The notes below the pieces were generated by a model. The model ran no database searches and was not told the DNA's origin. It was given only the letters and a program-made list of their open reading frames with translations. A stretch of DNA of 64,000 bases from Chitinispirillaceae bacterium. GTDB lineage: Bacteria > Fibrobacterota > Chitinivibrionia > Chitinivibrionales > Chitinispirillaceae. The position numbers were made by a program, and so were the translations under genes. This document shows positions 1-64,000 of this stretch, one piece after another (position 1 is the stretch's first letter; each line of letters begins with the position of its first letter). Where the stretch lies: NCBI GenBank assembly GCA_016929595.1, contig JAFGIN010000117.1, positions 1-64,000 on the forward strand. Direction: 5' to 3'.

Positions 1-38
1 ATGTAATCGCTGTTTTATCATTTTTTAAAGTATATTTA

Positions 39-80
39 AAAATCTAAAATTGTCTGTTCAAAATCTAAAATTGTCTGTTC
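39..80. repeat. 21-bp perfect tandem duplication
   Basis: Two adjacent identical 21-bp copies, at 39-59 and 60-80, each reading AAAATCTAAAATTGTCTGTTC. The reverse-strand solute-binding gene fragment ends in this duplication: its TGA stop lies at the junction of the two copies. Removing one copy would still meet a TAA four codons later, so the duplication is not the only cause of the truncation. Confidence 0.9.
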
Positions 81-375
81 GGTTATACCTGGTCATATTT
101 GGAATCAGATCGATATCCCCGTCTTCAAGCATTTTCTGAGCCCTGCTTATCGGAAGCGGGCCAAATGCCTCAATTTCCACATCCATCTTTGGTGCGATAT
201 GTTTTTTCCAGAACTCCACCGCCACACCGGCGGTTCGCCTGTCCTCTCCGGCTTCCATCATGAACGGCGGAAGCGTGAATGTACCGATTCTCACAGTATC
301 CCTTCCGGCTGCGGTATAACAGAATATCAGGAGAAATGCCAAAAGACCTGTATATCTTCTCTCCATAATCAGCAC
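58..375 (-). pseudogene. Truncated periplasmic solute-binding protein (SBP_bac_3-like)
   Basis: This 105-residue product begins with a signal peptide (hydrophobic residues about 9-22, then TAAGRD) and continues with an extracellular solute-binding family 3 start: VRIGTFTLPPFM, a VEFWKK helix and a DIDLIPNMTR segment. Proteins of this family are normally about 230-280 residues, bind amino acids or similar small ligands in the periplasm, and feed ABC transporters or sensor kinases. Here the reading frame stops just after the first half of lobe 1, inside a 21-bp tandem duplication. No ABC permease or ATPase lies nearby; a sensor kinase starts 537 bp away on the other strand. It is probably a decayed gene rather than a functional short protein. 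The start could be the ATG at 375 or the ATG at 366 (MERRYTG). Confidence 0.6.
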
Positions 376-911
376 TTTCTATAAACGCGGGTACCCGATT
401 TTTCACTAAAGCCACAGATGCACATACACTCCTGCCGGTTTCACTCACCATTGTAAATGTTATAGTCTGCGGTAAGAAAGTAATCAGGAGCAATTGCCTC
501 TGTCGTCTAGATAGTATAGTAGTATAGTAGTATAGTAGTATATCATTCTTCAGACAACGATGCAATATGAAAATGAGACTGCAGGGTGAAGGACTTACAA
601 TGACTTACGAGGTAACGGCATGATGCGGTACGACGATCCATCATTTTTAGATTGACATGCTCCCATACCGTACGATACTATCTATGATGCTGTTTGAGGA
701 CGTGTCCGGTAAAAAGCTCCGTTGTAGATGAGTGCATACCAAAAACAGAAAGATCTCACTGGTGCAAATCTTCAGTTTCAACAATATACAAGGTATAATC
801 CTTCGCCTGTGATTATACCCATGAGCATAACCAGCTGATGCATTAATAAGCATCACAGGAAATTAGTATGTGCCTGGTATGATCTGCTCATTAATGAAAG
901 TACGATGATGT
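376..911. other. Intergenic region with an 8-bp microsatellite
   Basis: There is no convincing gene in these 536 bases between the solute-binding fragment and the divergent sensor kinase. Short open frames on the minus strand overlap the fragment out of frame or have no recognisable protein character. The only structured element is the AT-rich octamer repeat near 511-542. Promoters for both flanking genes presumably lie here, but none is clear enough to call. Confidence 0.5.
511..542. repeat. Short tandem repeat, period 8 (TAGTATAG)
   Basis: About four uninterrupted copies of an 8-bp unit (AGTATAGT in one phase) run from 511 to about 542. The tract lies about 135 bp upstream of the start of the truncated solute-binding gene and about 370 bp upstream of the sensor kinase. 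Octamer tracts can change copy number by slippage, but no function is visible here. Confidence 0.8.
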
Positions 912-2759
912 ATGGGAAAAAAAGAGTTTACCATATATGAACGTGTCATTCTGGTTCAGCTTGTGGTAATAGTGCTGATAATGGCTGTCAATGTTTTTAT
1001 CACCTACAGAATCAACTGGTCAAGAGAAATCAGTCGTATGACCATGGAGATCGGACAGGTGTCGCGCAGGTTATCCTCTCAGATATCGATTCCCTTCTGG
1101 ATTCTCAACGAGAATGAAACACAGAAAATTTTACTTCAGGAGATAAAAAACCCTTACCTCGCCGGTATTGCCATTATGCAGGACGAAGTACTCTGGACAG
1201 GGGTAACAGTAAATCAGGAGGGGACCGTCAAGGAATTGAGTGGTGCGGAAAAAAATGTACCAGTCACCTTTTACGGTACAGAGATGCCCCCGATCAAAGT
1301 TTTCCATACTGACAACCGTGGAAAAGCCTGGGAACTTGGTGATCTAGTTTTATATACGACTGATACTCCGGTAAAAAAAATAGTTGCATCACTTCTCTGG
1401 CAGGCAGTTATTCAGACGATTGCACTTATTATCGGATTGAACATCCTTACCATCGTACTTCTCTATATGTTTTTGAACAAGCCTCTCAAACAGATCACCA
1501 ATACCGCCCGCAGGATCGGTGATGGAGAGATCGATCTGCAGGTAGAGGTGACCGGAACACGTGAAATCAAGACCCTTGCAACTGCGTTTAACAAAATGAC
1601 ATCCCGTCTTCGTGAGAGCATCGCTGAACTTGACCGGTATTTCACCAATTCACTCGATCTTTTATGTATTGCCGACACGAAAGGGGTTTTCCGCAAGCTT
1701 AATATGGAGTGGGAATCCACGCTCGGATATTCCATTGCAGATCTGATCGGACGCAGTTTTCTTGATTTTGTACACAACGAAGACATTGATCGGACGCTCG
1801 CGGAGCTTCAGAATCTCGACAAGAATGAATCACCACACAATTTTGTCAACCGTTTTCGTCAAAAAGATGGAACATACCGCTGGCTGGAATGGAGATCGTT
1901 TCCCTATGGAAATATCATTTACGCCGTTGCGCGCGATATTACCGCACGTGTATGGAACGAAAATGAGATGCGCCAGATGAATGAGGAGCTTGAGCAAAAA
2001 GTCACACGACGCACCGAAAGCCTTTTGATGATCAACAGGGAGCTTGAATCTTTTTCCTACTCGGTATCCCACGACCTGCGCTCACCGCTCAGGCACATCA
2101 TCGGATTTATCAATCTTCTTGAATCGGAATGCAGACCGGTACTTTCTGACAAAGGAAAACATTATCTTGACGTCATCGCCAACTCATCAAAGAAAATGGG
2201 GCTTCTTATCGATCAGTTACTGGAGCTCTCCCGAACCGGAAGACTGGAGCTGAAAAAAACACGCGTCGACATGAATGCGCTTGTCAGGGAGGTACTTAAT
2301 GAATTGAGTGATGTAACATCAAAACGGACTATTTCATGGGTAATCGATGATCTTCCCGAAACGAGTGCCGACCCCCTCATGCTTCAGGCGGTATTGACCA
2401 ATCTTATCGGAAACGCTCTTAAATTCACCAGAACAGGGGAAAATGCCCGGATACAGATAAGTTCGCTTCCCGGAGACAACAAAAATCAAACGGTATATTT
2501 CGTCAAAGATAACGGCGTCGGATTTGACATGAAATACCAGGACAAACTTTTTGGAGTCTTTCAGCGCCTGCACAGTTCTGATAATTTCGAGGGCACCGGC
2601 ATCGGCCTTGCCAATGTACATCGTATCATCAGCCGACATGGCGGAAAGGTATGGGCAGAGGGAGAAATCGACAACGGAGCAACATTTTACTTTTCACTGC
2701 TTAACGAATCAAAAACCGACACGGATTTTACACTTCAAAGGGATAACAGCCATGAATGA
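912..2759 (+). CDS. Membrane sensor histidine kinase (HAMP-PAS-HisKA-HATPase)
   Basis: A 615-residue inner-membrane histidine kinase. Membrane segments lie at about residues 12-32 and 163-188 and enclose a periplasmic sensor region of about 130 residues. A HAMP linker (about 187-240), a PAS domain (about 241-345), a HisKA dimerisation helix with the phospho-accepting His387 in SVSHDLRSPLRH, and a HATPase domain follow. In the HATPase domain the N box is NLIGNALKF near residue 500, and G boxes DNGVGFD and GTGIGLANV are visible. The kinase core resembles the Cph1/phytochrome-type group that pairs with Rcp1-like receivers. The next gene is exactly such a receiver and overlaps this gene by 8 bp, which argues for a cognate pair. 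The signal sensed is unknown. The ribosome site before the ATG at 912 is weak. Confidence 0.9.
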   Translation: MGKKEFTIYERVILVQLVVIVLIMAVNVFITYRINWSREISRMTMEIGQVSRRLSSQISIPFWILNENETQKILLQEIKNPYLAGIAIMQDEVLWTGVTVNQEGTVKELSGAEKNVPVTFYGTEMPPIKVFHTDNRGKAWELGDLVLYTTDTPVKKIVASLLWQAVIQTIALIIGLNILTIVLLYMFLNKPLKQITNTARRIGDGEIDLQVEVTGTREIKTLATAFNKMTSRLRESIAELDRYFTNSLDLLCIADTKGVFRKLNMEWESTLGYSIADLIGRSFLDFVHNEDIDRTLAELQNLDKNESPHNFVNRFRQKDGTYRWLEWRSFPYGNIIYAVARDITARVWNENEMRQMNEELEQKVTRRTESLLMINRELESFSYSVSHDLRSPLRHIIGFINLLESECRPVLSDKGKHYLDVIANSSKKMGLLIDQLLELSRTGRLELKKTRVDMNALVREVLNELSDVTSKRTISWVIDDLPETSADPLMLQAVLTNLIGNALKFTRTGENARIQISSLPGDNKNQTVYFVKDNGVGFDMKYQDKLFGVFQRLHSSDNFEGTGIGLANVHRIISRHGGKVWAEGEIDNGATFYFSLLNESKTDTDFTLQRDNSHE

Positions 2760-3207
2760 ATTGAAAGAGATCCTGCTTGCAGAAGATGACCCTAATGATG
2801 TTGAATTGACACTAAACGCCCTGGAAGATTATAATCTGTCTAATAGTGTGCAGGTTGTTCACAATGGTGAAGAAGCAATCGATTATCTTCACCGCCATGG
2901 AGCATTCAGTACCATTCCTTCGGGAAATCCCGCACTCATACTGCTGGATCTCAAGATGCCGAAAGTTGACGGTCTGGAAGTACTCCGCCATATCAAATCA
3001 GACGCCGACCTGCAAAATATTCCAACTGTCATGCTTACTTCATCGCGTGAAGAAAAAGATATTATCGAAAGCTACAAACTGGGAGTAAACGCATATGTGG
3101 TAAAACCTGTTGATTTTCAGCAATTCATCGATGCGGTAAAAAAACTCGGACTTTTCTGGGCACTGTACAACGAACCGCCGCCTGGAAGCATCAGAAAATA
3201 CAGATGA
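2752..3207 (+). CDS. Single-domain response regulator, Rcp1-like
   Basis: A 151-residue stand-alone receiver with no output domain. The acidic pocket is in AEDDPND (residues 10-16), the phospho-acceptor is Asp66 in LLDLKMP, a switch Thr/Ser lies in VMLTSSRE, and Lys118 is in VVKPVDF. The long loop between beta 2 and beta 3 is typical of the Rcp1 group that serves phytochrome-like kinases. The start at 2752 overlaps the 3' end of the kinase gene (stop at 2757-2759), so the two are translationally coupled. A longer in-frame extension upstream runs inside the kinase gene and is not used. The regulator probably takes phosphate from the upstream kinase and signals by protein contact. Confidence 0.92.
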   Translation: MNELKEILLAEDDPNDVELTLNALEDYNLSNSVQVVHNGEEAIDYLHRHGAFSTIPSGNPALILLDLKMPKVDGLEVLRHIKSDADLQNIPTVMLTSSREEKDIIESYKLGVNAYVVKPVDFQQFIDAVKKLGLFWALYNEPPPGSIRKYR

Positions 3208-3214
3208 GAACACT

Positions 3215-5191
3215 ATGAATATCAGTAAAAATAATCCCATACGGATTCTTCATCTTGAAGATGATCCCAATGATGCCGAACTGATCGGTGCGACGCTTGT
3301 GGCCGATGGTCTCTCATGTGACATTACATGTGTTGATAATAAGGACTTCTTTATTAACAAACTTTCAAGCGGCCACTACGATCTCATCCTTTCCGATTAC
3401 TCGCTCCCGCAGTTTGACGGACTCTCTGCGCTTGCGATTGCCCGAAAACATAATCCAGATATACCGTTCATTCTGCTGTCGGGTATGTTTGGCGAAGAAA
3501 TGGCTACTGACAGCATCAAGGCTGGTGCGACCGATTATGTCCTGAAACAACGGCTCGCACGACTTGTTCCTTCAGTCAAAAGAGCGCTGAGAGAGATGGA
3601 TGAAAAAAATCAGCGGCTCAGAGCCGAGGAAGCACTGAGGGAAAGCGAGGAGAAATACAGAAACCTTGTTGACAATCTTGACATAGGCGTAAGTCTGTTC
3701 AGTCCCGATGGGAATATTATCACCTGCAATCATCAGATCAGTAAATGGTTTCCAGACATTGACATTAAAGACCCACTGAAGACAAACCCGGCATATCAGG
3801 TATTCTCCTCTTCGTACCAGTTACATAAGTGTATCGAAAATCCCCCGGGAGCCAGAGTAATGGCCGACGGAGGGAAACATGAATATGTAAGGGAACTGTT
3901 AATAGGAGACAACATCAGATTTTTCAGAATGATGGCAACCCCTGTCCGGGATTCAAAAGGAAGTATCACCGGAATCATAGAAATAATGGAAGATGTTACC
4001 GATAAAATCAATACAGAAAAAGAGAAAAAAGAACTTGAAGAACGACTCCAGCAGGCGCAGAAAATGGAAGCTATCGGCACTCTTGCAGGGGGTATCGCGC
4101 ACGATCTGAATAACATTCTTTCGCCGATAATGATCTATACGGATATGGTAATGATGGATATGCTGCCGGGCAGCATACAGGAAAGCTGCCTTAAGGAAAT
4201 TTTCAAGGCCACAGAAAGGGCGCGCGACCTTATCCGGCAGATACTGACATTCAGCCATCAGAAACAGAAAGAGATAAAACCGGTTGTAGTCGGTGACATT
4301 GTCAAAGAAGCACTGAAACTACTCAGACCATCAACGCCATCAACTATTGAAATACGATTTAGTAATGATTCCGATTCTGACAACATTTTCGCGGACCCCA
4401 CACAGATTCATCAGATAATCATTAATCTGTGCACCAATGCAGTATATGCGATGAAAGAAAAGGGTGGGCTGATCGAAATATTCCTGAGCACGGTTATTAT
4501 CGATAATGACTCATCTGTAAAATGTAATAACCTTAAACCCGGCCACTACAAGAAGCTATGCATTCGCGACAACGGAACCGGTATGGATCAAAATCTTCAG
4601 AAACGTATTTTTGAACCCTATTTCACCACCAAGAAAATCGGTGAGGGTACGGGTCTGGGGCTTGCTGTCATTCACGGTATCATAAAAAGTTACAATGGCG
4701 AAATCACGGTGGAAAGTGAACCGGGAAAAGGAACCACTTTTTGTGTTTACCTGCCCAGAACCAAAGATGTTCTTCCATCGACCTTACCAGATAACAACGC
4801 TTTCCAGAAGGGAAGCGGTCGCCTGCTTCTGGTCGACGATGAAAAAACAATTGTTGACTCGATGCGTATTTCACTCGAAAGACTGGGGTATACTGTAACA
4901 GCGACAACAGACAGCAGAGAATGCCTCACTCTTTTTTCACAGGATCCCGGAAAGTTTGACCTGGTAATAACGGACATGACTATGCCCGGCCTTACCGGAA
5001 AGGATCTTATAGCACAACTCCAGTCTCTGCGCCCCGATATTCCTATACTTCTATGTACCGGTTACAACGAAATTATCGACGCGACCATAGCCCGAAAGAT
5101 CGGAGTCGCGGCCTATATGCAAAAACCGTTATCAGTTCATGAGATTGCCACAAAAATTCATGAGATTATAGAAAATCGACAGCCTGAGTAG
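3215..5191 (+). CDS. Hybrid signalling protein REC-PAS-HisKA-HATPase-REC
   Basis: A soluble 658-residue hybrid kinase. The N-terminal receiver (about 8-125) has Asp61 and Lys111. A PAS domain spans about 143-265. The HisKA helix carries His296 in GGIAHDLNNILSP. The HATPase domain (about 390-515) has the motifs NLCTNAVYAM, DNGTGMD and GEGTGLGLAV. The C-terminal receiver (about 535-645) has Asp587 and Lys637. There is no membrane segment, so input probably comes through the N-terminal receiver and PAS domain. It begins 7 bp after the Rcp1-like gene, and the three genes look like one operon and phosphorelay. The HisKA/HATPase type is the NtrB/CckA-like class, unlike the kinase encoded first. No DNA-binding output is encoded nearby, so the final target is unknown. 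Confidence 0.92.
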   Translation: MNISKNNPIRILHLEDDPNDAELIGATLVADGLSCDITCVDNKDFFINKLSSGHYDLILSDYSLPQFDGLSALAIARKHNPDIPFILLSGMFGEEMATDSIKAGATDYVLKQRLARLVPSVKRALREMDEKNQRLRAEEALRESEEKYRNLVDNLDIGVSLFSPDGNIITCNHQISKWFPDIDIKDPLKTNPAYQVFSSSYQLHKCIENPPGARVMADGGKHEYVRELLIGDNIRFFRMMATPVRDSKGSITGIIEIMEDVTDKINTEKEKKELEERLQQAQKMEAIGTLAGGIAHDLNNILSPIMIYTDMVMMDMLPGSIQESCLKEIFKATERARDLIRQILTFSHQKQKEIKPVVVGDIVKEALKLLRPSTPSTIEIRFSNDSDSDNIFADPTQIHQIIINLCTNAVYAMKEKGGLIEIFLSTVIIDNDSSVKCNNLKPGHYKKLCIRDNGTGMDQNLQKRIFEPYFTTKKIGEGTGLGLAVIHGIIKSYNGEITVESEPGKGTTFCVYLPRTKDVLPSTLPDNNAFQKGSGRLLLVDDEKTIVDSMRISLERLGYTVTATTDSRECLTLFSQDPGKFDLVITDMTMPGLTGKDLIAQLQSLRPDIPILLCTGYNEIIDATIARKIGVAAYMQKPLSVHEIATKIHEIIENRQPE

Positions 5192-5220
5192 CACAAAGTA
5201 ATAAGATGAAAGAGGTTGGC

Positions 5221-5349
5221 ATGAAAAAGTTTTACGTCTCTTTTTTATTAATCGTCACCTGCTTTTTCACAAAGAGTACTGCAGCCCCGTCACAAACTGC
5301 CGACACATCTTATTTTCCCAGCACCGGAAACAGGCATTCTGCGCTGTGA
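5221..5349 (+). CDS. Short signal-peptide protein, possibly a gene remnant
   Basis: A 42-residue frame that starts MKKFYVSFLLIVTCFF and ends in a probable signal peptidase site around TAAPS, followed by about 20 polar residues. A good ribosome site (AAAGAGG) lies at the right distance before the ATG. It follows the hybrid kinase gene by 29 bp and could belong to the same transcript. The mature part would be only about 20 residues. The frame may be a tiny exported peptide, or the surviving 5' end of a larger secreted-protein gene lost by deletion. No family is recognised. Confidence 0.45.
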   Translation: MKKFYVSFLLIVTCFFTKSTAAPSQTADTSYFPSTGNRHSAL

Positions 5350-5620
5350 AGTTATCCGTATTCGTAGTGTATCCTGGCGCTGACTTCAGATTTCAGAGAA
5401 TCGACATAAAGTAAAGTTTCATTGTAAAACATCGAAACCATTTTTAAAATAAACAAAATGCCTGTTCACTGGTATTGCTGCAAAGCCATAAATGATATTA
5501 AACTATCAGTCCATCGTTTCGACTTACGCTCGACGACCACAAGCGACTGTTCGCTTTGAATGCGGAAGATTGGTAATAAACGCATATAAACGGAAACGAC
5601 CTTTGAGAAAGATTTTTACA
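5350..5620 (+). other. Intergenic leader before the secreted-protein gene
   Basis: These 271 bases lie between the signal-peptide stub and the ATG at 5621. An open frame continues upstream to 5492, but its 43 extra codons encode an Arg-rich stretch with no signal-peptide character, so it is treated as untranslated. No hairpin terminator or other structure is evident. Confidence 0.4.
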
Positions 5621-6673
5621 ATGATCCACAACACCCTACTTTTCACCGGAATACTACTCACTTCAGTACTCCACGCACAGACATTATTAAATGGTGTCGA
5701 TACATTCGGGATTGTAAAATTTTACCCTTCAAAACCGGGGACGATCGAATGGAATTCAGCTCACTGGAATAACGGGATCGAACGAACAGTAAAATACTCT
5801 CGGGATGAATCCGATCCAACGGACTGGACTGAAGATCACAGTGCATCAACAAGCGGGTTCAATATTGACGGAAAAGGAGTAATGAATATGAGTGGCGGAG
5901 GGCCACGATTTCACATCAACAGCCTCAGAATAACAAAATGCGCTGGTCAATTTTTTCTCAATACGGAATTTACAGGATATTATCGCCGTGTCGGAAACAG
6001 CGGTGCCGATTACGGTGGGATGGTCGTCGGGGTACGGAGCGCCCCTCTGGGGCACGCATCAAGTGGTGGAGATGATTGTGATGCGACAACTTATTATGCC
6101 CGATTCCGCCACGATGGTAAATGGGATTTTGAAAAGGAACTCAAGCATCCGACAAGTGAATACCGTAGCAGTAGCGGCATACATACTCATGGAATACTCT
6201 GGAATGGTCAGCCTCTCCCCGAGAACCGGTGGATTGGAATGAAATACCTTGTCTATAATGTGGAGAATAATACAAACGTCAAACTTGAATTATACATTGA
6301 CAGTATCTCCGGTGGAACAGCAAAGGGTGGCGGAACCTGGGAAAAAGTTGGTGAGGTTATCGACGGTGGCGACTGGCCTGCCGCATCATCACTTATTACA
6401 GGTTGCTCCTATAGCGACCCGAAACTTGTGATAACCGAAGGTCACGGAACTATTTTAATGCGAACTGATGGAGATGGTGCTGAGTATAAAATGGTTAGCA
6501 TAAGAGAAATTGTAACCGGTGGAACAGCAGTGCAAAAAAAACTTCCTTTTTCCAGGGACTATTCTTCAAGTAACCAGACAAAAGAGTCGATCCGTCATAC
6601 ACTTCTTGGGCAAAAGGTAAGTACAAACAAAACGGCAAAGGGTAGAATCATTGGCAGCGTTCAGGAGAGATAG
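5621..6673 (+). CDS. Secreted protein of unknown function, possible lectin/jelly-roll fold
   Basis: A 350-residue exported protein. The start at 5621 is chosen because it opens a clear signal peptide (MIHNTLLFTGILLTSVLHAQ) and has GAGAAAG upstream. The mature part is rich in Gly, Trp, Tyr and beta-prone stretches, for example GTIEWNSAHWNNG, ARFRHDGKWDFEKE and ENRWIGMKYLVYN. This composition resembles concanavalin-like polysaccharide-binding or lyase domains, but I cannot name the family. The C-terminus (RHTLLGQKV and onward) resembles the short beta-strand tails on secreted enzymes of Bacteroidota and Fibrobacterota that serve as sorting or anchoring modules; that is inference. The gene stands alone and its 3' end overlaps the convergent acetyltransferase gene by 13 bp. 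Confidence 0.7.
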   Translation: MIHNTLLFTGILLTSVLHAQTLLNGVDTFGIVKFYPSKPGTIEWNSAHWNNGIERTVKYSRDESDPTDWTEDHSASTSGFNIDGKGVMNMSGGGPRFHINSLRITKCAGQFFLNTEFTGYYRRVGNSGADYGGMVVGVRSAPLGHASSGGDDCDATTYYARFRHDGKWDFEKELKHPTSEYRSSSGIHTHGILWNGQPLPENRWIGMKYLVYNVENNTNVKLELYIDSISGGTAKGGGTWEKVGEVIDGGDWPAASSLITGCSYSDPKLVITEGHGTILMRTDGDGAEYKMVSIREIVTGGTAVQKKLPFSRDYSSSNQTKESIRHTLLGQKVSTNKTAKGRIIGSVQER

Positions 6674-7182
6674 TGATCTTTCTGTATAATATATACTCCG
6701 TGAGGCAGCTCCCAGCGAATTACATTTTTTTCAAAGTGTAACCCGTTTCTCAATGCAACATTTACAGAGCCACTGTTTTGGGGACGAATCAGTGAAATGA
6801 TCCGATTGAACCCTTTTACATCAAATCCATATCTGATACACGCATCTGCAGCTTCAGTAGCGTATCCATTGCCCCAGAATTTATTAAGCAGGCCATATCC
6901 CACTTCGATCTCATCTGTTCCGTCAACATCCTGCTGCAGTATCAGACCACAGTATCCCACTATTTCCCTGTCGGACTTTCGAACGACAGAATAGAAACTT
7001 ATTCCATCCTCTTTGAGCCTTTCCTTAATACGAATCATCCATTCTCTTACAGCGGCCTCATTTTTTGTTGACGGAAAGTATCTCATTGCCACAGGGTCTG
7101 AAAACAGTGATAGAAAGGTATCCAGGTCACTATCCTGCATAGGCCTCAGAATAAGCCTTTGGGTTTCAATAATTCCTTTCAT
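6661..7182 (-). CDS. GNAT family N-acetyltransferase (RimJ/RimL-like)
   Basis: A 173-residue acetyltransferase of the RimJ/RimL group, which moves acetyl from acetyl-CoA to protein N-termini or small amines. The start TQRLILRPMQDSDLD is typical. The acetyl-CoA binding loop region is GYGLLNKFWGNGYATEA, followed by the NxxS/N segment RPQNSGSVNVALRNG near the C-terminus. Its ATG overlaps the TGA of the upstream Cache-like gene by 4 bp, so it is the last gene of a coupled rlmM - Cache-like protein - acetyltransferase operon. The substrate cannot be predicted. Confidence 0.88.
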   Translation of the reverse strand: MKGIIETQRLILRPMQDSDLDTFLSLFSDPVAMRYFPSTKNEAAVREWMIRIKERLKEDGISFYSVVRKSDREIVGYCGLILQQDVDGTDEIEVGYGLLNKFWGNGYATEAADACIRYGFDVKGFNRIISLIRPQNSGSVNVALRNGLHFEKNVIRWELPHGVYIIQKDHYLS

Positions 7183-8657
7183 AACCCAGTCCCATCAGGA
7201 GCCTGAGCGGCAGCATTATCTTTAAATGAGGCAATCTCTTTTGAAATGCGCTGCGCTTCATTTCTGATCCGCATCACCTCAGGATCATTGACATTTTCAA
7301 GTTTCCCGACCCTATCTGAAAGTTCCTGCAGCGATTGCGACAATCGGGATGATTCACAGGTTACCCAATGCATAATCTGCCCATGGATTTCTCTGTATAG
7401 TTCCTTTCGAAGTGTATCATCAGTCATTAATATTTCCGGGGACGAAGTAGAGATTGTGTCAGATGCAGCAGCACTGTCAGAAATAATTGCTTTAATTTTT
7501 TCACAGGTTTCCCGGGCCAGATGGTGCTCAGTCACGTCGTTTACTTCTTCCACATGCGCAGTATCATTGCCTTTATCATTCTCATTATCTACAGTACCAG
7601 ATGAAGGTTCCTGCTCTACCGGATTATCATGAGTGTCCTCAGTTCTCTGAGCTGCACCTGATATATCAGTGGTAAGAGCATCATCTGTTTTGTCGCATTG
7701 TTCATACTTTTCAGGAACTGGTTGTGGTACCGATGCATTGTTCTTTCTTAAAACAGCTTTAATTAAAAGAGTGCCTGAAATAATTACACCGAACAATACA
7801 ATGTAAGTAAGAAAATTCAAACCTTTTTTCCCCTTTTTATCAACATAGTCAACCGTCTGGACAGTATTTTCTTTCCCCTTAGCCACACCCTCATCCTTCT
7901 CAACCTCACTGCCGCTCTCCCTGGTCTTTTTTTCCTCTATCTCCTGATCCGAAGTAACACTTCCGGACTGAGCTGTTGATTCACTTTCAAGTTTCTTATT
8001 ACTGGATTCCCGGGCCTGATTTCCAGCAGCTGCATCTCCTGAGCGCAATATAATTCTTGAGCTGTCCGGAAGAGTCAGATTGGCCTCTTTAGTAAACATA
8101 TAACGGTCATTTCCACAGCGGAACAGGAGGGTTTCATTATAAAAGGCAGCAAAATGAACCGAATGATCTTTACAAATTTCAGAGCATACCGAACTGGCAT
8201 CAATTTTAACAGAAAGTACTCCGCCAAAAACGCCCGAAGCAGTCTGCACCGGCCAGGCCCAGAATAGAAGTGGATTTGCCCCCCCGGACTCACGGGATGT
8301 CCCGAAATAAGCCCTGTTATTCTCCTTTACCTCAACAAACCATTTCTGATCGGCAACAGAACGCATCGGCTTTGCTCTACCAGAGAGAGATATCTCATTA
8401 ATTACCATTCCTGTCGAATTGATCCTTAGAATGGTATGTACTCCTTTAATCCTATTCTGCACTTCCGATAATAACATTCTTGCGGAATCTACACTCATTG
8501 AGGAAACCGATGACGAGGCAAGCTTTGATAATTTATAGTAGATTGACGAAAATTCCTTTGACACATCATCAATAGCATTTTCTCCTGCACCGACAAATGA
8601 AGATAACAGGAGTATTGACCATAGTACCAATTGGTATATTTTTGCAGAATTTTTCAT
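7179..8657 (-). CDS. Membrane protein with Cache-like extracytoplasmic sensor domain
   Basis: A 492-residue protein with an N-terminal hydrophobic segment (residues about 8-24, signal peptide or anchor). An extracytoplasmic region follows in which residues about 35-180 look like a Cache sensor: a long helix, then HTILRINSTGMV, a DQKWFVEV segment and GVFGGVLSVKID. Next come a low-complexity charged linker rich in Glu, Ser and Lys (about 210-275), a membrane span (about 281-303), an acidic region, and a C-terminal helical, probably coiled-coil tail of about 100 residues. No kinase, cyclase or methyl-accepting domain is present, so the output is not obvious. The start shares one base with the rlmM stop (TAATG), and the end overlaps the acetyltransferase start by 4 bp. 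Confidence 0.7.
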   Translation of the reverse strand: MKNSAKIYQLVLWSILLLSSFVGAGENAIDDVSKEFSSIYYKLSKLASSSVSSMSVDSARMLLSEVQNRIKGVHTILRINSTGMVINEISLSGRAKPMRSVADQKWFVEVKENNRAYFGTSRESGGANPLLFWAWPVQTASGVFGGVLSVKIDASSVCSEICKDHSVHFAAFYNETLLFRCGNDRYMFTKEANLTLPDSSRIILRSGDAAAGNQARESSNKKLESESTAQSGSVTSDQEIEEKKTRESGSEVEKDEGVAKGKENTVQTVDYVDKKGKKGLNFLTYIVLFGVIISGTLLIKAVLRKNNASVPQPVPEKYEQCDKTDDALTTDISGAAQRTEDTHDNPVEQEPSSGTVDNENDKGNDTAHVEEVNDVTEHHLARETCEKIKAIISDSAAASDTISTSSPEILMTDDTLRKELYREIHGQIMHWVTCESSRLSQSLQELSDRVGKLENVNDPEVMRIRNEAQRISKEIASFKDNAAAQAPDGTGL

Positions 8658-9643
8658 TAAACCCTCAGCATTACCGTAAATTCATCACGGTCATGATACA
8701 GATGACGACATATACATTCTCTGACCAGCGGGGCAAAACCATCCGGTGATCTCACGATTTTGAGGATATCATATGGCTCTGCATGACCGCATTTTAAATT
8801 GACAACAACATTAGTACACATCTTTTTTCTGATCCACATCCTGACAAGATTAATAACACGAAATGGCTCTTCCACCATATCACACAGCAGCCAGTCTACA
8901 GGACGTTGCGGCAGCCATCTGAATGCATCCGCGCGGATATGCGTTATCAAACTGTTCCCTGCCGCACCATTTTTCATTGGCCCATTGTCAATTGCAAAAA
9001 CTTTCGCTCCCCTCTTCGCTGCAGCATAACTCCATCCGCCTGGCGCAGCCCCCAGATCAACAACAACCTCTCCCTCACCGGGTTGATACCTCATAACAGA
9101 AAAAGCTTCTTCAACTTTCAAATAGGAACGGGACGGAGCTGCGGAGTCATCTTTCATTCTCCTTGGACCATAAAAAACCGCACTCCTTGAAACGAACAAT
9201 TCATCAGGACTGCAATCGACAATAAACAATCCGTCAGAACCCCTGTTTGCCGCTGGATATGATACGTCTGCCAGTTTTACAATACGCGAGATCCGTTTTT
9301 TTAATAATTCCAGTAATTTAGTGACATTTGAACTGTCAGGTACAAAACCGTTCTCTGAAAAGCGCAGCCACGAGATACTCCACGGGTTTACAATTTTACT
9401 CAGCCTGATAGCATCACAAAACCAGTCAGCTGTCCGTTTAACCCTGTTTCCACAAGAGTTCAAAGGTATAGATTGACAGTTTTCAATACGCCACGACGAA
9501 AAACACGCACCGGAGAACGACTGGTTTAAAAGACCATCAGTACGTATAAAACCCTTTCCGGAAACGCAATTGAAATACCCGGCTTCTGAGCACTCTGACA
9601 CCGCAGTCGATTCATATCCGGGTTTTACAGTAAAAAGATCCAT
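8657..9643 (-). CDS. rlmM: RlmM-like 23S rRNA 2'-O-ribose methyltransferase
   Basis: A 328-residue protein whose C-terminal half is an RrmJ/FtsJ-type SAM methyltransferase. Motif I is VVDLGAAPGGWSYAA. A K-D-K-E type catalytic set is visible as the Lys in YLKVEEAF, the Asp in LLCDMVE, the Lys in VVNLKCGH and the Glu in RDEFTVML. The N-terminal half is a divergent THUMP-like region, matching RlmM, which 2'-O-methylates C2498 of 23S rRNA in Escherichia coli (366 residues there). The ATG at 9643 is preferred to an adjacent TTG. It is first in a coupled three-gene operon with the Cache-like protein and the acetyltransferase, an arrangement with no obvious functional logic. Confidence 0.85.
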   Translation of the reverse strand: MDLFTVKPGYESTAVSECSEAGYFNCVSGKGFIRTDGLLNQSFSGACFSSWRIENCQSIPLNSCGNRVKRTADWFCDAIRLSKIVNPWSISWLRFSENGFVPDSSNVTKLLELLKKRISRIVKLADVSYPAANRGSDGLFIVDCSPDELFVSRSAVFYGPRRMKDDSAAPSRSYLKVEEAFSVMRYQPGEGEVVVDLGAAPGGWSYAAAKRGAKVFAIDNGPMKNGAAGNSLITHIRADAFRWLPQRPVDWLLCDMVEEPFRVINLVRMWIRKKMCTNVVVNLKCGHAEPYDILKIVRSPDGFAPLVRECICRHLYHDRDEFTVMLRV

Positions 9644-9725
9644 CAATTAATTCTTGTGTGACTTTCTAACAGTAAATCACCTGTTTCGGGCCGTACCCGG
9701 TTGGATAAAGCAATGGTTTTTCTTT

Positions 9726-10187
9726 CTACCTGGTTCCGGTCTTTTTGCGGTATCCACACCAGCTTGGTATCCCCTCTTTATCCCTCAACAGCAACACCTT
9801 ATCTTTATAATTAACCTCACTGGCCATGATAAATTGCTTACCCTCAAAAGTCACACGACACCCTTTAACCTCGACCTCCTGATTGACACCAAATCCGATA
9901 TCCTGATACATTATGTACCAGCCGGGCCCAAGATGAACAGTATGCTCAACAGTATTATTTTTAATCACCATGTATACACCATAGGACATCTCACGAGTTG
10001 GAGAGAGTGTATCAATTTTTGTAACTTTTCCACTATACGTCTGCAAATTGTAATTATCAAAAGCCATCTCATACTTTCCATTAAGCCCCCAGTAATTTGT
10101 CCCCCTCCATTTTAAGTTCTGTTGAGCCTCAACACCCGAAAACAACACTGATAAACAAAAAACAAAAACGAACCCAGTTTTTCTCAT
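9726..10187 (-). CDS. Small secreted protein with OB-fold-like beta domain
   Basis: A 153-residue exported protein with signal peptide MRKTGFVFVFCLSVLFSGVEAQ and a strong ribosome site (GGAAGGAG). The mature part reads as one beta-barrel domain: YSGKVTKIDTL, YGVYMVIKN, the signature VHLGPGWYI, then EVEVKGCRVTF and ending VLLLRDKEGIPSW. This strand pattern, especially the LGP and LRD..G.P.W segments, is familiar from small periplasmic proteins of the OB-fold (YdeI-like) type. Their molecular role is not established. The gene is monocistronic, lying between rluB-like and rlmM genes on the same strand with 73- and 82-bp gaps. Confidence 0.7.
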   Translation of the reverse strand: MRKTGFVFVFCLSVLFSGVEAQQNLKWRGTNYWGLNGKYEMAFDNYNLQTYSGKVTKIDTLSPTREMSYGVYMVIKNNTVEHTVHLGPGWYIMYQDIGFGVNQEVEVKGCRVTFEGKQFIMASEVNYKDKVLLLRDKEGIPSWCGYRKKTGTR

Positions 10188-10260
10188 TGGCCAACTCCTT
10201 CCAGGACATGTAACGTGTACTTGTGATCTATTGTTAAAATAGTTACTGATTTTGAAATAT

Positions 10261-11076
10261 TCAACGTCCTTTTCCCTGCTTTTTCACATCATTTTTGACA
10301 GGATACCCTGCAGCTCCAAGGCCGGCAACCTCTTTTTCTGTTAGTCTTCGAACAGCGCCTGAAGAAAGGTCATCCAGTTTTACACATCCAAACCGGATCC
10401 GTTTCAATCTTCCCACCTGCACCCCAACAGCATCCATCATACGCCGCACCTGACGGTTTTTGCCCTCATAGAGATCTATCTCATACCAGAACTGTTTTCT
10501 GTCATCCATCGGCTGTGAAATTTCGCGAACATCACCAGCCCGCAGAAGCTGCCCCAGTGATTCAACCCCGCCGCGAAAAAGTTCGATCTCTTCTCCTGTC
10601 AACTTCCTGTTAACCTTTACATGATATACTTTCTTAATGGAGTATCTGGGATGCGTTACCGCATGAATCAGCTCTCCATCGTTGGTAAAAAGCAGTAATC
10701 CTTCTGACTGATAATCAAGTCGCCCCACATATTTAAGGTGATCCGCACTGACACCTGCTTTCCGGAATACATCGTAAACTGTTAAACGGCCTTCAGGGTC
10801 ACTTCTGGTCACCATCACTTCACGCGGTTTATTAAGTGCATAATATTCCAGCGCATGAACAGGCCTTACAATTTTACCATGGAGTTCTACAATATCTGAC
10901 CCTTCAGTAACCGAAATCCCCATCTCAGTCACACGGTTTCCATTCACATAAACATGACCACCTCTGATCAACTCATCCGCTTTTCTGCGGGATTGAAATC
11001 CACATTGTGCCAGATACCTGTTTAACCTCACCTTTTTTGAAGGCTCTTCAGTATGTAACAATTGCCGCTCCTGCAT
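10261..11076 (-). CDS. rluB: Pseudouridine synthase, RluB/RsuA family
   Basis: A 271-residue enzyme that isomerises uridine to pseudouridine in rRNA. It has an N-terminal S4 RNA-binding domain (VRLNRYLAQCGFQSRRKADELI, residues about 17-75) and then a PseudoU_synth_2 catalytic domain. The catalytic Asp lies in VGRLDYQSEGLLLFTNDG, and the family motif YEGKNRQVRRM is near residue 210. RluB, which modifies U2605 of 23S rRNA, is the best match, but the S4-containing RsuA/RluB/RluE/RluF members are hard to separate by eye. The ATG at 11076 has a weak ribosome site; a TTG five codons later (11061) sits behind CAGGAG and could be the true start. Confidence 0.87.
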   Translation of the reverse strand: MQERQLLHTEEPSKKVRLNRYLAQCGFQSRRKADELIRGGHVYVNGNRVTEMGISVTEGSDIVELHGKIVRPVHALEYYALNKPREVMVTRSDPEGRLTVYDVFRKAGVSADHLKYVGRLDYQSEGLLLFTNDGELIHAVTHPRYSIKKVYHVKVNRKLTGEEIELFRGGVESLGQLLRAGDVREISQPMDDRKQFWYEIDLYEGKNRQVRRMMDAVGVQVGRLKRIRFGCVKLDDLSSGAVRRLTEKEVAGLGAAGYPVKNDVKKQGKGR

Positions 11077-11233
11077 TTTATTAAAGGTCGAAATATGTCA
11101 AAGATACAGTATTAAACCGTTTTAGTCATTGAAAAATAATTTCTCCTATTCATATAATTGAGGTTATGATTCCTTTTTATTTAACATATTCTTTCAAAAT
11201 ACACAAAAGCGGACTTTCAGAGAGAGGTAATAT

Positions 11234-14200
11234 ATGAGAAAGGGGTTTAATGTGAAAACCAAAATGACCATCTATTGGATATATACATTTATCCTCGGTT
11301 TTTTACTCTTCTGCACCATTCAGGACGACAATGGGAATCCAGTTAATCCACAACAACCCCATACGGATATTATAACTGATCCCGTTAGTGTGCCGATAAT
11401 TTTTGCTTCAGCAGACAGCACCTATATCAAACAAGGTGATACACTTGCCATAATAACCCGGGTATTTGCGGATACATCCGGAGGCGACTCTCTTCAACCG
11501 CTCAGTTCAGCCAGAGTAACAGCTGTTGCAAACAGAGGCACCCTGATCAGAGATACACTCATAACAGATGCAAATGGACGGGCGCGTTTCCTGCTCACAG
11601 CATCTGAAAATGGACGTGTGGAAATAACATTCAAAACATCTACCACTGAACGCATCTTCCGACTGGAAGTTACCGATACCCCCGATCGCATCCAGAAACG
11701 AATAGAAATTACTCCCGGAAGATCAATAATCAAAGCAGATAATCAGGATACAACTACCATTTCTGTTTCAATAATAAACGAACTTCACAATCCCATTGCA
11801 GGTGAACTTGTTCAGTTTATTACAACATCCGGAGTCATTATTGGTGATGGATCCAACCCGAAAAATTCCGGGCAGAGCACAACTGACATTTATGGTATCG
11901 CCCGTGCTACCCTGCGAAGTGCAAATATCAATGATACTGCATTCATTACAGCATATGTGGTTTCAGATCAATCTCTCAGTGATGAAACGGATGTCGTTTT
12001 CAGAGGTATGAGTATCACGATTCAGGGAACCATGACAAATATGGTGATCAATGATACAACGCTTATCACAGCACGCCTTATGAATGCATCGGGAATTCCA
12101 GTTGTCAAATCACCGGTTTTTGTATCTTTTGGAAATAGCTCCACATCTAATCTCCGTTTTCTTACACGTGATACGATAACCAATTACGATGGCTACGCTT
12201 TTTTCAGAGTCCTCGCTGCTGGAAACGGAATGGATAACATGCTCTTTTCTGCAGCAGGAACAAATGCATCCCTCCAGATCAATGTGTCATCACTGAGATT
12301 AACCCTTGCAGCTGACAGAACTATACTTCAGACAAAAGACACCGATTCGGCCGTTGTTACTGCAACATTTTCCGATAACAGCGGTGCCCCTCTCAATGGC
12401 CGCATTATTACTCTTACACGTAACTACAAGACTGAAAAGGGGCTGGATACAACCGATATACTGAAATCTTCAACTGACGTTCTGGGAAAGTCCCGTTTTA
12501 CGGTCAAAGCACTTAGTTACGAGGGAATGATGAGGGTTGAAGCTGTTGGTTTTGATCCTGCTCAGGGGTATGCATCCGCTGATACCACAATTCAGTTTAT
12601 GACTACCAGAGTAATGACTGTCCGCGGCCCCGAATCAATCCCGGCTGACGGAGAAAGCAAGAAACCAATAACGGTCATCATCAAAAACAAAGGCGGAAAT
12701 CCCATCGTTGGAGATGTTGTAACGTTCACTTCAACGGCAGGTATAATACCCTCAAAAGCAAACACCGATGAAGACGGTCGGGCGATAGTTCAACTTACCA
12801 GTGACAGACGAAATATCAAGGCAATGGTAACAGCAACCCTCTTGAGTGATCCTTCAAAAACACAATCAATTGCAGTTGACTTCACTGGAGTTACCATCGA
12901 AGTATCAACCAACCCTCCAAGCATCAGCAGTGATGGGCGTGACACATCTCATGTTCTTATTACACTCGTAGATGCAGCAAAAAAACCTATCTCCGGCGAG
13001 CCGATCAACTTCTACAAACAACAGCTATCGACTACGATTCTGCAACTTGACTCAACAACCAGCAATAGCGGCGAAGCCCGATGCGTCGTGTTTGGAACCG
13101 GCATCGGTAGTGACACCATTAAAATTAGCGCCGCCGGGGCAAGCGGCTCTGCTACCATTAATTACTCGTCCAATAAAATCACTATTGATACTGCAGCCGG
13201 ACAGACATGTATTGCAGACAGTAGCGATTCCACACTCTTTTATGTAACCTACTTCAAAGGTGACAATGTAAGCAGAATTCCCAATGCCTCAGTCGAGATC
13301 TCTGCAACGGTTGGAAAGTTTGATACCGTATTTGCACGTCGATTTACAACAGATGCTAACGGTCAGGTAAGTTTTTATCTTAGAAATCCCCATTTTGCCA
13401 CCACTGCCACGATTTCTATCCTGGCTCATACCTCAACAGAATTAACAAGTCAGACATATAAGATCTATTTCAGAGCAAATGATGTAAGAAAAATACTCCT
13501 CACCGGAACCCCTGATGTAATTGCAACAGAAACCGGAAAAGCAAAAATAACTGCAATCGCCTTTGACTCTCTTGGCAATAGAGTGAATAATGCGCGGATT
13601 ACCTTTAATATTGTTAACGGACCCAGCGGCGGGGAATATCTTTCACCACCATCAGTGCTCACCGGAGATGATGGCTCAGCTCAAACCTACCTGGTTGCAG
13701 GCAAAACACCAAGTACATTCAAGCAGGTATGGATAACAGCAGGAACATTTACTTCAGTCAAATCTGATACGGCAAAATTTACTATTGCAGGACCTCCTGT
13801 TTACATAACTATCCGCACAAATGTACTTAAAGGAGAAAATCCCAATGATGGTACATTTGCACTTCCCTGCGCAGCGATTGTTACCGATATCAATGGTAAC
13901 CCGGTTGTAGATGGCACCAGTGTCACTTTCAGTCTCAAAATTTCTGCCTATAGAATGCCCTATCTCAGCCCGCACTGGTATGAAGAAATTGGTGAGAATA
14001 CAGCCTCATGTTATTGGGTAAGTGACAGCATATATAAGGTTTTCGTCTTTGAAGATTTCAACGATAATTACAAGTGCGACCCGGGTGAAGACAGAAATGG
14101 TGATGGAATAGCCAGCAGAGGTGAGGATATCAACGGAGATGGAAACTATCTGCGCGGTCCGGCATTTGAGGATATCAACAGGGACGGCATCAGGCAGTAC

Positions 14201-14680
14201 GACCTGCGTGTACCCGTTGAAGAAATTTACAGATGCTACGGAAGTCGAAAATTTGCAGACTTGAATAGCAATGGCAAGTGGGACCCTATCGAACCATTAT
14301 CACATTCATCCTACCAGCAGGCGTATAGAACGCTCCTGGCAGATTCAGCCTTCCACTTTTATCCGGCCATACGAAACGCAATTGATTCTGCAGCATTCGA
14401 TACTCTTGCCTATTACGACGCTCTCTATGAAAGCGGCCCGGGTTTTATCAGAGAATTAAGATGCTATGATCCTGATATAAATAATAATGGTGTTCCTGAC
14501 CCCAGTACTGCAGTCGCCATCACAAAGACAATCGAAACCAAGGATGGAAAAGCATTGAACAAGATTATTTATGGTCAAAGTGATGCCTTACGTATCGAGG
14601 TCATGATCTGGGCAGAATCACAGGGTGTTGTCACAAAAACACCCGAACAGATTTTCCTGCCAATCGTTTCAGATGAATAA
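11234..14680 (+). CDS. Ig-like (Big_1/invasin type) repeat surface protein with calcium-loop region
   Basis: A 1148-residue exported protein. The N-terminus has a membrane segment ending in FLLFC, which could be a non-canonical lipobox (Phe at -1). About eight repeats of roughly 95 residues follow from about residue 55 to 860, each with the invasin/intimin-type bacterial Ig pattern: a DGR/DTT start, a PISGE/PIVGD turn, then a TDANGRA-type motif and a T-rich final strand. After a ninth partial repeat, residues about 940-1080 hold at least five DxNxDG-like loops (DRNGDGIAS, DINGDGNYL, DINRDGIRQ, DLNSNGKWD, DINNNGVPD), which suggests calcium binding. Proteins like this act as stalks or adhesins at the cell surface. 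A strong AGAGAGG site precedes the ATG. The next gene, 15 bp away, encodes a probable outer-membrane barrel. Confidence 0.85.
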   Translation: MRKGFNVKTKMTIYWIYTFILGFLLFCTIQDDNGNPVNPQQPHTDIITDPVSVPIIFASADSTYIKQGDTLAIITRVFADTSGGDSLQPLSSARVTAVANRGTLIRDTLITDANGRARFLLTASENGRVEITFKTSTTERIFRLEVTDTPDRIQKRIEITPGRSIIKADNQDTTTISVSIINELHNPIAGELVQFITTSGVIIGDGSNPKNSGQSTTDIYGIARATLRSANINDTAFITAYVVSDQSLSDETDVVFRGMSITIQGTMTNMVINDTTLITARLMNASGIPVVKSPVFVSFGNSSTSNLRFLTRDTITNYDGYAFFRVLAAGNGMDNMLFSAAGTNASLQINVSSLRLTLAADRTILQTKDTDSAVVTATFSDNSGAPLNGRIITLTRNYKTEKGLDTTDILKSSTDVLGKSRFTVKALSYEGMMRVEAVGFDPAQGYASADTTIQFMTTRVMTVRGPESIPADGESKKPITVIIKNKGGNPIVGDVVTFTSTAGIIPSKANTDEDGRAIVQLTSDRRNIKAMVTATLLSDPSKTQSIAVDFTGVTIEVSTNPPSISSDGRDTSHVLITLVDAAKKPISGEPINFYKQQLSTTILQLDSTTSNSGEARCVVFGTGIGSDTIKISAAGASGSATINYSSNKITIDTAAGQTCIADSSDSTLFYVTYFKGDNVSRIPNASVEISATVGKFDTVFARRFTTDANGQVSFYLRNPHFATTATISILAHTSTELTSQTYKIYFRANDVRKILLTGTPDVIATETGKAKITAIAFDSLGNRVNNARITFNIVNGPSGGEYLSPPSVLTGDDGSAQTYLVAGKTPSTFKQVWITAGTFTSVKSDTAKFTIAGPPVYITIRTNVLKGENPNDGTFALPCAAIVTDINGNPVVDGTSVTFSLKISAYRMPYLSPHWYEEIGENTASCYWVSDSIYKVFVFEDFNDNYKCDPGEDRNGDGIASRGEDINGDGNYLRGPAFEDINRDGIRQYDLRVPVEEIYRCYGSRKFADLNSNGKWDPIEPLSHSSYQQAYRTLLADSAFHFYPAIRNAIDSAAFDTLAYYDALYESGPGFIRELRCYDPDINNNGVPDPSTAVAITKTIETKDGKALNKIIYGQSDALRIEVMIWAESQGVVTKTPEQIFLPIVSDE

Positions 14681-14695
14681 CAATGGAGATATATC

Positions 14696-15469
14696 GTGTT
14701 TAAAATACCTTCTATACTCATTTTTCTGGCTGTTAATGCTGTCTGTTCAAATCTTGGAAACCCGGCAGTTTCCATACCCCAGGCACGCCTTGCAATAGGA
14801 GCATCCTATCATGCAGGGGGATATACAATCACCAATCTGGAAATTCCATCTATTTTTAACCGCATCCATGCTCGCATTGAATACTCATTACTATCAAATG
14901 TCAGTATCGGCATTGATCTCGGAGCAACGCAGATCGAGGTCGACAACTACGCTATCAGTGCAGATACCTTTGCAATATTCCATGGAAAATACGGCTTTTC
15001 CGGAGGAGCCCATTTTAAAGCCTCTACCCCCTTTATCCTTAATAAGACTGTTGCATTTATCGGAATTGGCAGTGCAACAACGTTTTCATCAAAGAATGAA
15101 AGTAATGCTTTTTATGGTGGATTTGACGGTGCCGGTACCATCGGAGTGCAGTTTCATATTCCACGATTCGGATACATCTCTGCAGGACCGATGATATATA
15201 TGATTAAAGGAAAAAATAAAAGCTATGATGGAATCGAGAGCAGATATTGCAATGTAAACAACATCAGAGGCTGGCTTGCAATCGATTTTTTTCCTGACAT
15301 GAAAGAGATGAGTTCAAACAAACCATTTATAACACTTGAAATAACAGCATCACCAGCGGCAGATCTTTCGAAAAAAATCCCGTTACAGGAATTCAGTGTC
15401 TCAGTATGCATTGGTTCAGTATCAAAAAGACTCTTCGGGATCGAAAATGGAGTCGAATGGAAGCCTTAA
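14696..15469 (+). CDS. Predicted outer-membrane beta-barrel protein
   Basis: A 257-residue protein starting at GTG 14696 behind a GGAG site. The signal peptide (FKIPSILIFLAVNAVCS) precedes a mature sequence of alternating polar/hydrophobic strands: HARIEYSLLSNVSIGIDLGATQIEV, GFSGGAHFKAS, AFIGIGSATTF and YISAGPMIYMI. This is the look of an 8- to 12-strand outer-membrane barrel. It is 15 bp downstream of the Ig-repeat protein, so the two are probably co-transcribed and may work together at the outer membrane, for instance as anchor or partner. No specific family is recognised. Confidence 0.72.
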   Translation: MFKIPSILIFLAVNAVCSNLGNPAVSIPQARLAIGASYHAGGYTITNLEIPSIFNRIHARIEYSLLSNVSIGIDLGATQIEVDNYAISADTFAIFHGKYGFSGGAHFKASTPFILNKTVAFIGIGSATTFSSKNESNAFYGGFDGAGTIGVQFHIPRFGYISAGPMIYMIKGKNKSYDGIESRYCNVNNIRGWLAIDFFPDMKEMSSNKPFITLEITASPAADLSKKIPLQEFSVSVCIGSVSKRLFGIENGVEWKP

Positions 15470-15517
15470 TAATTTGAAGATAGGAGATTGAGAATTGAAA
15501 GAATTAAGGTAAGAGGC

Positions 15518-15563
15518 AACAGACTACATTCGATTCACTACACAAACTAAAGTCTGTTTTTAT
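15518..15563 (+). terminator. Possible terminator after the barrel gene
   Basis: An 8-bp inverted repeat, AACAGACT (15518-15525) and AGTCTGTT (15551-15558), with a 25-base loop is followed by a T-rich run (TTTTTATTTC). It lies about 50 bp after the barrel gene stop and before the convergent small secreted gene. The long loop makes it a weak candidate. Confidence 0.35.
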
Positions 15564-15564
15564 T

Positions 15565-15774
15565 TCACTCGAATAATTGCTTAATGCACGTCCAGGTAGT
15601 TCTATTTTGGGGTGTCACACCAGTCAAACCTTTCGGTTTCTCAGCAGTAATAATCGCTTTCTGCGGTTTAGGGTCAGTGTCACCCTTTTTCTGAGATGTT
15701 GAATCCACCTGTGCTGCACCACTGATACCGATCAGTGCGATTAAAACAACAAATGTATTTAAAAATTTCATCAT
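15565..15774 (-). CDS. Small secreted protein
   Basis: A 69-residue product with signal peptide MMKFLNTFVVLIALIGISGAAQ and a short polar, Lys-rich mature part containing PKPQKAIITAEKPKG and a C-terminal TWTCIKQLFE with one Cys. The double ATG at 15774/15771 has a GGGAGC ribosome site 4-7 bp upstream, so it is preferred to an in-frame GTG/ATG farther out. It stands alone and converges with the barrel gene. No family is recognised. Confidence 0.6.
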   Translation of the reverse strand: MMKFLNTFVVLIALIGISGAAQVDSTSQKKGDTDPKPQKAIITAEKPKGLTGVTPQNRTTWTCIKQLFE

Positions 15775-15903
15775 TGAAGCTCCCATATATTACATAATAT
15801 ACAATCAGATTATAAAAAAAGAGAAAACTTTTTTATTAATCTTAAAAAACCATCATATACTTTGTTGCTTGTTTAATGAAACAGGTTCAAAATGATCACA
15901 ATT

Positions 15904-16269
15904 TTAACCAAGGTGTTCAAGTACCTTGTCTCTGACTTCCGAAAAACTTATCGGCTTGTGAATAACATCATGGATCCCATCAAATCGCAGCAGATGTGGC
16001 TCCAAATCACCTTTCCAACTTGTTACGATAAAAAATTTGGTTCCACACCCCTGATGCTTAACCCAGCGGGCGATACTGCGCCCACCTAATTCCCGAACAC
16101 ACAAAGCAGCAAAAACAGCATCGTAAGAACTTCTTTTAAGCTGTTCAATCCCACCCTCAGCAGTTTCGGCAACCGTTACTTCGCAGCCTAAACGAGAGAG
16201 AGATTTCCGCAGGAGTTCCCTTAATACTGTATCATCATCAATGACAAGAACATGAAACATAGCTGACAT
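15904..16269 (-). CDS. Degenerate receiver-domain protein lacking the phospho-Asp
   Basis: A 121-residue stand-alone receiver fold. The acidic pocket is present (VIDDDTVLRELL, Asp11-13), and so are the switch Thr in IVTSWKG and the Lys in VIHKPISF. At the end of beta 3 the usual Asp is replaced: the sequence is YDAVFAALCVRELGG with Ala55 where the phospho-acceptor belongs. It therefore cannot be phosphorylated normally and probably works as a protein-interaction module. It lies about 295 bp downstream of, and in the same direction as, the receiver/ATPase fusion. The start is ATG 16269 or ATG 16260; neither has a strong ribosome site. Confidence 0.85.
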   Translation of the reverse strand: MSAMFHVLVIDDDTVLRELLRKSLSRLGCEVTVAETAEGGIEQLKRSSYDAVFAALCVRELGGRSIARWVKHQGCGTKFFIVTSWKGDLEPHLLRFDGIHDVIHKPISFSEVRDKVLEHLG

Positions 16270-16563
16270 ACCAGTGAGTACTAAGCTATTACTATGCCAA
16301 GTTAAAAACTTTATTATCTGTAATAGTATACCTTAAATACAACAATTTGTTAAAGAATAAAAATGAGACTTAGAATAACCAGGTACACTACCTAATAGGT
16401 AGTTTGAAAAAAAATCACACCATCTGAAAGAACACGAGCACAAAATTACAAAGAATTTAAGAAACAACAGAACTTTCCATATAAATAAAAAGTTATTTAA
16501 AAATTATGAACCGTTAAAAGCAGTGTACCGATTTTTGGTATTTTTACCGATACAATGACATTT
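16270..16563. other. AT-rich intergenic region
   Basis: These 294 bases between two same-strand signalling genes contain no credible frame. They are strongly AT-rich and include two closely spaced near-copies of ATCGGTA near 16529-16555. A promoter for the degenerate receiver is expected here but is not distinct. Confidence 0.4.
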
Positions 16564-17466
16564 TTACAACTCATGAATCAGAAGCGGTTTACGGGTAATG
16601 TTTTTATCACTGTCATGGTATTGGATTATAATACATTCCGTGCGCTTACCCGGATCGATATTGATAACCAGTCTATCAATTAACCTTCTCACAAGCATCA
16701 GCCCCCTGCCGTGCTCCTCACCAAGATCTTTATCACGATAATTATCAAGCCATTTCAAAGCTGCTTCTTTTTTTAAATTTCCCTGTGGATCTTCAACCGC
16801 AACACCGATTTTAAGATTGTCAACAGCCCATGAAACCTTAACAGCCTTCTCTGAAGGCACGACAAAATCTTCAGACCAAAGCTCACGGGGAACACCGGTC
16901 ATCTGAAGAACTCCATGAAAAAAAGCATTTGACACCAGTTCATCAATAGCAACTTCAAGATAAATGGTCCTTTGACTCACGGATAGCTGTGCAATTCGTG
17001 CGACTACATCTTTTGTCTGAGCATAGCTTTGAATAGAAAGGCTTTTTATCTTTGAACCAGGAAAAAAACGATTCAACCCAAAAATATCACCAGTAAGAAG
17101 CGATTTTACATATGTTGAAATCTCATCAAGGCTGAAACCGGCTCCCTTTACAATCACATTACCGATATTATGCTCACGTACTGAAGAAATATAGCTGTCT
17201 ACATCGTAACTGGTCATCAGAATATGTTTTACCGTTGGAAATCTGTTCTCTAATATTCTGAACAGCTCAAAACCATCCATCATCGGCATCTGGATATCGG
17301 AAATTACAAGATCAGGAATCTTTTCTTCAATTTCATCTAAAGCAACAACACCATTTTCAGCAGTTCTTACATTATAACCCTCTGAGCTAAGCAAATCATA
17401 CAATACCTTGCAGATGGTCTTGTCGTCATCAACAATCAGAATCTCAAATTTTTTCTGCTTGCTCAC
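16564..17466 (-). CDS. Receiver fused to anti-sigma-factor-like HATPase (RsbW type)
   Basis: A 300-residue soluble protein. Residues about 8-122 form a receiver with Asp57 in VISDIQMPMMDG and Lys107 in VIVKGAG (the usual Pro after Lys is missing). Residues about 150-285 form a HATPase of the RsbW/SpoIIAB class rather than a histidine kinase: the N box is AIDELVSNAFFHG, a G box is EDPQGNL and the lid end is HGRGLMLVRRLIDRLV, with no HisKA helix. Such ATPases phosphorylate STAS-domain anti-anti-sigma proteins on Ser or bind a sigma factor. This fusion would let phosphorelay signals control a partner switch. STAS or STAS-like proteins are encoded at 17795 (divergent) and 25790. Confidence 0.88.
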   Translation of the reverse strand: MSKQKKFEILIVDDDKTICKVLYDLLSSEGYNVRTAENGVVALDEIEEKIPDLVISDIQMPMMDGFELFRILENRFPTVKHILMTSYDVDSYISSVREHNIGNVIVKGAGFSLDEISTYVKSLLTGDIFGLNRFFPGSKIKSLSIQSYAQTKDVVARIAQLSVSQRTIYLEVAIDELVSNAFFHGVLQMTGVPRELWSEDFVVPSEKAVKVSWAVDNLKIGVAVEDPQGNLKKEAALKWLDNYRDKDLGEEHGRGLMLVRRLIDRLVINIDPGKRTECIIIQYHDSDKNITRKPLLIHEL

Positions 17467-17794
17467 TTTAAATATTGTACCTGAAAAAAGACTGAACTCT
17501 AAATTAGAACTAACTGTATCCCGGATTTTGCAACTTACCCCGATTCTGCAAAATGCCTCATATTGATGCGGTATGGAAATAATATATATGTTAGACCGGA
17601 ATGTTATTAAAAGTTTTTGTTCTAAATATTGTCAGAGAGGGGTATTCTCAGGAGGGAAACCGCGAAGAAGGCACATCTATTAATCGTTTAATATTTTAAT
17701 CAAATACTGTATAATCAGGCTATATGAGACCATAAGATACACGTGTAACATCGTACAAGTGTATTGCAATTTTCAATACTGTTTGAGGAAACTG
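17467..17794. other. Divergent intergenic region
   Basis: These 328 bases separate the minus-strand receiver/ATPase gene from the plus-strand membrane STAS-like gene and must hold both promoters. No frame, hairpin or repeat stands out. A GTG at 17759 opens the same frame as the downstream gene but lacks a ribosome site. Confidence 0.4.
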
Positions 17795-18439
17795 ATGCAC
17801 CCTGTAAGCCAGCTGATTATTGCTGCCCTTATATTAGCTATCATCGTGGGTATTTTTGCTGTTGTTGAGTTGTTCCATTTGCTTTCACTGTCTTCGAATA
17901 TTTCCAAACTCGAATCAATTATTGAAAAAAAATCTCAGGAGTTCGACCAGTTCCGCCGTGAAAGAACCACATCCATTCAATCCCACTCATTAGTACCCCA
18001 GGAAACAGATTACATTGAACCGCCCCCTGAAAGACTCGATAATTCTGACCAGATCCAGGTAATCAGAAACGTCGATGGAACATTCAAAGACACAAGCCTG
18101 ATCGATGCAAATGGCCGGGAAGTAACACCTTTCCAACAAAATACACCAGCACAATATCAATACATTACATTATATTTATACTCAAACGTATCTAAAGACG
18201 CAGATTTCAGCAGCCTGTGGAGCACTTTGAATATGCATCTTAAATCAGATACCCCGGTCGCTGTTACAACCGATTTCACAGGTATAGAATTTATCTACGA
18301 AAACGAAATCCGGTATCTTCAGGAAATCGTAAGAATTGTTGAAAGCAGACAAGGCAGTATGGTCTTTACAAACTGTTCACATGATGTAATTGCCATGATG
18401 AACTCTTATCCCCGATTATTATCCAGAATCAGATATTGA
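17795..18439 (+). CDS. Membrane-anchored protein with STAS-like C-terminal domain
   Basis: A 214-residue protein starting at ATG 17795, with GAGGAA four bases upstream. One membrane span (residues about 7-29) is followed by a short coiled coil (about 34-60), a polar linker, and a C-terminal domain of about 90 residues. That domain's order of elements (TPVAVTTDFTGIEFI, a helix LQEIVRIVESRQG, SMVFTNCSHDVIAMM) resembles a STAS fold. The Ser that is normally phosphorylated is not present; the loop reads IYENEIR. The call is tentative because the similarity is structural and judged by eye. It lies 6 bp before tsaD and divergent from the receiver/ATPase gene, which may be functionally related. Confidence 0.5.
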   Translation: MHPVSQLIIAALILAIIVGIFAVVELFHLLSLSSNISKLESIIEKKSQEFDQFRRERTTSIQSHSLVPQETDYIEPPPERLDNSDQIQVIRNVDGTFKDTSLIDANGREVTPFQQNTPAQYQYITLYLYSNVSKDADFSSLWSTLNMHLKSDTPVAVTTDFTGIEFIYENEIRYLQEIVRIVESRQGSMVFTNCSHDVIAMMNSYPRLLSRIRY

Positions 18440-18445
18440 CAGACT

Positions 18446-19435
18446 ATGATTACTCTCGGCATCGAATCCTCCTGTGATGAAACATCTATTGCACTCCTTG
18501 AAGATGAAAGAATCATCAGGAATAAAATCTTTTCACAGCAGGAACATTCACTATTTGGAGGTGTGGTTCCTGAAATCGCCTCCAGAGCCCATTTGGATAA
18601 AATAGACCGCCTTACCATCTCTGTTCTAAACGAAGCATCAATTAAAATCGGGGATATCGATTTGATTTCAGTTACTGACAGCCCCGGCCTCGCAGGGGCC
18701 TTACTCGTAGGTATCAGTTTCGCACTTGGAATTCATACTGCATCAGGAATCCCGATTACCGGTATAAACCACCTCGAAGGACACATCTGTTCTGTTTTCT
18801 TTGAGCACCCGCAACTCAGGTATCCGTTTCTTGCACTGGTTGTATCGGGTGGGCACACCGCAATATATAAAATTATTGCTACCGGACAATACGAGTGTCT
18901 TGGCGAAACTGTCGATGATGCAGCCGGAGAGGCATTCGATAAAGTCGGAAAACTTCTGGGCTTTGCCTACCCCGCCGGAAGAGCTATTGAACAGACCGCT
19001 GCAAGCGTTGAAAATTCATCAAACCCTATTTCATTCCCTATTGCTCAGGTTTCAAAAATTCCCGGCCTCAATTTCAGCTTCTCCGGACTTAAAACCGCTG
19101 TCAAATATTATACATCATCTAAAGATGATGCGTTTATCCTGGATAACCGCCCCCGGATATGCGCAGCATTCCAGAATGCTGTAATCGAATCACTCGTGAA
19201 CAACCTCTGGAAAGCATCTGAGCAAACTGGAATTTCTGATGTAGCGCTTGTCGGCGGTGTGGCTTGCAACGGAGCGCTACGCTCTGCCTTAAAAAACAGA
19301 TTTAATAACAGGGTATACTTTCCAATACCCAGCCTTTGTACCGATAATGCTGCGATGATCGCACTTGCCGGATATTACCGAAACCAAAACGGGTTGAGTA
19401 GATTTCCTCGTCTCGATCCCTCATCTTCTCTTTAA
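18446..19435 (+). CDS. tsaD: tRNA N6-adenosine threonylcarbamoyltransferase TsaD
   Basis: A 329-residue TsaD/Kae1/YgjD protein. It transfers the threonylcarbamoyl group from threonylcarbamoyl-AMP to A37 of ANN-decoding tRNAs, giving t6A, in the cytoplasm with TsaB and TsaE. The start LGIESSCDETSIA is the family signature, and the metal-binding HxxxH is His109-His113 in GINHLEGHICS. The ATP-binding segments LVVSGGHTAIY, GEAFDKVGKLLG and VGGVACNGALR are all present. The length is normal. It follows the membrane protein by 6 bp. MtaB, which acts on t6A, is encoded at 24460-25803. Confidence 0.97.
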   Translation: MITLGIESSCDETSIALLEDERIIRNKIFSQQEHSLFGGVVPEIASRAHLDKIDRLTISVLNEASIKIGDIDLISVTDSPGLAGALLVGISFALGIHTASGIPITGINHLEGHICSVFFEHPQLRYPFLALVVSGGHTAIYKIIATGQYECLGETVDDAAGEAFDKVGKLLGFAYPAGRAIEQTAASVENSSNPISFPIAQVSKIPGLNFSFSGLKTAVKYYTSSKDDAFILDNRPRICAAFQNAVIESLVNNLWKASEQTGISDVALVGGVACNGALRSALKNRFNNRVYFPIPSLCTDNAAMIALAGYYRNQNGLSRFPRLDPSSSL

Positions 19436-19447
19436 AAGGAATATGGT

Positions 19448-19594
19448 ATGTTTTTTATCCTACTTTGCCTCTCAACCATCCTGACATCATTTCTTATCAT
19501 GCTCGTTATTCAGTTACTCCGCATTGAACGCACAATCAGCAATACAACAGACACAACAGAAAACTACGTACGTAAATTATATGGCAAACAATAA
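19448..19594 (+). CDS. Small single-span membrane protein
   Basis: A 48-residue frame starting at ATG 19448 behind AAAAGGA, 12 bp after the tsaD stop. Residues about 2-24 form one hydrophobic span (FILLCLSTILTSFLIMLVIQ), followed by a polar tail LRIERTISNTTDTTENYVRK. Position, ribosome site and clean membrane topology make it likely to be a real gene co-transcribed with tsaD. Function unknown. Confidence 0.6.
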   Translation: MFFILLCLSTILTSFLIMLVIQLLRIERTISNTTDTTENYVRKLYGKQ

Positions 19595-19609
19595 TCCCAT
19601 GCAGACTGT

Positions 19610-20671
19610 TCACAAAATCGAGTACCGTTTCAAGTAGAAATGTAATACTTCCACGGTTACTTTTGCTATTGCAATGATTGGAATCACAAAAAGCATTCCA
19701 GGTATTCCGCCAATCTGCCCACCGACAGCGATGCCAATGATGACCACTAATGGATGCATATTGACACTCTTGCCGACAGCAATCGGATAGACAAATGTAC
19801 CTTCAATGAACTGCACCACCACAAAAACGGCAACCACCTTTACAATAGAAACAACCGTCAACCCTTCGGGACTAAGCAGCAAAGAGAGAAATGCTGGAAT
19901 GAACCCTATCAACGGTCCAAAATAGGGTATCAGATTACCTATGCCGGCAATTATCCCTATTACAATAAAAAAGGGCATCCCGATAATCGCCAGCCCGATA
20001 GAAGTCAATATCCCAACAGCAAGAGCATCGATCATCTGCCCTCTTATAAATGATTGTACAGCGATAAATATTTTATGCTGAAGCAATACAATCATCTCAA
20101 AATATCTGTTTGGGATCAGCCGTAGAAAGGCCTTCTTAATCAGATGACCATCGGCAAGAAAGAAAAAAGTAAATACAGGAATCAGCACAAGCATCGACAC
20201 CAGTGATGCAGCTTTTCCTGCATACAATCCAAACTGATCAACACCGCTGTCAGGCTCTTTAAAAAGAAATGACTTACCATATTCATACAAGTCAGGTATC
20301 TGTGCCCCTGGAAATTTTTCCAGTATTAGTTGTTGAATGCTCACGACTGATTTACGAATCATACTTTCATAGCGCGGCATATTTTCTGCCACATTTCTTG
20401 CTTCACTGGTGACAACCGGTATGAGCAGAAAAAAAACAGCCGCAGCAGCCAGGGTCACCAGTACATATATCCCGGTTAGTATTAAGATCCGCTTAAATCC
20501 CCTGTTCTCAAAGAACAATACAAGTGGCTGCAGGAAAAATGTCAACAATAAAGATATCAGTATCGGTATCAACAGCAGCTTCAATGAATACAATACCGCA
20601 AAAATCATAAAGATAACAATCGAAATAAATCCCGCTCTTATGATATGGGCAGACATTTTTTTTTCAACCAT
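19610..20671 (-). CDS. AI-2E family transporter (PerM/YdiK-like)
   Basis: A 353-residue polytopic inner-membrane protein of the AI-2E transporter family, with about eight spans. An N-terminal pair spans about residues 12-60; a soluble loop of about 90 residues follows, containing VESQ-like helices and the EYGKSFLF region. The conserved C-terminal core contains IAGIGNLIPYFGPLIGFIPA and KSVNMHPLVVIIGIAVGGQIGGIPGMLFVIP, both family signatures. Members export autoinducer-2 or act as small-solute or Na+/H+ exporters, so the substrate here is open. The ATG at 20671 (8 bp after AAGG) is preferred to a TTG at 20677. The gene overlaps the end of the cyclic-nucleotide-binding gene by 8 bp. Confidence 0.9.
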   Translation of the reverse strand: MVEKKMSAHIIRAGFISIVIFMIFAVLYSLKLLLIPILISLLLTFFLQPLVLFFENRGFKRILILTGIYVLVTLAAAAVFFLLIPVVTSEARNVAENMPRYESMIRKSVVSIQQLILEKFPGAQIPDLYEYGKSFLFKEPDSGVDQFGLYAGKAASLVSMLVLIPVFTFFFLADGHLIKKAFLRLIPNRYFEMIVLLQHKIFIAVQSFIRGQMIDALAVGILTSIGLAIIGMPFFIVIGIIAGIGNLIPYFGPLIGFIPAFLSLLLSPEGLTVVSIVKVVAVFVVVQFIEGTFVYPIAVGKSVNMHPLVVIIGIAVGGQIGGIPGMLFVIPIIAIAKVTVEVLHFYLKRYSIL

Positions 20672-21200
20672 TCTCAACGCCTTTCCCTTTTACCCGGTTA
20701 AGCTCAATCTGGAGAGATTCAAGATTCTCATTTGCTTTAATCAGACGCCTGCAGGTCAGACGGGACAGATTAGAAAGAATTTTTATACCCAGGCCTGGAT
20801 TGCGGCCTAACAGATTTTCGAGATCCGGTTTAGAAAATCCCAGAAGGACGGTTTCTCCCATCGCGACAGCAGATGCGCTCCTCGGAACTTCATCAAGTAA
20901 AGCAATCTCACCAAAGAAACTCCGCTCCGCGATAATCGCAAGTCGCATTTTCTGTGAATCAGCGACATTCTGAATAATCTCCACCTCTCCTTTGCTTACT
21001 ATGTACATTCCCGCCCCGGGCTCTCCCTCATTAAATACTACTTCACCTCTGCTGTAAAATCGTTCATGAAGAATACGCTCGATCTGGATTAACTCTGAAT
21101 TGCTGAGAAACTCAAATACCGGCAAAGATTTCAGCAATTCGACTTTTGCTTTTTTTTCCTCTGGGACCCGAAAAAAATACCCCCACACTGGATGATCCAT
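20664..21200 (-). CDS. Cyclic-nucleotide-binding domain protein
   Basis: A 178-residue protein with one CNB domain of CRP type (residues about 28-145). The beta-roll is followed by the phosphate-binding cassette FFGEIALLDEVPRSASAVA, which keeps the Gly-Glu and Arg that contact cyclic nucleotides. A helical, probably coiled-coil tail (about 150-175) replaces the winged helix, so it should not bind DNA as CRP does. It is translationally coupled to the AI-2E-type permease, suggesting the pair acts together, perhaps with the CNB protein sensing cAMP or cGMP and gating or scaffolding the permease. That role is inference. Confidence 0.87.
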   Translation of the reverse strand: MDHPVWGYFFRVPEEKKAKVELLKSLPVFEFLSNSELIQIERILHERFYSRGEVVFNEGEPGAGMYIVSKGEVEIIQNVADSQKMRLAIIAERSFFGEIALLDEVPRSASAVAMGETVLLGFSKPDLENLLGRNPGLGIKILSNLSRLTCRRLIKANENLESLQIELNRVKGKGVENG

Positions 21201-21655
21201 ACAACCTACCTCACCCTATTTGAAAAAAAGTTCCGCTTCATAGCGCGCAAATATAAATCTTTATCAATTTTATATTATTTCTGCGCAATGTTCTATCATT
21301 GAATGTTAATAATTGATTATTTCACACAAAGGAAAGTATTTTTTTGAGGAGGCAAATAGTAAATGCCAATCAGTGGGTCTGGATTTTTAACCTGACAAGG
21401 AGGTTTGTATTAACTGTCTCTAATACAATGCGCAGGTTTTCATTTCGGAGTCGGGGTCGAAAAGCACAGTAATTGAGGATCAATCCCGATTCTGATACCG
21501 ACAGCGCCCCCGATAACTACTATGCCGATAATTCGTAATCATTTTTGTTACACCCTCTAAGTTCCGGCAGTCCGGTTGTCCGGTAGTCTCTTTTCCAAGT
21601 CAACCATCACCGAAAGCGCTGATAAAAACCAGGCATCCGGCAACTATCAGGAAGA
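21201..21655. other. Intergenic region without a recognised gene
   Basis: These 455 bases lie between ftsY and the cyclic-nucleotide-binding gene. Two AGGAGG-like sites occur on the plus strand (near 21347 and 21400), but they precede only tiny frames of about 10-15 codons. The part at 21450-21590 is built of short GATACCGACA-, CCCCCGAT- and TCCGG-like imperfect repeats with no clear period. No terminator or RNA gene was recognised. Confidence 0.45.
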
Positions 21656-22561
21656 TTATCCCAGATTTCCAAACATGGCATCAACGTACGCTTCAGGATC
21701 AAAGTCCTGAAGATCTTCAATTCCTTCACCGACTCCGATTTTTCTTATAGGAATATTAAACTTTTTTGTAAGCGCCAGAGCAACTCCGCCTTTTGCAGTG
21801 CCGTCAAGTTTTGTAATAACAAGCCCTGTGAGTCCTACACTCTCATTGAAAACCTGTACCTGCTTTATCGCATTCTGTCCGGTAGTTGCATCAACAACAA
21901 GCAGAATTTCGTTGGGAGCATGCGGAGTATTTCTTTTAATTACACGGAGAATTTTTTCCAGTTCATTCATGAGATTGACTTTTGTATGAAGTCTTCCGGC
22001 AGTATCGAGAATCAGAATATCTGTTTCCCTTGCGCGGGCAGCTTCGATGGCATCAAACGCAACAGAAGCAGCATCAGCCCCCTCCTGCTGAGCAACAAAA
22101 TCTGATTCTGTGCGCTCAGACCAGATACGCAGTTGCTCTATAGCTCCAGCCCTGAATGTATCAGCAGCTCCCAACATCACCGTTTTTCCCTTGGCACGAA
22201 GCTCCTGTGCCAGTTTTCCGATCGTCGTTGTTTTACCAACACCATTAACCCCTACAACCATGATCACCCAGGGCTTGGGGGGAAACTCTTCCGGAAGTGA
22301 TGTAACAGTCAACCCCTTGACAATCATCGCCTTGAACAGTTCATACGCTTCACTTATCGAAGTAACCCTGCAATCCTTCAGGTCCTGCTTCAATTCATCG
22401 ATTATATCTGTCGCCAGTTCGATTCCAATGTCTGCAGCAATCATTGCCTCTTCAAGGGAATCAAAAAAAACATCATCAAACCGCCCGTCACCACCCATGA
22501 TCGATGTTATCTGGGATCGTGTTTTACTTAATCCGTCCTTGAGTCGAGCAAAAATGTTCAT
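21656..22561 (-). CDS. ftsY: Signal recognition particle receptor FtsY
   Basis: A 301-residue SRP receptor GTPase that docks SRP-ribosome complexes at the membrane SecYEG translocon. The N domain (about 1-85) is followed by the G domain with G1 VGVNGVGKTTTIGKLA, the ADTFRAGAIEQL motif, G3 LDTAGRLHTKVNLM, G4 TKLDGTAKGG, and the closing GVGEGIEDLQDFDPEAYVDAMFG. The acidic A domain seen in Escherichia coli FtsY is absent, as in many bacteria, so membrane binding relies on the N-domain helix. It stands alone between two intergenic regions. Confidence 0.97.
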   Translation of the reverse strand: MNIFARLKDGLSKTRSQITSIMGGDGRFDDVFFDSLEEAMIAADIGIELATDIIDELKQDLKDCRVTSISEAYELFKAMIVKGLTVTSLPEEFPPKPWVIMVVGVNGVGKTTTIGKLAQELRAKGKTVMLGAADTFRAGAIEQLRIWSERTESDFVAQQEGADAASVAFDAIEAARARETDILILDTAGRLHTKVNLMNELEKILRVIKRNTPHAPNEILLVVDATTGQNAIKQVQVFNESVGLTGLVITKLDGTAKGGVALALTKKFNIPIRKIGVGEGIEDLQDFDPEAYVDAMFGNLG

Positions 22562-22704
22562 ATCTGGAAATATACTCCTGTTCTATAGTTCTTTGATTTC
22601 ATGGTAATATATTAAAAGCCACTTGATATTCAGCCATTCATGCGGACACCACCTCCGTGATGAGTACATAGCCAACAGCATATCCGAGAAATATATATTC
22701 AGGC

Positions 22705-23553
22705 CTACTCAAAAACCTGCAGTAACGCTTCTGAACGTTTATGATCCTGTAAAACAGTGGCGGCTATAACTTTCAGCCGTTCAAGGGGCAGTTCAATACG
22801 TGCCAGCAGATCATCGGAAATTGATGGAGGAATCTCATTTTTAAAGAGCGAATAACCGAGTATATGGGTTATGATGTCAGAAATGTGTACTATCGTCAGA
22901 TTGATGGAACAGCAATTTTCATTTAATGGTTGATGGTGATTTAAAATATAATTCCTGAGATCTGATGGAAAATTCCACTGCTGAGCAATACAATCACCCG
23001 CGATTGTATGATTGAAATCCTGATCCTCTGCTGCATAAAAAGGCTTTTTTGAAAATGAAGCCTTCTCAGAAATCTCTTTGACATGTCCGGGTAAGGCGAC
23101 CTCCAGAGCCAGTTTTCCTATGTCATGAAGAACTGCGCCGGAGAACACCCCGTCTTCATCAATGGTCATATAGCGCTTGAGATGTTTGGCAATTGATTCC
23201 GCTATCATTGCGGTAATAATTGAATGCCTCCAGAAATCGTTGATCGGAATTGTTATTTTTTTAAAGGATTTAACTGCACCGAGTAGAGCTGAACCAAGAA
23301 TTAATGAATGTATCCGGCGATTTCCCAGCAGAACTACTGCATGATGCAGTGATGAAATAGTGCGGGGAATTCCGATATATGCAGAATTTGCAAGCCTGAG
23401 CACTTTACCCGATACAACCGGATCAAGACGCAACGCATTCTCCATCTGTACCGCTGAGATATGCGGATCTGCAGTTATCTCTGTTATCCTGCGAAGAACT
23501 GCCGGCGGCGAAGGAAGATTTAAAATTGTTTTGAGGATTGATGTGCGATCCAT
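22705..23553 (-). CDS. HDOD domain signalling protein (second of pair)
   Basis: A 282-residue protein made mainly of one HDOD domain. It has the NLPSPPAVLRRI start, the DPVVSGKVLRLANSAYIG helix pair, and GAVLHDIGKLALE followed by NHHQP; His-Asp residues of the HD motif are therefore retained. HDOD proteins are thought to regulate signalling, biofilm or motility, usually without proven hydrolase activity. The gene follows a close paralogue by 12 bp and is the last in the mutL - STAS - mtaB - HDOD - HDOD run. The two HDOD proteins share the same layout (LRLANSA.YGIPR, HDIGKL), so they arose by tandem duplication. Confidence 0.88.
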   Translation of the reverse strand: MDRTSILKTILNLPSPPAVLRRITEITADPHISAVQMENALRLDPVVSGKVLRLANSAYIGIPRTISSLHHAVVLLGNRRIHSLILGSALLGAVKSFKKITIPINDFWRHSIITAMIAESIAKHLKRYMTIDEDGVFSGAVLHDIGKLALEVALPGHVKEISEKASFSKKPFYAAEDQDFNHTIAGDCIAQQWNFPSDLRNYILNHHQPLNENCCSINLTIVHISDIITHILGYSLFKNEIPPSISDDLLARIELPLERLKVIAATVLQDHKRSEALLQVFE

Positions 23554-23565
23554 TTTTTTAACAGA

Positions 23566-24450
23566 TCATTTGATGATGTTGAAAAACTCCAGCGATTTTT
23601 CGACACTTTCCTGGAGGGTTTCCATTATCTTTGTCATATCGCTGTCGCTTATTCTAAGGATGCTTTTACTTTCGGCCCATTCCTGAACCTGTACCTCATC
23701 ATCCCACAAATGAAGACCAGCCTGGTGAGTAACAATATCGGCAAAATGTACCGTTGTTACAAGGTCTGTAAGTTTGTCAGCTTCACCGGGACTATGATGA
23801 AACACGATCGAATACTCCAGATCCAGTGGCAATGCCCATTTATCGGCTAGAATTCTTCCTATCTGCGCATGATCGATTCCCAGTACTATCCGCTCTGCTT
23901 CAAGAAGAGGGATGTTATTGTTCATGGCATATTCACATGCGGTTTTATAATCTTCACCGGCAAATTCATTAAAAATCAACTTGCCTATATCATGAAGAAT
24001 TCCGGCGCAGAACGCACTCTCCGGATCCATCATGCGCACGTTAATAAAATGACGGACAATAATTTTAGCCGCCAGCGCGCACACGATCGAGTGTTTCCAG
24101 AAACGTTCCTTGTCCAGTGTATGTTCATTATTACCTGAAAACATTTTCATCACCGAAGCACTCAGCACTAAAGATCGGATCGTGTTAAAACCAAGGATAA
24201 CCACTGCACTGGATACTGAAGAAATGCTCCTTGGAATTCCATAGAATGCACTGTTGGCAAGACGCAGCATTTTTGTAGTGAGCGCCGGATCTCTTTCTAT
24301 CAGTGAAGCTGCATCTTCAGCGGAAGTATCAGGTGAATTGACAACCCTTATAAGCCTGGTAACAATCGACGGAAGCGCAGGAAGATTATCAATCTGTTCA
24401 ATTACCCGATGATATCGCTCGTTTGCAGAAGCAGTCATAGTTTTTTGCAT
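23566..24450 (-). CDS. HDOD domain signalling protein (first of pair)
   Basis: A 294-residue HDOD protein. It has the NLPALPSIVTRLI start, ERDPALTTKMLRLANSAFYGIPRSI, a buried helical core, AGILHDIGKLIF and a downstream VFHHSPG His pair, so the HD-type metal residues are kept. The role in signalling is inferred from the family; no output domain is attached. A GAGGG site lies 6 bp before the ATG. It sits 9 bp after mtaB and 12 bp before its paralogue. Confidence 0.88.
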   Translation of the reverse strand: MQKTMTASANERYHRVIEQIDNLPALPSIVTRLIRVVNSPDTSAEDAASLIERDPALTTKMLRLANSAFYGIPRSISSVSSAVVILGFNTIRSLVLSASVMKMFSGNNEHTLDKERFWKHSIVCALAAKIIVRHFINVRMMDPESAFCAGILHDIGKLIFNEFAGEDYKTACEYAMNNNIPLLEAERIVLGIDHAQIGRILADKWALPLDLEYSIVFHHSPGEADKLTDLVTTVHFADIVTHQAGLHLWDDEVQVQEWAESKSILRISDSDMTKIMETLQESVEKSLEFFNIIK

Positions 24451-24459
24451 TGCCGACCC

Positions 24460-25803
24460 TCAATAAACAGGTATCGCCGGACAGTAACGGCCATTTTCAG
24501 AACCGTTTATTTTTACATCCAGCCACGAATTATGCCGCGCACGTCCAGTATCAACCAGCACATGCAGATAGTTTGTGGTAAGCCCACGAACCGGCTCTTC
24601 AGATTCTACAATTATGCGATGGGAAATTCTACTACAACGATGTAAAAATTCTTTCCTTGAGGAAGCAATGATATCCCTCACGCGTTCACTTCTCTCATTT
24701 TTTACATTATCTGCAATTTTATCCGGCAAGGATTCAGCAGCAGTTCCCGGCCGGGATGAAAACCTGAACACATGAGCGTACGAGAACCCCATTTCGCTCA
24801 CCATATCAAGAAGATATCTGAAATGGTTTTCTGTTTCCCCGGGAAAACCAACAATGATATCAACCCCAAGTCCAGCACAGGGGAATTTTTTACGAAACTG
24901 TTTCAAAAGTGCTATTGTCTCCAGACAATCGGTATCCCCCCGTCCCATCATAGCCAATATTTCTCTGTCAAAATGCTGCATGCTGACATGAAGATGATCG
25001 CAGAGGCGTGGATGAGATCCGATCAGTTCAAGCAGTTCCACCGTGAGATCCCGCGGATCAAGGGAACTCAAACGCACCCTGTAATCCCCATTTATGCTGA
25101 TAACATCCCTCAGTAATTGCAAAAACCCGTTATTATCATCGTGAAACTGCCCGATATGAGTACCAGTCAGCACAATCTCCTTATACCCTTTTTCGATTGC
25201 AGCCCTGCACAAATCAACGACACTGTCACATCTCCAGGAACGCGCAGGTCCCCTCAGTGAAGGAACTATACAGTAGGAACAGTGGAAATTACACCCTTCC
25301 TGGATCTTAACAGAAAAACGGGTACGAAAATTTTTCTCCGGTGAAAGTAGATCCTGAGCACTGATCTCAAAAGTATTCTCCGGATTGTACTCATCAAAGC
25401 AGGCATGAAAAATACCGCCATCAGGCTTTTGTGCTAAAAGACGCGGAATAATCTGCTTGAATGTATTGCCCACAACCCAGTGAACAGAAGGTAAAGCCGC
25501 CAGACTTTGCGGTTGCTGCTGTGCAAGACAGCCAGTGACCAGAATACGTGCACCGGGAGCCTTCACCGCAAGCGAGTGAAGCATCCTGCGGGTTTTGGAT
25601 TCGGTGTGCGATGTAACAGCACAGGTATTAACAATGATAATATCCGCTTCAGTTATTTCATCGGTGAATTCACAACCGGTCAGCTGTAATTGTGCCTTTA
25701 ATGTAAGAAGTTCTTCCTGATTAGTCCTGCATCCTACTGATTTTAAAAAAATGGTAAAGCCTTCTTCTCCCGCACTACCGGAAGAGATCTCAGTTCCATC
25801 CAT
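24460..25803 (-). CDS. mtaB: tRNA methylthiotransferase MtaB
   Basis: A 447-residue radical-SAM enzyme that converts t6A37 to 2-methylthio-t6A in tRNA. The N-terminal UPF0004 domain supplies cysteines for one iron-sulfur cluster (Cys25 in KSVGCRTNQEE and a Cys in NTCAVTSH). The radical-SAM cluster motif is GCNFHCSYCIVPS, and a C-terminal TRAM-like region follows. FLKSVGCRTNQ and RGPARSW are typical of MtaB rather than MiaB. The start at ATG 25803, with GAGAG upstream, gives the normal family length; a longer frame would run deep into the STAS gene. The two genes still overlap by 14 bp. TsaD, which makes the t6A substrate, is encoded 5 kb away. Confidence 0.93.
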   Translation of the reverse strand: MDGTEISSGSAGEEGFTIFLKSVGCRTNQEELLTLKAQLQLTGCEFTDEITEADIIIVNTCAVTSHTESKTRRMLHSLAVKAPGARILVTGCLAQQQPQSLAALPSVHWVVGNTFKQIIPRLLAQKPDGGIFHACFDEYNPENTFEISAQDLLSPEKNFRTRFSVKIQEGCNFHCSYCIVPSLRGPARSWRCDSVVDLCRAAIEKGYKEIVLTGTHIGQFHDDNNGFLQLLRDVISINGDYRVRLSSLDPRDLTVELLELIGSHPRLCDHLHVSMQHFDREILAMMGRGDTDCLETIALLKQFRKKFPCAGLGVDIIVGFPGETENHFRYLLDMVSEMGFSYAHVFRFSSRPGTAAESLPDKIADNVKNERSERVRDIIASSRKEFLHRCSRISHRIIVESEEPVRGLTTNYLHVLVDTGRARHNSWLDVKINGSENGRYCPAIPVY

Positions 25804-26491
25804 CAATAGCCATCTCTCGTGTGTCAAAAATTGGAATGATCTGGTCGATACATAAGGTTTTAAAGAGGTCACTCACTATGTAATTGGCACCACATATTCT
25901 TAATGCCCCACCAGTTCCTTTAAGCAGGAGATTCATATTGAGAACTGCGCCAAGACTCAGGCTGTCAAAAAAAGTCAGTTCTTCCATATCAATCAATATC
26001 TTTTTATAATCTGATAAAGTCAGAAGAAACTGCTGTTTAAAATAGCTTGACCCAATCGGGTGGTTCATGACACCTCCGAGCATGAAAATACATGTATCTC
26101 CTCTGAATTCTTTTTGAATCGTCAGTTTAATATCTACAGCCTGCTGAAACAGGTCCACATCAGCCTGCCGGACCCCGCCATTTTTCTCGATTGAAAAAAT
26201 TCTGTCCAGCCCTGTATCGGAGAGCATCTGAAGAATATCCCTGTCCGGATTCCTCAAAATCATTTCACCATCTACAGACTTAAGTTCTTTTGTCAAACTG
26301 ACAAGCATACCTATACCCGAGCTATCAATCATATTGCATGATGAAAAATCAAAAATGAAATAATTGGCATCACCCTTACGTGCCCGATCAAAAACATCAT
26401 TCATAATGGTTTTAACATCAGGACCGGCAAACTGAGCCGGAAGAGTGACAACCACCCTGTTTCCTGTAATTGAAAGTGCATTGAGGTTCAT
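25790..26491 (-). CDS. Tandem STAS domain protein (anti-anti-sigma-like)
   Basis: A 233-residue soluble protein of two STAS domains. The first (about 5-105) has the classic phospho-Ser loop FDFSSCNMIDSSGIGMLVSL (Ser57/Ser58). The second (about 120-225) has IDMEELTFFDSLSLGAVL with a Ser in the equivalent loop. SpoIIAA-type STAS proteins are phosphorylated on this Ser by RsbW-type ATPases and release sigma factors when unphosphorylated. The receiver/ATPase protein encoded at 16564-17466 is a candidate kinase. The gene lies 8 bp after mutL and overlaps mtaB by 14 bp, so it is embedded in a DNA-repair/tRNA operon. Confidence 0.87.
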   Translation of the reverse strand: MNLNALSITGNRVVVTLPAQFAGPDVKTIMNDVFDRARKGDANYFIFDFSSCNMIDSSGIGMLVSLTKELKSVDGEMILRNPDRDILQMLSDTGLDRIFSIEKNGGVRQADVDLFQQAVDIKLTIQKEFRGDTCIFMLGGVMNHPIGSSYFKQQFLLTLSDYKKILIDMEELTFFDSLSLGAVLNMNLLLKGTGGALRICGANYIVSDLFKTLCIDQIIPIFDTREMAIDGWN

Positions 26492-26499
26492 ATACTCTC

Positions 26500-28359
26500 C
26501 TAACGTAAAAACCTTCTGGACAACTCATCAAGCGACATCCGCACAAGCGTTGGCCGTCCATGCGGACAGGTGTATGGATTCTTTGCAGAGAACAAACTGT
26601 TCAATAACGCGTTCATCTCTTCCTGTGACAGTTTCTGCCCCGCTTTGATCGCCGCACCACACGCAAATGCCGCCGCAAACCGTTTCTCCGGTTCTAGGAA
26701 CGATTCAGGATTTTTCCCATCTAGAAGATACCTGATCATCTCGCGGATTGTTTCAACCACCACACTATCCCTGATAAACGCTGGTATCGCACTTATCGAC
26801 AGGGAACGGCCGCCGAAATCTGCAATTTCAAAACCAAAAGCTGCAAAATAATCCTTGCCGGATTCCACCACCGATTTTTCTGTCGGTGTCAATTCAATCA
26901 CAATCGGAAACAATAGCTGCTGAGAAGCTGACCTGCCACGTTTCAGATCCTCGAGTGCCTGTTCGAACAACACACGCTCATGTGCAGCATGCTGATCAAT
27001 CAATAGTATCCCGTTTTTAATCGGAGCCAGAATAAACAGGCCATGAATCTGGTAACAGGAGATCAGATCCCAGATCTGTTCATGCATCTCATATTGTAAC
27101 GCACTGTCTTTCTTCGAGTCAACTCTTTTCTCCTCAGGCTCATCAGAAGCCTCCGGACGAAACAACTGCAATGGCTGAAACGGTTGGGAAGATAGGGAAC
27201 TCTGCGGCTGAGCTGTTGTAAAAATTGTTGAATAATCAACAGCAGAAGGCTGTTTTTTTAACTCTGCAGCGTTTTCATTAAATAGTGATAATTCAACACC
27301 CTTTTCACCCGGACTGTTTGCCACCGGTTGCTGCTGCGACGGAGTACTGAAATGATCCGGTTTTACCATCACATCCCCGATACCCCTTTTTACAGCCGAA
27401 TAGATAAATCCAAACAACGACCGCTCATCATCAAATTTAACCTGTTGCTTGGTAGGATGCACATTCACATCAATACGTGATGGATCAATATCGAGAAAGC
27501 AGAAAAAAGATGGTCGATATGAAGCACCAAGATATTTTGAAAAAGCCTCCCTCACCGCAAAGGTTACCGAATCATTATCTATTCTGCGAAGGTTGACATA
27601 TAAGCTTTGAAACCTGGGACGTTCTTTTAACTGCTCAGGAGTGGAAACATAAACAACTACATCCATCCCGTTCTGCTCATTGCGGCACTCGATCAGACCT
27701 TTTGCAAAATCGATCCCTGCAACATCTGCAATTCTCTCACGAAGAGTCTCTGCTGACGGGGCATCAAATGTTCTCTTTCCTTCAAAAGAAGCAGTAAAAT
27801 GGATCGATGGAAACGGGATAACCAGCTGCTCTAGCATCCTGAGCATCGCCATCTGCTCCCCTTTTCGGGTCTTCATGAATTTTTTTCGTGCCGGGACATT
27901 GAAAAAAAGATCCCGCATGACAATTGTTGTACCTTTAGGGTGCTCAAACGGCGAAACCGGTTCCGCCTCTCCCCCATTGCTCACAATCTGATATCCCATT
28001 CCAGAGTTGTCTGAAGAACTTGTTATCGTTACCCGTGATACAGCTGCAATGGCAGCAAGTGCTTCCCCGCGAAATCCCATAGTACCTATCGAAAAAAGAT
28101 CATCGGCACTCTGTATTTTACTTGTTGCATGACGAAGCAGAGATTTTCCAAGATTCCGAGGCGACATACCCGAACCATTATCAATAATTCTGATCAAGGA
28201 AAAACCCGCATCTTCGATAGTGATATCAATCTTGGTTGAACCCGCATCGATTGAGTTTTCTATAAGTTCTTTGAGCACTGATGCCGGCCGTTCAATTACC
28301 TCACCAGCGGCAATTTTTTCTACAACAGAAGGCGATAATACCTCAACAGTACGTTCCAT
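26500..28359 (-). CDS. mutL: DNA mismatch repair protein MutL
   Basis: A 619-residue MutL. The N-terminal GHKL ATPase has VEKIAAGEVIERP, ELIENSIDAGST, DNGSGM, and GFRGEALAAI. The C-terminal dimerisation/endonuclease domain carries DQHAAHERVLFE at about residues 455-466, fitting the DQHA(X)2E(X)4E endonuclease motif. A CPHGRPT motif lies near the end. This implies a nicking MutL of the methyl-independent type. No mutS is in the window. The ATG at 28359 is chosen from the conserved MERTVEVLSP start; the open frame extends farther but runs into the tRNA-Leu gene. It leads a same-strand run with the STAS protein, MtaB and two HDOD proteins. Confidence 0.96.
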   Translation of the reverse strand: MERTVEVLSPSVVEKIAAGEVIERPASVLKELIENSIDAGSTKIDITIEDAGFSLIRIIDNGSGMSPRNLGKSLLRHATSKIQSADDLFSIGTMGFRGEALAAIAAVSRVTITSSSDNSGMGYQIVSNGGEAEPVSPFEHPKGTTIVMRDLFFNVPARKKFMKTRKGEQMAMLRMLEQLVIPFPSIHFTASFEGKRTFDAPSAETLRERIADVAGIDFAKGLIECRNEQNGMDVVVYVSTPEQLKERPRFQSLYVNLRRIDNDSVTFAVREAFSKYLGASYRPSFFCFLDIDPSRIDVNVHPTKQQVKFDDERSLFGFIYSAVKRGIGDVMVKPDHFSTPSQQQPVANSPGEKGVELSLFNENAAELKKQPSAVDYSTIFTTAQPQSSLSSQPFQPLQLFRPEASDEPEEKRVDSKKDSALQYEMHEQIWDLISCYQIHGLFILAPIKNGILLIDQHAAHERVLFEQALEDLKRGRSASQQLLFPIVIELTPTEKSVVESGKDYFAAFGFEIADFGGRSLSISAIPAFIRDSVVVETIREMIRYLLDGKNPESFLEPEKRFAAAFACGAAIKAGQKLSQEEMNALLNSLFSAKNPYTCPHGRPTLVRMSLDELSRRFLR

Positions 28360-28410
28360 GATCATACTCTGCAAAATAATAATGAGGTTAGAATTTAAGA
28401 AGCTAAGAAG

Positions 28411-28495
28411 TGCGGAAGGGGGGACTCGAACCCCCACAGGCGTTACACCCACTAGAACCTGAATCTAGCGCGTCTACCAATTCCACCACTTCCGC
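28411..28495 (-). tRNA. tRNA-Leu, anticodon CAG
   Basis: An 85-base class II tRNA on the minus strand. The acceptor stem GCGGAAG pairs with CTTCCGC, followed by discriminator A. The D arm contains GGTGGAATTGGTAGACGC, and the anticodon stem CTAGA/TCTAG encloses the loop TTCAGGT with anticodon CAG, reading CUG codons. A long variable arm (TGGGTGTAACGCCTG) and T arm GGGGGTTCGAGTCCCCC follow. CCA is not encoded after the discriminator base (the next bases are CTT), so it must be added enzymatically. It lies 51 bp upstream of mutL. Confidence 0.96.
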
Positions 28496-28514
28496 AAGTG
28501 TCTGGTAATGGTCA

Positions 28515-28544
28515 AATATAGTTTCCGGCTGAAAATTAATCCAA
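28515..28544 (-). promoter_or_regulatory. Probable sigma-70-type promoter for tRNA-Leu
   Basis: On the minus strand, TTGGAT (28539-28544) and TATATT (28515-28520) are separated by 18 bases. The -10 box ends 19 bases before the mature tRNA 5' end. The spacing and matches suit a primary sigma-factor promoter. Confidence 0.45.
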
Positions 28545-28556
28545 AAAATATTTTAG

Positions 28557-30758
28557 CTAATATGCTAATGCAATCTCACGCGCCTGAATTTTTTTATATA
28601 AAATATCGGGAGTTTGCGCATTTTTGATCTGCTCCAAAAACTCGGGATCATTTACTAACTGCGCAACACACGAGAGCGTCGAGAGGTGACGCTCCGGATC
28701 ACCTGCAGGGGATATCAACACAAAAACCAGAGTGACCGGCTTCTGATCAAATGCCCCCCACTCGATTCCATGAGGCGTTTGAACAATTGCCATGAGTGTT
28801 GAGGTAATGCGTGAACTGTACGAATGGGGAACCGCAATGCCATCTCCAATTGATGTAGGGAAACGCTCTTCCCTCTGCAGTAACTCCTGAAACGTCTCCT
28901 CTTTTTGAAGTACCGGAAAATGTACACAAATCGCTTCCAATGCCTTTCTCAATACATCACCAATATCTCCACAATCTACAGCATGAATCAGATCCGGTCG
29001 CGTTAACCGGTGAAGATACGTCAGTTCTCTGAGCAATACCATTCCCATTGATGTTGTATGCACCGTATCCTTTCCTGTCAGTATGACATCGAGATTTTTG
29101 ACTGAAACAAGAGGGTAAGCTCTTTCAGAAACTGTAAATGTATTACAGACCTCAAAGGCAACTCTCGCTTGTCCACGAAGAATATCCGCACTGATCACTC
29201 CGGGCCGTGGAACCTGTTGCCATACTGCTCTGCCGGAAATCCCCGTTACATCGCGCCCGCTGCCCCACCGGAACACATGATTCTTTCCGACCACATCAGC
29301 CCAGTGCCTGCAGATCAGACTGTTCAAAGCTTCATTATCAGTAAGCGCAAAGACATTCCCGATACCAATCAACCGTTCATCGTCAAGCAGTTCATCATCG
29401 AGAGCATCCCCCTCAAGAACCTCTAATCCCTTCTTTTTAACAAATGAACAATTTTTCCGGTTTGAATCGATAATGATTACGTCAGCTCTGGCATGCACCT
29501 TTAAAAATTCAGACAGCTGAGTTGACAACTCATGCGCTCCTACAATCAGCCACCCTCTGGGCTGCACCCGAAGAACCCCCAGCCGTGATGCAACAAATCC
29601 TGCTGAAAAACTATACAAAGGCACGGTACACACCACGACCGAAAAAACAAAAATTTTCAGAAACCATCCATCCGGGTTTCCTCCACTACTTAGCTGTACA
29701 GCAAACAACGTTGCCATCGATGCAGCAACTATCCCACGCGGAGCGACCCAGCTGATAAAAAACTTTTCTTTCAGTGAAAGTTTCGAGCCGATTGACGAAA
29801 CAAACACAGTCAATGGACGGGAGATAAATACGACAACACCAAGAAGAACCAACCCTCTATACCCGAACCGCTCAACAGAATCAAATTTCAATGCCGCAGC
29901 AAGAACGACAAAGAGCGATCCAATAAGAAACTCCGCCATTTCTTCCGTAAAAACTCTTATTTTTTTTATTGATTGATCAACATTTTTCCCAAGAACAAAA
30001 CCCAGCACCACAACCGCAAGCAACCCCGCATCTGAAACCACCAGACATCCAGCCCCGAATGCCACTATCGCCGCAGTGATAACCGCACTGTTCAACTGAC
30101 TTTCGGGTATTAACGACCGTTTCAGAAACAACCGGAGCAGAAAACCAACCAGAACACCTGCACCTGTACCAATGATAACTCTCCACAACGACTCACCAAT
30201 AATCAGTAGCGTTGATTCATTCTCAACATTAACAAGCCCCAGACAGAATATTGACAGAAACACTCCAATTGGATCGATCAAAACCGACTCCCAGTGAAGA
30301 ACATGGTGGACAGACCGGGTTACTTTCAAACGTCTCAGAAGTGGAATCACTACAGTAGGTCCGGTAACAATGACCATGCTGCCAGCGAGAAGTGCAAAAT
30401 TCCAGTGGAAATGAAAGAGAAAATACACAGCTGCAGAAACAGTCAACCAGGTAATAATGACACCAACAGAGAGCAACAGCCATATTGTCGACCCGACACT
30501 TTTCAGTCCCCTATGGTCAAGAGATAGTGCACCTTCAAAAAGAATTATCGCCACTGCGATAGTGATAAACAGCTTAAGACCGTCACCAAAAACACCGGGG
30601 TCAAGAACCCCTGTAACTTCAGGCCCAAGTAGAAATCCTACGAACAGAAGTAACGCAATGGCAGGAATTTTCCACCTCGATGCAAAAATCATTGTCAGCA
30701 TTCCCGCACCGACTGAAACAACGATATTCTGAAGCACCTGTGAATAGTGTTCTTTCAA
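28557..30758 (-). CDS. Cation/proton antiporter fused to TrkA-N and PTS EIIA domains
   Basis: A 733-residue inner-membrane protein with three parts. Residues about 8-400 form a CPA1/NhaP-type Na+(K+)/H+ antiporter with about 12 spans, including LLFVGFLLGPEV, AIILFEGALSLD, GPTVVIPLLRR, ESVLIDPIG and SWVAPRGIVAAS. Residues about 402-530 resemble a TrkA-N (RCK) domain, with RGWLIVGAHELSTQLS and an acidic strand end DVIIIDSN, which in related proteins binds NAD(H) or nucleotides and gates transport. Residues about 585-730 form a fructose/mannitol-type PTS EIIA domain with the phospho-acceptor candidate His645 in DGIAVPHSYSS. This suggests antiport controlled by phosphorelay or nitrogen/carbon PTS. 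No other PTS gene is in the window. It is a monocistronic gene just upstream of tRNA-Leu. Confidence 0.88.
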   Translation of the reverse strand: MKEHYSQVLQNIVVSVGAGMLTMIFASRWKIPAIALLLFVGFLLGPEVTGVLDPGVFGDGLKLFITIAVAIILFEGALSLDHRGLKSVGSTIWLLLSVGVIITWLTVSAAVYFLFHFHWNFALLAGSMVIVTGPTVVIPLLRRLKVTRSVHHVLHWESVLIDPIGVFLSIFCLGLVNVENESTLLIIGESLWRVIIGTGAGVLVGFLLRLFLKRSLIPESQLNSAVITAAIVAFGAGCLVVSDAGLLAVVVLGFVLGKNVDQSIKKIRVFTEEMAEFLIGSLFVVLAAALKFDSVERFGYRGLVLLGVVVFISRPLTVFVSSIGSKLSLKEKFFISWVAPRGIVAASMATLFAVQLSSGGNPDGWFLKIFVFSVVVCTVPLYSFSAGFVASRLGVLRVQPRGWLIVGAHELSTQLSEFLKVHARADVIIIDSNRKNCSFVKKKGLEVLEGDALDDELLDDERLIGIGNVFALTDNEALNSLICRHWADVVGKNHVFRWGSGRDVTGISGRAVWQQVPRPGVISADILRGQARVAFEVCNTFTVSERAYPLVSVKNLDVILTGKDTVHTTSMGMVLLRELTYLHRLTRPDLIHAVDCGDIGDVLRKALEAICVHFPVLQKEETFQELLQREERFPTSIGDGIAVPHSYSSRITSTLMAIVQTPHGIEWGAFDQKPVTLVFVLISPAGDPERHLSTLSCVAQLVNDPEFLEQIKNAQTPDILYKKIQAREIALAY

Positions 30759-31100
30759 CTTCAGCCCTTTCGATTTTATTTAAGAAAGTATTCAGTTAAT
30801 GATGCACTCAATCCATTATTGTCCTGCGAGTACAGTTACCACATGCAACGTTCCATCACTTCAATTCGACCATACTTTATAATAACCATACGCTTCATTG
30901 AAATTCTTTCTTTGTGATATACGTGATAATTATTTTTCAAAACCCACCGTTCTTCACGCACTAACCGGATTACATCCCAACAATGTCCCCACCCTGGGTT
31001 CAGCCGAGTTGTACCCGTCGGCTTTTCATCTCTTTCATCTCCAAAATCCCCCCTGCCCTTCTCCCCTACACCACCCACTCATACCCAACCGCATCTTCAT
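30759..31100. other. Intergenic region with possible REP-like element
   Basis: No recognised gene lies in these 342 bases. An 80-codon open frame on the minus strand (30836-31078) has a skewed composition and no family resemblance, and was not called. The section around 30950-31030 is GC-richer than its surroundings and contains the imperfectly symmetric block CCCACCCTGGGTT...CGAGTTGTACCCGTCGG. This lies immediately downstream of a REP-associated transposase fragment, so it may be a remnant of a REP-like target sequence. That link is inference. Confidence 0.35.
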
Positions 31101-31382
31101 TTACTCCGGCACAACCTCATATTTATCATTCCGGAGTAAACAGGAACCGTATCCGTTATCGAGCAACTGCTGGAGTCGTTTACGTCTTTCAAGATCTCTT
31201 TGATTTTCGTGCATTAAATCCAGTTTTCGCTGAAGATCCTTATGGAGATGCCGGGGTATTGAATCCGCCAGGTGATAGGTAATATGCTGAACAACACCGA
31301 TTTCGTCAAAGTGCGGAAGGTATCCCCGTGAATACCCGCGACAGATGATTGAGTCTATTCTTTTTTCCATTGAGTCTAACAC
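31101..31382 (-). pseudogene. Truncated REP-associated tyrosine transposase (RAYT) fragment
   Basis: A 93-residue frame starting at GTG 31382 behind AAAGGA. It matches the N-terminal part of REP-associated Y1 transposases: RGYLPHFDEIGVVQHITYHLADSIP, then a helical RRKRLQQLLDNGYGSCLLRND segment. In full-length members (about 180-230 residues) the next stretch contains the MPNHVH catalytic HUH motif and later the catalytic Tyr. Here translation stops at KYEVVPE just before that point, and no continuation is found in the other two frames downstream. It is therefore a dead remnant without catalytic residues. Confidence 0.75.
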
Positions 31383-31469
31383 GGGTGTATTCCTTTATAA
31401 GAACATTAACGCTTACAAAAGAGTAGGGAAAAGGTACATAAAAAAGCAAAAATTATGTCTTATAACATT

Positions 31470-32432
31470 TTACGAATGCAGATCGAAAAATTTATCAACA
31501 ACTTTATCCCACTCTTTTAAAAGCTTATCGTGATTTTTAAAAGAAGAGTTATTCATCTGGTTTATCTTTTTTACAGCCTCATTGTACGCTTTAGCGTCAC
31601 TATTATATTCATCAATGTCTTTCTGGGTTCGCTTGTCCGGTTTAATAGCTTCAAGTTTTCTGGTACTGTTCTGAAACGCTTCGACCTTAAGGTAAAAATC
31701 GATATTTGCAGGTAGAACATCGAAACTTTCTCTCTTGTAATATTCCAGGAATTTTTGCACAATTCTGATAAGGTCTTCATCATTTTCATACCCATTGAAC
31801 TTTTTCAGATTCTCAATCCCTTCACCAACAAATTTCTGTAATGTCGCAGTGTGCTGCTGCAAAGCCGCAAGATCTTTTTTCCCCAGCGCCTGATTTGCAT
31901 ATGAATACTGTTTATTGGACTTGTAAAAGGTTCTGTAAATCGGATTATAATATTTGATCGCATTACTGGCTCTGGCCATTTTTAAGGAAATTTTATCTTT
32001 TGTAGTATCGACTCTGATATTGTATGTTTTGTAAAATACACTGTCTGCCTGTACAAGCACCATTCTACACGTATCAAGTTTCGCGAAAGCCATGTCCAGA
32101 GCGATCTGATGAGCCTCATCCTGATCGAATGTCTGTGCCTCGATATCCTCCATATCCAGGATCTTATCAAAATCATTTTTCATTACAATGTAAAGAAGAT
32201 CCAGGTAGCGAACAAGCTCAGTTCTCAGTGTTGAATCATTGCGGAACAGAGGACTGGTTTGCACATGAGCCTGATTTTTCTTTATGATTTTCAGTAACTC
32301 CTGACGATTTTTTTCGATACTCCTGACCCTGCGTGACCTTGTAATTGCTTTTGTATAACTATAATTGGCGATTTTATACTCAGGCAATAATAGCGTAAGC
32401 CTTTTATAATAATCGATCGCTTCAGATGTCAC
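31470..32432 (-). CDS. Helical protein of unknown function coupled to lipoprotein protease
   Basis: A 320-residue, almost entirely helical, charged and soluble-looking protein. It starts with a TPR-like helix pair (EAIDYYKRLTLLLPEYKIA) followed by long amphipathic helices rich in Lys, Asp and Tyr. No signal peptide, membrane span or catalytic motif is visible and no family is recognised. Its GTG start at 32432 overlaps the end of the HELTH lipoprotein gene by 11 bp, so translation is coupled. A GGAGGTGA directly precedes or overlaps this start, which is too close for ordinary initiation and suggests re-initiation by ribosomes finishing the upstream gene. The two products may work as a pair. 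Confidence 0.65.
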   Translation of the reverse strand: MTSEAIDYYKRLTLLLPEYKIANYSYTKAITRSRRVRSIEKNRQELLKIIKKNQAHVQTSPLFRNDSTLRTELVRYLDLLYIVMKNDFDKILDMEDIEAQTFDQDEAHQIALDMAFAKLDTCRMVLVQADSVFYKTYNIRVDTTKDKISLKMARASNAIKYYNPIYRTFYKSNKQYSYANQALGKKDLAALQQHTATLQKFVGEGIENLKKFNGYENDEDLIRIVQKFLEYYKRESFDVLPANIDFYLKVEAFQNSTRKLEAIKPDKRTQKDIDEYNSDAKAYNEAVKKINQMNNSSFKNHDKLLKEWDKVVDKFFDLHS

Positions 32433-33840
32433 CTCCGGACTGACAACATTGAGAGAACTGCAACCGTTCCCCGAGCTCCTTCCTCTTAATCATCCGTTTC
32501 TTCATCTCAACAATCTCAGGATCCGATTCTATCTGAAGGTAAGATGCCCCACTTCGTTTTGCAAGTGAAGCGTTTTGAATTCCGGAAGCTACATTCGTAG
32601 GATCACTGACATTCTCAATCCAGAACAGCGCTTCTCCATCCCGTAAAAGTGTTGTCGCAACCGCCCCCGTTGTGTAAGTAATCAAGCTGTCCGCAACAAC
32701 CTGCAACCTTTGTGGTGCAACATTGCCAAGTGTTCGGGCGCTCAATACGGCATCAATACCCTGCATGCAATACTTCGCGCTTGAAACATCCTTAAATTGA
32801 AAAGACCATACAAATTTTCCCCATTGCGCATTATCTGCAAGCAGGTACAACACCCTGTCCCCCTGCCATCCCAACGCGGCTTCTGCATGTGTTGCATCAG
32901 TATAGTCTTTTAACAGCGCTAACAGCATAACCGGCCCATAATTGTCATCATCAGCGATCTGAACACTTTGACAACTGTCATACCAGTTCTTTATCAATGA
33001 ACTGTAGTCAAACCGGTGCGGTTCAAACTTCTCACCTGTTATAATTTCTGCGGTTGACAGTGGACGATTACTATAATAGAGCTGATTCACACCCTCCCAT
33101 CCTTTTGTGCTCCAGATTTTCGACACAAAATAGGAACCAACCTCATAAGGGAACATGGACACAAGATTGAGATACACCGGAATCTCCCGTGTTCCAAACG
33201 TTTTGAAAAATTCATCTCTCCATGTTGAAAAAAGATCCAGAGGTGAAGCGCTCAATGAATTTTCACTTATAACATATCTGAACTCAGAAGTCATTGCATC
33301 CCCTTCTGCCACACAACGTCTCGCCAGATAAAAATCGGTGCAGAAACTTGAATAGTGCCTGTTGGGAAACAGATCATCCTGACTGATATTAAAGTTCTGA
33401 TCCTGCAACGCATGCGTAAGTTCATGAGCTACAATTTCTTTAAATTGAGAAACCGGGTATTCCTGTGGATCAATCACAACAAGCGAATCCGTACCAGTGA
33501 TATAATATGCAGCATGAAAACCGCTTTGATTTTCAGCCACATATGGTTCAATACTTTGTACTGAGTCCGGTAGAAAACCAAGCTGCTTCATCATGACTGT
33601 CATATTGGCATATCGACGCGGAAACGTTACAAATTCTTTCGCAAGGTCACTCCTTTCCATGAAGCCAGCCTTTACAGGTACAGTAAAGTTAAGTTCCCTG
33701 ATCGCAGGGACACTCTTTTTTACACTTTCCACATAGGCCCTGTAAACGCTAACGTCGTAGATTGCATCAACCGGGTTATTATCAGAACCACAGTTAAGTA
33801 AGAAAACACTTATTCCCAATAAAATTTTCTTCAAAATCAT
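32422..33840 (-). CDS. Lipoprotein zinc metallopeptidase with HELTH motif
   Basis: A 472-residue lipoprotein: signal ILLGISVFLLNC with the candidate lipidated Cys17. The catalytic zinc site is EIVAHELTHALQDQ (His139, Glu140, His143), with Glu179 in RRCVAEGDAM about 36 residues later as a likely third ligand, a gluzincin-like arrangement. A large C-terminal region (about 260-470) has repeated beta segments and no recognised domain. Similar HELTH-type surface lipoproteins are known from haloarchaea and actinobacteria, and their substrates are not established. It is translated together with the helical protein that follows. A strong terminator lies just upstream, so it has its own promoter. Confidence 0.82.
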   Translation of the reverse strand: MILKKILLGISVFLLNCGSDNNPVDAIYDVSVYRAYVESVKKSVPAIRELNFTVPVKAGFMERSDLAKEFVTFPRRYANMTVMMKQLGFLPDSVQSIEPYVAENQSGFHAAYYITGTDSLVVIDPQEYPVSQFKEIVAHELTHALQDQNFNISQDDLFPNRHYSSFCTDFYLARRCVAEGDAMTSEFRYVISENSLSASPLDLFSTWRDEFFKTFGTREIPVYLNLVSMFPYEVGSYFVSKIWSTKGWEGVNQLYYSNRPLSTAEIITGEKFEPHRFDYSSLIKNWYDSCQSVQIADDDNYGPVMLLALLKDYTDATHAEAALGWQGDRVLYLLADNAQWGKFVWSFQFKDVSSAKYCMQGIDAVLSARTLGNVAPQRLQVVADSLITYTTGAVATTLLRDGEALFWIENVSDPTNVASGIQNASLAKRSGASYLQIESDPEIVEMKKRMIKRKELGERLQFSQCCQSGGDI

Positions 33841-33961
33841 TATCCTTAAGTTATCAGTTTATTCTTTTATTTAATTAATTTCGGCACACAATTTTGTAAA
33901 ACCCTATACATGAAGAATAATTCGGATTTCCTGGAATTGTAAAATACACTATACCATAGAA

Positions 33962-34000
33962 ATAAAAAAGGCAGGGTACGTACCCTGCTTTTTAATTTTG
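33962..34000 (-). terminator. Rho-independent terminator (probably bidirectional)
   Basis: The palindrome GCAGGGTACGTACCCTGC (33972-33989) forms a 6- to 7-bp GC-rich stem with a TACG-centred loop, flanked by A-rich sequence on the left and TTTTTAATTTT on the right. On the minus strand the downstream run is CTTTTTTATT. It ends the ECF sigma / FecR / small secreted protein transcript about 110 bp after the last stop. Confidence 0.8.
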
Positions 34001-34110
34001 TAAGAATTAGAGCCTCTGAAATCGATCTATAAGCTAAACTGGACAATTAATTGACGCAAATAACGCGCATCTATTGCAGTTTCCAGGATAAATGTCGTTT
34101 TATAACCTAT

Positions 34111-34401
34111 TCAAAATTCAGACATCCGTACCATAGTCTCCTTATCAACGTTATCCTTCAAGTTTTCTGCAAAAGAACGATTCAACGTAACACCCATATC
34201 CTCCATCTCTTTTATACCATCAACATTGGTAAATATTGGATTATCAATATACCCTTCTATACTGACCGTTTTAAAATTATAACTCCTGTTTATGCTTTGT
34301 GTTTTATAGTCCTTAATCGTTTTAACTTGACGAGAATCATCAGCCTGAGTTAAAAAGACAACTGAAATTCCGACCAGTACTGCGATAATCTGTCTGTTCA
34401 T
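34111..34401 (-). CDS. Small secreted protein in the sigma/FecR operon
   Basis: A 96-residue exported protein: signal peptide MNRQIIAVLVGISVVFLTQA, then a polar mature part of about 75 residues with SIEGYIDNPIFTNVDGIKEM and a helical C-terminus. An AAAGGAG site lies 6 bp before the ATG. It starts 28 bp after the FecR-like gene and is followed by a clear terminator, so it is the last gene of the operon and may be a product or a signal of the ECF pathway. No family is recognised. Confidence 0.7.
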   Translation of the reverse strand: MNRQIIAVLVGISVVFLTQADDSRQVKTIKDYKTQSINRSYNFKTVSIEGYIDNPIFTNVDGIKEMEDMGVTLNRSFAENLKDNVDKETMVRMSEF

Positions 34402-34429
34402 AACAGACTCCTTTCATTAAAAAAAACAC

Positions 34430-35995
34430 TTACCACCCGGATGAAACTTTATCTTTAAACGCGTTTGTTTTGCTGATTCTTTTTTTGATAATACAGTCTG
34501 AAACCCAGTACTGAGCATCACTATGAATACTACTCTCTGGAAACTTATCAAGAATATATTCATACCAGTAGATCGCTTCATCAAACAAAGATCCGTTTCT
34601 CATCGCATGTGCATGATCTATAACCTCTTTATCAATACTTTTTTTTCCCGGATTACATTCGACATACCGCCTAAAACAGTTCTCAGCTCTCTGCAAATTT
34701 CGTTTTTTCATACTAATCTTATAGAGTTTTAAAAGAACGCTACACTTCTGAGTAGAGTCCCCGTATTTTTTCTGTAACACTTCAAGACAACGAACAGCAT
34801 CAGCAGTATCACCATTCTTTAAAAACAGTTCACTTTTCATTTTCAGAGCATTTAAACCATTACCGGATTCGTCTTTATCTCTTGAAAAGTACTCCATAAT
34901 ACTCAATGCATCCCGATACCTTCCCTGTGACTGGAGTATAGTACTAAAATTTTCTATCAATTCAAATTTTCTCAAATGCAAAACCCCTGGAGTAAATAGA
35001 TTGTAGAGTAAAGAATCCGCGATAATTCTTGACGTTATTCGACTCTCTGTCAGCTCGTCCTCATCAGAGCCGATAATTTTACTTAACAATTTTCGCTCAT
35101 TCAATTGAGGATACCAGTTGTTTGTAATAACCGATATCGTGTCACCGTAAACGAGCGCTGCCTGTCCGGTGCTCAAAGGTAATAAACTGGTACCATCATT
35201 ATATACGGCATTAACAGAGCCTTCATTAACAGCAACTGAAAGAACGTCATCCATTCTCACAACCCTGAATCGTGTCCCGGTAACAATAATGTCCGCTATC
35301 CCCGCATGAACGATGAACTTCCTTGAACGTTTTTTTGAAACCGAAAAGGAAACTGACCCCTTTACAACCAGCATAGAAACAACCTTGTCCCTGATCTCAA
35401 TGTCTGCTAACACCGCCCCTGAATCAACAACTGCGGTCGTACCGCTATCAAGCTTAACAATTCTATTTTGATGATTAGTTACAGGTTCTTTGCTATTCTT
35501 TTTTCTATATTTTTGATGCCCACTGATTGTGTCTACTGTCATTTGTACCATTTTTACCTCTTCCTCCCAATGCCGTATGTCGATTTTCTGTACAAGAAGT
35601 ACAACCGATGTAATCGAAAGCAGTACAACTGCGGCAATCAGATAACGTGATACTACAGGAAATTTCAGGCGTTTCTTTTGAATCGCAGAGCCCCCCCCGA
35701 ACGCTTCATTAATCATCTCATCCCAGGGTAAATGATCGTTCTTTGAAATACCACCATTTTTCTTCCTGATAGCATCCTCTACAAGTTCTACCCATTGTTC
35801 ATCGTTTTCCAGATTCTTTATCGGTGCAGCATTCTTCACTGATTCCATGAGCAGAGAATCATAGAGAATCTCCCTTTCAAACGCTCGGATAAAATCATCG
35901 TTACAAGCATTGTTACAGTTATCTACAGTCTCATATCCCAGAATCAGTTTCTCGGCACTGTTAAGGATGGTGCCTTTTCCCTCTCTCTTTTTCAT
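34430..35995 (-). CDS. FecR-type sigma regulator with C-terminal TPR region
   Basis: A 521-residue protein with one membrane span (about residues 117-136). The cytoplasmic N-terminal part (1-110) probably binds the sigma factor. A periplasmic FecR domain follows (about 175-285), with VDSGAVLADIEIRD, VVKGSVSFSV, GTRFRVVR and LLPLSTGQAALV. A long helical region (about 335-515) with TPR-like repeats, for example YRDALSIMEYFS and FDEAIYWYEYILDKFP, completes it. FecR proteins relay an outer-membrane or periplasmic signal to an ECF sigma factor; here TPRs replace the usual short C-terminus, so protein-protein sensing is likely. No TonB receptor gene is near. The ATG overlaps the sigma stop by 4 bp (ATGA). 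Confidence 0.85.
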   Translation of the reverse strand: MKKREGKGTILNSAEKLILGYETVDNCNNACNDDFIRAFEREILYDSLLMESVKNAAPIKNLENDEQWVELVEDAIRKKNGGISKNDHLPWDEMINEAFGGGSAIQKKRLKFPVVSRYLIAAVVLLSITSVVLLVQKIDIRHWEEEVKMVQMTVDTISGHQKYRKKNSKEPVTNHQNRIVKLDSGTTAVVDSGAVLADIEIRDKVVSMLVVKGSVSFSVSKKRSRKFIVHAGIADIIVTGTRFRVVRMDDVLSVAVNEGSVNAVYNDGTSLLPLSTGQAALVYGDTISVITNNWYPQLNERKLLSKIIGSDEDELTESRITSRIIADSLLYNLFTPGVLHLRKFELIENFSTILQSQGRYRDALSIMEYFSRDKDESGNGLNALKMKSELFLKNGDTADAVRCLEVLQKKYGDSTQKCSVLLKLYKISMKKRNLQRAENCFRRYVECNPGKKSIDKEVIDHAHAMRNGSLFDEAIYWYEYILDKFPESSIHSDAQYWVSDCIIKKRISKTNAFKDKVSSGW

Positions 35996-36561
35996 ACAGC
36001 CACCCCTCTTTTCCTTAACGACAAACGTACCCTGTCTCTTGCAGCTTTCAATTTCATGTAAAAATTATCTTCCGAGATTTTCATTACCTCTGATGCATCT
36101 TTACCCGAAAATCCACTGTAATAGAAAAGTGAAAAAGCGGATTTTTCTCCTAATGGACAATCATTAACTGCCTCATTGATCCAGTCAAGGATCTCTTTTT
36201 TTGAAAGCAGGTCAAGACCGTCATTATAATCAGGGTTCATTCCTGATAAATCAAATCCATTGAACTCTGATTTAAATTTTTCAAAATATCCCCTTTTCCT
36301 GAGAAATTCTATGGATTCATTGACTGCGATCCTGTAAATCCAGGTTGAGAATCTGCATTTATTGCTGAATCCACCAATTCGCGAAACTACCTTAAAAAAG
36401 ACATTCTGAATTATATCCCGATGATAATCATTATCAAAGACCATGCGATTCACAACTGATGCCACAATCCCTTTATATTCCATCAGCAATGATGACATCG
36501 CAGCCTGATCCCCATTTTTCGCATCTTCAATTCTTTTATCGGTCATACTCATAATTATCAT
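35992..36561 (-). CDS. ECF-type RNA polymerase sigma factor
   Basis: A 189-residue sigma-70 family ECF factor. Region 2 (about 20-95) includes DNDYHRDIIQNVFFKVV (region 2.2-like) and FSTWIYRIAVNESIEFLRKRG. Region 4 (about 125-185) ends in a helix-turn-helix with FSGKDASEVMKISEDNFYMKLKAARDRVR. It is 4-bp coupled to the FecR-like regulator, the standard sigma/anti-sigma arrangement. Starts at 36561, 36552 and 36546 are all possible; 36561 follows an AGG-containing site. Its targets cannot be read from the sequence. Confidence 0.93.
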   Translation of the reverse strand: MIIMSMTDKRIEDAKNGDQAAMSSLLMEYKGIVASVVNRMVFDNDYHRDIIQNVFFKVVSRIGGFSNKCRFSTWIYRIAVNESIEFLRKRGYFEKFKSEFNGFDLSGMNPDYNDGLDLLSKKEILDWINEAVNDCPLGEKSAFSLFYYSGFSGKDASEVMKISEDNFYMKLKAARDRVRLSLRKRGVAV

Positions 36562-36621
36562 TGCCTGTTTCTCTACTATTTGACGGTTAATCCGTAAAAA
36601 CCTAAAAGGATTTTTTAAAAT

Positions 36622-36662
36622 AAAAAAAAAAAGGCCTGTAGAGATTATCTACAGGCCTTTCA
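36622..36662 (-). terminator. Strong Rho-independent terminator after fba
   Basis: A perfect 13-bp inverted repeat (36630-36642 and 36648-36660, core AGGCCTGTAGA) with a 5-base loop is followed on the minus strand by a run of nine or more T. It lies about 25 bp past the fba stop and separates it from the ECF sigma gene promoter. Confidence 0.92.
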
Positions 36663-36684
36663 AAAAATATTGAAAAATTTCTGA

Positions 36685-37680
36685 TTATGCGTTTCCAGCA
36701 CTTCCAAGAACGTTCTGATTCTTATCAATCATCATTTTTACAAGTTCATCGCGTGCAGGGCCGAGATACTTACGAGGATCAAATTCATCCGGTTTTTCCA
36801 TAAAAACTTTTCTGACCATAGCTGTCATTACCAGACGACCATCAGAATCGATATTTATTTTGCAGACAGCAGATTTTGCAGCTTTACGAAGTTCACTAGC
36901 GGGGATACCAACCGCAGCTTTAAGCTTACCACCATTATTATTTATAATATCAACATAAGACGGTACAACGGAACTCGCACCATGGAGAACAATCGGGAAA
37001 CCGGGAATTCTCTTCTCGATCTCTTCGAGAATGTCGAACCTCAGTGGTGGAGGAACCAGAACACCCTCTGCATTTTTTGTGCACTGTTCTGGTTTGAATT
37101 TGTAGGCTCCGTGCGATGTCCCAATCGAAATAGCAAGAGAATCAACACCGGTCTTCTTTACAAAATCTTCGACCTGATCCGGTTGTGTATAAATTGACTT
37201 TGCAGCAACAACATCATCCTCGATACCGCTGAGAACTCCAAGCTCTCCTTCAACAGTTACATCGTACTTATGAGCATATTCGACCACTTTTGATGTAAGC
37301 TCAATATTTTTCTCATAATCATGATGTGAACCATCAATCATAACAGATGAAAAACCGCTTTCGATGCACTGAACGCAAAGCTCGAATGTATCGCCATGAT
37401 CAAGATGCAAAGCAATAGGAATGTTATAACCGGCATCACGTGCCATCTGCACGGCACCCTGCCCCATATATCTGAGCAGAATCGGGTTGGCATACTTCCT
37501 TGCCCCGCTTGAAACTTGCATGATTACAGGTGAGTTAGATTTACCACAAGCCGTAACAATAGCCTGAATCTGTTCCATGTTATTGAAGTTATATGCAGGT
37601 ACAGCATATTTTCCCTCAATAGCTTTTTTGAACATCTCCCTGGTATTTACAAAACCAAGATCCTTATAACTGATTGCCAT
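36685..37680 (-). CDS. fba: Class II fructose-1,6-bisphosphate aldolase
   Basis: A 331-residue zinc-dependent aldolase that splits fructose-1,6-bisphosphate into dihydroxyacetone phosphate and glyceraldehyde-3-phosphate in glycolysis, and runs in reverse in gluconeogenesis. The start VPAYNFNNMEQIQAI, the metal site IALHLDHGDTFE, MIDGSHHDYEKN and the catalytic Glu region VEGELGVLSGIEDD are visible. Later come LAISIGTSHGAYKF, IVLHGASSV and the DSDGR sugar-phosphate loop INIDSDGRLVMT. It belongs to the class II subgroup found in many anaerobes. It follows rplQ by 69 bp and ends at a strong terminator, so it may be read from the ribosomal transcript. Confidence 0.95.
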   Translation of the reverse strand: MAISYKDLGFVNTREMFKKAIEGKYAVPAYNFNNMEQIQAIVTACGKSNSPVIMQVSSGARKYANPILLRYMGQGAVQMARDAGYNIPIALHLDHGDTFELCVQCIESGFSSVMIDGSHHDYEKNIELTSKVVEYAHKYDVTVEGELGVLSGIEDDVVAAKSIYTQPDQVEDFVKKTGVDSLAISIGTSHGAYKFKPEQCTKNAEGVLVPPPLRFDILEEIEKRIPGFPIVLHGASSVVPSYVDIINNNGGKLKAAVGIPASELRKAAKSAVCKINIDSDGRLVMTAMVRKVFMEKPDEFDPRKYLGPARDELVKMMIDKNQNVLGSAGNA

Positions 37681-37749
37681 AATAATTCCTTTTTTGGAAA
37701 GTTATACGTTATCTGCCCGTTAAAAGCAGCACAGGTATACCACAGTAAC

Positions 37750-38205
37750 TTATTCGGACTTTTCCTGCGACTGAGCAGAAGAAGCTGTTTCACCAACAGA
37801 CGATTTTGCGGTAGTCTTCTTTTTATTTTTCCTGATAGCATCAGGTCTACCGCGTCCGACAAGTTCAATTATTGACATCAGAGTGTTATCACCCTTGCGT
37901 TCATCAAGCTTGATGATTCTTGTATATCCGCCTTCACGATCCTTATAACCGGGAGCGATATCATCAAAAAGTTTCTTAAGAACCGTTTTGTTATTGATCC
38001 TTCTTGCAGCAAGACGGATATGGTGAAGATCAGCTTTTTTTCCGTAAGTAACGAGCCGTTCGACGACACACCGAACCTCTTTTGCCTTGGAAAGAGTTGT
38101 GACTACACGTTCTTTATCAAGTACAGATATCGCCAGGTTTGATAACATGGCTTTTCTATGGCTTGCAGTCCGATTCAGTTTTCGTCCAGATACTAAGTGA
38201 CGCAT
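37750..38205 (-). CDS. rplQ: 50S ribosomal protein L17
   Basis: A 151-residue L17 that binds near the 23S rRNA exit-tunnel region. The MRHLVSGRKLNRTASHRKAMLSNL start and the VTTLSKAKEVRCVVERLVTYGKK segment are diagnostic. After about residue 120 it has a Lys/Ser/Ala-rich tail (RKNKKKTTAKSSVGET) that is longer than the 116-127-residue norm and is probably disordered. Last of the alpha-operon genes, 41 bp after rpoA. Confidence 0.97.
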   Translation of the reverse strand: MRHLVSGRKLNRTASHRKAMLSNLAISVLDKERVVTTLSKAKEVRCVVERLVTYGKKADLHHIRLAARRINNKTVLKKLFDDIAPGYKDREGGYTRIIKLDERKGDNTLMSIIELVGRGRPDAIRKNKKKTTAKSSVGETASSAQSQEKSE

Positions 38206-38246
38206 TGCAAAAAACCTTCTTTAAAGTTATTCTTAAAGATTGCTGT

Positions 38247-39236
38247 TCAGGAAGCTTCCTGGACATTTCCCATTATTTTATCGACATCCATACCGAATGT
38301 CAAACCAAGATTATTTAGAACCTGATTAAGCTCAATAAGAGATTTTCTTCCAAAATTTTTATATTTGAGCATATCAGATTCCTGATTCCGAACAAGGTCA
38401 GCGAGTGTATGAATATTGGCCGCTCTGAGACAATTGTTTGATCTGACAGACAGCTCAAGCTCGTCGACACGCATTTTCAGTAATTGACGGAGTTTCTCAG
38501 TTTTTTCATCACGAACAATTTCCTGAACCGGTTCGAATTCACCTTCGATATTAATGAATACTTCTAGATGATCATATAACAGTTTCGCTGCGTATCCTAT
38601 TGCATCTTCAACCGAAATACTACCATCCGTCCATATTTCAAAAATGATCTTATCAAGATCTGTACGCTGACCAACACGCGTATTTTCAACTACATAATTT
38701 ACCTTTGTAACAGGGGAAAATAAAGCGTCAATAGGAATTGTTCCAACAGGAAACTCATCCCGACGATTCATTTCAGCAGAAACATACCCTCTTCCATCAG
38801 TAACACTCATCTCGAGTTTGAGCTTTGCCTCTTTATTAATCGTAGCAATGTGTAGATCCGGATTCAAAATAATAACATCAGGATTCTTTTCGATATCTGA
38901 TGCTTTAACTTCACCTTCTCCACTGACTTCGAGACGTAATGTAGTATCATGGTCAGCAACCAGTTTGATTCTCAATTGCTTAATATTAAGAATGATATCA
39001 GTAACATCTTCAGCGACACCTTCCAGAGTGGAATATTCATGCATTGCTCCATCTAGACGAATTGATGTAACTGCGGCTCCCTGTAAAGAAGAAAGTAGTA
39101 TTCTTCTGATTGAATTTCCAACGGTATGTCCCCATCCCCTTTCGAGAGGCTCAACGGTAACACGGCCGAAATTTGGTATATTTTCAGGGTTCTCGATCTG
39201 GATGCCTTTCGGCATCATCAAACTTTTCCATTTCAT
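38247..39236 (-). CDS. rpoA: RNA polymerase alpha subunit
   Basis: A 329-residue alpha subunit. The N-terminal assembly domain has FGRVTVEPLERGWGHTVGNSIRRILLSS and a long body with YAAKLLYDHLEVFINIEGE. A linker precedes the C-terminal domain (about 250-325), which contacts UP elements and activators, with LELSVRSNNCLRAANIHTLADLV and the helix-hairpin-helix NFGRKSLIELNQVLNNLGL. The alpha dimer nucleates assembly of beta and beta', encoded at 54829-62735. It sits between rpsD and rplQ in the standard order. Confidence 0.98.
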   Translation of the reverse strand: MKWKSLMMPKGIQIENPENIPNFGRVTVEPLERGWGHTVGNSIRRILLSSLQGAAVTSIRLDGAMHEYSTLEGVAEDVTDIILNIKQLRIKLVADHDTTLRLEVSGEGEVKASDIEKNPDVIILNPDLHIATINKEAKLKLEMSVTDGRGYVSAEMNRRDEFPVGTIPIDALFSPVTKVNYVVENTRVGQRTDLDKIIFEIWTDGSISVEDAIGYAAKLLYDHLEVFINIEGEFEPVQEIVRDEKTEKLRQLLKMRVDELELSVRSNNCLRAANIHTLADLVRNQESDMLKYKNFGRKSLIELNQVLNNLGLTFGMDVDKIMGNVQEAS

Positions 39237-39255
39237 TGCGTTTCAACTCTCCCTT

Positions 39256-39879
39256 TTATCTGGAGTAAAGTTCAACAACGAGCTGTTCCTGAACGTTAAC
39301 TGGTATAGCAGCTCTTTCCGGTATGCGAATTACAGAACCTTCAAGTTTAACTTTGTCAACAGTTAACCACTCCGGAATATCCCGCAACGCTTTCAGTGAA
39401 TTGTGGATAGCTTCAAGAGTTTTGCTTTTATCTTTTACCTGTACAACATCCCCAGCTTTTAGCTGATATGATGAAATATTTACTTTTTTACCATTAACTG
39501 TAAAATGATTATGCAAGACCATCTGACGTGCGCAGGATCTCGATGAAGCAAATCCAAGCCTGTAGACGATATTATCCAGTCTCATCTCGAGCAATTGGAG
39601 AAGTATTTCACCAGTGATCCCCGTTGCCTTTGCAGATTTTTCAAAATAGAGTTCAAACTGCTTTTCAAGAACACCGTACATTCTTCTGATCTTCTGTTTT
39701 TCGCGCAACTGCTGATTATATTCTGTAGCAGATCGCCTTCTTTTCGATACTCTCATTCCAGGCGGAAACGGCCTACGTTCCATCGCACAACGTTCAGATT
39801 TGCATCGTTCACCCTTGAGCATCAACTTCATGCCTTCCCTGCGGCACTGTCTGCACCGAGGGCCATGATAAACAGCCAT
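39256..39879 (-). CDS. rpsD: 30S ribosomal protein S4, zinc-binding form
   Basis: A 207-residue S4, one of the first proteins to bind 16S rRNA. Cysteines 9, 12, 26 and 31 near the N-terminus form a zinc knuckle (C+ form), and the S4 RNA-binding domain begins near residue 97 (LLQLLEMRLDNIVYRLGFASS). The start MAVYHGPRCRQCRREG and the end LVVELYSR fit well. The preceding intergenic gap of 72 bp to rpsK is longer than most in the cluster. Confidence 0.97.
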   Translation of the reverse strand: MAVYHGPRCRQCRREGMKLMLKGERCKSERCAMERRPFPPGMRVSKRRRSATEYNQQLREKQKIRRMYGVLEKQFELYFEKSAKATGITGEILLQLLEMRLDNIVYRLGFASSRSCARQMVLHNHFTVNGKKVNISSYQLKAGDVVQVKDKSKTLEAIHNSLKALRDIPEWLTVDKVKLEGSVIRIPERAAIPVNVQEQLVVELYSR

Positions 39880-39951
39880 GATGTTTCTCCCCGACCTTTA
39901 TTCTGATCTTGTATAAATTTAAATAGTATTATTTGCACATAAAAAAAGTAG

Positions 39952-40353
39952 TTATACTCTTCTACGCTTGGGAGGCCTGCAACCGTTGTGAGGAACAGCT
40001 GTAAAATCCTTAATAGCTGTAACCCTTATTCCTGCAGCAGCCAGTGATCGTATTGCACTTTCACGTCCGTTCCCCGCACCTTTGAGATGTACTTCAACTT
40101 TTCTAACCCCGGCATCAAAAGCTGCTTTTGCAACAACTTCAGCTGCAATACCAGCAGCAAACGGAGTACTTTTTCTAGAACCTTTAAAGCCGGATTTTCC
40201 GGGAGTGTTCCAGGAAATCACATTACCTTTTAAGTCGGTAATATTGATTAATGTATTGTTGAACGTAGCTCTCACATGACAAACGCCCTCTGCTGAGGCA
40301 CGTTTTTTCAACTTTTTAGTAGCTTCTTTTGTAGTTGAAGATTCTTTACTCAT
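39952..40353 (-). CDS. rpsK: 30S ribosomal protein S11
   Basis: A 133-residue S11 of the 30S platform, near the E site and mRNA exit. Signature segments are [56 protein letters not shown] and the C-terminal [13 protein letters not shown] Lys-rich start precedes the core. It lies between rpsM and rpsD, the usual alpha-operon order. Confidence 0.98.
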
Positions 40354-40384
40354 CTTCGTTCAGATTCTCCCTGTAGAATAGTTA

Positions 40385-40765
40385 TCATTTACCCGGTGCT
40401 TTTTTCTTATTGGCAATCGTTCTCCGAGGACCTTTTCTTGTCCTCGAATTTGTACGAGTTCTCTGTCCTCTGCACGGAAGCCCTTTTCTATGACGAAGGC
40501 CTCTGAAACAGCCAATATCCATCAATCTTTTGATATTCATCCTGACAGTAGCTCTAAGGTTACCTTCAGTCTGATATTCACTATCAATAATTTTTCTGAT
40601 TTTGTCGAGTTCATCTTCAGAAAGATCTTTTACTCTTCTCTCAACATCAATTCCTGCTTTTTGAAGAATCGAAGCTGCGGAAGCGTTACCAATCCCGAAA
40701 ATGTACGTTAAACTAATAACACTACGTTTATTTGCTGGTATATCAACACCTGCTACACGAGCCAC
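40385..40765 (-). CDS. rpsM: 30S ribosomal protein S13
   Basis: A 126-residue S13, which contacts L5 across the subunit bridge and the P-site tRNA. It starts [21 protein letters not shown], has the helix-two-turn-helix [19 protein letters not shown], and ends in the basic tail [15 protein letters not shown] after the [16 protein letters not shown] motif. It follows rpmJ by 42 bp. Confidence 0.98.
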
Positions 40766-40807
40766 AATCGGACCCCCTTAAATACAGTAAGTCTATAAAT
40801 TTGTTAA

Positions 40808-40924
40808 TTATCCCTGACGTTGTTTGTGTTTTGCACTTTTTGCACAGATAACCCGTACAACACCTTTTCTCTTAATCACTTTGCATTCTTTGCAGATTCT
40901 TTTAACTGATGCACGTACTTTCAA
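40808..40924 (-). CDS. rpmJ: 50S ribosomal protein L36, zinc form, TTG start
   Basis: A 38-residue L36. The only start that gives the conserved [16 protein letters not shown] sequence is a TTG at 40924, with GGGG six bases upstream (AAAGGGGCTTTAA). Zinc ligands are Cys11, Cys14, Cys27 and His33; the C-to-H spacing is one residue longer than the common pattern, because of CAKSAKH. It lies 11 bp after infA and 42 bp before rpsM. Confidence 0.95.
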
Positions 40925-40935
40925 TTAAAGCCCCT

Positions 40936-41154
40936 TTATTTGTACCGATACGTAATTCTACCTCTGGTCAAATCATACGGTGATAATTCTACCAGAACTT
41001 TATCTCCAGGAAGAATGCGTATATAATTCATTCGCATTTTTCCAGAAATGTGTGCCAATATTTCGTGCTTATTTTCCAGCATTACTTTGAATGCTGCATT
41101 TGGAAGCGTTTCTGTAACTGTCCCTTCGACTTGAATGGAATCGTTTTTTCCCAT
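40936..41154 (-). CDS. infA: Translation initiation factor IF-1
   Basis: A 72-residue S1/OB-fold protein that occupies the 30S A site during initiation. The sequence [23 protein letters not shown], the [22 protein letters not shown] core and the [11 protein letters not shown] end are standard. It directly follows secY (24 bp), with no adk or map gene in between. Confidence 0.98.
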
Positions 41155-41178
41155 AATTTAAAGTATTGTGCGAAGATA

Positions 41179-42501
41179 CTAAAATCTTCTGCCACGCAAT
41201 CTTCCTTTCTTCAAAAATCCCTCGTAGTTACGCATTTGAAGATGAGATTCCAATTGCTGTAGAGTATCTAATGCAACACCTACTACAATCAGTACACTGG
41301 TTCCACCAAAATAAAAGTCAATTTTCATAGTACCCATCAAAAGAAAAGGGGCAATAGAAATAAATGCCAGAAAAACCGAACCAGGAAGTGTTATTCTAGT
41401 CAAAACATTGTCCAAAAATTCGGCTGTCTTTTTTCCTGGTCTGATTCCGGGAATAAATCCACCAGATCTTTTCAGGTTGTCTGCAATATCAACCGGATTA
41501 AAAATTATTGCAGTGTAAAAATAGGTAAAGAATATAATTAATAACGCATACATAAGCGAATACAAAATTCCACCAGGTGCAAATAATCTGGAAATGTCTT
41601 CCATAGCCAGAGATTCAGGGAAGAAATTTCCAATCATACCCGGTAAGGTCATAATAGAAGATGCAAAAATAATCGGTATAACTCCAGCCATATTCAACCG
41701 CAATGGTAATACAGTATTCTGACCAGCATACATTTTGTTGTTAATAACTTTTTTAGGAGTCTGAATCGGAATCTTTCGCATCGCCTGAGTCATTAAAACG
41801 ATAAATGCTGTCATTCCGATAACAACTACTAATATCATCAGCTCCATTAAAGGATGACGTGTTCCAGCAATAATCTGCTGTACTTCAGACATAATTGAAC
41901 CAGGAATCTGAGCCACAATTCCAATCATTATGATTAACGAGATACCGTTACCTATACCTTTACTTGTAATCTGTTCACCCAGCCACATTATGATTATTGT
42001 ACCAGTAGTTAAACTTATAATTGTAAGGATTATAAATTTCAGTCCCGAAAGACTTTCATGTACCGCATGCAATCCTGTCACTGGCGATTGTATACTTTGA
42101 AGCCATATACCTATGCTCAGAGATTGAATAACTGCTATTAATACCGTACCGTATCTGGTATATTGGGTTATTTTCTTTTTTCCTTCTCCACCTTCACGCT
42201 GCAGCTTATGAAAATACGGAAACACAGTGCCGAGCAACTGAATAATAATTGAAGCACTGATATAGGGCATAATTCCACATGCGAATACAGTAACCCTCCT
42301 GAATGCACCTCCAACAAACATGTCGTAAAGTCCAAAAAGAGAGTTTGAAGACTGTTCTAAAAAGTCACCCAGTACTTCAGGATCAATTCCAGGTGTAGGA
42401 ATATGCCCCCCGAGCCTATAAATGAAAATAATACCCATGGTGAAGAATATCTTTTTCCTCAACTCGGGTATTCTGAACAGATTTTTAAAGGTCTCAAGCA
42501 C
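41179..42501 (-). CDS. secY: Preprotein translocase subunit SecY
   Basis: A 440-residue ten-span protein forming the SecYEG channel. Recognisable parts are FRIPELRKKIFFTMGIIFIYRLGGHIPTPG (start and first span), the plug and span 2 AFRRVTVFACGIMPYISASIIIQL, LGEQITSKGIGNGISLIIMIGIV and the C-terminal QLESHLQMRNYEGF. The start overlaps the end of rplO by 8 bp, giving coupled translation. Works with FtsY (21656-22561) for co-translational membrane insertion. Confidence 0.98.
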   Translation of the reverse strand: MLETFKNLFRIPELRKKIFFTMGIIFIYRLGGHIPTPGIDPEVLGDFLEQSSNSLFGLYDMFVGGAFRRVTVFACGIMPYISASIIIQLLGTVFPYFHKLQREGGEGKKKITQYTRYGTVLIAVIQSLSIGIWLQSIQSPVTGLHAVHESLSGLKFIILTIISLTTGTIIIMWLGEQITSKGIGNGISLIIMIGIVAQIPGSIMSEVQQIIAGTRHPLMELMILVVVIGMTAFIVLMTQAMRKIPIQTPKKVINNKMYAGQNTVLPLRLNMAGVIPIIFASSIMTLPGMIGNFFPESLAMEDISRLFAPGGILYSLMYALLIIFFTYFYTAIIFNPVDIADNLKRSGGFIPGIRPGKKTAEFLDNVLTRITLPGSVFLAFISIAPFLLMGTMKIDFYFGGTSVLIVVGVALDTLQQLESHLQMRNYEGFLKKGRLRGRRF

Positions 42502-42949
42502 GGATAATTACCTCAGCTTTCCCTTTAGCTTTTTCAATTTTTTCTTTTGCAGTTTTCGAGAATGAATGAACTTTAACATTAAAAGACTTTGTGAGGTCAC
42601 CCTCTCCAAGTATCTTAACAGGCCTGTCGACTTCATGGATAAGTCCATTATTGTAAAGAACTTCCACATCGACCTCTTTTACATCAAGTTCAAGCGATTC
42701 GAGATTTCCCACATTTACAATCTGATATACAACTTTAAATGGAGATACGAATCCTCTTTTCGGTATACGACGGGTAAGAGGAGTCTGGCCACCTTCGAAA
42801 TAAAATTTTGTGTATGAGCCACTTCGTGCACCATCACCATTATTTCCTCTACCAGCAGTACTTCCGTTACCACTGCCAGTTCCACGCCCTTTTCTTTTTC
42901 CTGTTTTATGAGATCCTGTAACAGGTTTCAAGTCATTTAACTTTAACAT
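42494..42949 (-). CDS. rplO: 50S ribosomal protein L15
   Basis: A 151-residue L15. The Gly/Arg-rich N-terminal tail that threads into 23S rRNA (HKTGKRKGRGTGSGNGSTAGRG) is followed by FEGGQTPLTRRIPKRGF and a globular C-terminal domain ending EKAKGKAEVIIRA. It is 2 bp after rpmD and overlaps secY by 8 bp. Confidence 0.97.
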   Translation of the reverse strand: MLKLNDLKPVTGSHKTGKRKGRGTGSGNGSTAGRGNNGDGARSGSYTKFYFEGGQTPLTRRIPKRGFVSPFKVVYQIVNVGNLESLELDVKEVDVEVLYNNGLIHEVDRPVKILGEGDLTKSFNVKVHSFSKTAKEKIEKAKGKAEVIIRA

Positions 42950-42951
42950 TA

Positions 42952-43143
42952 TTATTCTCCGACAATATCTTCAACTTTTACAAGATGCTTTACTGAATTA
43001 ACCATACCTCTGATACAGGGTGTATCGTCGTGTATAACAACTTTATTAATTTTTCTCAAACCCAGAGCACGAACAGTTTTCTTTTGAGCCTTAAGGCTTC
43101 CGATGGTACTCCGAATTTGAGTAACTTTTAATTTCTTACTCAT
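42952..43143 (-). CDS. rpmD: 50S ribosomal protein L30
   Basis: A 63-residue short bacterial L30, with KVTQIRSTIGSLKAQKKTVRALGLRKINK followed by HDDTPCIRGMVNSVKHLVKVEDI. The length and position between rpsE and rplO are standard for the spc cluster. Confidence 0.97.
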   Translation of the reverse strand: MSKKLKVTQIRSTIGSLKAQKKTVRALGLRKINKVVIHDDTPCIRGMVNSVKHLVKVEDIVGE

Positions 43144-43160
43144 ATATTATTTCCTTATAG

Positions 43161-43688
43161 TCAGGCAGGTACACTGGCAGGTATCTGCCTGAGTTTCCTG
43201 ATCTGTTCTTTAGTTTTTAGTTTTTTAAGCCCATCAAGAGTTGCTTTAACTACGTTGTGCGCATTGGTAGTACCCAGACATTTGGTAAGAATGTTGTGAA
43301 CACCAGCCAATTCAAGCACCGCACGGGCCGGTCCACCTGCAATAACACCGGTACCAGGAGCTGCAGGCTTTAGAATAATTCTGCCAGCACCAAAATGTCC
43401 GATGATTTCGTGAGGAATCGTACCGTTAACAATACTGACCGTTACCAGATTTTTCTTCGCATTCTCAACTGCTTTTCTGATAGCTTCAGTTACATCGTTA
43501 GCTTTACCCATACCAAGCCCGATGGTCCCATTACTATCACCAACCGTCACTAATGCATTAAAACCGAATCTTCTTCCACCTTTAACAACCTTTGCAACCC
43601 GGTTAACAGCAACAAGTCTGTCCACTAACTGATTTTCGGAATTGCTGCTGATTATTTCTTCGTTACTCAAACTAAAATCCCCTTTCAA
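43161..43688 (-). CDS. rpsE: 30S ribosomal protein S5
   Basis: A 175-residue S5 that helps form the mRNA entry channel and affects decoding accuracy. After a short leader, the double-stranded RNA-binding domain reads [27 protein letters not shown]. The second domain carries [25 protein letters not shown]. The end [13 protein letters not shown] is typical of C-termini of this family. It lies 6 bp after rplR. Confidence 0.98.
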
Positions 43689-43694
43689 CCAACC

Positions 43695-44069
43695 TTAAAA
43701 GCTTAACCCGCCATTACGGACAGCTTCTGCCAATGCCTTGACTCGGCCATGAAAAAGATAACCTTTTCTATCAAAAACGACTGTAGTTATCCCTTTTCCT
43801 TTTGCCTTCTCAGCCACAATTTGTCCGACAACTTTAGACTCTTCCACTTTTGTCAGCTTCTGACCGGAGACTTTACTGCGAAAATCTTCTCCGGTAGTTC
43901 CAACAAGAACCAGTGTTTTTCCAGAGACATCGTCAACAATCTGTGCATAGATATGATTCAAGCTTCTTCTTACACAAAGACGGGGCCTCTGAGTAGTACC
44001 ACTGATCTTTTTTCTTACACGTACCGCTCTTGCTTTACGTTCCAATACTCTTTTCTGCGATGTATTCAT
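43695..44069 (-). CDS. rplR: 50S ribosomal protein L18
   Basis: A 124-residue L18, a 5S rRNA-binding protein of the central protuberance together with L5 (45290-45850). [25 protein letters not shown] and [32 protein letters not shown] are diagnostic. The N-terminus is basic ([17 protein letters not shown]). It follows rplF by 18 bp. Confidence 0.98.
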
Positions 44070-44087
44070 TTTGATCCTCCGATACCT

Positions 44088-44630
44088 TTACTTACCAGCT
44101 GTCTTTCCAGCTTTTCTCACGACCTTTTCACCTAAATATCGGATACCCTTACCCTTGTATGGCTCCGGAGGTCTGATCCTTCGTATATCTGCTGCAACCT
44201 GCCCAACAGTTTCCTTATCAATTCCCTGTATCACGATTTTAGTCTGATTTTCAACAGATATGGCAATACCTTCAGGCGTCTTATAAAACTTGGGTCCTGA
44301 ATATCCGGCAAGTACATTAACGTCCTTACCTTTCATTTCGGCTTTATAACCAACCCCGATAATTTCAAGCTCCTTTTTATACCCGTCTGAGCAACCGATT
44401 ACCATATTTTGAATAAGCTGCCTGTATAATCCCCACAAAGCTTTTACGCCTTCGATATTTTCGTCAATTGGAGTAATTTCTATTTCTCCGTCTTTTACCT
44501 CTGCCTTAATACCTTCCGGTATTTCACGTGAGAGTGAACCCTTGGCCCCCTTCACGTCAATCTTCTGCCCTTTTACAGATACCTGAATACCATTAGGTAT
44601 TTTTACTGGTACTTTACCAATGCGTGACAA
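44088..44630 (-). CDS. rplF: 50S ribosomal protein L6
   Basis: A 180-residue L6 with two similar alpha/beta domains near the GTPase-associated centre. It begins MSRIGKVPVKIPNGIQVSVKGQ and ends with IRRIRPPEPYKGKGIRYLGEKVVRKAGKTAGK, the rRNA-contact segment. It is 35 bp after rpsH. Confidence 0.98.
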   Translation of the reverse strand: MSRIGKVPVKIPNGIQVSVKGQKIDVKGAKGSLSREIPEGIKAEVKDGEIEITPIDENIEGVKALWGLYRQLIQNMVIGCSDGYKKELEIIGVGYKAEMKGKDVNVLAGYSGPKFYKTPEGIAISVENQTKIVIQGIDKETVGQVAADIRRIRPPEPYKGKGIRYLGEKVVRKAGKTAGK

Positions 44631-44665
44631 GACAAACTCCTTTATTAATTCTGGATACCTTATTT

Positions 44666-45061
44666 CTACCAGATCAATCCGACAACTTCACCACCAACAT
44701 TCATTTTACGGCAGTCATGATCTGTCATGACACCTTTGGATGTTGAAATAATTGCCATGCCCATACCGTTCAATACTTTTGGTACATCCTTCGACTGAAC
44801 GTACTGCTTTCTTCCCGGAGTACTGACTCTTTTTATACCTAGTATAGCACCTGTCTGATCTTCATTATATTTGAGCAGGATTTTTATAACCCCCTGCTTG
44901 TCATCATTAACAAAAGCATATTTGCTGATATAATGATTTTCAAACAATAGACGAGTTATATCTTTCTTCAAATTTGAAGCAGGAATATCTACCGTTCTTT
45001 TTTTCGCTTGCATAGCATTGCGAATCCGGTTAAACATATCTGCAATGTGGTCGGTCAACAT
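44666..45061 (-). CDS. rpsH: 30S ribosomal protein S8
   Basis: A 131-residue S8, a primary binder of the central domain of 16S rRNA and, in many bacteria, the translational repressor of the spc operon. MLTDHIADMFNRIRNAMQAKKRTVDIPAS and VSTPGRKQYVQSKDVPKVLNGMGMAIISTSKGVMTD are conserved. No S8-binding mRNA mimic was identified by eye in the rplE region. Confidence 0.98.
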   Translation of the reverse strand: MLTDHIADMFNRIRNAMQAKKRTVDIPASNLKKDITRLLFENHYISKYAFVNDDKQGVIKILLKYNEDQTGAILGIKRVSTPGRKQYVQSKDVPKVLNGMGMAIISTSKGVMTDHDCRKMNVGGEVVGLIW

Positions 45062-45085
45062 TATATTTACCCTTTCTCTTTCACT

Positions 45086-45271
45086 TTACCAGCTGGCTTT
45101 CACGACACCAGGGATCTCACCCTTTAATGCCATTTCTCTGAAACAAATTCTGCACAATCCGAAATCTCTGATAAAAGCCCTTGGTCTCCCGCACCTTCTA
45201 CATCTGGTATAATTTCGAGTTGAGAATTTCTGCTTACTTCTACACTTTTCGATCAACGATTTCTTCGCCAC
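45086..45271 (-). CDS. rpsN: 30S ribosomal protein S14, zinc-type
   Basis: A 61-residue short S14 with the zinc ribbon Cys24, Cys27, Cys40 and Cys43 ([26 protein letters not shown]). This is the C+ (type Z) form rather than the 100-residue zinc-free form. It is found at the usual spc position between rplE and rpsH. Confidence 0.97.
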
Positions 45272-45289
45272 TTATACTCTCCCTAAGCG

Positions 45290-45850
45290 TTATTTGCGGA
45301 ACGGCATTCCCATTTCCTTAAGTAATGCCAATCCTTCTTCGTTTGTTTCAGCTGTCGTACAGATCGATATATCCATACCGGTTATTTTTGACACTTTATC
45401 CCTGTCAATTTCAAGGAACACAATCTGCTCTTTAATACCTAACGTGTAATTTCCCATTCCATCAAATGCTTTCCTTGATAAGCCACGAAAGTCACGTATA
45501 CGGGGTATAGTGATAGAAACGAGGCGATCAAAGAATTCATACATCATCTTTCCGCGTAAGGTCACTTTACACCCAATTGGAACATTTTCGCGAAGCTTAA
45601 AATTTGAAATAGCTTTCTTTGACTTGGTAACAATTGGCTTCTGACCTGAAATATCTCTAAGACAAGCTACTGCTTCATCCATAGCTTTTGCATCCGCTGT
45701 AGCACCACCTACACCCATGTTAATTACAATTTTTGTAATCCTGGGTACCTGCATAACATTTTTATACCCGAATTTTGAAACAAGTGCAGGAACAGCTTTA
45801 GAGGTATAAAACTCTTTCATTCTTAATTTTTTAACTGTACCTTCGCTCAC
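45290..45850 (-). CDS. rplE: 50S ribosomal protein L5
   Basis: A 186-residue L5 that binds 5S rRNA and forms a bridge to S13. Core motifs are [50 protein letters not shown] and [23 protein letters not shown]. The GTG at 45850 overlaps the rplX stop by 4 bp (GTGA). The ATG eleven codons later (MKEFYTSK) is an alternative start. Confidence 0.97.
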
Positions 45851-46164
45851 TCTACAATCTCCTTAGCTTTTTTTGAAAAGCGTACTCTTTTGCCATTTTC
45901 AAGAACACTTACTCCCAGACGAGTAGGTTTTCCACTCTTTGGACAAACCAGCATAAGATTGGAAAGATCAATTGCAGCTTCTTTCTCCACAATCCCACCC
46001 TGCTGATTCTTCTGGTTAGGTTTGGTATGTCTTTTCACAACATTGATGTTCTCAACAATTGCCTTATTCTTTTCTCTGATCATTTTAATGATCCGTCCGG
46101 TCTTTCCTTTAAACTCACCGGAAATAACCTGCACAGTATCATTCTTTTTAAGCCCTAATGCCAT
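45847..46164 (-). CDS. rplX: 50S ribosomal protein L24
   Basis: A 105-residue L24, an assembly initiator that binds 23S rRNA domain I. The KOW motif [19 protein letters not shown], then [26 protein letters not shown] and [13 protein letters not shown], are as expected. It overlaps rplE by 4 bp and follows rplN by 15 bp. Confidence 0.98.
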
Positions 46165-46179
46165 TTTTAAACCCTCTCC

Positions 46180-46548
46180 TTAAAGAACTTCCGGTGCAAG
46201 AGAAACGATTCTCGTAAATTTTTTATCACGCAATTCGCGAGCGACCGGTCCAAAAATTCGTGTACCTTTTGGCTCACCCGTTTCGCTGATTATTACTGCA
46301 GCATTATCACTGAAACGAATATACGTACCGTCTTTTCTTCCGTATTCTTTTGACGTACGCACTATAACAGCTTTTGCAACAGTACCCTTTTTGACGGCAC
46401 CATTTGGAATTGCATCCTTCACTGCTACAACGATAATGTCCCCAACTCTGGCATACCGTCTGCGTGTTCCCCCGAGAATTCTTATGCACTGAACTCTTTT
46501 TGCACCTGAATTATCGGCAACGTTTAATTGTGTTTCTACCTGTATCAT
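46180..46548 (-). CDS. rplN: 50S ribosomal protein L14
   Basis: A 122-residue L14 at the subunit interface. It opens [27 protein letters not shown] and includes [20 protein letters not shown] and [28 protein letters not shown]. First gene of the spc cluster, following rpsQ by 42 bp with no break in the operon. Confidence 0.98.
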
Positions 46549-46590
46549 GTTTCCCTCAACTAGCCCTTCACATAAAATGGCGGCATTAAA

Positions 46591-46848
46591 TTATTTTGAT
46601 CTTTCAAGAATCTCGCCGAGGCGCCATCTTTTTGTTTTTGAAAGCGGCCTTGTTTCGAGAATTTTTACTGTATCACCAATTTTGCATTCGTTATTCTCGT
46701 CATGAGCAACAAACTTCGTATTTAACCTGACGGTTCTTCCATACACAGGGTGGACAAACTTACGTTCGACCTTTACCACTATGCTCTTATTCATTTTGTC
46801 GCTTACGACTACACCTATACGCTCTTTGCGTTCATTTCTTTCAACCAT
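46591..46848 (-). CDS. rpsQ: 30S ribosomal protein S17
   Basis: An 85-residue OB-fold S17 that binds 16S rRNA helices 7 and 11. [31 protein letters not shown] and [21 protein letters not shown] are conserved. It lies 37 bp after rpmC. Confidence 0.98.
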
Positions 46849-46885
46849 ACTTTTCCTTGATGAAATCGGTTGTATACTTTATTAA

Positions 46886-47074
46886 TTAATTCTTATTACT
46901 ATTCAAAACAGTCTTTGCACGTGCAATATCACGGCGGACGTATCTCAGCTGTAATGGATTTGAGAGCTGGCCCATCTTAGCCTGAAATCTTAAATTAAAG
47001 ATCTCCTCTTCCCATTCGCCGATTTTTTCCCTGATCTGTTCTTCAGACATCTCTTTGATCTCTTTTGCTTTCAT
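46886..47074 (-). CDS. rpmC: 50S ribosomal protein L29
   Basis: A 62-residue L29 found beside the peptide exit, where it helps dock SRP and trigger factor. [24 protein letters not shown] and [29 protein letters not shown] fit. The ATG at 47074 is chosen because AGGGTGA lies 5-6 bp upstream and the length is normal; an in-frame start at 47104 would intrude into rplP. Confidence 0.95.
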
Positions 47075-47084
47075 CACATTCACC

Positions 47085-47495
47085 CTATCTTTCAATTTCA
47101 ACAAACCGGGTCTGAACAGGCAGTTTCTGAGCAGCTAATCTAAGTGCTTCCTTCGCAATGTCAGACTTAACACCAGCCATCTCAAACATCATGGTACCAG
47201 GTCTTACAACTGCAACCCATCCTTCAGGCGCACCCTTACCTCCACCCATTCGGGATTCAGCCGGATGCTTTGTGACCGGTTTATCGGGAAAAACACGGAT
47301 CCATATTTTTCCTCCACGTTTGATAAATCTTGTCATGGCAATACGAGCAGCTTCTATCTGCCGGTTATCGATCCATCCCGGCTGTAATGACTGTAAACCA
47401 TATTCACCGAAATCGATTTTATTACAACACGTTGCCATTCCACGCATACGACCACGATGCGTTTTTCTCCATTTGACTTTTTTCGGGGACAGCAT
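47085..47495 (-). CDS. rplP: 50S ribosomal protein L16
   Basis: A 136-residue L16, needed for the A site of the peptidyl-transferase centre. [62 protein letters not shown] and [19 protein letters not shown] are all present. It lies 13 bp after rpsC. Confidence 0.98.
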
Positions 47496-47508
47496 CTGTC
47501 AGCTCCTT

Positions 47509-48180
47509 CTAAGAATTAAGGCTCTCGCCAGTTCTGGCGGGCACTTTTTCTGCACGGTTGATAACTTCGCCTTTACAAATCCAAACCTTTACACCTATAC
47601 AACCGTATGTTGTATGTGCTGTCGATGTGGCATAATCTATATCAGCTCTTAATGTATGCAATGGTATACGACCCTCTTTGTAGGTCTCTGTCCTTGCTAT
47701 TTCCGCTCCGTTCAAACGACCTGAAATCTGTACTTTAATACCTTCAGCACCCATTCTGATCGCAGTCGAAATAGCTTTTTTCGTTGCCTTCTTATAGGAA
47801 ACTCTCTTTTCAACCTGCCGCGCAATATTATCACAAACAAGCTGAGAATCCATCTCGGGTTTTTTAACCTCTTTGATGTTGAGCTGTATCTCTTTTTGTG
47901 TAAGATGTTGAAGTTCACCTTTGAGTCTTTCGACTTCCTCACCCTTTTTACCAATAACGATTCCAGGCCGTGATGTGTGAATTCCAACAGTGACACGCTT
48001 TGCAGTACGTTCGATTTCGATGACTGAAATCCCACCGTGTTCAAGACGCTTTTTGAGATAATTTCTGATCAAAATGTCTTCATAAAGATAATCAGAAAAA
48101 CGTTCTTTCGCGTACCAGTTCGAAAACCAGGAACGTGTAATGCCTAATCGTAAACCTACCGGATTGGTCTTCTGCCCCAC
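47509..48180 (-). CDS. rpsC: 30S ribosomal protein S3
   Basis: A 223-residue S3 with an N-terminal domain (MGQKTNPVGLRLGITRSWFSNWYA), a KH domain (about 38-106, GIHTSRPGIVIGKKGEEVERLK), and the C-terminal domain containing GAEGIKVQISGRLNGAEIARTE. It forms the mRNA entry pore with S4 and S5 and takes part in mRNA unwinding. It lies between rplV and rplP. Confidence 0.98.
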   Translation of the reverse strand: MGQKTNPVGLRLGITRSWFSNWYAKERFSDYLYEDILIRNYLKKRLEHGGISVIEIERTAKRVTVGIHTSRPGIVIGKKGEEVERLKGELQHLTQKEIQLNIKEVKKPEMDSQLVCDNIARQVEKRVSYKKATKKAISTAIRMGAEGIKVQISGRLNGAEIARTETYKEGRIPLHTLRADIDYATSTAHTTYGCIGVKVWICKGEVINRAEKVPARTGESLNS

Positions 48181-48191
48181 ATATCCTCCTG

Positions 48192-48533
48192 TTAATTAGC
48201 AACCTTGACAGAAATATGACACATACGTTTTAAAATCTGCGATGCCCTACCCTGTGCACGAGCCCTGAATCTCTTCATAACTGACCCGCAATCAACTTTG
48301 ATCTCCTCAATCTTGAGTCCATCAACATCGACAACAGTTTCCGTATGCGCACTCTGCATATTAGCAACAGCAGATTTCAGTACTTTGCTTATATCGGCTG
48401 CAACTTTCTTATTAATATTAAGCTCTAAAAGGCTTAACGCATCTCCAACATTCATTCCACGCACAGCATCCGCAACAAGACGGGCTTTCCGTGGAGTCGA
48501 ACGAAGATTACAAACTTTAGCTCTTGATTCCAC
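48192..48533 (-). CDS. rplV: 50S ribosomal protein L22
   Basis: A 113-residue L22 whose long loop lines the peptide exit tunnel. RAKVCNLRSTPRKARLVADAVRGMNVGDALSLLEL and MKRFRARAQGRASQILKRMCHISVKVAN are diagnostic. It follows rpsS by 16 bp. Confidence 0.98.
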   Translation of the reverse strand: MESRAKVCNLRSTPRKARLVADAVRGMNVGDALSLLELNINKKVAADISKVLKSAVANMQSAHTETVVDVDGLKIEEIKVDCGSVMKRFRARAQGRASQILKRMCHISVKVAN

Positions 48534-48549
48534 TTTCTATCTCCCTAAT

Positions 48550-48837
48550 TTACTTTTTTGCGGATTTATCGGTTTTAGCCGCACCACTGTGACCACGAAA
48601 ATTTCGTGACGGAGCAAATTCACCCAACCTATGACCGACCATGTTTTCTGAAACATATACCGGTATAAATTTGTTTCCATTGTGAACTGCAAATGTCTGC
48701 CCTACAAATTCGGGGAGAATCATTGACCTTCTTGACCAGGTTTTAATAACCTTTTTCTGCCCTGAACGGTTTGATTCATCAACTTTCTTTGTGACGTGAT
48801 CGTCAACAAATGGACCTTTTTTAATCGAACGTGCCAT
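48550..48837 (-). CDS. rpsS: 30S ribosomal protein S19
   Basis: A 95-residue S19 of the 30S head. [51 protein letters not shown] and [15 protein letters not shown] are standard. It is 19 bp after rplB. Confidence 0.98.
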
Positions 48838-48856
48838 AAACTTTGACCCTGCCTTA

Positions 48857-49684
48857 TTACTTTGATCTACGTCTTACGATATACTTGCTTGATGTTTTCT
48901 TCGGATCACGTGTCTTTAGACCCTTTGCCTTCTGACCCCAAGGAGAAACTGGGTGACCACCACCTGATGTTTTCCCCTCTCCACCACCCATCGGATGATC
49001 TACCGGGTTCATAGCAACTCCACGTACTGTAGGCCTTTTACCCTTATGCCTGGCTCTACCAGCAGAACCAAGAGCAATGTTCATGTGTTCTATGTTGCTA
49101 ACCTGACCAATTGTCGCATAACAACTACCACGAACATTACGAACTTCGGATGAAGGCATCTTTAACTGTACCATATCACCTTCTTTAGCGACGATCTCTG
49201 CATACGAACCTGCGCTTCTTGCTATCTGTCCACCCTTCATTTCACGCATTTCAATGTTGTGGACTGCAGTTCCCAGAGGAATGTTCTTAAGAGGCATCGA
49301 ATTACCTTCGACAATCTCAGCATTTTCATCTGCAACTATCTTATTGCCGACTTTCATGTTTGAAGTCGCAAGGATGTATCTTCGCTCGCCATCCACATAC
49401 TTCACAAGAGCGATAAATGCAGTACGGTTCGGATCGTATTCAATGGTCTCAATTACACCCGGAATACCAAACTTGTTTCTTTTGAAATCTATGATTCTGT
49501 AAAAACGTTTGTGTGCTCCGCCCCTGTGCCTTACAGTAATAACACCTCTGTTATTTCTTCCATTAATCTTGTCTTTCTTCTCGATTAACGGTTTATACGG
49601 AGTATCAGTTGTTATCTGATCGAACGTGTTAACATTCCTGTACCGTAAAGTAGGTGTCAATGGTCTGAAATTTTTTATTGCCAT
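48857..49684 (-). CDS. rplB: 50S ribosomal protein L2
   Basis: A 275-residue L2, essential for subunit joining and peptidyl-transferase activity. [26 protein letters not shown] and the C-terminal segment [31 protein letters not shown], with the functionally important His, are present. It lies 38 bp after rplW. Confidence 0.98.
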
Positions 49685-49722
49685 AATTACTCCGCTTTAT
49701 TCGCAAATACTTTCTATTGCTA

Positions 49723-50013
49723 TTATACTTCCCCGAACTTTTCGATCTTCTGTCCCTGTTGGATCTTTACGATCGCTTTTTTCCAGTCGGAACAATACCC
49801 GCTGGACTTGCCCATACGTTTCTTTTTACCCTTAACAACCATTGTGTTAACCGTTTCTACAGAAACATTAAAAAGCTTTTCTACAGCAGTTTTTATTTCA
49901 GGTTTCGAGGCAGTTCGTAAAACTTCAAAAACATACTTTCTCTCTGTTTCACGCATCAGAGTATTTTTCTCTGTAATTGAAGGATATCTTATAATTGAAT
50001 GGTATTTACTCAC
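49723..50013 (-). CDS. rplW: 50S ribosomal protein L23
   Basis: A 96-residue L23 at the tunnel exit, the docking site for trigger factor and SRP. IIRYPSITEKNTLMRETERKYVFEV, NVSVETVNTMVVKGKKKRMG and WKKAIVKIQQGQKIE are recognisable. The start overlaps the rplD stop by 4 bp. Confidence 0.97.
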   Translation of the reverse strand: MSKYHSIIRYPSITEKNTLMRETERKYVFEVLRTASKPEIKTAVEKLFNVSVETVNTMVVKGKKKRMGKSSGYCSDWKKAIVKIQQGQKIEKFGEV

Positions 50014-50636
50014 TTTACCACCTCTTGCACTTTCTCTATTAACTTTTCATCACTGAAAATGATATTCTCGTGCGCAATCACATCGTATGCATTGACCTCG
50101 GAGATCGGCTTGATTTCAAGGTCTCGAATATTACGCCCCGAAAGATATATATTGGAAGACTCTTTTTCAACAACTAAAAGATTTCTTTTACCATTTAATT
50201 CCAAAGCACTCACCAAAGATGCTATAATTTTTGTTTTTGGCTGATCACACTTTATGGAATCAACTACAAGAACGTTCTCAGACTGCGCCCGTGATGATAA
50301 TGCACTTGCCAAAGCAAGCTTTCTGAGTTTCTGCGGAATGGTGGTATAATAATCCCGAGGTAAAGGTCCATGCGCTTTTCCACCACGAACCCAGATCGGT
50401 GATGCATTCGAACCAGCACGCGCACGCCCAGTCCCTTTTTGCTTCCATGGCTTACGACCGCCACCACTGACCTCAGCCCTGGACTTTGTTTTTGATGTCC
50501 CCTGGCGCTGATTTGCCTGCAGTTGTACAATTACCTGATGAAGGAGTGGCTCATTGACTTCCACACCAAAAACAGCTTCCGGAAGTTCAACTTCACCTTT
50601 AACTGTTCCATCCTGCTGATATAATTTAGCCTTCAT
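50010..50636 (-). CDS. rplD: 50S ribosomal protein L4
   Basis: A 208-residue L4 with a tunnel-lining loop (TKSRAEVSGGGRKPWKQKGTGRARAGS) in a globular body (about 1-45 and 90-208). In enterobacteria L4 also represses its own S10 operon, but no such leader can be inferred here because fusA precedes rpsJ. It overlaps rplW by 4 bp. Confidence 0.97.
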   Translation of the reverse strand: MKAKLYQQDGTVKGEVELPEAVFGVEVNEPLLHQVIVQLQANQRQGTSKTKSRAEVSGGGRKPWKQKGTGRARAGSNASPIWVRGGKAHGPLPRDYYTTIPQKLRKLALASALSSRAQSENVLVVDSIKCDQPKTKIIASLVSALELNGKRNLLVVEKESSNIYLSGRNIRDLEIKPISEVNAYDVIAHENIIFSDEKLIEKVQEVVK

Positions 50637-50662
50637 TTTGTACTCGTTCCTTAAGAATCGAA

Positions 50663-51289
50663 TTATTTAGTAATATTCTTTTTAATATAAACGATGCCCT
50701 GATTTCTACCCGGAACCGCACCCTTAACATAGAGCAGCCCGGCATCCTTATCCAAAGCAACTACTTCAAGTTTTTTGATAGTAACCTGTTCATCTCCCCA
50801 GTGTCCGGACATTTTAAGACCGGGAAGTACACGTGCAGGATATGAATTAGCTCCACATGAACCGCGTTCCCTGACATTTGTATTTCCGTGACTCTCACGC
50901 CCTCTCTGGAAATGATATTTCTTAATGGTTCCGGCAAACCCGCGTCCCTTTACTGTCCCGGCAACATCAACGAACCGAACCCCCTCAAAAGCCTCAACAC
51001 CAACAGCCTTTCCAGGTACAAGCTGCTCTTCTTTATTGTCGAGTTTAAACTCTTTCAACACTTTTACCGGCTGAGAATTATTCTTTTTAAAATGACCAAG
51101 GAGTGGTTTATTTACTTTTTTTTCTGCGATAGTATCAAAACCCAACTGCACTGAAGAATAACCATCTTTCTCGGAAGTTTTAATCTGCTCTACGATATTA
51201 CCTGTCTTTATAACAGTAACCGCTATAACTCTTCCCGTATCATTGAAAACACGAGTCATTCCGATTTTCTTTCCTATCATTCCCTGCAT
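50663..51289 (-). CDS. rplC: 50S ribosomal protein L3
   Basis: A 208-residue L3, an early 23S rRNA binder near the peptidyl-transferase centre. MIGKKIGMTRVFNDTGRVIAVTVI, then GRGFAGTIKKYHFQRGRESHG and NSYPARVLPGLKMSGHWG with the conserved central loop, confirm it. It follows rpsJ by 47 bp. Confidence 0.98.
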   Translation of the reverse strand: MQGMIGKKIGMTRVFNDTGRVIAVTVIKTGNIVEQIKTSEKDGYSSVQLGFDTIAEKKVNKPLLGHFKKNNSQPVKVLKEFKLDNKEEQLVPGKAVGVEAFEGVRFVDVAGTVKGRGFAGTIKKYHFQRGRESHGNTNVRERGSCGANSYPARVLPGLKMSGHWGDEQVTIKKLEVVALDKDAGLLYVKGAVPGRNQGIVYIKKNITK

Positions 51290-51336
51290 TTTACACCTAT
51301 TCTTTCGTGGAGTTATAGTAACTCAAATCTCTGTAA

Positions 51337-51645
51337 TTAAACTTTAATTTCGACATCGACACCAGCAGGCAGATCCAGCTTCATTAAAGAATCAACTGTT
51401 TGCGGGGTTGACTCAAGAATGTCAATAAGCCTTTTATGGACTCTGGTCTCAAACTGTTCTCTCGACTTCTTATTAACATGTGGAGAACGCAACACCGTAT
51501 AAATTGTCTTCTCTGTCGGCAATGGTATCGGCCCAGAAATCCTGGCTCCTGTACCCTTAGCTGTACGCACAATATCAGATGCTGACTTATCGAGAATATT
51601 GTGATCAAAAGATTTTAATCTAATTCTGATTCTTTCACCTGGCAT
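51337..51645 (-). CDS. rpsJ: 30S ribosomal protein S10
   Basis: A 102-residue S10 (also the NusE transcription antitermination subunit). [51 protein letters not shown] and a final VDVEIKV are typical. It follows fusA by only 35 bp: the tuf gene that commonly sits here is missing. Confidence 0.98.
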
Positions 51646-51680
51646 GAATCATTTACTCCTTGTTCATATCAATTTTACCG

Positions 51681-53762
51681 TCACATTCTCCCAATACGCC
51701 TCAGTATCGTATCCTGAACGGATTTTGTTGTTATCTCATATCGATCCAACTGCATAGTATAAGCCGCTCTTCCCTGAGTTAAGGAACGTAGTGCAGTTGC
51801 ATATCCAAACATTTCTGATAATGGTGCTTCGGCATCCAGAACCTGAAGATCTGTACGATTTGAAATTCCGGAAATCTTTCCCCGTCTGCTATTAATGTCA
51901 TTAATAACAGACCCAAGATATTCACTCGGACCCACAACCTCAATCTTCATAACTGGTTCTAAGATTGCAGGTGATGCTTTCAGGCAAGCTTGCTTAAAAG
52001 CCATTGTGCCAGCAATCTTAAATGCCATATCAGTGGAATCTTCTTCTCTGTATCCAGCATCAATAATGGTTACTTCTATTCCGGCAAGTGGATACCCGGA
52101 CAAATTACCGCCGCTTGATGCTTCTTCAACACCATGGCGTATTGATGCAATAAACGTCTGTGGAAATTCATTGTCGGATATAGTGCTCCTGATTACTATA
52201 CCAGCTGAAGCTGGAACAGGTTTAACCGAAAGCACTAACTTTGCAAACTGACTCTTACCACCTATCAACTGTGATAGCTCGTAAGTCTCAGTTTTATTGA
52301 TAGTAATCGTTTCTCTATATGATACCTGCGGGTTTCCAACATGTACACCCACATTAAATTCTCTAATTAATCTGTCTACCAAAATCTCAACATGTAACTC
52401 ACCCATTCCGGAAATCAAACGTTGTCCCGTCTCAGAATCAACATTTATTTTGCATGTTGGATCTTCATCACATAATCTTCTTAGTGCTTCCTCGAGTTTT
52501 GATTCATCAACCGTACTTTTTGGCTCAATTGAGCGCGAAAGTACCGGTTCCGGAAAAGACATCTTCTCATAGATGATCGGAAAATCCAGATTGGTAATTG
52601 TATCACCAGTTGTTGTCTCCTTCAGACCAACCAGCGCTACAATATCCCCAGCCTGCAAAAACTGCTCAGCATGCCTTTTGTTGGAGTGCATCCTGAAAAT
52701 TCTTGTAATTTTTTCTTTACTTTTTAAGCGGGGATTGTAAAATATATCTCTCATCCCGGCTTTTCCAGAATAAACCCGGGCATAAGCAAGCCTGCCAACA
52801 TGAGGATCTGTGGCAATCTTAAATACTAATGCTGAAAACGGCTGTGTTACTTCGGGTTTTCTTATTATATCTTCTCCGCTGAGTGGATCTGTTCCGTGTA
52901 TTTCTCCACGATCAAGCGGCGAAGGAAGATAACTAATAATCGCGTTTAAAAGCTGTTGAATACCTTTATTTTTGAATGATGACCCACATAAAACCGGATG
53001 TATCTTTCCAGTAATTACCCCTACTCGTATCGCCGAATGTATCAACTCCTGACTTGCCTGTTTTTCTTCTAAAACAAGTGCCATCAACTCTTCATCGAAA
53101 TCGACGATACTCTCTATCATCTGTTCTCTAAACAATGAAGCCTCATCTGCCAATTCACCCGGTATTTCAGATTCTATAACTTTCACTCCAAGCAGCTCTT
53201 CATCGTAGGTGTACATCTTCATTGCAACAAGATCAATTACACCTGAAAACTTGTCTTCTTTTCCAACTGGAATCTGAACCGGCACTGGAACAGCAGAAAG
53301 CTTTTCTTTCATCATTTCTATGACATTCAAAAAGTCTGCACCGATACGGTCCATCTTATTCACAAATGCGATTCGGGGTACGTTATACTTATCTGCCTGA
53401 CGCCAGACAGTTTCAGATTGAGGTTCCACGCCTCCAACCGAATCAAATATGGCAACTGCGCCATCCAAAACTCTCAAAGAACGTTCTACTTCCATCGTGA
53501 AATCTACATGACCAGGAGTATCTATAATATTTATTCGCTTATCCAACCATGTGCAGGTTGTTGCAGCGGAGGTAATTGTTATACCCCTCTCCCGTTCCTG
53601 TATCATCCAGTCCATAACAGTATTACCATCATGAACCTCACCCATGCGATGAAGAATACCGGTGTAGAACAGTATTCTCTCGGTGGTAGTTGTTTTTCCA
53701 GCATCGATATGTGCCATAATGCCAATATTTCGAGTATTTTCTATTGCGACACTATCGCTCAT
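51681..53762 (-). CDS. fusA: Elongation factor G
   Basis: A 693-residue translational GTPase that drives ribosomal translocation and, with RRF, recycling. G1 [21 protein letters not shown], the switch I/II region [14 protein letters not shown] and [18 protein letters not shown], and G4 [12 protein letters not shown] are all intact. Domain IV has [15 protein letters not shown] and the C-terminal [14 protein letters not shown] fits. The str-cluster location supports the housekeeping paralogue rather than a second EF-G copy. Confidence 0.96.
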
Positions 53763-53890
53763 ATCTATCTCCAGCTATTCATATCTATACGCTATATTCA
53801 ACATATAGCTACGAAATTTACAACCGCTTAATGTAACCGGATTAAACCGAAATTACTTACACCCACCGAAAAATTCAAAGAACATACAAA

Positions 53891-54361
53891 TTACCATCTA
53901 AAATGAGCAAAAGCTCTGTTTGCCTCAGCCATTTTATGAGTATCAATTTTCTTTCTGATCGCTCCACCTTCATTTTTCGAAGCCTGAAAAAATTCATTAG
54001 CAAGCTTTTCTGCCATACTCTTTTCTGAACGATCTTTTGCATACGCAATTAACCAGCGAATCGCAAGAGAAACTCTGCGTTCCGGTGCTACTTCAATTGG
54101 AACCTGATAGTTGGCACCACCAATACGACGTGACTTTACTTCAAGCATCGGTTTTACATTATCGATTGCTTTCTTAAAAACAGTCATACCATCTGTTCCG
54201 GCTTTCTCCCCGGCAATCTGCACCGCGTTGTAAAAAATACCTTCAGCAAGTCGTTTTTTACCCTGGCGAACAACGTTATTAACAAACTGAGTTACCAGAG
54301 GACTTCCGTATTTCGGATCGGGAACAAAGCCTTTTTTTGCCGCATTTCTTCTTCTAGACAT
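53891..54361 (-). CDS. rpsG: 30S ribosomal protein S7
   Basis: A 156-residue S7, the primary assembly protein of the 30S head, contacting the E site. MSRRRNAAKKGFVPDPKYGSPLVTQFVN, VKSRRIGGANYQVPIEVAPERR and KKIDTHKMAEANRAFAHFRW are diagnostic. It follows rpsL by 9 bp, and a 128-bp gap separates it from fusA. Confidence 0.98.
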   Translation of the reverse strand: MSRRRNAAKKGFVPDPKYGSPLVTQFVNNVVRQGKKRLAEGIFYNAVQIAGEKAGTDGMTVFKKAIDNVKPMLEVKSRRIGGANYQVPIEVAPERRVSLAIRWLIAYAKDRSEKSMAEKLANEFFQASKNEGGAIRKKIDTHKMAEANRAFAHFRW

Positions 54362-54370
54362 ATTTAATCC

Positions 54371-54748
54371 TTACTTCTTCTTCGGCCGTTTTACACCATA
54401 TTTGGAACGGCTGCGTTTACGATCTGCAACACCTTGAGTATCAAGGGCACCCCTGATAATGTGATACCTTACACCAGGAACATCTTTAACACGACCACCT
54501 CTGATAAGAACAATCGAGTGCTCCTGTAAGTTGTGCCCTTCACCAGGTATATATGCGTTTACTTCCATATGATTGGAAAGACGAACGCGTGCAACCTTTC
54601 TCAGTGCTGAGTTCGGTTTTTTAGGTGTAGTTGTAAAAACACGAGTGCACACCCCTCTTCGCTGAGGACACTCATGTAGAGCCGGAGATTTACTTCTGTT
54701 CTCCTGACTCATTCGACCTTTACGGATAAGTTGACTTATTGTAGGCAA
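54371..54748 (-). CDS. rpsL: 30S ribosomal protein S12, TTG start
   Basis: A 125-residue S12 at the decoding centre. The TTG at 54748 follows GGAGG by 7 bp and gives the conserved [12 protein letters not shown] start; the open frame continues 20 codons upstream without any S12-like sequence. [20 protein letters not shown] and the [29 protein letters not shown] segment with its conserved Asp (the beta-methylthiolated residue in some bacteria) are present. Confidence 0.95.
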
Positions 54749-54828
54749 TTGCCATCCTCCAAAAAAAAGATAGTCACTAAAGATAATATTTGGATAATAA
54801 ATATCCAAATATTTTTAAATAATAATAA

Positions 54829-57800
54829 TTAAAACTGTCCACCGATATCAACAAAATTTTCATTTTCACTGTGTTCTGCTTCAATTATCGGCTCAATCTC
54901 AAGATCTTTTACCCTAAGCCCCCTGAACATGCGGGATCCGGTTCCTGCAGGAATCAGATTTCCCATTATCAGGTTCTCCTTAAGACCATTAAGATTATCG
55001 ACTTTACCCTCCACAGCGGCCTTCGATAATACTTTTGTGGTCTCCTGGAATGATGCAGCACTGAGAAATGATTCTGTTGTCAAAGATGCCTTTGTGATTC
55101 CAAGAAGAAGCGGCTTAAATGTCGCAGGCTCTCCCCCTTCAGAGATTACCCGTTCATTTACCAATCTTAACTTCTTTTTATCTATATCGTCACCTTCCAG
55201 AAACTCGGTGTCACCAGATTTTTCAACACGAACCTTTCTCAACATCTGCGCAACAATAACTTCAACGTGCTTATCATTGATTGTAACACCCTGAAGTCGA
55301 TACACCGCCTGAATCTCATCGAGCATATATTGCTGAACCGCATTCTCTCCTTTAATTCGCAGAATATCATGCGGATCAATCGAACCTTCACTCAAACGAT
55401 CTCCAGCTTTAACACGGTCACCATCATGTACACGAAGATGCTTTCCAAGAGGAATAAGGTATTCTCTTCCCTCACTATGCTCATCTTTAATTTTAACCCG
55501 CCTGCTTCCTCTTTCAGTATCTCCGAATTCAACAAATCCGTCAACTTCTGAAACAACAGCAGTATCCTTGGGTCTCCGAGCTTCAAACAACTCGGCAACA
55601 CGTGGCAAACCACCGGTAATATCGCGGCTCTTATTGCTCTCACGAGGAATTTTTACCAGGATATCTCCCTCACGAATCTCATCATTGTCGCGAACCTGCA
55701 GATATCCACCAGTCGGAACTGCAACATTTGCAAGCCGTTTTTCACCATCACCCATAATCTGAAGGTGCGGGTGCAACCTGCGTTCACGATGTTCAACAAC
55801 AACCATATTGGTTATTCCGGAACGCTCATCATACAACTCTCTGATAGTTTCACCCTCAACAAGATCATTGAATCGTAGCTTTCCACCTTTTGGAGAAAGT
55901 ATGACGTTGTTGTACGGATCCCATTCTATAAGCCCCTGACTTTTAGTAACCTTCTGACCGTCAGTAACTTTCAGGAACGAACCATACGGAACATTATACC
56001 GGTAACGCTCCCTCTCCTGCTCATCCAGAACCGCCAGTTCTCCCGTCCGGTTCATAACTACTTCACCGTTCTCATGGCTGACCGATTCGATATTATGAAA
56101 TTTCACATAACCGTCGATTTTTGAAACCTCTTTTGATTGCGCGATGAGTCGTGATGCAGTACCTCCAATGTGGAATGTACGAAGAGTCAGCTGCGTACCA
56201 GGTTCACCAATACTCTGCGCTGCCATAATACCAACAGCTTCACCGATCTCAACAATTTTTCCAGTGGCAAGGTTACGACCGTAACATCGACGGCAGACTC
56301 CCTGCATTGAATCACATGTCAGTACCGAACGAATCATTACTGATTCTATACCGGCAGCTTCTATCTTTTTAGCGACCTGTTCATCAATCAGTGTATTTAT
56401 CGGACAGATAAGCTCCTCTGTAACAGGATCATAAACATCTTCCTGTGATGTTCTACCAAGGATACGCACAGAAAGCGGCTCCATGATCTCATCACCTTCC
56501 CGAAGAGCCTCAATCTCTATACCTTTTGATGTTCCGCAATCTTCTTCATAGATTACGACATCCTGAACAACGTCAACCAGTCTTCTTGTCAAATAACCGG
56601 CGTCAGCAGTTTTAAGAGCGGTATCTGCAAGACCCTTACGAGCTCCATGTGTCGAAATGAAATACTCCAGAACGGTCAGACCATCTTTGAAATTCGAAAT
56701 AATCGGGTTTTCGATAATTTCACCAACCGCACCTGTGATCTTTTTCTGCGGCTTCTGCATCAATCCACGCATACCAGCAAGCTGCTTGATCTGGTCTTTA
56801 CTTCCTCTTGCCTGTGAATCCATCATGATATACACCGGATTGAATCCTTCTTTATCCCGCGCAAGCGCATCGTACATGATATCGGCAACAGTATTTGTAG
56901 TATGTGTCCACAAGTCGATAAGCTTATTATACCGTTCACCCTCAGTGATAATACCACGGTCATACTGCTTGCGGATTCTTGTAACTTCATCGACTGATTT
57001 CTGAATAATTTCATGCTTTTCATTCGGCACAACAAGGTCTTCAGCACCAAATGTAATACCGGCACGAGTTGCATATTCATATCCCAATGTTTTTATATCA
57101 TCAAGGAATTTACATGTAATTTTTGTGCCCATGGTTTTGTACACAGACTGAATCAATGCCTGAATGCGCTTCTTATTCAAAAGTTCATTATGAAATGGCA
57201 TCTCTGGTGGTACAGCCGTATTGAGAATAACCCTCCCCGGGGTTGTTTCGGTCAAACTACCTCTCACACGAACCTTAATTTTTGCATGAAGGTCGACCTG
57301 CTTGTCATTGACAGCGTGCAAAACCTCATCAATATCAGAAAATGCCCTGCCCTCACCTTTACGACCAACCGCGAGTTTTGTCAGATAATAAATACCAAGA
57401 ACAATATCCTGCGTCGGTGTCATAACCGGCAACCCGGATGCCGGACTGAGAAGGTTATTCGCACTGAGCATCAAAAAACGGCATTCCAGCTGTGATTCAA
57501 ATGAAAGCGGTACGTGAACAGCCATCTGGTCACCATCAAAGTCAGCATTAAAAGCTGTACATACAAGAGGATGAAGCCTGATCGCTTTTCCTTCCACAAG
57601 TACAGGAAAGAACGCCTGTATTCCAAGACGATGCAGCGTCGGCGCACGGTTGAGAAGAACTGGATGATCTTTAATTACTTCTTCAAGAATATCCCAGACC
57701 TCAGGTCTCTCTTTCTCAACAAACTTCTTGGCACTCTTGACAGTCTGTACCAGCCCCTTTTCTTCAAGTTTCTGGATAACAAACGGTTTGAAAAGCTCAA

Positions 57801-58911
57801 GCGCCATCATCTTGGGCAATCCGCATTGATGAATCTTCAGTTCGGGACCGACCACAATAACACTACGTCCTGAATAGTCAACACGTTTTCCCAAAAGATT
57901 CTGACGAAACCGTCCCTGTTTACCTTTTAGAAGATCGCTCAGAGATTTCAACGGCCGTTTTCCTTCACCTTTAACGGAGAAAGTCCTTCGACCATTGTCG
58001 AATAATGTGTCTACCGCTTCCTGAAGCATTCTCATTTCGTTACGTAAAATGACATCAGGTGCTTTTATTTCAATGAGTTTCTTCAGACGGTTGTTTCTGT
58101 TTATTACTCTTCTATAAAGATCGTTAAGATCTGATGTGGCAAACCGTCCACCCTCAAGCGGCACCAGCGGACGCAAGTCCGGAGGAAGTACCGGCAAAAC
58201 CCGCAACACCATATGCTCAGGATTATTCTGCGATCTCAGAAACGCCTCTGCAATACGAAGCCTCTTGAGATGCTCCTGACGACGCTGCTCGGATGATTCG
58301 AGTTTTATTTTTGAACGTAAATCAATCGCAAGCTCCTCAAGATCAATACTTGCCAGAAGATCAAGTACCGCCTCTCCACCCATTTTTGCAACGAACTGCT
58401 TATCCTGCTCCTCAAGTTCAATAAACTCATCTTCACTGAGAAGCTGCCCTCTGCGAAGCCCTGCATTACCCGGATCGATCACAACATAAGATTCGTAATA
58501 AACGATTCTTTCGAGTACGGTATTTGCCAATCCCAGAAGATAACTGATATGGGATGGTACACTCTTAAGAAACCAGATATGAACAATAGGAACAGCAAGT
58601 TCGATATGCCCCATCCGCTCTCTTCGAACTTTGGAATGAGTGACTTCCACACCACAACGATCGCAGACGACACCACGATACCTGATACGTTTGTATTTAC
58701 CGCAATTACACTCCCAGTTGCGAACGGGACCAAATATCTTTTCACAAAACAGTCCGTCACGTTCCGGTTTGAACGATCGGTAATTTATAGTCTCGGGTTT
58801 GGTAACTTCACCGTACGACCAGTTTCTGATCGTATCCTGCGAAGCGAGTCTGATACCTACGCCCGTAATCTCTTGGACACTTTTGTCAAGTTGGCTGATT
58901 GATTCTGCCAC
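54829..58911 (-). CDS. rpoC: RNA polymerase beta' subunit
   Basis: A 1360-residue beta' subunit. The N-terminal zinc ribbon has Cys68, Cys70, Cys83 and Cys86 ([21 protein letters not shown]). The catalytic loop [16 protein letters not shown] supplies the three Mg2+-binding Asp. The second zinc site includes [16 protein letters not shown] in the bridge-helix/trigger-loop half, and the trigger loop precedes [17 protein letters not shown]. The length lies between E. coli (about 1407) and compact Gram-positive versions. It follows rpoB by 47 bp. Confidence 0.98.
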
Positions 58912-58958
58912 TAATAACCCCCTTATAGTGATACGGTATCCGCATCACGGTTCATAAA

Positions 58959-61900
58959 TCACTCTGCAGTCTGTTCCTCACCTGTCAGAACACTTATATC
59001 AAGTGCCAGCGCTTTTATTTCCCTGACAAGCACTTTGAACGATTCCGGAACACCTGCATCCGGAGTATTTTCACCTTTGACAATTGCTTCATAGATTTTT
59101 GAACGTCCAGTGAGATCATCACTCTTGACAGTCAAAACCTGCTGAAGTGTATACGCAGCACCATATGCTTCCAGCGCCCACACTTCCATTTCTCCAAAAC
59201 GCTGACCTCCAAACTGTGATTTACCACCAAGAGGCTGCTGTGTTACCAGAGAATATGGACCTATGGAACGAGCATGTATTTTGTCATCAACAAGATGGCA
59301 TAGTTTGAGCATATAGATCGGACCGACAGTAACCTCATGGTCAAACCTCTCGCCCGTACGCCCGTCACGCAGTATGATTTTTCCGCTTCTGGGCAACGCC
59401 GCTTCATCAAGCATCTCCAATACATCCTCATAACTCGCACCATCAAAAACCGGCGTCGAAACATGAATACCCATTTTCTCCGCCGCCCAGCCCATATGTG
59501 TTTCAAGAATCTGACCGACATTCATACGGGAAGGCACACCGAGAGGATTGAGAATAATGTCAACAGGCGTCCCATCGGGCAGATACGGCAGATCTTCAAC
59601 AGGGAGTATTTTTGAAATAACACCCTTGTTACCATGCCGTCCGGCCATCTTGTCACCAACTGACAACTTTCTCTTTTTAGCAACATATACTTTTACCAGC
59701 TGCAGCACACCTGGCTTAAGTTCATCACCGCGGACCACCTTGTCAATTTCCTTATCAAGTTTATCCTCGAGTTTAGTGATAAGATCGTTTGCCTTGTAGA
59801 GAACCTCTTCAGCCTTTGAGTTTTTCTCTGGATCCTGACATAAACCATTTTTAAAAGATATATTTCTGAAATCAAACTTCATCAGAAGTGTCCTGGTCCA
59901 CTTTTTCCCTTCAGGAATGATTGTCTCACCTGTATGGAAATTAGTTACCTCATTAGACACTGTGTCAGTAAGGAATTCGCTGAGACGCTCAATGCGAACT
60001 TTCTCAATCTCAGTAATCTTCTGTGTGATTTCAGCCTTCAACTCATCAATCCGCTTTTTATCCTTTTTCTTCGAACGTTTATCACGTTCTTTTCTGGAGT
60101 AAATGCGGGTGTCGATAACAGTACCCTTGAGGCCTGGAGGCGCTTTCAAAGATGAGTCTCTGACATCACCAGCTTTTTCACCGAAAATTGCCCTGAGTAG
60201 ACGTTCTTCAGGAGAAAGCTCTGTTTCACCTTTTGGTGTAACTTTACCTACAAGAATATCTCCGGCTTCAACCTCTGTACCTATTCTAACAACACCATTC
60301 TCATCGAGATTTTTAAGAGCATCTTCACTTACATTGGGTATCTCCCTTGTAAGCTCTTCAGGTCCCCGTTTAGTATCACGTACTTCAGTTTCAAAAACCT
60401 CTATATGCACAGAGGTGTAAATGTCTTCTGCAACAAGTTTCTCGGAGATGATAATAGCGTCTTCGAAGTTATACCCGCGCCATGGCATGAATGCTGCAGT
60501 AACATTTCTTCCAAGCGCCAACTCCCCCCGATACGTTGCATGCCCATCTGCGAGAACATCACCGGCATTAACCTTCTGACCAGCTTTAACACATATTTTC
60601 TGGTTAATACAGGTATCCTGATTGGACCGCTCAAATTTGGTAAGCTCGTAAGTGTCAAATTCTGTAAGTCCTAATAGATCATTATCTTTTTCATCTTTGA
60701 CTTTTCGTATGATGATCTTATTTGCATCGAGCTTTTCGATAACACCGGGATTCTTGGCAATAATCATACAACCGGAGTCGACCGCAGCCCTTCTTTCAAG
60801 TCCTGTTCCAACATAAGGAGGCTGCGTCCTTAGAAGCGGCACTGCCTGACGCTGCATGTTTGAACCCATCAGAGCGCGGTTGGCGTCATCATGTTCCAGG
60901 AATGGAATAAGTCCTGCAGCAATACTTACCAGCTGCATCGGAGAGACATCCATATAGGTGATCTCCTGAGGAGGAATGACCGGGAAATCACCACGATAAC
61001 GGGCAAAAATCAGTTTCTCTACGAACTTTCCCTTTGCGTCGACCGGTGTGTTTGCCTGTGCAATGATAAAGTTATCTTCCTGATCTGCAGTCAGATAAAC
61101 AATTTCACCTGTAAGTGCTCCATTTTCAACCTTCTGATAGGGTGTTTCGATAAATCCGAATTCATTTACCCTTGCAAAAGTGCTCAATGATGCTATAAGA
61201 CCAATGTTGGGTCCTTCAGGTGTTTCAATCGGACAGAGTCGACCGTAGTGAGTGTGATGAACGTCACGAACTTCAAAGCCCGCACGCTCTCTTGTCAGAC
61301 CGCCCGGTCCCAGTGCGGAAACACGACGTTTATGTGTCAACTCTGAAAGTGGATTTGTCTGATCAAGGAACTGCGACAACTGACTTGATCCAAAGAACGC
61401 CTGAACAACTGTCGAAACAGTTCTTGCATTTATCAGATCCTGCGGTGTAATATTCTCTGTATCACGCAGACTCAACCGTTCCTTAATTGTACGCACCATT
61501 CTGGTAAGACCAACAGTAAACTGAGCTGCGAGCAGCTCTCCGACTGAGCGAACACGACGATTACCAAGATGGTCAATATCATCGATGAATCCAACGCCGG
61601 CGTTCAAACCAATCATGTACTTGAATGCAGCAATGAAATCATCTCTGGTCATTGTTGTAACTCCGTCCGGAGGTACAACTCCAAGACGGGTATTCATTCT
61701 GTATCGACCTACATTGCCAAGATCATACCTCTTTTCATCAAAGAATAACCGCTGTATGAGGTTACGTGCAGTTTCAACGTTTGGCGGATCTCCGGGGCGC
61801 ATCGTCGCGTACATGAAAAAGAGTGCCTCTTCTTCAGATTTTGTGGGATCGGCAGCAATCGTATTCCTGATAACCATGTTCTCAGGATTTGGTGCATCTT

Positions 61901-62735
61901 TGATCACTTCAACGAAATCAACATGGTGTTCAAGCAGTTTCTTCCATCGGTCTTCGTTGATAATCTCATTGGCGTCAACAATAATTTCGCCTGTTTCTTC
62001 ATTGAAAACAGTACGTGCATTGACAGTTCCAATGATCTTCTCCTTATTGTCAGATGTAAATTTAATCCTGACAGTGTCGTGAAAAAGAGAAAGGAGCATT
62101 TCATCACTTGAAAAGCCTAGTGCTCTTAACAGAATTGTAGCAGGCATTTTTTTTCGCCTGTCTATATTGACTGTTAATACATCATCAACATCCAGCAGAA
62201 CCTCAACCCATGACCCTCTCTGTGGAATGACCCTTGCGGTAAGAAGTTTCTTTCCATTAGGATGAATGACTTCATCAAAGGTTATACCGGGAGACCGGTG
62301 CAACTGACTGACAATTACGCGTTCGGCACCATTGATAACAAAGGTACCTCTTTCAGTCATTAAAGGAATTTCTCCAATGTATACTTCGTTGGAGATTTTT
62401 TCGACGAACTTTTTGCTTTCGCCATCCTGTTCAAAGACAAGGAGAGACATATCGACCTTTAACGGAGCGGCAAAGGTCATCCCTCTTTCTTTACATTCCC
62501 TGAGTGTATATTTTGGAATCCCAAGTTTGTAACCGTCGTACTCAAGTGAGTAATATCCCTTGACATCATTTACGGGAAACAAACTTAAAAAAGACCCATG
62601 AAGTCCCTGCTTTTTTCTCAGACGCGAAGGAGTTTCCGGCTGTAAAAATGAGTCATAGGATCTAGTCTGTATCTCAAGAAGATTCGGCAGATCAGCCACA
62701 CGCTTAATGCGGGAATAGCTTTTTCTTTCTTTCAT
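58959..62735 (-). CDS. rpoB: RNA polymerase beta subunit
   Basis: A 1258-residue beta subunit. The start at ATG 62735 is chosen because GAGGGG lies 8-9 bp upstream and the sequence [17 protein letters not shown] is typical; an ATG nine codons earlier is in frame. The rifampicin pocket [30 protein letters not shown] keeps the usual Gln, Asp, His and Ser residues. A charged insertion of about 120 residues (roughly 905-1025, with [18 protein letters not shown] and a coiled coil) lies before the conserved [23 protein letters not shown]; this resembles the lineage-specific beta insertion seen in Bacteroidota and Proteobacteria. It is 159 bp after rplL. Confidence 0.97.
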
Positions 62736-62796
62736 TCGCACATCCCCTCGATGCTGTACCATTAATGTTTTTCAGAAAAAAGTAAATAAATGACAC

Positions 62797-62822
62797 AAAA
62801 CACCTTTTTTTTAAGGTGTTTT
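62797..62822 (-). terminator. Hairpin between rplL and rpoB (possible attenuator)
   Basis: A 10-bp inverted repeat, AAAACACCTT (62797-62806) with AAGGTGTTTT (62813-62822), has a short T/A loop. Read on the minus strand it ends in TTTTGTG rather than a long U run, so it may terminate only partly. The 159-bp rplL-rpoB gap in other bacteria holds an attenuator that lowers rpoBC relative to ribosomal protein output. Confidence 0.6.
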
Positions 62823-62894
62823 TGTATCATATTATTGTGTAGTAGTAGAAAATTTTTTTATGAGCGATGATTAACACGCCTCTTGCAAATGTCG

Positions 62895-63278
62895 TTACTT
62901 AATTTCGACTACTGCGCCCTGCTCTTCAAGCTTTTTCTTGAGCTCATCAGCATCTGCTTTGGCAATACCTTCTTTAACTGCTTTTGGTGCGCTTTCAACA
63001 AGATCTTTAGCTTCTTTGAGTCCAAGACCAGTTACTTCGCGAACAACTTTAATTACCTGAATTTTCTTAGCGCCAGCTTCTTTAAGAATAACATCGAACT
63101 CAGTTTTTTCTTCAGCAGCGGCAGCTGCAGCTCCAGCAGCAGGCATTGCAGCGACAGCAACAGGCGCAGCAGCCTTTACATCAAATTTGGTTTCAATTGC
63201 TTTGATAAGATCAGATAATTCCAAAACAGTCATTCCGCCGATCAAATCTACAATTTCGTCTTTAGTCATGGTAGCCAC
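62895..63278 (-). CDS. rplL: 50S ribosomal protein L7/L12
   Basis: A 127-residue stalk protein, normally present in several copies bound to L10, that recruits translation GTPases. The N-terminal dimer domain includes [21 protein letters not shown], an Ala-rich hinge ([23 protein letters not shown]) follows, and the C-terminal domain contains [33 protein letters not shown]. The start is GTG 63278 with GGAGG six bases upstream; an ATG four codons downstream is less well placed. Confidence 0.97.
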
Positions 63279-63327
63279 AGTAAACCTCCGTTATTAATTT
63301 AATAATTATTTAGTTTCAAATTGAACG

Positions 63328-63858
63328 TTATTGCTGAGCACTCTTTTTATCTTTAACTGCTTCCAGAGTACCAACAAGTCCAGATAGAATTCCATTGAGA
63401 ACACCTGCAAATTTTCCTATCGGCGCCTGTAGAGTACCAAGCAGCTGAGCAAGGAGAACTTCACGTGACGGAAGATCAGCAAGTTTTTCAACATCATTAG
63501 CATAAAAAATCGAACCATCCACCATTGCAATTTTTACTGAGAGGAGATCTTTATTATCTTTCTGAAAATCTCTGATCAGCTTTGCCGGAACAGCACCGTC
63601 TTTTTTTGTTATTGCAACAGCTGTAGGTCCTTTAAAATGCGAAGATAATGCACCCCTTCCAACGCGGTTTGCCGCTTCACGTGCAAGAGTGTTTTTTACA
63701 ACTATAAAGTGTATACCCTCTTTGCGAAGATCCGCACGCAGTTTGGTGACTTTTTCAACAGTAATCTTGTTATTGTCAGCCAGAAAAATCCCGGTTGCAT
63801 CCCGAAATTCGTTTTCGAGCTCTTCAATATCAGCATTTCTTTCACTTCGTGTCGACAT
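63328..63858 (-). CDS. rplJ: 50S ribosomal protein L10
   Basis: A 176-residue L10, base of the L7/L12 stalk. LRADLRKEGIHFIVVKNTLAREAANRVG and SHFKGPTAVAITKKDGAVPAKLIRDF are typical, and the C-terminal helices bind L7/L12 dimers. Only 34 bp separate it from rplA, so a long L10 mRNA leader is not present. Confidence 0.97.
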   Translation of the reverse strand: MSTRSERNADIEELENEFRDATGIFLADNNKITVEKVTKLRADLRKEGIHFIVVKNTLAREAANRVGRGALSSHFKGPTAVAITKKDGAVPAKLIRDFQKDNKDLLSVKIAMVDGSIFYANDVEKLADLPSREVLLAQLLGTLQAPIGKFAGVLNGILSGLVGTLEAVKDKKSAQQ

Positions 63859-63892
63859 TTCTAAACCCTTCTATTTCAATCAAGTACCTGAA

Positions 63893-64000
63893 CTACTTGA
63901 GACCATTCTCGTTAATTTTTAATCCCTGCCCCATTGTACTTGAAAGGCTTATTTTCTTTATGTATTGTCCCTTTGCAGCAGCTGGTTTTGCTTTATAAAC
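63893..64000 (-). CDS. rplA: 50S ribosomal protein L1, C-terminal fragment at window edge
   Basis: The last 35 residues of L1 (the gene continues past 64000). The sequence [27 protein letters not shown] is the conserved L1 C-terminal region, ending at a TAG stop. The order rplA-rplJ-rplL-rpoB-rpoC is the standard one. Confidence 0.96.

Follow-up and report, generated by a model that had tools for sequence, protein, structure and literature searches.

A TciR/LvrC-type response regulator with an RsbW/SpoIIAB-like ATPase half, encoded between a STAS-like protein and a pseudo-receiver in Chitinispirillaceae

The gene at positions 16564 to 17466 (minus strand, GTG start) of a 64,000-nucleotide stretch of DNA from a Chitinispirillaceae bacterium (contig JAFGIN010000117.1; the whole stretch is hereafter called the window) encodes a response regulator of 300 amino acids. 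It is a genuine signalling protein, in which a two-component receiver is joined to an RsbW/SpoIIAB-like ATPase, and we regard its layout and family assignment as virtually certain. The combination of a receiver (REC) with an RsbW-like domain is already known: the regulator consists of these two domains only and is of the TciR/LvrC type. New is the local variant, namely a family-specific C-terminal tail, an altered G1 box and a setting in which a membrane STAS-like protein and a pseudo-receiver are the neighbours. We read the protein as one that takes its input from a kinase, whose receiver gates the ATPase and whose output is the binding of another protein; to this reading as a whole, with no partner named, we assign a probability of about 0.65.

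The receiver domain (Pfam Response_reg, E = 4.8e-23, 81.9 bits) covers residues 9–109 (17140–17442, minus strand) and is complete in the window, with the acidic pair, the phospho-acceptor D57, T85 and K107. The usual aromatic switch position, occupied by F100 in LvrC according to the available text of PMC13269768, holds V in the window regulator, and K107 is followed by G, not P; a Y-T switch of the LvrC type may therefore not apply. The ATPase half (HATPase_c_2/Bergerat, residues 159–275, 16642–16992, minus strand) scores 36 bits against a Pfam cut-off of 27.4 (E = 7.9e-9), whereas ordinary HATPase_c reaches 14.7 bits, under its cut-off of 26.4. The Pfam scan of the 300 residues gives neither HisKA nor a PP2C phosphatase domain of the kind found in switch proteins such as SypE or HsbR. 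The ATP-site residues E176, N180, D226, G229, G253, G255 and T276 are invariant in 38 aligned members, and in the G1 box of the window regulator the first Gly of D-x-G is replaced by Q (D-P-Q-G-N). Between the domains lies a conserved linker (GDIFGLNRF, residues 127–135, 17062–17088, minus strand), with G130 invariant and F129 and Y134 nearly invariant among 36 family members. The C-terminal tail (residues 290–300, 16567–16599, minus strand) contains KPLLIHEL, with a predicted beta strand at 295–299; across the 36–38 sequences aligned P294 is invariant and K293, I297 and E299 are nearly so. The AlphaFold2 model is confident in both domains (mean pLDDT 91, pTM 0.89), and the linker, the C-terminal strand and the two domains form one confidently predicted unit in it.

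Full-length homologues, collinear over both domains at 41–61% identity, occur in 15 other genomes, each next to the same tsaD-like gene. Together with the two-domain paralogues in most genomes of the order, these syntenic homologues show that the open reading frame is neither a chance frame nor a mis-joined one. The initial annotation had proposed exactly such a fusion, with an ATPase of the anti-sigma-kinase type and without HisKA; profile searches and structure prediction bear this out and place the ATPase in no different GHKL class.

The same annotation had taken the design to be undescribed. It is not, since TciR and LvrC have the same layout. TciR of Vogesella indigofera combines a receiver with an RsbW-like domain and is paired with a histidine kinase; deletions of tciK and of tciR each abolish pigment, and the authors retrieved 100 proteins of the same layout (PMC12826045). 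Such proteins were noted in a census of 2006, as cited in the available part of that article. In its kinase pairing TciR resembles two paralogous subfamilies described below (sub3 and sub4), whose genes follow a kinase gene. The subfamily of the window regulator (sub1) differs from TciR, here compared by description rather than by alignment, in being without an adjacent kinase and in having a family-specific tail and linker.

LvrC of Leptospira (PDB 9qih, also labelled SenB) likewise has a receiver followed by a Bergerat/RsbW-like domain in about 300 amino acids; its crystal structure with ADP has been reported, and it is phosphorylated by LvrB (PMC13269768, available text). That text proposes, without demonstrating it, the sequestration of a sigma factor that it leaves unnamed, and it mentions no STAS-like or pseudo-receiver neighbour. 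LvrC is the best full-length PDB match of the regulator model in Foldseek (E = 9e-14, prob 1.0), at a low global TM-score of 0.36–0.37, so that the domain arrangement differs between model and crystal. Identity is 18–19%, and the profile match ends before the C-terminal tail of the regulator. For the ATPase half alone, profile matches rank 9qih first and then SpoIIAB (1til, 1l0o, 1th8).

The other systems compared share less with the regulator. RsbW and SpoIIAB belong to the same HATPase_c_2 class and have the N-box E-x-x-x-N-A and the G-x-G box, but they lack a receiver and carry a canonical D-x-G-x-G where the regulator has D-P-Q-G-N. SypE of Vibrio fischeri also unites a receiver and an RsbW-like kinase in one protein and acts on a STAS protein, SypA, with the acceptor Ser56 (PMC10120452); it differs by a different domain order and an additional PP2C phosphatase. 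Proteins from SAR324 and Spirochaete genomes (L177, L178, L180 and L181; 292–303 amino acids) have the same layout, and the two that were scanned (L177 and L180) pass the cut-off for both Pfam domains. Unlike the window family they have a Gly-rich G1 box (DEGKGF, DQGGGF) in place of D-x-x-G-x-L-x-K, and neither the KPLxIxEL tail nor the GDIFGL linker.

Full-length homologues of the regulator occur in all 24 genomes of its taxonomic family and in most of the remaining order; in one family of the order (f7) the E-values are at receiver level only. Of 168 genomes of the phylum, 114 have a match at 1e-15, many of these matches being weak (about 1e-16, for example in the large genus g24) and possibly due to the receiver only, and 4 of 38 genomes from outside groups matched the ATPase half. 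A search of genome contigs with the single protein gave matches mainly confined to the receiver and no near full-length relative. The family comprises at least four subfamilies and shares the tail K-P-L-x-I-x-E-L, drawn as a strand by the model. In a tree of the ATPase domain the 16 members of sub1 stand apart from sub2, sub3 and sub4 with 100/100 support. Three of the 16 sub1 orthologues (in G007, G010 and G016) have lost the receiver Asp, at two separate places in the tree (G007 and the G010/G016 clade) and with an intact ATP site; phosphorylation is thus not always needed in sub1. We note two further sets of sequences. A myxobacterial protein from Archangium (L176, 1444–2415) has no Pfam match, aligns with the regulator family, carries the unusual D-x-x-G-x-L-x-K/R box and resembles a degenerate receiver over its N-terminal half. 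Members in G154–G159 and G044 (e.g. G156:C59:2018–2854) have open frames of 334–365 amino acids and match only from about residue 35–65 to residue 299; their receiver seems to have a replaced or diverged beginning.

The evidence for a kinase input comes from the paralogues. In 9 of 12 sub3 and sub4 loci a histidine kinase gene overlaps the regulator gene or lies at most 66 bp upstream, and in both kinases scanned Pfam finds HisKA, HATPase_c and PAS. As these regulator genes directly follow kinase genes, histidine kinases very likely provide the input to members of the family. No histidine kinase gene lies beside the window regulator, for which such an input is likely by analogy with the paralogues. 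Sub3 is followed by genes for S-adenosylmethionine decarboxylase, spermidine synthase and an ornithine/DAP-type decarboxylase, so that a regulator of this layout is a candidate controller of polyamine synthesis there. An example is L118 (G000:C94, 9332–10273), where the sub3 gene overlaps the preceding PAS-HisKA kinase gene by 4 bp; behind it come a speD-like gene, two genes resembling spermidine synthase and one for a decarboxylase, and most sub3 loci share this arrangement. Sub2 has a pseudouridine synthase gene on one side and a divergent comEC-like gene on the other, as in L117 (G000:C170, 5270–11213), and this setting is kept in nearly all sub2 loci.

With these paralogues as a guide, a histidine kinase would phosphorylate D57, which may alter the packing of the receiver on the ATPase. 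The ATPase would then bind a protein partner, and possibly phosphorylate it on Ser, rather than act through DNA binding; an output by protein binding seems to us quite likely.

In the window the regulator gene is flanked by two genes of interest. Divergently oriented across an intergenic region of 292 bp (17467–17758) lies the gene of the STAS-like protein (17759–18439, plus strand), which has an N-terminal membrane or coiled-coil helix, a disordered linker and a C-terminal STAS-like domain (residues 131–226). Downstream lies the gene of a pseudo-receiver of 121 amino acids (15904–16269, minus strand; Pfam E = 2.9e-13), whose phospho-Asp is replaced by Ala (FAALCVR). A tsaD-like gene (18446–19435, plus strand; identified by reading, not by profile) serves as syntenic anchor and begins 6 bp behind the STAS-like gene, the two genes being likely members of one operon. 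Sub1 lies beside the tsaD-like gene in all 16 genomes that have it, from three families of the order. The STAS-like gene adjoins it in 14 of the 16 loci (it is not recognisable in G003 and G005) and the pseudo-receiver in 15, with those of G003, G005 and G007 overlain by longer antisense frames and counted through profile searches. The neighbourhood reported initially is thus real, and both its STAS-like membrane protein and its degenerate receiver are conserved across genera.

The C-terminal domain of 17759–18439 falls below the Pfam cut-off for STAS (E = 0.012) but has a STAS fold according to model and profile comparison: it is modelled at a pLDDT of about 95, its top Foldseek matches include SpoIIAA, the prestin STAS domain, RsbS and RsbV (E = 0.01–0.02, prob 0.99–1.0), and hhalign pairs it with the double-STAS family (E = 2.3e-4, probability 44%), aligning I-D-S-S-G with I-Y-E-N-E. 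The phospho-acceptor Ser is lost, DSSG having become YENE in the window, and Ser is absent at this position in 18 of 18 aligned sequences. The best PDB sequence match, the STAS domain of YtvA, has N-E-Q at the acceptor place (E = 0.015). In the pseudo-receiver family the Asp position holds A, S or P, except in two distant copies in G035 (L138, 3253–3639; L174, 4488–4859), which keep Asp and lie away from the sub1 locus.

Both neighbours also occur without the regulator. In four genomes (G024, G025, G028 and G030) the same block has the STAS-like gene adjoining the pseudo-receiver at a distance of 166–294 bp, with the regulator absent; in G031 and G033 the pseudo-receiver is present, the STAS-like gene is not recognised and sub1 was not found. 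The best family members in these six genomes score as sub2 or sub4. The pair thus does not depend on the regulator, which either came to be inserted between the two members or was lost. Two possible marks of dependence on the regulator were rejected: the pseudo-receiver does not keep Asp where the regulator is absent, the residue still being Ala in all six genomes, and the linker motif IQIVRNVRG of the STAS-like protein is present without the regulator as well.

What, then, would the regulator bind? The likeliest partner at this locus would be the membrane-anchored STAS-like protein: the regulator would dock on it at the membrane without being able to phosphorylate it, and the Asp-less receiver would act as adaptor; we consider this partnership possible, with the odds leaning against it. 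The protein distances for the regulator correlate with those for the STAS-like protein beyond what TsaD and FtsY account for (partial r 0.58, permutation p 0.003, 12 genomes), which is weak support, as about 20 comparisons were made and the p-value would be marginal after correction. Neither the STAS domain by itself (partial r 0.10, p 0.29) nor the pseudo-receiver (partial r 0.26, p 0.15) gave such a signal. The covariation and the retention of all three neighbours across three families, in 16, 14 and 15 of the 16 loci, speak against the view that the chromosomal block is simply stable and that the regulator lies by chance between two bystanders. Yet the whole block (with FtsY, a CRP-like protein, a permease, the TsaD-like protein and others) is conserved, and the pair persists without the regulator in four genomes and the pseudo-receiver alone in two, so that mere bystanders are an explanation to be kept in mind, if one short of even odds. 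The spacing of −4 to +12 bp between STAS-like and tsaD-like genes in 12 of 14 loci, a tighter tie than that to the regulator, also speaks against the partnership. Of the control circuit suggested initially the conserved neighbourhood stands, and a local circuit of regulator, STAS-like protein and pseudo-receiver is plausible; since the pair occurs without the regulator, such a circuit would be at most an add-on to an independent pair. A stronger version, a partner switch that has abandoned Ser phosphorylation, in which the receiver-gated ATPase docks on a STAS-like protein no longer open to phosphorylation, the Asp-less receiver takes part as third component and the signal is carried by nucleotide state and binding instead of Ser-phosphate, strikes us as improbable.

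The Ser-kinase partner switch of the initial annotation is borne out in the class of the ATPase. At the adjacent protein the acceptor Ser is lost in 18 of 18 sequences, so that a classic phosphorylation of the neighbouring STAS-like protein is unlikely. The substrate could instead be a distant STAS protein, with reversal by a SpoIIE phosphatase. The catalytic Glu and Asn are kept in all members, the genome holds 24 STAS stretches and 8 SpoIIE phosphatases, and a double-STAS protein encoded in the window (25790–26491, minus strand; Pfam E = 8e-27) keeps DSSG in domain 1 (DSLS in domain 2), with Ser or Thr at the acceptor position of domain 1 in 9 of 10 sequences. No Ser-bearing STAS gene, however, is specifically linked to the regulator. 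The double-STAS gene, initially named as the substrate, lies about 8 kb away, with a MiaB-like gene and two HDOD genes as its regular neighbours across genomes, is present in G031, a genome in which no sub1 member turned up, and its product covaries with the regulator no more than expected (partial r 0.21, p 0.19); it was rejected as a specifically linked substrate, and we consider a Ser kinase acting on a distant STAS protein unlikely. No likelier is a receiver-controlled anti-sigma factor, in which the ATPase would sequester a sigma factor and receiver phosphorylation would free or trap it. LvrC, the closest solved relative, is so interpreted, and Sigma70_r2 has 23 matches in the genome; for LvrC the available text of PMC13269768 names no sigma target, and the nearest Sigma70_r2 match on the contig of the window lies at about 36.3 kb, some 19 kb from the regulator. 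Binding of a protein partner under receiver control, the partner left unnamed, is the form in which we keep the preferred reading.

Regulators that combine a receiver with an RsbW-like domain are widespread; the two studied examples that we found, TciR and LvrC, were described very recently, and neither has a known direct target. The present family has several paralogues per genome in sharply conserved and differing neighbourhoods (a kinase with polyamine genes; comEC with a pseudouridine synthase; a membrane STAS-like protein with a pseudo-receiver), which therefore offer concrete partner candidates. The window locus is a case in which the phospho-acceptors of the neighbours are lost while the ATP site is kept. 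The same block encodes, at 11234–14680, a large and repetitive protein that looks secreted and has an acidic region rich in DxNxDG close to its end; in many genomes the block holds such a protein, usually together with one of about 260 amino acids, here encoded at 14696–15469.
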